In this document: positions 1-20,838 of the stretch, piece by piece
Layout of the letters: each line of letters starts with the position of its first letter
Position numbering within the stretch: the stretch's first letter is position 1
DNA from: a virus
Reading direction: 5' to 3' (one strand)
IMG/VR virus record: IMGVR_UViG_3300037011_000242
Coordinates: 1 to 20,838 of that record
DNA length: 20,838 nucleotides
Notes under the pieces: model-generated
Seen by the model: the letters and a program-made list of their open reading frames with translations, nothing else
Databases searched by the model: none
Told to the model about the DNA's origin: nothing
Position numbers and translations under genes: made by a program

Positions 1-85
1 GTATCGCGCGCATTAGTCAATAATGGGAGTTTCGGCACGAAACGTGTTTTTGGAGTGATCGGTACGAAAAAACAGGAGTTTCTTG
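1..85. other. Leader upstream of the terminase genes with short repeats
   Basis: No coding sequence can be supported here. An 11-bp element occurs twice in direct orientation with one mismatch, TCGGCACGAAA at 32-42 and TCGGTACGAAA at 59-69. The first copy lies within a small inverted repeat, TTTCG/CGAAA at 30-42. An 8-mer, GGAGTTTC, occurs at 26-33 and again at 75-82, where it carries the terminase SD sequence. Repeats just upstream of a small terminase gene can be terminase binding (cos or pac) sites, but that is only a guess from position. The stretch may also hold the end of an upstream gene cut off by the window. Confidence 0.3.
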
Positions 86-607
86 ATGGGCGGCAGGCCA
101 GCGATCCCCGACGCGGTAAAACTTCTTCGAGGGAAGTTGAGGAGCGGTTCGTTGAACCGGAACGCGCCGAACCCGCGCCGCGTCGAACCGGAGATGCCCG
201 CGTTCCTCGATAAGGACGCGCGCAAGGAGTGGCGGCGGCTCGCGCCGCGGATGGTGCAACTCGGGATGCTCACCGAAGTCGACGGGTTGGTCTTCGCCGG
301 TTATTGCGAACTGCTGTCTGAGATCACGCGCGTCAATCGGCAGTTGAAAAAGTTCAAGGGAGACTTTCTCGTTGACAAGGTTGTCGAGGTGTACGAAGAA
401 ACCGATGCGGATGGCAAGGCGATTCGGTGCGAGCGCGTGGAACAGAAACAAAATCCGCTGATCGTCATCAAGAGAAACATTCTTAATCAAATTCGTCTCT
501 ACTGCAGCGAGTTCGGGTTGACTCCGTCGAGTCGCAGCAAGATGATCGTTCCTACCGGGCCACAGGCCGTTCCAGATAAAGACGAGGAGTTTTTGAGTGG
601 ACTATGA
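86..607 (+). CDS. terS: Terminase small subunit, P27 family
   Basis: This is probably the DNA-recognition subunit of the packaging motor; it would bind the phage DNA packaging site and present it to the large subunit next to it. The 173-aa product has the layout of the P27 small terminase family: a basic Gly/Arg/Pro N-terminus (MGGRPAIPD), an N-x-x-EP-like stretch near residue 35, then a P-F-L/W-R-R-L/G-M-L-T/D sequence at about residues 40-70 and the YC motif (AGYCELL) near residue 75. The ATG at 86 is chosen because AGGAG at 74-78 lies 7 nt upstream; a TTG at 83 would add one residue. The C-terminus overlaps the large subunit start by 11 nt, implying coupled translation. The family is recognised by pattern, not by search. 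Confidence 0.88.
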   Translation: MGGRPAIPDAVKLLRGKLRSGSLNRNAPNPRRVEPEMPAFLDKDARKEWRRLAPRMVQLGMLTEVDGLVFAGYCELLSEITRVNRQLKKFKGDFLVDKVVEVYEETDADGKAIRCERVEQKQNPLIVIKRNILNQIRLYCSEFGLTPSSRSKMIVPTGPQAVPDKDEEFLSGL

Positions 608-2360
608 GCCGTGCTCGGTTGATCTGTACGCTCTCGACGTTTGGGAGGGCCGGATCGCCGCGTGCAAGTGGGTCCGGCTCGCGTGCTGGCGGCACCTGCA
701 CGATCGGACTCACGGTCCCGACCGCGGGTTGCGCTTCGACGCGGACACCGCGGATCGCGCGATCAGGTTCTTTTCGGAGTGCCTGGTCTTCTACGAAGGT
801 GAGTTCGACGGGAAGCCGTTCACTCTTCTTCCGTTCGAGGAGTTCATCGTCGGGAGCCTGTTCGGGTGGAAGACCGCGGACGAGTTCCGGCGGTTCCGCA
901 CCGCGTACGTCGAGATGGCGAAGGGGAACGGCAAGTCACCGCTCGCCGCGGGCATCGGGTTGTATGGTCTCATCGCGGACAAGGAGCCGGGTGCCGAGAT
1001 CTACTCGGCCGCGACCACGCGGGATCAGGCCTCGATCCTGTTCCGCGATGCCAAGGCCTTCGTGGAAGGGTCCGAGGCTCTCCTCCGGCGGTTGATCGTT
1101 GACAAGGGAAACATCGGCTACGCGGCGCAGAACAGTTTCTTCCGGCCGGTGTCTTCGGAGCACCGGGGGCTCGACGGGAAGCGGCCGCACATCGCGTTGA
1201 TCGACGAGATCCACGAACACCCCAGCGACATCGTGGTGAACAAGATGCGCGCCGGCACGAAGGGTCGCCGGCAAGCGCTCATCTTCGAGATCACGAACAG
1301 CGGATACGACCGGCACTCGGTTTGCTATCAGCATCACGAGTACACCGAGAAGATCCTCGAGGGCGTCGGCGTCGAGAACGGGATGGCGAACGACTCGTGG
1401 TTCGGGTACATGACCGGTCTCGACGTTTGCGAGAACCACGCCAACGAGGGGAAGTCGATCCCCGTGGACGATTGCCCCGACTGCGACTCCTGGAAGGACG
1501 AGTCGAAGTGGCTCAAGGCCAATCCGGGCCTCGACGTGATCATCCCGAGAAAGTATCTTCGAGAGCAGGTCGCCGAAGCGAGCGAGATGCCTTCGAAGGA
1601 GAACATCGTCAAGCGGTTGAACTTCTGCATCTGGACGGAGAGCGTCACCAAGTGGATGTCGCTCGACAGGTGGCGCGTCTGCGACGGCATCGCCGATCCG
1701 GAGGAACTCCGCGGCCGATCCTGCTACGGCGGTCTCGACCTGTCATCGGTCAACGACGTCACCGCGTGGATCAAGGTGTTTCCGCCCGAAGAGGAAGGCG
1801 AGAAGTACAAAGTTCTCTGCCGGTTCTTCCTTCCCGCGGACAACCTGCGGGAGCGCGTGCGGCGCGACAAGGTTCCCTACGACGTTTGGGTGCGGCAGGG
1901 CTTCATCACGACGACTCCGGGGAACATCATCGACTACGCCTTCATCCTGGCGGCTATCGAGCAGGACACGAAGGACTTCATGATCGTGGAGCTGGCGTTC
2001 GACCGGTGGGGATCGCAGAAGATCACGACGGATCTTCAGAACCTCGGCTTCGAGGTCGAGGGGAAGAAGAACCTGATCCAGTTCGGTCAGGGGTTCGCGT
2101 CGATGGCCGCACCGACCAAGGAACTGGAGAAGATGGTTCTCGCCGGTGAACTGGCTCACGGAGGAAACCCGGTGCTCGCGTGGATGGTCAGCAACACGGT
2201 CGTGCGCACCGACCCGGCGGGGAACATCAAGCCGGACAAGGAGAGAAGCACGGAGCGCATCGACGGCGTCGTGGGCCTCGTGATGGGGTTGTCGCGCGCG
2301 ATGCTGCGCGTAGACGATACCGACACGGTCTACTCGAGGCGCGGGGTGATCTCCGGGTGA
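597..2360 (+). CDS. terL: Terminase large subunit (packaging ATPase and nuclease)
   Basis: This is the motor ATPase and headful/cos nuclease that pumps DNA through the portal into the prohead. The 587-aa length is normal for Terminase_1-type (HK97-like) proteins. The ATPase domain has a Walker A-like AKGNGKS at residues 108-114 and a Walker B HIALIDEIHEH at about 198-208, followed by the coupling-type sequence FEITNSG near 230. The nuclease half starts at about residue 378 with GGLDLSSVNDVTA (acidic D381), has FDRWGS in the middle, and ends with ERIDGVVGLVMGL, which supplies the last conserved Asp. The start is GTG at 597 with GAGGAG at 584-589. An odd detail is a C-x-H...C-x-x-C pattern at residues 279-296 between the two domains, possibly a metal-binding insertion. 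It overlaps the next gene by 4 nt (GTGA). Confidence 0.96.
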   Translation: MDYEPCSVDLYALDVWEGRIAACKWVRLACWRHLHDRTHGPDRGLRFDADTADRAIRFFSECLVFYEGEFDGKPFTLLPFEEFIVGSLFGWKTADEFRRFRTAYVEMAKGNGKSPLAAGIGLYGLIADKEPGAEIYSAATTRDQASILFRDAKAFVEGSEALLRRLIVDKGNIGYAAQNSFFRPVSSEHRGLDGKRPHIALIDEIHEHPSDIVVNKMRAGTKGRRQALIFEITNSGYDRHSVCYQHHEYTEKILEGVGVENGMANDSWFGYMTGLDVCENHANEGKSIPVDDCPDCDSWKDESKWLKANPGLDVIIPRKYLREQVAEASEMPSKENIVKRLNFCIWTESVTKWMSLDRWRVCDGIADPEELRGRSCYGGLDLSSVNDVTAWIKVFPPEEEGEKYKVLCRFFLPADNLRERVRRDKVPYDVWVRQGFITTTPGNIIDYAFILAAIEQDTKDFMIVELAFDRWGSQKITTDLQNLGFEVEGKKNLIQFGQGFASMAAPTKELEKMVLAGELAHGGNPVLAWMVSNTVVRTDPAGNIKPDKERSTERIDGVVGLVMGLSRAMLRVDDTDTVYSRRGVISG

Positions 2361-2536
2361 AAGCGTTCATCTTGAAAGTCGCGTCGCACGTAGAGTTCTG
2401 CGACGTGTGCCTGTTCGGCGGCTTCGCGTTATTGGGGTATGGCCTGTGGCTGTATCTGCCGTGGCTTTCCTACGTCGTCTGTGGAGGCGTTCTTATGTCG
2501 ATCGGTCTTTTCATGGGACGGGGTAGCGGCACGTGA
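2357..2536 (+). CDS. Small two-helix membrane protein between terminase and portal
   Basis: This 59-aa protein starts at a GTG in a GTGA overlap with the large terminase stop and ends in another GTGA overlap with the portal start, so it appears to be translated by coupling. After a short N-terminal part (residues 1-15) it is almost wholly hydrophobic: one segment at about 19-36 (LFGGFALLGYGLWLYL) and a second at about 38-54 (LSYVVCGGVLMSIGLFMG), with a short Pro/Trp turn between them, predicting a helical hairpin in the membrane. There are two Cys at the start of the first helix (CDVC). Small membrane proteins at this position occur in other HK97-like phages, from memory, but no function is known to me. 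The tight overlaps on both sides are the main evidence that it is a real gene. Confidence 0.72.
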   Translation: MKAFILKVASHVEFCDVCLFGGFALLGYGLWLYLPWLSYVVCGGVLMSIGLFMGRGSGT

Positions 2537-3804
2537 GCATCGCGAGTCGGATCATGCGCCCGAAGTCGATGAGCCCCGATGAACTCTCTCGGTTGATCAC
2601 CTCGACATACGGCGGAGGCGCTACCGGGTCCGGCGTGTCCGTCACAACGCGCTCCGCGATGCGGGCGATGGCGGTTCACTCGTGCGTCACGATCAAGGCC
2701 AACGCCATCGCGCAACTCCCGTGTCACCTGATGCAGCGCGACGGGCGGAACAAGAAACAGGCAACCGACTTCTACCTGTACTCGCTCTTGCACGATCAAC
2801 CGAACGAGTGGATGACCGCTCCGGAGTTCTGGGGGATGGTCTCGGCGTGTCTCGATCTTCAGGGGAACTTCTTCGCGTTGAAGACCGGGTTGCCGGGGCG
2901 ACCGATCCGCGAGATCGTTCCGTGTGCTATCGGTTCCGTGGAGGAAGTGATCCAGACGCCGAACTACGGGCTGTGGTACAAGGTCCGTCGGCCCACGTCG
3001 GACTCGACGAACGACGGCACGATGAAGAACTCGTCCACCATCGTGGACACCATCCCAGGAAACCGGATCATGCACCTGCGCGGTCTCGTGCTGAACGGTT
3101 TCATGGGACTTAATCCGATCGCCTACGCGCGCGAGTCCATCGGCCTGGCTCTCTCGACGGAGAAGCACGCGGCGAAGTTGTTCTCCCACGGAACGCTGCT
3201 CGGCGGTCTCCTGAAGTGGGACAAGCACTTCAAGAGCGACGATGATGCGAAGCGTCTCATCGCGTCGTTCAACGAAGTTTATTCCTCGGTGGAGAACGCG
3301 CACAAGACGGCGCTCCTCGAGGACGGCGTCACCTGGGAGAAGATGCAGATGACCTCCGAGGATTCGCAGTTCATGGAGGCGCGGAACTTCCAGAAGAAAG
3401 AGATCGTCGATTTGTTTTTCGGGATGCCGTTGTCGATGCTGCAGAGCGGCGACAAGGTGGCGACGTACGCGAGCGCGGAACAGTTCGCGCTCCAGTTCGT
3501 GACGTACACGTTGATGCCGCGGCTGGTGAACATCGAACGCGGGGTGAGTCGCGATTGCCTGACGTCGGAGGAGAAGAAGATCTACTACCCGAAGTTTTCC
3601 GCCGAAGGATTGCTCCGCGGGGATTCGGCCGCGCGGGCAACGTGGTATCGGGAGATGATCAACGCCGAGGTGATCTGTCCCAACGAGGCGCGGGAGAAGG
3701 AAGACTACAACCCCTACGACGGTGGCGACGAGTTCAGGACTCGCACGAGTTCGGTCAAGCAGCCCGAGAGCGCGCCGCCTCCGAAAGAAGGAGCGCCGAA
3801 ATGA
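2533..3804 (+). CDS. Portal protein, HK97 type
   Basis: This 423-aa protein is expected to form the dodecameric ring at one head vertex through which DNA enters and leaves and to which the connector and tail attach. The sequence follows the HK97-like portal family: an early AVHSCVTIKANAIAQLP helix near residue 50, the LLHDQPNEWMTAPEFW segment near 90, LRGLVLNGFMGLNPIAYAR near 185, and GMPLSMLQSGDKVATYAS at about 297-314. The C-terminal part (LRGDSAARATWYREMI, then CPNEAREKEDYNPYDGGDEF) is also typical of the family. The start is GTG at 2533, overlapping the small membrane protein gene by 4 nt. It ends in an ATGA overlap with the protease gene. Length and order (terminase, portal, protease, capsid) are standard. 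Confidence 0.95.
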   Translation: MSIASRIMRPKSMSPDELSRLITSTYGGGATGSGVSVTTRSAMRAMAVHSCVTIKANAIAQLPCHLMQRDGRNKKQATDFYLYSLLHDQPNEWMTAPEFWGMVSACLDLQGNFFALKTGLPGRPIREIVPCAIGSVEEVIQTPNYGLWYKVRRPTSDSTNDGTMKNSSTIVDTIPGNRIMHLRGLVLNGFMGLNPIAYARESIGLALSTEKHAAKLFSHGTLLGGLLKWDKHFKSDDDAKRLIASFNEVYSSVENAHKTALLEDGVTWEKMQMTSEDSQFMEARNFQKKEIVDLFFGMPLSMLQSGDKVATYASAEQFALQFVTYTLMPRLVNIERGVSRDCLTSEEKKIYYPKFSAEGLLRGDSAARATWYREMINAEVICPNEAREKEDYNPYDGGDEFRTRTSSVKQPESAPPPKEGAPK

Positions 3805-4703
3805 TCGACGATCAGAAAAACTTACAGGGGGCAGGGATGATACAGAATCATCGCAACGGGAAGAACGCGGAAGCGGTGGCGCGCTTCTGGGGCAAGTCCC
3901 TGGACAAGCCGGACTGGTACTCGGTGAAGGGGCTGACGGAGGACGAGGGCGAGGTGATGATCTACGACATCATCGGGTGGCCGTACAACGACGCCACCGA
4001 ACTCGTGCGCGCGATCCGCGGCTTCACCGGGAAGTCGCTTCTCGTGCGGATTAACTCTCCCGGTGGTGACGTGTTCGACGGGACGGCGATCTTCAACGCG
4101 CTGGCGAACCACTCCGCGAAGGTCACGACTCGCGTGGAAGGGGTCGCCGCGTCGATGGCGTCGGTGCTGGCGATGGCCGGCAAGGAAGTGCAGGCATACT
4201 CCAACACGATGATGATGATCCACGACCCGTGGGTCATCGCGATGGGCAATCAATACGACCTGCGCGAGATCGCGGACCTGCTGGAGAAGATCGGCGGGAA
4301 CCTCATGGACATCTACACGGGCAAGACGAAGACCGGGAAGAAGGAAATGAAGCAGATGATGGCCGACGAGACGTGGATGACGGCCAAGGAAGCGGAGGAG
4401 AAGGGATTCGTCGACACCGTGCTCACGTCCGGCAAGGCGGCGAAGGCCCAGTTTGACCTGTCGATGTACGCGAACGCTCCGGATGGTTTCTCCGGGGTGA
4501 AGACAGGGCGTGACCTGACGGAACGCGAGATCGAACGTGCCCTGCGGGACGCAGGCGCGAGTCGAAACTTCGCGCGCGCCGTCGCTGTGGGACGCAGCGA
4601 CGGCGACTCTGGAGATCAGCGGGACGCTGAAAACCAGAGGCTGCAGCACGTGGACGGCATCCGGGCGGAACTGACTCGAATCATATCAAAGGTGAGGAGG
4701 TAA
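3801..4703 (+). CDS. Prohead maturation protease, ClpP-like serine protease
   Basis: This 300-aa protein should cleave the scaffold (delta) part of the capsid protein and itself inside the prohead. It has the ClpP fold signature: INSPGGDVFDG at residues 84-94 (oxyanion region), the nucleophile Ser118 in GVAASMASVLAMAG, His141 in MMMIHDPW, and a likely third catalytic residue Asp189 in ADETWMTAKEAEEKGFVD. A C-terminal stretch, LTEREIERALRDAGASRNFA (239-258), is common in phage members of the family. The ATG at 3801 overlaps the portal stop (ATGA) and has AAGGAG at 3788-3793, 7 nt upstream; an alternative ATG at 3837 would remove 12 residues. The capsid gene follows after 5 nt, as expected for protease and substrate. 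Confidence 0.94.
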   Translation: MIDDQKNLQGAGMIQNHRNGKNAEAVARFWGKSLDKPDWYSVKGLTEDEGEVMIYDIIGWPYNDATELVRAIRGFTGKSLLVRINSPGGDVFDGTAIFNALANHSAKVTTRVEGVAASMASVLAMAGKEVQAYSNTMMMIHDPWVIAMGNQYDLREIADLLEKIGGNLMDIYTGKTKTGKKEMKQMMADETWMTAKEAEEKGFVDTVLTSGKAAKAQFDLSMYANAPDGFSGVKTGRDLTEREIERALRDAGASRNFARAVAVGRSDGDSGDQRDAENQRLQHVDGIRAELTRIISKVRR

Positions 4704-4708
4704 CGGAA

Positions 4709-5944
4709 ATGGAAGGACTCAAGCAGTTGATCGAGGACCTCGGGCGCGCGTTCGAGGAGTTCAGGGGAGAGAACGACCGGCGGATCAAGGCTATCGAAGC
4801 CAAGGGCAGCGTGGACCCGTTGCTCACGGAGAAGGTGGAGAAGATCAACGCGGAGATGGGCACGATGGTCGCCACGAAGAAAAACTTCGAGGCGATGAAG
4901 GCGCAGTTGGAGGCCATCGAGACCGCGGTCGCGCGGGCCGAGTTCCCCGGCGGTGGCAGGACGGAGAAAAACCCCGACAAGGCGGCGCACGCCAAGGCGT
5001 TCGATCGCTGGTTCCGCAAGGGCGTCTCCGACGGCCTGATGGATCTGCAAATCAAGGCCTCCGCGTCAACGCTCTCCGACCCGGATGGTGGCTTCACCGT
5101 TCCGGAGGAAGTGGATTCGGCCATCGACCGCGTCGCGCAGACCATGTCCGCGATGCGCCGGCTCTGCACGGTCCGGTCGATCTCGACCGACACGTACAAG
5201 AAGCTCGTCAACCAGGGCGGAGCCTCCAGCGGGTGGGTCGCGGAGAAGGCGTCGCGCGCCGAGACCAACACGCCGACCCTGGCGGAGATCGCCATCAACA
5301 CGAAGGAGATCTACGCACAGCCGGCAGCCACGCAGACCCTGCTCGACGACAGCGCCATCGACATCGGCGGGTGGTTGGCCGACGAGGTGGGGATCGAGTT
5401 CAACGAGCAGGAAGGCGACTCGTTCATCCACGGGAACGGCGTCGAGAAGCCCAAGGGCATCGCCGGATACACGATGATCGCGAACTCCGGTTACTCCTGG
5501 GGCAAGGTCGGCTTCACCGTCTCGGGGCACGCGACGCTCCTCAACAACGCCGACAAGTTGATCGACCTGCAGCACTCGCTGAAGGCGATCTACCGCGGGA
5601 GTTCGGCGTGGCTCATGAACGACATCACCTTCTCCGTCCTCCGCAAGTTCAAGGATGGCGAGGGGAACTACCTCTGGAGGCCGGGTCTCCAGGAGGGGCA
5701 GTCGGACACGCTGCTCGGCAAGCCGGTCGAGATCGACGACAACGTGGACGACATCGGTGCGGGGAAGTTCCCCGTCTTCTTCGCCAACTTCAAGCGGGCA
5801 TACCTGATCATCGACCGCCTCGGCACGCGCGTTCTGCGCGACCCGTACACCAGCAAGCCGTTCGTTCTGTTCTACACGACCAAGCGGGTTGGTGGCGGGA
5901 TCGTGATGTACGAAGCGATCAAGGCTCTCAAGATCTCGGCGTAA
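4709..5944 (+). CDS. Major capsid protein, HK97 fold with N-terminal delta domain
   Basis: This is the main shell protein of the head. The 411-aa product starts with a charged, helical, coiled-coil-like region (residues 1 to about 75), matching the delta/scaffold domain that is removed by the maturation protease. A Gly/Pro-rich linker (EFPGGGRTEKNPDKA, about 78-92) follows. The mature part shows the Phage_capsid family pattern: SDPDGGFTVPEEV at 123-135, GWVAEKASRAETNTPTL near 175-191, EFNEQEGDSFIHGNGVEKPKG near 231-251, and an ALKISA end. No separate scaffold gene is seen, consistent with a fused scaffold. The ATG at 4709 is preceded by a near-perfect SD (AGGAGG at 4695-4700). The exact cleavage site cannot be told from sequence alone; somewhere around residues 75-120 is likely. 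Confidence 0.95.
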   Translation: MEGLKQLIEDLGRAFEEFRGENDRRIKAIEAKGSVDPLLTEKVEKINAEMGTMVATKKNFEAMKAQLEAIETAVARAEFPGGGRTEKNPDKAAHAKAFDRWFRKGVSDGLMDLQIKASASTLSDPDGGFTVPEEVDSAIDRVAQTMSAMRRLCTVRSISTDTYKKLVNQGGASSGWVAEKASRAETNTPTLAEIAINTKEIYAQPAATQTLLDDSAIDIGGWLADEVGIEFNEQEGDSFIHGNGVEKPKGIAGYTMIANSGYSWGKVGFTVSGHATLLNNADKLIDLQHSLKAIYRGSSAWLMNDITFSVLRKFKDGEGNYLWRPGLQEGQSDTLLGKPVEIDDNVDDIGAGKFPVFFANFKRAYLIIDRLGTRVLRDPYTSKPFVLFYTTKRVGGGIVMYEAIKALKISA

Positions 5945-5979
5945 GATCTGACTTTCACTACGACAGGAGGTAAAAGATC

Positions 5980-6420
5980 ATGAAGGATTCGTACAGTCAC
6001 TTGGTTCCGGTTCAGGCGGTCGCGCCGGTGAAGGTGCTGGATGCGACCGTTCCCGCCGCGGCTGAAGTCGATCTCGCCGGGTTCAACTCGGCGCTGATCG
6101 TCACCAGTTGGGGCGCGAAGGTCGGTGGCGACACCGGCACGATCGACGTGGCTCTCACGCACGCCGATGACAACGGTTCCGGCGCGGCCGGTGCATACGC
6201 GGACGTGGCCGCGAAGGACGTGCTGGGCGTGACGCCTTCCTCGGGCATCATCAAGAACCTGGCGGGCGGCGCGGTGAACGCCGGCATCGCCAAGGTCGGG
6301 TACGTCGGCGGGAAGCGGTTCATCAAGATCACGGTGACCGAGTCCGATGCCAACGCGACTGGCACGATCATGTCGATCGTGGTAGTCAAGGGTCACGGGC
6401 AGGACGCTCCGGCGGTCTAG
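5980..6420 (+). CDS. Probable head decoration or capsid-associated protein
   Basis: This 146-aa protein lies right after the capsid gene, with AGGAGG at 5965-5970 before its ATG. It is rich in Ala, Gly, Val and Thr and poor in charged helices, suggesting a beta-sandwich. Its layout (ATVPAAAEVDLAGFNSALIV early, ADDNGSGAAGAYADVAAKDVLG in the middle, then KVGYVGGKRFIKITVT and a final hydrophobic strand) resembles a family of small proteins often found beside HK97-type capsid genes. I recognise the pattern, in particular GY-GGKR, but not a proven function. Position and small size suggest a cement or decoration protein on the capsid surface. A strong hairpin at 6446-6477 lies shortly downstream, which could insulate high expression of capsid and this gene. 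Confidence 0.6.
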   Translation: MKDSYSHLVPVQAVAPVKVLDATVPAAAEVDLAGFNSALIVTSWGAKVGGDTGTIDVALTHADDNGSGAAGAYADVAAKDVLGVTPSSGIIKNLAGGAVNAGIAKVGYVGGKRFIKITVTESDANATGTIMSIVVVKGHGQDAPAV

Positions 6421-6445
6421 CAACACCGTTCCCTTAAGTGGGATA

Positions 6446-6477
6446 GGCCTCGGGAGGTGATCCGGCCTCCCGAGGCC
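6446..6477 (+). promoter_or_regulatory. Intergenic 12-bp hairpin (terminator, attenuator or mRNA stabiliser)
   Basis: GGCCTCGGGAGG at 6446-6457 is exactly complementary to CCTCCCGAGGCC at 6466-6477, with an 8-nt loop. It is 26 nt after the stop at 6420 and before the SD of the next gene (ACGGAGGA at 6492-6499). No T-run follows, so it is not a standard Rho-independent terminator. A partial terminator or a 3' stabiliser of the capsid-region mRNA is plausible. No promoter-like sequence was recognised in this gap. Confidence 0.6.
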
Positions 6478-6506
6478 GCAACCAACGGATAACGGAGGAA
6501 GCGCAC

Positions 6507-7085
6507 ATGGCAGACACGTCGTATCAGCCGAAGGTGTACAGGAAGCAGGGCGGCGAGGAACTGGTCGTTGCCGACGGTGGACAGATCCTCGTCGAGAGCG
6601 GCGGGAAGATCATGCTCGGCGCGGTCGAACTGGCCATGGCCGGTGCCGCCATCGCGGACATCACCGCGACCGCCGCGGAGATCAACGCGGTTGCCGACGT
6701 TTCCGAGAACACGGAGATCGTCATCGCCGCGAACGTCATCACCGCCGCTGAGAGTGGGAAGACTTTCTTCCTGAACGCGGCCGCGGAGTTTGCCTCGACG
6801 CTCCCGGCTCCCGCCGCGGGGCTGCGATTCTCCTTCATCGTGACCGCCGCTCCGGTGGGTGCCAACTACACGGTTGGCACGAACGCGGGAGCGAACATCA
6901 TCAAACTGCTCTGTGTCAACGCAGAAGGCGTTGCCGGCGCGTCGGACACGGACGCCGATGTCGTGAACTTCGTGGACGGTCAGGCGGTTGCTGGTGACCG
7001 GCTGGACGTGATCTGCGACGGCACCAACTGGTTCGCGTACGGGTCCACCAAGGTCGCCGCGGGGATGACCTCGGGCACGACTTAA
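6507..7085 (+). CDS. Probable virion surface or head-fibre-like protein
   Basis: This 192-aa Ala- and Gly-rich protein has the style of phage fibre and appendage proteins. Near the N-terminus there are two short GG repeats (ADGGQILVESGGKIMLG, about residues 22-38), followed by ADITATAAEINAVADV near 50-65; the T-A-T-A-A-E-[IL]-N motif is common as a stalk or linker in phage head- and tail-fibre proteins. The C-terminal part looks beta-rich and ends with CDGTNWFAYGSTKV. Its placement between capsid and connector genes favours a head-attached appendage over a tail fibre. The SD ACGGAGGA (6492-6499) supports the ATG at 6507. It is the only gene in the window flanked by hairpins on both sides, so its expression level may be set independently. 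Function is inferred. Confidence 0.55.
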   Translation: MADTSYQPKVYRKQGGEELVVADGGQILVESGGKIMLGAVELAMAGAAIADITATAAEINAVADVSENTEIVIAANVITAAESGKTFFLNAAAEFASTLPAPAAGLRFSFIVTAAPVGANYTVGTNAGANIIKLLCVNAEGVAGASDTDADVVNFVDGQAVAGDRLDVICDGTNWFAYGSTKVAAGMTSGTT

Positions 7086-7106
7086 TCGGCACTTAACACC
7101 ATCCGT

Positions 7107-7134
7107 GGTGGGCCGGTCTCGATGACGGCCCACC
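7107..7134 (+). promoter_or_regulatory. Second intergenic hairpin, after the fibre-like gene
   Basis: GGTGGGCCG at 7107-7115 is complementary to CGGCCCACC at 7126-7134 (9 bp, 10-nt loop; a slightly longer version with a bulge is also possible). It starts 21 nt after the stop at 7085 and ends before the SD of the next gene (AGAGGG at 7141-7146). No T-run follows. It may be an attenuator or stabiliser, paired with the hairpin at 6446-6477. Confidence 0.52.
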
Positions 7135-7153
7135 TTGAAAAGAGGGTTGAGCG

Positions 7154-7690
7154 ATGACGGTGCGAGCGGTAGGAGATATTGGCAATAAGTTCATCGGGCT
7201 TTCCACCGATGCGAAGCCGACGGGCGTGCCGGTCGGTTCCGAGTTCTGGTGCTACGACACCGGAATCCTGCTGAAGTGCTACGACGGCACGAACTGGGTC
7301 GCGTACAGCGAGAACAGCGTCGTGCAGCCGGGGTCGATCAACCTGCAGCAGGCGGCGAACACCTACGACCTGTTCACGGCGACGGGCGGCGGAGTCATGA
7401 TCGAGTTCTTCTCGATCACGCTCCCGAACGTGGACGTGTCGAACGACGTCAACATCACATCCATCGCCGTCGTGACGGACACGACCGCAGTCATCACGTT
7501 GCTGTCGGCCGCGCAGGGTGCGAAGGCGAACCTCGCAGCGAACGCCGCCTTCTCCTACGCGTTGCCGTTCGCACTGCCGGTCGGAAAGAAGATCCGGCTG
7601 ACGATCGCGGGCGGTGCGGCGGACGCCTCCACTCTCTGCGTCACGTCCTGCCGGTATCGGGGGATCAACCCCGCCGGGTATCTGGCGTAG
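7154..7690 (+). CDS. Unknown probable virion structural protein
   Basis: This 178-aa protein has no domain I can name. Its N-terminus has a pattern seen in phage appendage proteins: FIGLSTDAKPTGVPVGSEFW (about residues 14-33), then a D-T-G-x-L-x-K-C-Y-DGTNWVAYSE stretch at about 35-52, which usually forms a small beta unit. The rest (PGSINLQQAANTYDLFTATG, then alternating hydrophobic and polar residues) predicts a beta-sandwich. The DGTNW element is shared with the end of the preceding protein and is nearly identical at DNA level. Position between the head-surface genes and the connector suggests a minor head or decoration protein. The SD AGAGGG (7141-7146) supports the ATG at 7154. The next gene begins 3 nt after the stop. 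Confidence 0.5.
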   Translation: MTVRAVGDIGNKFIGLSTDAKPTGVPVGSEFWCYDTGILLKCYDGTNWVAYSENSVVQPGSINLQQAANTYDLFTATGGGVMIEFFSITLPNVDVSNDVNITSIAVVTDTTAVITLLSAAQGAKANLAANAAFSYALPFALPVGKKIRLTIAGGAADASTLCVTSCRYRGINPAGYLA

Positions 7691-7693
7691 ACG

Positions 7694-8278
7694 ATGCCTC
7701 CGGTCATCATCACGCGGCCGACGATCGAACCGATCACCGTTGCCGAACTGAAGGAACACCTTCGCGTGGAGACCGTCGACGAGGACACGCTTATCAGTGG
7801 CATTCTCACGGCGGTTCGGGAACAGGTCGAGGACCTGACGCGACGCGCGCTCTTGACTCAGACATGGGAGTGTTATCTCGAGCAGTTCCCATCTCGCAAC
7901 TACATCGCGCTCCCGTTCGGGAATCTGCAGAGCGTCGCGTTCGTGAAGTGCAAGGACTGTTATGGGATCGAGTCGACGCTGACGGTGGACACGGATTACA
8001 TCGTCGAGAAGAACGGTGACAACCACGGGCGGATCGTGCTTCCCTATGAACGGACGTGGCCCAGCAACGTTCTGTTCCCGTCGAAGCCGATCACGATTCG
8101 GTTCACCTGCGGGTGGGTGACGCGCGATGACGTCCCGGTGAAGATCAAGCAGGCGATCAAGTTGCTCTGCGCGGAACAGTACGAGAATCGCGGCGAGTCC
8201 GTCATCGGTCAGACGGTCGTGTTGAACAAGGCGGCGGAGAACCTGATCTGGTCGGAGCGCTTGTGGGGAGAGTTTTAA
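7694..8278 (+). CDS. Head-tail connector protein, HK97 gp6-like
   Basis: This 194-aa protein likely forms the adaptor ring that binds under the portal and begins the neck of the virion. The N-terminal region is characteristic of the gp6-like connector family (Phage_connect_1): I-T-R-P-x-x-E-P-I-T-V-AELKEHLRVE at about residues 5-25, DEDTLISGILTAVREQVEDL at about 28-47, and RRALLTQTWECYL following. It continues with LPFGNLQSVAFVK and a C-terminal segment with VPVKIKQAIKLLCAEQYENR, matching the helical C-terminal part of the family. There is only a weak SD, and the ATG is 3 nt after the previous stop, so translation is probably coupled. It ends in a TAATG overlap with the head-closure gene. Confidence 0.87.
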   Translation: MPPVIITRPTIEPITVAELKEHLRVETVDEDTLISGILTAVREQVEDLTRRALLTQTWECYLEQFPSRNYIALPFGNLQSVAFVKCKDCYGIESTLTVDTDYIVEKNGDNHGRIVLPYERTWPSNVLFPSKPITIRFTCGWVTRDDVPVKIKQAIKLLCAEQYENRGESVIGQTVVLNKAAENLIWSERLWGEF

Positions 8279-8604
8279 TGCGCATCGGTCCGATGGACAA
8301 GCGGATCGAACTCCAGGCGTTCACGGCCGTCTCGGACGGGATGGGCGGTTCTACGAAGACGTGGACTACCGAGGACACGACGTGGGCTGCGATCTGGCCG
8401 GTCTCCGCGAGCGAGACCATCCGCGCGCAATCACCGACGATGACGGCGACGCATCGCATCCAGATGCGGTATCGCGAGGAACTGCAGGTGAAGGCGTCGT
8501 GGCGCGTCAAGTACGGTGCACGGTATTTTTCCATCGTGAGCATCATCAACAAGGATGAGAAGAACATTCAACTCGACCTGCTTTGCCGCGAGGTCGTTCA
8601 GTGA
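8278..8604 (+). CDS. Head closure / head-tail joining protein
   Basis: This 108-aa protein fits the phage head-tail joining family (SPP1 gp16-like), which closes the neck after DNA packaging and is the docking site for the tail. Typical features are the start IGPMDKRIELQAFTAVSDGM, G-G-S-x-K-T-W-T next, the WAAIWPVSASE motif near residues 37-47, THRIQMRYREEL near 60-71 and a final strand set ending in LLCREV. The ATG at 8278 overlaps the previous stop (TAATG) and has GGGGAG at 8265-8270, 7 nt upstream; an earlier in-frame start at 8263 would lack this. It overlaps the next gene in GTGA. Length and order after the connector agree with the family. Confidence 0.88.
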   Translation: MRIGPMDKRIELQAFTAVSDGMGGSTKTWTTEDTTWAAIWPVSASETIRAQSPTMTATHRIQMRYREELQVKASWRVKYGARYFSIVSIINKDEKNIQLDLLCREVVQ

Positions 8605-9011
8605 AAAACTTGACGACGGCGATCTTCTCGAAGGCGACGGGCAGCGCGTTCTTGACCGGTATCGGTGGCCGGCTCTACAAGAACCGCGCCGATCAAGACG
8701 CGGCCTGGCCGTACGCGGTGTTCTTCGTCGTGGATGACACTCCTCGCCTGACGTTCAAGGACACCATCGAAGAAGTCCTCGTGCAGTTTTCGATCTTCTC
8801 GCAGGCATCGAGCAGCGCGGAGATCGAGGACCTGTTCACGAACCTGAAGGCGCTCTACGACAACGCGGAGTTGACGATCGTCGGCAACACCTTCTTGATG
8901 ATGAATCGCGCGGGCGCGAGTCTCGTGACGGTTCCCGCCGACACGGAGACTGGCGAGGGCGAGTACTGGCAATATGATGTTGACTACAACGTGACGATGC
9001 AGAAAACTTGA
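8601..9011 (+). CDS. Tail terminator / tail completion protein, DUF3168-like
   Basis: The 136-aa product resembles the DUF3168 (SPP1 gp17-like) tail completion family, which caps the tail tube and joins it to the head. Supporting features are the short N-terminal helix, AAWPYAVFFVVDD near residues 35-47 where the family has a P-[YH] motif, VLVQFSIFSQASSSAEIEDL near 58-77, and a C-terminal QYDVDYNVTM strand typical of this fold. The GTG at 8601 overlaps the head-closure stop (GTGA) and has GAGG at 8590-8593. After this gene the expected next step would be the tail tube gene, but a three-gene cassette with enzymatic functions intervenes. Family identity is from pattern and synteny. Confidence 0.78.
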   Translation: MKNLTTAIFSKATGSAFLTGIGGRLYKNRADQDAAWPYAVFFVVDDTPRLTFKDTIEEVLVQFSIFSQASSSAEIEDLFTNLKALYDNAELTIVGNTFLMMNRAGASLVTVPADTETGEGEYWQYDVDYNVTMQKT

Positions 9012-9015
9012 TGGC

Positions 9016-10233
9016 ATGAATATCCTGTCGTACCTGCTGGTGCGGGAGTTCGTCGAAGACTGCGGCCTTCGCGAAGGGAACCTCGTCATCGACGTCGGCT
9101 CCTACGACGTGAACGGAACGTACAAGGGTCTGTTCGCCCCGCCGAAGTTCATCGGGGACAAGCGGTACGTCGGCGCGGACATCCGGCCGGGACCGAACGT
9201 GGACGTGATCGTCGGCTCCCCGGAGTGGTACGCGCTGCGGGGCGCGGACGTGGTCATCTCCGGCAGCACGTTTGAACACGTCGAGGACGACAAGCGGTTG
9301 ATGGCGCAGATTTACGACATCCTGAAGCCGGAGGGATTGCTCTGCGTGCAGGTGCCGTCGGATGGACCGCCGCACGATTATCCGTCGTGGTATCGTAACT
9401 ACTCGAAGAAGGCGTTGACGGCGCTCGCTCGTGGCGCGGGATTCGAAGTCCTGTCCTGCAGGATTCACCCGCACCCGGAGTTCAAGTTCAACACCTGCAT
9501 CGCACGAAAACCAAAGGGAGGGGACATGGCGAAGAAGACGGGATTGCCGCAGGACGCAGCGGAGTTCGGCGAGGAACTTACGCTCGCGGTGACGGACGCG
9601 CCCGCACCGGAGGCGGGGTCGAGATCGGTGGAGGAGATCGAGAGGCATATCGAGGAAATCGGCTCCGACGATCTTCCGACATTCGGCGGAACGTGGCAGG
9701 GGGGCGCGTACATTCAGCAACTCCCCGACGAGCTCGCGCCGTGCATCCACGCGCTGCTCGCGTCCGGCGTTCCGATCAAGTCGTACTTTGAACTCGGCGT
9801 GGCGGCGGGCGGGCTGACGCTGCTGATCGACCACTACTTCAAGCCGGAGACGATCGTGCTGCTCGACACGAATCAGCATCCGCGCTGCGTGAACCGCCCG
9901 GACGTGCTGAAGGGGATCAAGTACGAGGAGGTCATCGGGGAGTCGGCGGGCGATTCGACGCTCGCTCGCGTGGCGAACCTCGGCTATTCCTACGACCTCG
10001 TCGTGATCGACGGCGTTCACTACTACGAGAACGTGAAGAAGGACGTTGCGATGTATGCGGGCTTCCTGCGCAACGGCGGCTTCCTCATGCTGCACGACTC
10101 CGCGCTGCACAACTGGGGAGTCCCTCGCGTGGTCGCAGAACTGAAGAACGATCCGGCGTGGGAGTTCATCGGCGAATGGGCGTCCACGAAGATGTCGCCG
10201 TGCGGGGTCGCGCTGTTCCAGAGAATCACATGA
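9016..10233 (+). CDS. Two-domain SAM-dependent methyltransferase fusion
   Basis: This 405-aa protein contains two class I methyltransferase-like domains. Domain 1 (about residues 1-168) has motif I VIDVGSYDVNGTYKG at 24-38, an acidic residue after the next strand (YVGADIRPG, D55), and the STFEHVEDDK...ILKPEGLLCVQVPS region (84-115) of small-molecule or sugar methyltransferases. Domain 2 (about 221-405) has FELGVAAGG at 258-266, VLLDTN at 281-286, DLVVIDGVHYYENVKKDV at 327-344 and LRNGGFLMLHD at 351-361, like the Methyltransf_24 or cephalosporin-hydroxylase-like group. The linker holds an internal SD and ATG at 9526. The start codon has no clear SD; coupling with the upstream gene is likely. 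Substrates are unknown. With the neighbouring glycosyltransferase it may modify sugars on virion or host. Confidence 0.82.
   Translation: MNILSYLLVREFVEDCGLREGNLVIDVGSYDVNGTYKGLFAPPKFIGDKRYVGADIRPGPNVDVIVGSPEWYALRGADVVISGSTFEHVEDDKRLMAQIYDILKPEGLLCVQVPSDGPPHDYPSWYRNYSKKALTALARGAGFEVLSCRIHPHPEFKFNTCIARKPKGGDMAKKTGLPQDAAEFGEELTLAVTDAPAPEAGSRSVEEIERHIEEIGSDDLPTFGGTWQGGAYIQQLPDELAPCIHALLASGVPIKSYFELGVAAGGLTLLIDHYFKPETIVLLDTNQHPRCVNRPDVLKGIKYEEVIGESAGDSTLARVANLGYSYDLVVIDGVHYYENVKKDVAMYAGFLRNGGFLMLHDSALHNWGVPRVVAELKNDPAWEFIGEWASTKMSPCGVALFQRIT
9516..9528 (+). promoter_or_regulatory. Internal Shine-Dalgarno and ATG within the methyltransferase fusion
   Basis: GGGAGGGG at 9516-9523 is followed by ATG at 9526, in frame as Met171, exactly at the junction between domain 1 and the linker to domain 2. 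It is a better translation signal than the one at the gene's own start. It could yield a separate 235-residue form containing only domain 2 (9526-10233), or be the remains of an ancestral gene boundary. Confidence 0.5.
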
Positions 10234-10487
10234 GCGGACCCGCGACGGGGCAGTCGAAAATATGTTCCGACATCTGCGACGCCCTCGGGCTGAAGCGTTG
10301 CCGGAGGCTTGAACTGGTGATGGCGGTGAACAACGTCGTGACCGTGAAGGCGGAGTTCTTCGTCGAGACGGATGCGATGGAGAAGATCGCCGTCGCCCTC
10401 AAGGAATACCATCTGGTCGAGAACGAGCCGCCGCCCGCGCCCGCCACTGGCGAACGCGACGCGCCGCCGGAGGAGGGGGAACTGTGA
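10230..10487 (+). CDS. Unknown 85-aa protein in the methyltransferase/glycosyltransferase cassette
   Basis: The ATG at 10230 overlaps the methyltransferase stop (ATGA) and the stop at 10485-10487 overlaps the glycosyltransferase start (GTGA), so all three appear translationally linked. The first 65 residues are compact: a short helix with two Cys (KICSDICDALGL), a strand pair (LELVMAVNNVVTVKAEFFVE, about 28-47) and a helix (DAMEKIAVALKEYHLVE), an alpha-beta-beta-alpha arrangement. The last 20 residues are Pro, Ala, Glu-rich and probably disordered; their codons also carry the SD of the glycosyltransferase. I do not recognise a family with confidence; similar short phage proteins exist but without known function. 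The context would allow a partner of one of the flanking enzymes. Confidence 0.66.
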   Translation: MSGPATGQSKICSDICDALGLKRCRRLELVMAVNNVVTVKAEFFVETDAMEKIAVALKEYHLVENEPPPAPATGERDAPPEEGEL

Positions 10488-11239
10488 AGTTCTCCTTCGG
10501 GGCGCTCGTGAACGATCACATCCGGCTGGACATGTGCCTGCGCCGATCGGAACTGGACCCGGACATTCCCGTCCGGTGCCACTACAACCCGATCTCTGCG
10601 GTGGACGGGTATAACAAGATCCTTGACGTCATCGAGCAGGACGGATCGGACGTTGCGGTCCTCGTCCATCAGGACATGTACTTCCGCAACGGATGGCTCG
10701 CGCAGGTGGAGGGGCAACTCGCGCTCCTGCCGGAGTCGTGGATTGTCGCGGGCATCGTAGGGAAGTGCATGGAGGGGAAGATATGCGGGAAGTTCCACGA
10801 CATGCGCATACCGCTGATCTTCAACACGGAGGGGCATCACACGTTCCCGCAGCCCGCGTCGTGCTTCGACGAGTGCGTGATACTCGTCAACATGAAAAAG
10901 AAGTTTCGCTTCGACACGGGACTCACCGGGTTCGACCTGTACGGGACGATGGCGGCCTGTCAGGCGTGGGAGATGGGCGGCACCGCGTGGATCATCGACG
11001 CCTACGCCGAGCACTACTGCATGAGGCCCTTCAACTGGTTCCCCGACAAGAACTTCGAGGCGATGTTCAAGTGGCTGCACGAACGCTTCCCGAACGCACC
11101 GAGGATCGACACGACCGTGCTCGGCGTACCTGAGAAACCCGGACCCGCACGGTATGACAAGACGGCGGAGGCACTGCACGACCTGATTGAAGCGGCGGAG
11201 GAAGAAGCGAAGACGCACGCGGAGAACGTCGGCTCCTAA
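10484..11239 (+). CDS. Glycosyltransferase, family 2-like (GT-A)
   Basis: This 251-aa protein resembles the short GT-A enzymes of the Glyco_tranf_2_5 (StrF-like) kind. Seen: an N-terminal beta-alpha unit (KFSFGALVNDH); YNKILD at 43-48; VLVHQDMYFRNGWL at 59-72, where the HQD (62-64) takes the place of the metal-binding DxD region; VAGIVGKCMEG near 88-98; CFDECVILVN at 127-136 with an acidic pair; FDTGLTGFDLYG at 143-154; and an IIDAYAEHY stretch at 170-178 with the His common at the end of such catalytic cores. A charged Glu/Ala-rich C-terminal helix follows. The GTG at 10484 is preceded by a very strong SD (AGGAGG at 10471-10476). Donor and acceptor sugars are unknown. No membrane segment is seen, so it likely acts in the cytoplasm on virion proteins or sugar precursors. 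Confidence 0.78.
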   Translation: MKFSFGALVNDHIRLDMCLRRSELDPDIPVRCHYNPISAVDGYNKILDVIEQDGSDVAVLVHQDMYFRNGWLAQVEGQLALLPESWIVAGIVGKCMEGKICGKFHDMRIPLIFNTEGHHTFPQPASCFDECVILVNMKKKFRFDTGLTGFDLYGTMAACQAWEMGGTAWIIDAYAEHYCMRPFNWFPDKNFEAMFKWLHERFPNAPRIDTTVLGVPEKPGPARYDKTAEALHDLIEAAEEEAKTHAENVGS

Positions 11240-11274
11240 CACTCAACCGGAAAAGACCAGAAGGAGGATGGATC

Positions 11275-11691
11275 ATGGCATCTATCGGTGGAAGACTGGC
11301 GAAGGTGATGTACGGCAGCGTCGTGATCGCGGGGATCGGGACGTGGAGCATGAGCGGTTTCATCCCCGACGTCGCGGAGGACACGGCGTTCGGCGACACC
11401 GTCAAGAAGTGGAAGCGGGCGGGTATCGACGATGCCGGTTCGGTTTCCTTCGAGGGGATGTACGACCCGGCGGACACGAACGGGCAGGTCGCGCTGAACG
11501 CTCTCGCCACGAACACGGCGGGCCTCACGAACCTGTATTTCTACGAGTCGACCTCCGTGTTCTGGCGGGTCGCCTCGGGCGGAGAGATCGTCCTCGACAA
11601 GTTCAACGTCGTCGGCTTCTCGAAGTCCGGCCTCGCGACCGTGTCGTTCTCCGGCAAGGTGTCCGCGAAGCAGATGGAGCGCGTGTCGTAA
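11275..11691 (+). CDS. Major tail tube protein (probable)
   Basis: A 138-aa protein with a very strong SD (AAGGAGG at 11261-11267) and a tail-tube position, just before the chaperone pair and tape measure. Visible features are an N-terminal strand (KVMYGSVVIAGIGTWSMSGF, about 9-28), an acidic/aromatic loop with EDTAFGDTVKKWKRAG near 35-50, DAGSVSFEGMYDPADTNGQ (about 53-71), a NLYFYESTSVFWRV strand pair near 86-99, and a final GFSKSGLATVSFSGKVS strand set. This alternation of strands with a central helix (QVALNALAT) fits the tail-tube fold. The assignment rests mainly on gene order and the fold pattern; no sheath-like gene lies beside it, so the tail should be non-contractile. It is a reasonable candidate target for the upstream modifying enzymes. 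Confidence 0.75.
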   Translation: MASIGGRLAKVMYGSVVIAGIGTWSMSGFIPDVAEDTAFGDTVKKWKRAGIDDAGSVSFEGMYDPADTNGQVALNALATNTAGLTNLYFYESTSVFWRVASGGEIVLDKFNVVGFSKSGLATVSFSGKVSAKQMERVS

Positions 11692-11720
11692 CGACGTACC
11701 AATAAAAAGGGGGATGCACT

Positions 11721-12179
11721 ATGCGGTTTGATCTGTCGAACGAGGCGCAGGGGGAGTGGTTCTCGTTTTTCGGTTCCGAGATCAAGGAGAACGGCGAGGT
11801 TCGGTACCTTGACCCGGAGGAAGGCGCGGGGAAGATATGCCTGCGCATCGCGGACCCGGAGGTGATCGAGAAAATCCAAGCGCAGACCCGGAAGAAATCC
11901 GCCGAGTTCGCGCTCAATCCGAGGACGCGACAGATGGAGCGCGTTTCCTTCTACGAGCAGACGCCGACGCAGGAGAAGAAGGAACGAGAACTGATCTGGG
12001 ATCACGCGATCGTGGACTGGAAGGACATCCTCGACCGTGAAGGCGAGCAGATCCCCTGCACGTTGGATAATAAACTGAAACTCATGAACAATCCGCAGTT
12101 CGCACGGTTCGTCGGTCGCTGCCTGCAACTCATCACGGGCGCGAACGCACAGACCTCGGAGGCGGAAGGAAAAAACTGA
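11721..12179 (+). CDS. Tail assembly chaperone, gpG-like (unshifted product)
   Basis: The 152-aa zero-frame product occupies the place of lambda gpG between tail tube and tape measure. Gene G-type proteins coat the tape measure and recruit tube subunits during tail assembly. Seen: RFDLSNEAQGEWFSFFGSEI at the start, a beta-like N-terminal half with ICLRIADPEVIEKI (39-52), and a helical C-terminal half with LIWDHAIVDWKDIL (91-104) and NNPQFARFVGRCLQLI (about 123-138). The end is polar (AEGKN). The stop TGA at 12177-12179 directly follows the slippery heptamer at 12170-12176. The ATG at 11721 has AGGGGG at 11708-11713; the ATG at 11714 is out of frame. Identity rests on synteny and the frameshift signal more than on sequence motifs. 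Confidence 0.8.
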   Translation: MRFDLSNEAQGEWFSFFGSEIKENGEVRYLDPEEGAGKICLRIADPEVIEKIQAQTRKKSAEFALNPRTRQMERVSFYEQTPTQEKKERELIWDHAIVDWKDILDREGEQIPCTLDNKLKLMNNPQFARFVGRCLQLITGANAQTSEAEGKN

Positions 12180-12505
12180 TTGGCTGGATAGAGTGGGTGG
12201 AGGTGTACCTTCCCACCTGTCCAGCCTGTCAGGACATCTACCTGCGCAGGGACCCTCCTGCGCTGCCGCCGTGCGACGCCTGCCGTGTCGAACTGATGCC
12301 GGAGAACAACGACGCCGCGCAGGTCTACCATCTCGTGAAGAGACAGGTCCGGGTCGCACCGGGGTCGGGCATCATCATCGATCTCGACTACGCTGCGGTG
12401 AAAGCGGTCATGGACATCTACGGAGTAGGGGACAAGCGCGATTGCTTTGATAAGGTCGCGCGGGCGTTCCATCACACCTTGAGCGAACGGCAGAAGCGGG
12501 AGTGA
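11721..12505 (+). CDS. Tail assembly chaperone, gpGT-like -1 frameshift product
   Basis: A -1 slip at A AAA AAC (12170-12176) joins 11721-12176 to 12176-12505 and gives a 261-residue fusion: 152 residues of gpG and 109 of the T part. The T part begins LIGWIEWVEVYLP, carries a C-x-x-C...C-x-x-C pattern (Cys 167, 170, 185, 188 of the fusion) and then the LMPENNDAAQVYHLVKRQVR and DLDYAAVKAVMDIYGV segments, resembling the small proteins (DUF1799-like) that precede tape measures in several siphoviruses. In lambda the GT form is made in a minority of translations and its T part contacts the tube protein; the same is inferred here. The T reading frame has a GTG at 12197 but no good SD, so frameshifting is its most likely route of expression. 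Confidence 0.83.
12170..12226 (+). promoter_or_regulatory. Programmed -1 ribosomal frameshift signal (slippery site plus stem-loop)
   Basis: The heptamer A AAA AAC (12170-12176) is phased with the gpG frame as GGA AAA AAC TGA. Five nt after it, GGCTGGA (12182-12188) pairs with TCCAGCC (12220-12226), 7 bp without mismatch. Inside, GGTGG (12196-12200) can pair with CCACC (12213-12217), and AGG (12201-12203) with CCT (12208-12210), making a longer interrupted hairpin. After a -1 slip the ribosome reads through to 12505. Confidence 0.88.
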
Positions 12506-12506
12506 C

Positions 12507-12980
12507 ATGGCGAAAATCGACATCGACCTCCAGAAATACGACGGCGAGTTCAAGAAGGCCGGGATGGAACGTGTTGAGCGTGCTGCCGCCGCGATCCGCG
12601 ACGAGGCGCGTGCGCTCATCACCATCGGGAAGATCACTCGCGTTCCCGGGCGCCGAAAGTACAGGAACAAGGCCGGTCATCTCGTAGAGTCTCCGACCCC
12701 CCCGATCTGGATGGAGCGGACGCCGGGAGGGATGAAGAAGACGATCCGCGTCGTGAAGAAGAAGCAGTTCGACAACGTGATGCAGATGGACGTCGGCTCC
12801 GGCACGTTCTGGATCGAAGGGAAAGACGTGCGCGTCTATGCCGGAAACTACAAGACATGGTACGCGACGCAGATGGAGTACGGACGCGGGAAGTGGAGGG
12901 GCGGGCCGAGGTCGTTTATGCGCCCCGCGCTGAAGAGGGCGGAAGCACTGGTCCGCATGATCATCGAGGGTGGAGTCTGA
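12507..12980 (+). CDS. HK97 gp10-like tail/neck protein
   Basis: This 157-aa protein resembles the HK97-gp10 family of tail-completion or neck components. It has the usual N-terminal helix with AAAAIRDEARALITIGKITR (about 26-45), a conserved RTP-G-G-x-K-K-x-I region after the middle (RTPGGMKKTIRV, about 71-82), a core of strands with VRVYAGNYKTWYATQMEYG (about 109-127), and the family ending GPRSFMRPALKRAE (133-146), which is the most recognisable part. It starts at the ATG at 12507, one nt after the T-frame stop, with GGGAG at 12498-12502. In HK97-like order this gene normally sits between head closure and tail terminator; here it is between the chaperone and the tape measure. It ends 1 nt before the tape measure ATG. 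Confidence 0.82.
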   Translation: MAKIDIDLQKYDGEFKKAGMERVERAAAAIRDEARALITIGKITRVPGRRKYRNKAGHLVESPTPPIWMERTPGGMKKTIRVVKKKQFDNVMQMDVGSGTFWIEGKDVRVYAGNYKTWYATQMEYGRGKWRGGPRSFMRPALKRAEALVRMIIEGGV

Positions 12981-12981
12981 C

Positions 12982-15900
12982 ATGGCAGCGGGGAAGCTGG
13001 TCGGCACGATGTTCGTGGAGTTGTCGCTCGACGCCACGAAATACACGAAAGCGCAGCAGGAGATCCTCGCGGGCGCGGAGAAGAACACCGCGAACATCGA
13101 GCAGGCGTTCAAGCGCGTCGGCACGACCTCGGACAAGATGTACGAGGCGATGCGCCAGAACATCCTCAACCACCTTGAGGCGATCAAGCGTTCGCACCTG
13201 ACGACGGCGGAGGAGAAGGTGCGGGCGGAGGAATCCGCAGCCGCGAAAATCCAGAAGATCAACGAGCAGCAGCACGGCAAGCAAACGTCGATGCTCGACT
13301 CCATGAAGCAGAACTGGATCGCGACCTCCGTTGCGATCGCTGCGGCATGGGCGACCGTGAACAAGGCGATGGACTGGGTGAGGCTCGGGGCGTCGGCGCA
13401 GCAGGCCGAGGAAAGTTTCCGCATGGTCGCTGAGACGGCGGGGGAAAGCGCGACCGAGATCATCGCCGGGATGAAGCGGGCCGCGAACGGCACGGTCGAA
13501 GAGTCCGCGATCATGCAGATGGCCGTCAAGGGGATGGTTCTCGACATCAAGGGGAATCAACTCGTAGAACTCATGGAAGCCGCCCGCGTTGCCGCTCGCA
13601 TGAAGGGCGTGTCCGTGCAGGAGGCATACGAGGGGATCACGAACGCGATCGCCGTGAAACTTCCGAAGTCGCTGCGGCAGTACGGCCTCGTCACGATGGA
13701 GGAGATGGTGCTCGTCAAGAAGGCGATGAAGGAAGGCGTGGAGGACGTGGACCTATACACGCTCGCGATGATCAACGCGCACCTGCACGCCGCGAAGTTC
13801 GGGCAGGAGATGGCCGGGAACACGGCGGAGTCCGTGCAGAAGTTCGACGCCGTGGTGAAGGAAGCGAAAGAGACGATGGGGAAGACGTTCATCGCCATCC
13901 TCGAATCCGTCGCCGCGCTCTGGATGACGATTGGAGCGGGCGCGACCGCCGCCGCTGCAGGGTTCTCGATCCTTATCGGCAGGACGCAGGATTACGACGT
14001 GCTGATAAAGCAGTCGGGGGAAATGATGGCGACGGCCTCCCGGCTCATGGGAGTGCAGGGCGATGCGGCGAAGGCGGCGGGGGACTCGCAGGTCGGTGCT
14101 TCACAGAAGACGGTCGAGCAACTACAGCAGGAGAAGAAGGAGTGGGTCGCGAACGCGAACGCGCAGATCAAGGCCGCGCAGGACGCGAAGGCTCTGGAGA
14201 AGGAGAAGGAGTCGCTCAACAAGAAGATCGTCGAGGACACCCGCAAGACGAACGCGGAGATCGCCGGTATCGGCAAGTCGAACTTCGAGAAGGCGCAGGC
14301 GCTCGTCGCGTCGCAGGCGGCGGAGTGGCGCAAGCGCGGGGCGGAGGAGGTCAACGTCAGGAAGTGGGTCGCCGCCGAGACGCTGAAGGCAACGCTGTCG
14401 CAGGACGAGGAGATCAAGAAGGCCGAGGAACAGGTTGCGGAGGCCGTCCAGAAAATCAGGGACAAGATGCAGAAGGATTCTCTCGACGCGATCATCTTCA
14501 ACGCGAAAGAAGAACTGCGCATCGCGAAGGAGACGGAGAAGGGGCAGGAGGACTTCAACAAGCGGTACAAGGAAGCCCTCGGGTTCCGCACGAACCTGCA
14601 CGACAAGGCGATGGAGACGATCATCCTCAAGGAAGAGGAGGCGATCGCTAAGAACTACGAGGACTGGGAAGCCGGGTACATCACCCTCGCTCAACTCGAC
14701 GCCGCGAACGCGGCGGAGCGGGCGAAGACCGGGGCCGCTACGGACATACAGTTGACGAAGAAACTCGAAACCGAGGTGCAGTTCTACGCGACCGCGCTCG
14801 GCATGGAGGAGAAGTATCGAGAGAAGAAACTCGCGCTGATCGAGAAGGAGCGGCTCGCGAACATCGCCGCAGGCATCAGTTCTGCGGATGCCGCGAAGAA
14901 GGCCGCGCAGGAGATCGGGGACCTCGACCAAGCGTTGTTCGTCGCGAAGACCTCTCAACTGAACGCAGCCGCACAGAACATGCAGCAGGCTTTCACGGAC
15001 ATCGGCTCGATGTTCTCGAAGACGTCCAGAGAATACGGCGTCATGCAGGAAGCGGCGAAGGCGATGTACATCGCGCAGAAGATGGTCGCCGTGGCGAACG
15101 CCGTTGCAGCCATCGCCAATCAGGGACTCGGGGATCCGTACACCGCGATCCCCCGTATCGCCGCTATGGTCGCGACGATGGCGTCCCTCCTGTCCTCTAT
15201 CGGCGCGTCCGTGTCCGGGGGCGGCGGTACCCCGGAGGTTAGGACGTCGAGGACCGCGCTCGGGGTGTCCTCGACGGAGAACCTGTCGTCGCCGAAGGAT
15301 CTAATGGAGATGCTCGACAAGACCTACGAACTTCAGTACCGGGAACTCACCGGGATCAACTCCGGCATAAGCGCGTTGAACGAGAACATCACGAGGTTCG
15401 TCACCGGGTCGTTCAAGATGGAGGGCGGGTTCGCGTCGGGCGGGGTACTCGACGTCCAGTCGGCGGGGTACAAGATCGGGGAAATAACCGCGCAGCAACT
15501 GATGGACGGCATCCTCGTAGGGATGACGACGTACGCGATCGCGAACAGGCCGATGTACGGCGAGCAGGTGAACGAGATCATGCGGCGGACGCTCTCCGAC
15601 ATCTACATCGACATCCTCGACGTGCTGAAGGAGGGCGCGAAGTTCTTCGGGACCGACCTCGGCGAGATCGGGAGAATCGTGTTCGATGCCGCGACGCTCA
15701 ACCTCGCGGGCATGGACGCGGAGGAGGCGACTGCCGCCCTTCAGGACTACATCTCGGACGTCGGAGGCGCGGCGGCTGAGAAGTTGTTCGGCGAGATCAT
15801 AGGGCAGTACCAGAAACTCGGCGAGTCGCTGCTCGATACGCTCGTCCGGCTCATGACGGAGTATTCGGTCGTCAGCGATGTGCTGGAGAGAACGGGGCAG

Positions 15901-18474
15901 CACCTCCACGGGGCAACTCAGGAGGCGCTCGCATTCGTTGACTCGCTCGTCGAGATCGCGGGCGGACTTGAGAACTTGCAGGAACTCGCGGCGAACTACA
16001 ACGAGATGTTTTTCTCGGAGGCGGAGCGGCTCGCGCAGACCTTTCAAGATGTCGTGAGCGGCTTCGGGACGATCAACGACAGGACCGGGCTGAACCTCGC
16101 CATGCCTTCCACGCGGGAGGAGTTCCGCGCCCTTGTCGAGTCGCTCGACCTGACGACGGAGTCGGGGCGGCAGGCGTACATCATGCTCCTGCGACTCGCC
16201 GACTCTGCCGACGAACTGTACTCCGCGCAGGAACGCCTGACGCAGCAGTACGAGGATCTTCAGGACAGGCTCTTGAGCCTGCAAGGGGACGATGGCGCGA
16301 TCCTCGCGAGGCAGCGCGATCGAGAACTTGCCGCGACGGACACGCAACTCCATTCACTGCTGAACGCGATCTACGCGCAGGAGGACTACAACGTCGCCGT
16401 CGAGAACGCGACGAAGGCGCAGGCCGACTACGATCAGGCAGTACAGGCGACGATCACCGCGCAGGAGAACCTGAACACCGCGACGGACCGTCTCGCGGCA
16501 GCACATCAGGCGGCGGCGGACGCGGCACAGGCGGTTATCGACGCTCAGGCAAACTACGCGAGCGCGGTCGAGGACGGCGTGCAGCGCGTCACGGACGCGC
16601 AGGCCCGGTACGATCAGGCTATCGTCGACGGGGCGCGGAGAGTCTCCGACGCGCAGGCGAAGTACAGCGAGGCCGTCGCCGACGGTGCGGCGCGCGTCGC
16701 GGACGCTCAGGCGAGGTACGAGGCCGCAGTGACCGACGGCGCGAAGCGCGTCGCCGATGCTCAGGCGAAGTACACCGACGCGGTGCAGGCGTATCAGGAC
16801 GAGGTCGCGAAGCAGGCGCTGGACGCGCAGGTGAAGGCGCTGGAGGAGAGACTGAAGCTGGAGTCCGACGCGCGGAAGGCGGAGATCGACGCGCTGGAGA
16901 CGCAGAAGGCGTTCTACGAGGATCAGGCGAGACTGTTCGACGATCAGATCAACGCGCAGCAGGACGTCGTCAACAGGCTCCAGTCCGTCTCCGCGACAGT
17001 CCGGGCGTGGATCTCCGGGATGTCCACGAGCAACCTCGCTCCGGTCCAGTCCCGCGATGCATGGGAGGCGCAGTACCAGTCGTTGAAGGGGGCGGCTTCG
17101 GCGTCGGGGGCGCAGGAAGCGGACGTGTCCGCGTTCCTTGAGTTCGCGAAGCAGTACCTTGAATATCAGCGGGCCTACGGCGGCGACTACCTCGCGATCT
17201 ACGATCAGGTCATGTCGGACGTGCAGTCCATCGGGGACGTGGCGGACGAGCAGCTCGTCATCGCGCAGGAGCAACTCGACACGACGAAGGCGGCGGCGGA
17301 GGACGCGAAGGCGAACGCGGAACGGATTGCGACCGCCGTCGAGCAGGCGCAGATCGCGGACGAGCAGGCGAACGCAGCGGGACAGGCCGCGATGGACGCG
17401 CTGAACGCGACGGCGGACGACTCCGCGCAGCGGCTCGCCGATCTCCAGAGGGCGATCGACGAGGCGGCTCAGGGGATCCTCGATGCGCAGGTGGAGGCGG
17501 ATCAGGCCGTCGCCGAGGCAGCGCAGGCGATCGTCGACGCGCAGGTCGAGTCCGACCAGAACATCGCAGAGGCGGCGCAGGGGATCATCGACGCGCAGGC
17601 AGACGCGGCGAACGCGATCGCGGACGCGCAGCGAGGCGTCGAGGACGCGGTCAAGCAGGCGGACGAGAGCGCGAAGAACGCGGCGGAGGCGATCCAGCGG
17701 GCGATCGAGAACCAGACGAAGACGGAGGAGGCGGTCAGGAAGGCAGCGGAGGAGATGGTACTCGCGCAGAAGGCGTTGAAGGACGCGCAGGAGCGTGAGA
17801 TCGCCACGATGAACAACCTCGTCGCGGCGCAGCAGCAGCAAGCGTCGGCGATGGCGAACCTCGCGTCGGCGATGGCGGCGCTCGCAGCGCAGGGACCGCC
17901 GATCGTGAACGTCACCGTCAACACCCCGGCAGCGTCGACGACGCCCGACACTTCTTACGGATATGGAGCGCAGGCGAACGCCGCGTTCACCTATGCATAT
18001 TCGAACGATCAGCCGATTCAGGATTCCGTCGCTTCATATCTCGGGTATAGTTCGTCCCGTGGCATCCCCGGGTACACCTACCTCCCCGCCGCAGACATAG
18101 CGCAATCGTATTGGGTTCCGACCGATCAACTGGAATACTGGAAGTCCGCGTTCTCGCAGTTCGGGTACTTCGGGCAGGACGGCGGGTTGATGACGAGTCC
18201 GACGATCGGCGGGGAAGCCGGTCCAGAATGGTTCGTTCCGACCTATGAACCGGAGCGGAGCAAGTTTCTTCGTGATGCCCCGGATTCGTTCTGGGAGAAC
18301 CTGTCGCAGCAGGGAGGCGACGCGGGTAGATTGAATGGTGGATCGAGCGGCGAGATGACGTTCCATCTCGTCACGGTCCTCGATGGCAAGGTCGTCGCCG
18401 AGAGCGTGGCGAAGCACATCCCTCGGAGCGCAGAACTTTCTGAGGCGATCAAAGGCGTGGCGAGGAGGGGATAG
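12982..18474 (+). CDS. Tail tape measure protein, 1830 aa
   Basis: The tape measure sets tail length and is ejected ahead of the DNA; it is coated by the chaperone pair upstream. The N-terminus (AAGKLVGTMFVELSLDATKY) and GVSVQEAYEGITNAIAVKLP with LRQYGLVT (about residues 210-240) are typical. Hydrophobic segments occur near residues 305-333 (ALWMTIGAGATAAAAGF) and 695-740, the latter ending in a Gly-rich linker. The rest is mostly long coiled coil rich in Ala, Gln, Glu and Lys, with 18-residue repeats at residues 1192-1263 and 1494-1565. The C-terminus has GGLMTSPTIGGEAGPEWFVP (1734-1753), a common tape-measure ending. ATG 12982 (GGAG at 12972-12975) is preferred over GTG 12970. At about 0.15 nm per residue the tail would be roughly 270 nm. 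Confidence 0.95.
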   Translation: MAAGKLVGTMFVELSLDATKYTKAQQEILAGAEKNTANIEQAFKRVGTTSDKMYEAMRQNILNHLEAIKRSHLTTAEEKVRAEESAAAKIQKINEQQHGKQTSMLDSMKQNWIATSVAIAAAWATVNKAMDWVRLGASAQQAEESFRMVAETAGESATEIIAGMKRAANGTVEESAIMQMAVKGMVLDIKGNQLVELMEAARVAARMKGVSVQEAYEGITNAIAVKLPKSLRQYGLVTMEEMVLVKKAMKEGVEDVDLYTLAMINAHLHAAKFGQEMAGNTAESVQKFDAVVKEAKETMGKTFIAILESVAALWMTIGAGATAAAAGFSILIGRTQDYDVLIKQSGEMMATASRLMGVQGDAAKAAGDSQVGASQKTVEQLQQEKKEWVANANAQIKAAQDAKALEKEKESLNKKIVEDTRKTNAEIAGIGKSNFEKAQALVASQAAEWRKRGAEEVNVRKWVAAETLKATLSQDEEIKKAEEQVAEAVQKIRDKMQKDSLDAIIFNAKEELRIAKETEKGQEDFNKRYKEALGFRTNLHDKAMETIILKEEEAIAKNYEDWEAGYITLAQLDAANAAERAKTGAATDIQLTKKLETEVQFYATALGMEEKYREKKLALIEKERLANIAAGISSADAAKKAAQEIGDLDQALFVAKTSQLNAAAQNMQQAFTDIGSMFSKTSREYGVMQEAAKAMYIAQKMVAVANAVAAIANQGLGDPYTAIPRIAAMVATMASLLSSIGASVSGGGGTPEVRTSRTALGVSSTENLSSPKDLMEMLDKTYELQYRELTGINSGISALNENITRFVTGSFKMEGGFASGGVLDVQSAGYKIGEITAQQLMDGILVGMTTYAIANRPMYGEQVNEIMRRTLSDIYIDILDVLKEGAKFFGTDLGEIGRIVFDAATLNLAGMDAEEATAALQDYISDVGGAAAEKLFGEIIGQYQKLGESLLDTLVRLMTEYSVVSDVLERTGQHLHGATQEALAFVDSLVEIAGGLENLQELAANYNEMFFSEAERLAQTFQDVVSGFGTINDRTGLNLAMPSTREEFRALVESLDLTTESGRQAYIMLLRLADSADELYSAQERLTQQYEDLQDRLLSLQGDDGAILARQRDRELAATDTQLHSLLNAIYAQEDYNVAVENATKAQADYDQAVQATITAQENLNTATDRLAAAHQAAADAAQAVIDAQANYASAVEDGVQRVTDAQARYDQAIVDGARRVSDAQAKYSEAVADGAARVADAQARYEAAVTDGAKRVADAQAKYTDAVQAYQDEVAKQALDAQVKALEERLKLESDARKAEIDALETQKAFYEDQARLFDDQINAQQDVVNRLQSVSATVRAWISGMSTSNLAPVQSRDAWEAQYQSLKGAASASGAQEADVSAFLEFAKQYLEYQRAYGGDYLAIYDQVMSDVQSIGDVADEQLVIAQEQLDTTKAAAEDAKANAERIATAVEQAQIADEQANAAGQAAMDALNATADDSAQRLADLQRAIDEAAQGILDAQVEADQAVAEAAQAIVDAQVESDQNIAEAAQGIIDAQADAANAIADAQRGVEDAVKQADESAKNAAEAIQRAIENQTKTEEAVRKAAEEMVLAQKALKDAQEREIATMNNLVAAQQQQASAMANLASAMAALAAQGPPIVNVTVNTPAASTTPDTSYGYGAQANAAFTYAYSNDQPIQDSVASYLGYSSSRGIPGYTYLPAADIAQSYWVPTDQLEYWKSAFSQFGYFGQDGGLMTSPTIGGEAGPEWFVPTYEPERSKFLRDAPDSFWENLSQQGGDAGRLNGGSSGEMTFHLVTVLDGKVVAESVAKHIPRSAELSEAIKGVARRG
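16555..16770 (+). repeat. Four 54-bp (18-aa) coiled-coil repeats in the tape measure, block 1
   Basis: Units start with a Tyr codon at 16555, 16609, 16663 and 16717, with a partial fifth at 16771. The consensus is Y-x-x-A-[VI]-x-DG-[AV]-x-RV-x-DAQA-[RK]. Spacing is exactly 54 nt with no indels, while third positions vary, which indicates protein-level maintenance. In an alpha helix each unit would span about 2.7 nm. Confidence 0.9.
17461..17676 (+). repeat. Four 54-bp (18-aa) coiled-coil repeats in the tape measure, block 2
   Basis: Units begin at 17461, 17515, 17569 and 17623. The first three start EAAQ and share the pattern EAAQ-x-I-x-DAQ-x-[ED]-[AS]-[DA]-x-x-[AVI]-A; the fourth (DAQRGVEDAVKQADESAK) is more diverged. 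The period matches block 1 although the consensus differs, and the blocks are about 690 nt apart. Confidence 0.85.
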
Positions 18475-18476
18475 GG

Positions 18477-18884
18477 ATGGCGGCTTCCGAGATGTACGAC
18501 TTCCTGTCCACGATCACCCCCGACTACAACGCGACGCTCTCGCTCTCAGCGAAGGGGGTCGTGTCCGAGGAGTCGCAGAAGAACGGGATGATCCATCTCG
18601 GCGTGGACGGAAGCGAGGAGCGCATCTCGTTCAATACGAACTCGATCTACTACATCAACATCAGCCTCGGTGTGCTGAGCGAAGCGGACTCCGGCACGGT
18701 GTTCGACTGGTACAACGATTCCGCGAAGGCGAACGGGATGCAGCGTTCCTTCAAGTACGCCTTCGGCGACGGCCACACCTATGTCGTCCGGTTCGATTGC
18801 AAGTTGACGCGCAGCGGGAAGCGCCTTACGAGTTACTCCGTGGACGGCGTCCGCTTGAAAGTTCTCGGAAGGATCGCAGACTGA
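18477..18884 (+). CDS. Minor tail protein downstream of the tape measure
   Basis: This 135-aa protein starts 2 nt after the tape measure stop, with AGGAGG at 18463-18468. It looks beta-rich throughout: TPDYNATLSLSAKGVV (about 14-29), ISFNTNSIYYINISLGVLS (50-68), an FDWYNDSAKANG helix/turn (about 75-86), then RSFKYAFGDGHTYVVRFDCK and SVDGVRLKVLG at the end. The pattern of a Phe/Tyr-rich middle and strand-ending C-terminus fits the small tail-tip proteins such as lambda gpM or distal-tail-like proteins. No family can be named with confidence; position after the tape measure and before the hub is the main evidence. The stop overlaps the next ATG by one nt (TGATG). Confidence 0.62.
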   Translation: MAASEMYDFLSTITPDYNATLSLSAKGVVSEESQKNGMIHLGVDGSEERISFNTNSIYYINISLGVLSEADSGTVFDWYNDSAKANGMQRSFKYAFGDGHTYVVRFDCKLTRSGKRLTSYSVDGVRLKVLGRIAD

Positions 18885-20838
18885 TGGAGACGTTCTCCAC
18901 GCGACAGAACGCCATTATCGCGGCGTCGAACAAAACCGTCTACTGGCTGTTCCGCGTGACGGACTCGTACCACGTCAGTCACTACTGGTCTACCGGGTCC
19001 GTCGTGTCTTCGGGCAACGAGCAGATTCTCAAGAACGTCGTCGAGTCGCCCGGTGTGTACGACGAGAAGGAGTGGGAGAGGGAGCACGAGTTCCGCATCA
19101 TCAACTTCTCCGGCATCACGATGCGGCGGAACAAGAGCGAGTCGGGTATCCACGCGCCGAACGACGTGTCCTTCTCCATCCTGAATCCGACCAACGAGTT
19201 CGAGGCGGCGAGTTTCATCGGTCGTGAAGTCCGCATCTGTCTTGTTCTCGACGACGGGAACGGGAGGGAACTGTGCGGGGCGTGGCGGTTCAGGATCAAC
19301 AACGCATCGCCGAGCAATCAGGTTCTCGACATCACCTGCGAGGACTTCCTACAGTTCCACCTGTTCGGCGTATATCCGAACACGCAACTCATCGACGAAC
19401 TGTACCCGTCGATCTACGGAGTCGCGCAGGACACGGTCTGCGTCGCAGAACCGTACGGAACCTGCTATATCCCGCTCCGGTCGATCTACGCGAACTCGGA
19501 CCGATATTATGTCCTCGGTCCTTCGACGTATATCTATTCGATCTCCGAGGTCCGTTCCCCTCGTGAGTGCGGCACGAAGATCACGTGGGCGAGTCCGACG
19601 TATACGTTCCAGCAGACGGTGTACTCCGGGTGGAAGATATTTCAGCCGTTGATCGCGGGCGGGTCAAACGGCGTGTTTCTGTCGGGGACGAAGATCCTCG
19701 ACGTGCCGACGAAGTTCTCGCGCTCGGGCACGGCAAGCATGACGAACCCCGCAGACATCCTCCGGGTCGTCTTGCGGAACATGGGGGTGCAGGACTACGA
19801 CCTCGACATCGCGTCCTTCGATGCCGCGCACGCGACGTTCGACTCGTGGGGGCTGACGTGGAACTTCGCCTTCTGGTATCGGGAAGACCGCATCAAGGTG
19901 ATCGCGAAACTTCTCTCGATGTGCCACGCCTGTTTCATCGTTGGAGAGAAGATCTCCCTCAAGGTTCTGTCGAAGACGTCGCAGGCGACGATCACCACTG
20001 CTTCCGTATTGAAGGGGCAGGAGGTCGGGCCGGACACGTTCAGGTATGCGACGTCAGTCCTCGAGAACGTGTCGGACGGCGGGTATGTCGCCTATCAGGT
20101 CACCGGTGAATCGCAGGATGAGTTCCTAAAGTGTTCTGTCCCGGCGAAGTCCACGACGACCGCGATAGACACGGAGATCATCGTCTTCCCCGGAGTACAG
20201 AACACGCAGCACGTCCAGAAACTCGGGACGTTGTACTTCCAGAGGAAACTCCTGAAGAGCGCGGACGTATCGTTCAACGCGAAGGGGACACTCCTCGCCC
20301 TCCGACCCGACGACGTGGTGACGATCGCTCACCCCGACTATGGAGGGACGTATGACGTGATGGTCAGCGAGATGACCGTCCTTCCAGATGTCTCGCTCAG
20401 TTTCAAGTGCCAGCGGTTCTCCGTCGCGTTCGACGATTGGGGGGACTTCACTCCGGGAGCGATCACCCCGAGCACGGCATCCCCGGTGACGCCGTATCAG
20501 CCGGTCATTTCCGGTCCAGACGGAACGGCGTCTTCCGGCACGCCGCCGAACGTGCTGCCGGGGCGTCTTCGGATCGGAGACGGCACGTCCTTCATCCTGC
20601 TCGATCCCGCGCCGCCGATCAATGTCGCCGTGTACGAGGCATCGACCGAGCGGCTGCGGATCGGGAATCTGCGCGATTTTGTCGGTGTTGGCGCTTCCAA
20701 CGTTTACGGGTTCGGCATCGGCAACGCAGCGGGAACCGGCTTCAAGGCGAAGATCACCGCGTCGGAACTGTACCTCGGGAGCACGGGGAACTATCTTCAA
20801 TACGTCGGCGGGGTGCTGACGCTGCGCGGGCAGTTGAA
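18884..20838 (+). CDS. Tail hub / tip protein with fibre-like end (partial at right edge)
   Basis: An open frame of at least 651 codons starts at ATG 18884 (TGATG overlap; GGAAGGA at 18867-18873) and has no stop to the window end, so the C-terminus is missing. The N-terminal half resembles phage tail hub (gpL/gp27-like) proteins: GAWRFRINNASP (about 133-144), DITCEDFLQFHLFGVYPNTQ (about 149-168), and later AILDVPTKFS-like and WGLTWNFAFWYREDRIKV (about 323-340) segments, ending in a strand region near residue 510 (FKCQRFSVAFDDW). After a Pro/Thr/Ser-rich linker (about 525-560) come two LRIG-containing units and GNYLQYVGGVLTLRGQL at the right edge, like the start of a fibre or receptor-binding region. 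It probably contacts the tape measure tip and the host surface. Confidence 0.8.
   Translation, partial: METFSTRQNAIIAASNKTVYWLFRVTDSYHVSHYWSTGSVVSSGNEQILKNVVESPGVYDEKEWEREHEFRIINFSGITMRRNKSESGIHAPNDVSFSILNPTNEFEAASFIGREVRICLVLDDGNGRELCGAWRFRINNASPSNQVLDITCEDFLQFHLFGVYPNTQLIDELYPSIYGVAQDTVCVAEPYGTCYIPLRSIYANSDRYYVLGPSTYIYSISEVRSPRECGTKITWASPTYTFQQTVYSGWKIFQPLIAGGSNGVFLSGTKILDVPTKFSRSGTASMTNPADILRVVLRNMGVQDYDLDIASFDAAHATFDSWGLTWNFAFWYREDRIKVIAKLLSMCHACFIVGEKISLKVLSKTSQATITTASVLKGQEVGPDTFRYATSVLENVSDGGYVAYQVTGESQDEFLKCSVPAKSTTTAIDTEIIVFPGVQNTQHVQKLGTLYFQRKLLKSADVSFNAKGTLLALRPDDVVTIAHPDYGGTYDVMVSEMTVLPDVSLSFKCQRFSVAFDDWGDFTPGAITPSTASPVTPYQPVISGPDGTASSGTPPNVLPGRLRIGDGTSFILLDPAPPINVAVYEASTERLRIGNLRDFVGVGASNVYGFGIGNAAGTGFKAKITASELYLGSTGNYLQYVGGVLTLRGQL

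Follow-up and report, generated by a model that had tools for sequence, protein, structure and literature searches.

A glycosyltransferase gene that moves with the tail tube gene suggests variably sugar-coated tails in uncultivated long-tailed viruses

Why do three genes with no evident part in assembly lie between two tail genes of a phage? The window, which is the whole stretch of DNA that was analysed, is an entire IMG/VR record of 20,838 b and probably a fragment of a phage genome. Its gene order is that of an HK97-like long-tailed phage, and all of its genes described here are on the plus strand. A tail terminator gene (8601-9011; PF11367, E 6e-8; phrog_176, E 3e-11) and the gene of the major tail protein, the tail tube (11275-11691; phrog_158, E 9e-5; phrog_10528, E 6e-4), border a slot with three overlapping ORFs. 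ORF1 (9016-10233) codes for 405 amino acids with two methyltransferase domains. It overlaps by ATGA with the gene of a small protein of 85 amino acids (10230-10487), which overlaps by GTGA with a gene for a protein of 251 amino acids (10484-11239), named here the core glycosyltransferase (GT). The ORF coordinates agree with the genes and overlaps listed in an earlier note on this DNA. The tail assembly chaperone gene (11721-12179; phrog_313, E 2e-5) forms the downstream border. A slippery A AAA AAC (12170-12176) is in frame at its end, just before the stop at 12177, and a -1 shift leads directly into the DUF1799 frame (12197-12505), a classical G/GT-type tail chaperone frameshift.

The position amid tail genes had already struck the earlier note as unusual. 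The family matches of terminator and tube confirm it, together with Paenibacillus phage Tadhana, an isolate with a related head-closure gene. Only 1 base separates the annotated genes of terminator and major tail protein in Tadhana; this phage served, by annotation only, as the control for a plain arrangement. Pseudomonas phage D14E was dropped as an empty-site control, as its tail genes were not homologous by profile. Homologous genes fill the same terminator-tube slot in dozens of independent contigs, which excludes chance for the gene arrangement.

The core GT had no Pfam or PHROG match, and 31 relatives likewise had no PHROG match. A phmmer search of the PDB retrieved majastridin (E 9e-6). 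The AlphaFold model, calculated from 32 sequences (pLDDT 89.1, pTM 0.86), had its best Foldseek match in the majastridin-UDP complex 2qgi (E 6e-15; Z 24.2, rmsd 2.5 over 210 residues). Polypeptide GalNAc-transferases were the next-best folds, with Z about 14. The HQD motif of the core GT aligns with HED of 2qgi and DEC with DEC, and the final His is also aligned. These shared motifs are nearly all invariant across the 32 diverse sequences, in which H62 and D64 (HQD motif), H105, D106, D129, E130, D151 and H177 do not vary. By its predicted structure, the core GT is a GT-A fold glycosyltransferase with conserved catalytic-type residues, and we infer that it is active. Structure prediction and the PDB sequence match both support the class that the earlier note had assigned to this third protein.

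The enzyme is tied to the tube gene. When IMG/VR was searched by the tube sequence alone, the core GT was directly upstream of the tube on the same strand in 69 of 69 loci (52 distinct groups; median gap 88 b), a set of relatives that comes from pattern scans favouring conserved members and from uncultivated contigs, many of them fragments. With tube- and GT-seeded searches pooled, the tube was present in 65 of 66 groups with a core GT. The single group without it, L091, has the genes of this region on both strands. A mirror-tree set without the chaperone was insufficient to part linkage from coupling, and the chaperone was added as a control. Among core-GT loci, the correlation of pairwise identities is 0.55 between GT and tube (0.44-0.63 in subsamples) and 0.28 between tube and chaperone (0.17-0.38), though the latter are equally close neighbours. 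The core GT is thus a core gene of the lineage and the fixed partner of the tube. A NUMOD3-type, homing endonuclease-like gene lies between core GT and tube in L010 (3002-3787). The near-identical L013 has only a short ORF at this site, which indicates a recent insertion or loss.

The slot can also hold another enzyme. As the aligned terminators varied too much for scanning a collection, single terminator sequences were used as queries. Two loci that lack the core GT, L128 and L130, came from this search. They have a more distant tube subtype and, directly before it in the same slot, an Anp1-like GT with a DxDQ motif. A search with the Anp1-like GT yielded 43 loci, with the tube directly downstream in 42 and the terminator upstream in 42. 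None of the 43 has a core GT, and no core-GT group has an Anp1-like enzyme.

A complete gene set was available for 73 loci (44 core-GT and 29 Anp1-type). Both types were compared on trees of these loci, each locus carrying the type of its last GT as a label. In these quick maximum-likelihood trees of about 140 columns, the label needs a single change for the tube (SH-aLRT 94), but 14 changes for the chaperone, 13 for the terminator and 15 for the head-closure protein Hc1; the mean of shuffled labels is 23. The AU test rejects one clade of the 29 Anp1-type loci for chaperone (p 1e-39), terminator (p 9e-13) and head closure (p 4e-6). Tube and last GT were therefore exchanged as a pair amid frequent recombination, beyond what closeness explains.

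The tube subtypes differ in single residues. Tyr88 is present in 62/62 tubes of one subtype and is replaced by Arg in 39/41 of the other, which has a Ser aligned to window tube position 95 in 40/41. A conserved acceptor motif was not evident in the tubes; the type-specific invariant residues are candidates. Some loci carry duplicated tail genes: a tandem pair of tube genes behind an Anp1-like GT in L153 (6635-7502), and two terminator copies in L085 (2752-3108 and 6715-7116) and L154 (439-837 and 924-1322).

Upstream of the constant GT, the slot is variable. The distance from terminator to tube ranges from 714 to 5,102 b. Two types of Methyltransf_24 gene and other methyltransferases are among the upstream modules. 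Three further domains, named from the sequence outside Pfam matches, are GT-A-like (a second one, with a DDDD motif), GT-B-like and DUF115-like. The module of L004/L090 comprises two hexapeptide acyltransferases, a methyltransferase, a family 2 glycosyltransferase and a sugar dehydrogenase. None of 65 groups combines a GT-B-like with a Methyltransf_24 module (Fisher p 4e-6). Mapped on a tree of 51 tubes, the class of the upstream module requires 19 or more changes (shuffled mean 26.8). In L020 (6012-7979; same contig as L056, 6693-8657), one frame of 655 amino acids comprises terminator, GT-B-like domain and core GT, like a fusion. The view of the earlier note that the three genes of the window are inherited as one unit is ruled out: the GT stays with the tube in all 69 loci, while methyltransferase and small-protein genes occur in some relatives only, come and go, and move.

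ORF1 is an example of this mobility. Its N-terminal half (about residues 20-150) matches the methyltransferase families PF13489 and PF08241 (Methyltransf_23/11) above the Pfam cut-offs, with 36.6 bits versus 27 and 31.7 versus 21.2. Joined to it in frame, the C-terminal half (about residues 200-403) is a Methyltransf_24/CmcI-like methyltransferase (PF13578, 33.3 bits versus a cut-off of 26.3). Rhamnosyl O-methyltransferase/CmcI (RMNT_CmcI) is matched by nine slot proteins at E 0.001 or better, by the ORF1 of the window only at E 0.006. Both halves are separate genes in L048, the closest relative. In L048 and L052 the first methyltransferase has a gene of its own, located between head closure and terminator, and in L101 it forms a fusion with the core GT; its joint to the second methyltransferase occurs only in the window, among the loci seen. 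This joint falls between two homologous domains, where GGGAGGGG and an in-frame ATG (9516-9528, with the ATG at 9526-9528) are kept as a candidate internal start of the second methyltransferase. As read from the sequence, the large ORF1 is probably two joined methyltransferase genes, with an internal start at 9526. Since ribosome-binding site and ATG are kept, two proteins may still arise from it. The two methyltransferase domains described in the earlier note are real, but their status as a single gene does not extend to L048.

The small protein had no match to a Pfam or PHROG family. Its relatives, seen in 12 of 65 locus groups, do not keep to one place: they lie between head closure and terminator, between terminator and methyltransferase, or between methyltransferase and GT. 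The AlphaFold model (pLDDT 69.5) predicts an alpha-beta-beta-alpha arrangement, too weak for a fold search.

We consider it likely that the last slot gene codes for a soluble GT dedicated to the neighbouring tube protein, that upstream genes extend or methylate the sugar and that the slot is a virion-glycosylation module. The tube is matched by an enzyme of a glycosylating class from two families, which makes it the simplest target. The GT-A enzyme would be synthesised in the cytoplasm alongside the tube and would attach the first sugar to the tube monomer from a nucleotide-activated donor. Proteins encoded upstream, in the window the two methyltransferase domains, would act on this sugar next, by extension or methylation. 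In relatives, this role may fall to second glycosyltransferases, acyltransferases and a sugar dehydrogenase. A constant enzyme that must recognise the tube would evolve and move with it. The variable part would set the outer chemistry, and its frequent swaps fit a glycan under changing selection, for instance for escape from recognition. Together this points to a coat of sugars of changing kind on the tail tube of these uncultivated long-tailed viruses. Shielding from host recognition as the purpose would fit the frequent exchange. Tail tube glycosylation had been named as a plausible purpose in the earlier note and is now favoured by the GT type tracking the tube tree. Of the targets proposed with it, the trees, which covered tube, chaperone, terminator and head closure, single out the tube; nothing linked the GT to decoration or fibre-like proteins.

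Other explanations have to account for the same pairing. The enzymes might modify host surface glycans, with exclusion of other phages or a change in adsorption as the result, and sit in the tail operon by chance. Phage glycosyltransferases for serotype conversion exist as gtr clusters, and such cargo can sit anywhere. The GT type follows the tube and not the neighbouring genes, however, and the hallmarks of gtr clusters, a membrane flippase GtrA and a membrane-anchored GtrB, are found neither in the window proteins nor in the Pfam tally of the slot: the three proteins of the window have no stretch with a mean hydropathy >=1.6 and hence no likely membrane span, and no GtrA/GtrB-like gene is among the 79 slot proteins tallied. 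This role, which the earlier note had offered as its alternative, is disfavoured, with neither a membrane-spanning stretch nor a flippase or lipid-carrier gene seen, and we regard it as unlikely. Modification of another virion protein (capsid, decoration or fibre), with a merely positional link to the tube, has a precedent in podoviruses, in which a related Anp1-like GT gene follows the major capsid gene; the capsid can thus be the partner elsewhere. The coupling observed here, among the four genes put on trees, is specifically to the tube gene, and such a target appears improbable for this slot. An Anp1-like GT gene is located just after the major capsid gene in MW202711 and MW202496 (Manatee Spring) and in Microcystis phage Mel-JY34, where its position in the sequence suggests capsid glycosylation.

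The constancy of the pair could have simpler causes. GT and tube might be exchanged together as neutral hitchhikers, only for want of recombination in a short gap, and the median gap of about 90-100 b is indeed short. Tube and chaperone are even closer (median 67 b), yet were separated about 14 times, and the GT-tube pair is intact even where inserted genes widen its gap to as much as 945 b. Hitchhiking is accordingly a poor candidate. The GT-fold protein could also be a tail assembly factor or a structural part without catalysis, as it is as constant as a structural gene (69/69). This is very improbable: 32 diverse sequences all keep the catalytic-type residues unchanged, the slot is taken by a GT of another family with the other tube subtype, and the fused partners of the core GT are enzymes. 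Dedicated glycosylation of the tube remains the preferred reading. It could be taken further, to an obligate tube glycosylation throughout the lineage by a co-inherited GT, with the cassette swapped like a serotype locus. The intracellular sensor DSR2 is triggered by the phage tail tube protein (PMC11263360, PMC10981675), and the glycan may hide tube monomers from sensors of this kind. We regard this extension as tentative and rather doubtful.

The lineage appears to lack isolates. A collection of 50,697 phage records contained no match to tube, terminator or chaperone, nor to the core GT (tblastn, E 0.01), so that no isolate of the lineage was found. At that threshold no sequence relationship of the core GT to the known virion GTs Che8 gp110 and Corndog gp38 was seen, though a distant one may exist. 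One contig, L007, is from a Methanoperedens bin. The bin does not establish an archaeal host, as the remaining ORFs listed for the contig resemble those of a phage (terminase, portal, protease, capsid and recombination genes); a search of 294 other genomes from the phylum of this bin gave no match.

Few phages are known to glycosylate their virions, and what governs this is unclear. With dozens of variants, two enzyme families and a clear predicted substrate, a constant tube-specific enzyme combined with a swappable module would amount to a natural experiment. If true, it would make directly testable what purpose tail glycosylation serves in nature, where antibodies are absent. It would also offer small soluble glycosyltransferases with a defined protein acceptor.

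Among known proteins, majastridin (2nxv, 2qgi), encoded by ORF 6 of the ATP synthase operon of Rhodobacter blasticus, is the closest in structure. It has the same GT-A fold (Z 24.2, 20% identity), HED and DEC motifs corresponding to HQD and DEC, and UDP bound in 2qgi. Unlike the core GT, it is a bacterial protein without a link to phage tails, and a search found no paper on its acceptor. The polypeptide N-acetylgalactosaminyltransferases share the GT-A fold (Z about 14) and glycosylate proteins, but are eukaryotic, have an extra lectin domain and about 11% identity. The Anp1-like phage glycosyltransferases share the slot position; they belong to another sequence family, have the DxDQ motif and precede another tube subtype. 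An obligate GT-tube pairing in a fixed slot with swappable modules was not described in the literature searched. Capsid and tail tube subunits are glycosylated by virion GTs in the mycobacteriophages Che8, Corndog and Myrna, according to Freeman 2023 as cited in PMC12619734 and PMC12363180. The phage of the window resembles them in its phage-encoded GTs; glycans on capsid and tail tube were seen there, while here the genes are the evidence. As expected of a virion glycosylation system, the pairing with the tube couples a phage-encoded GT to the gene of a virion protein.
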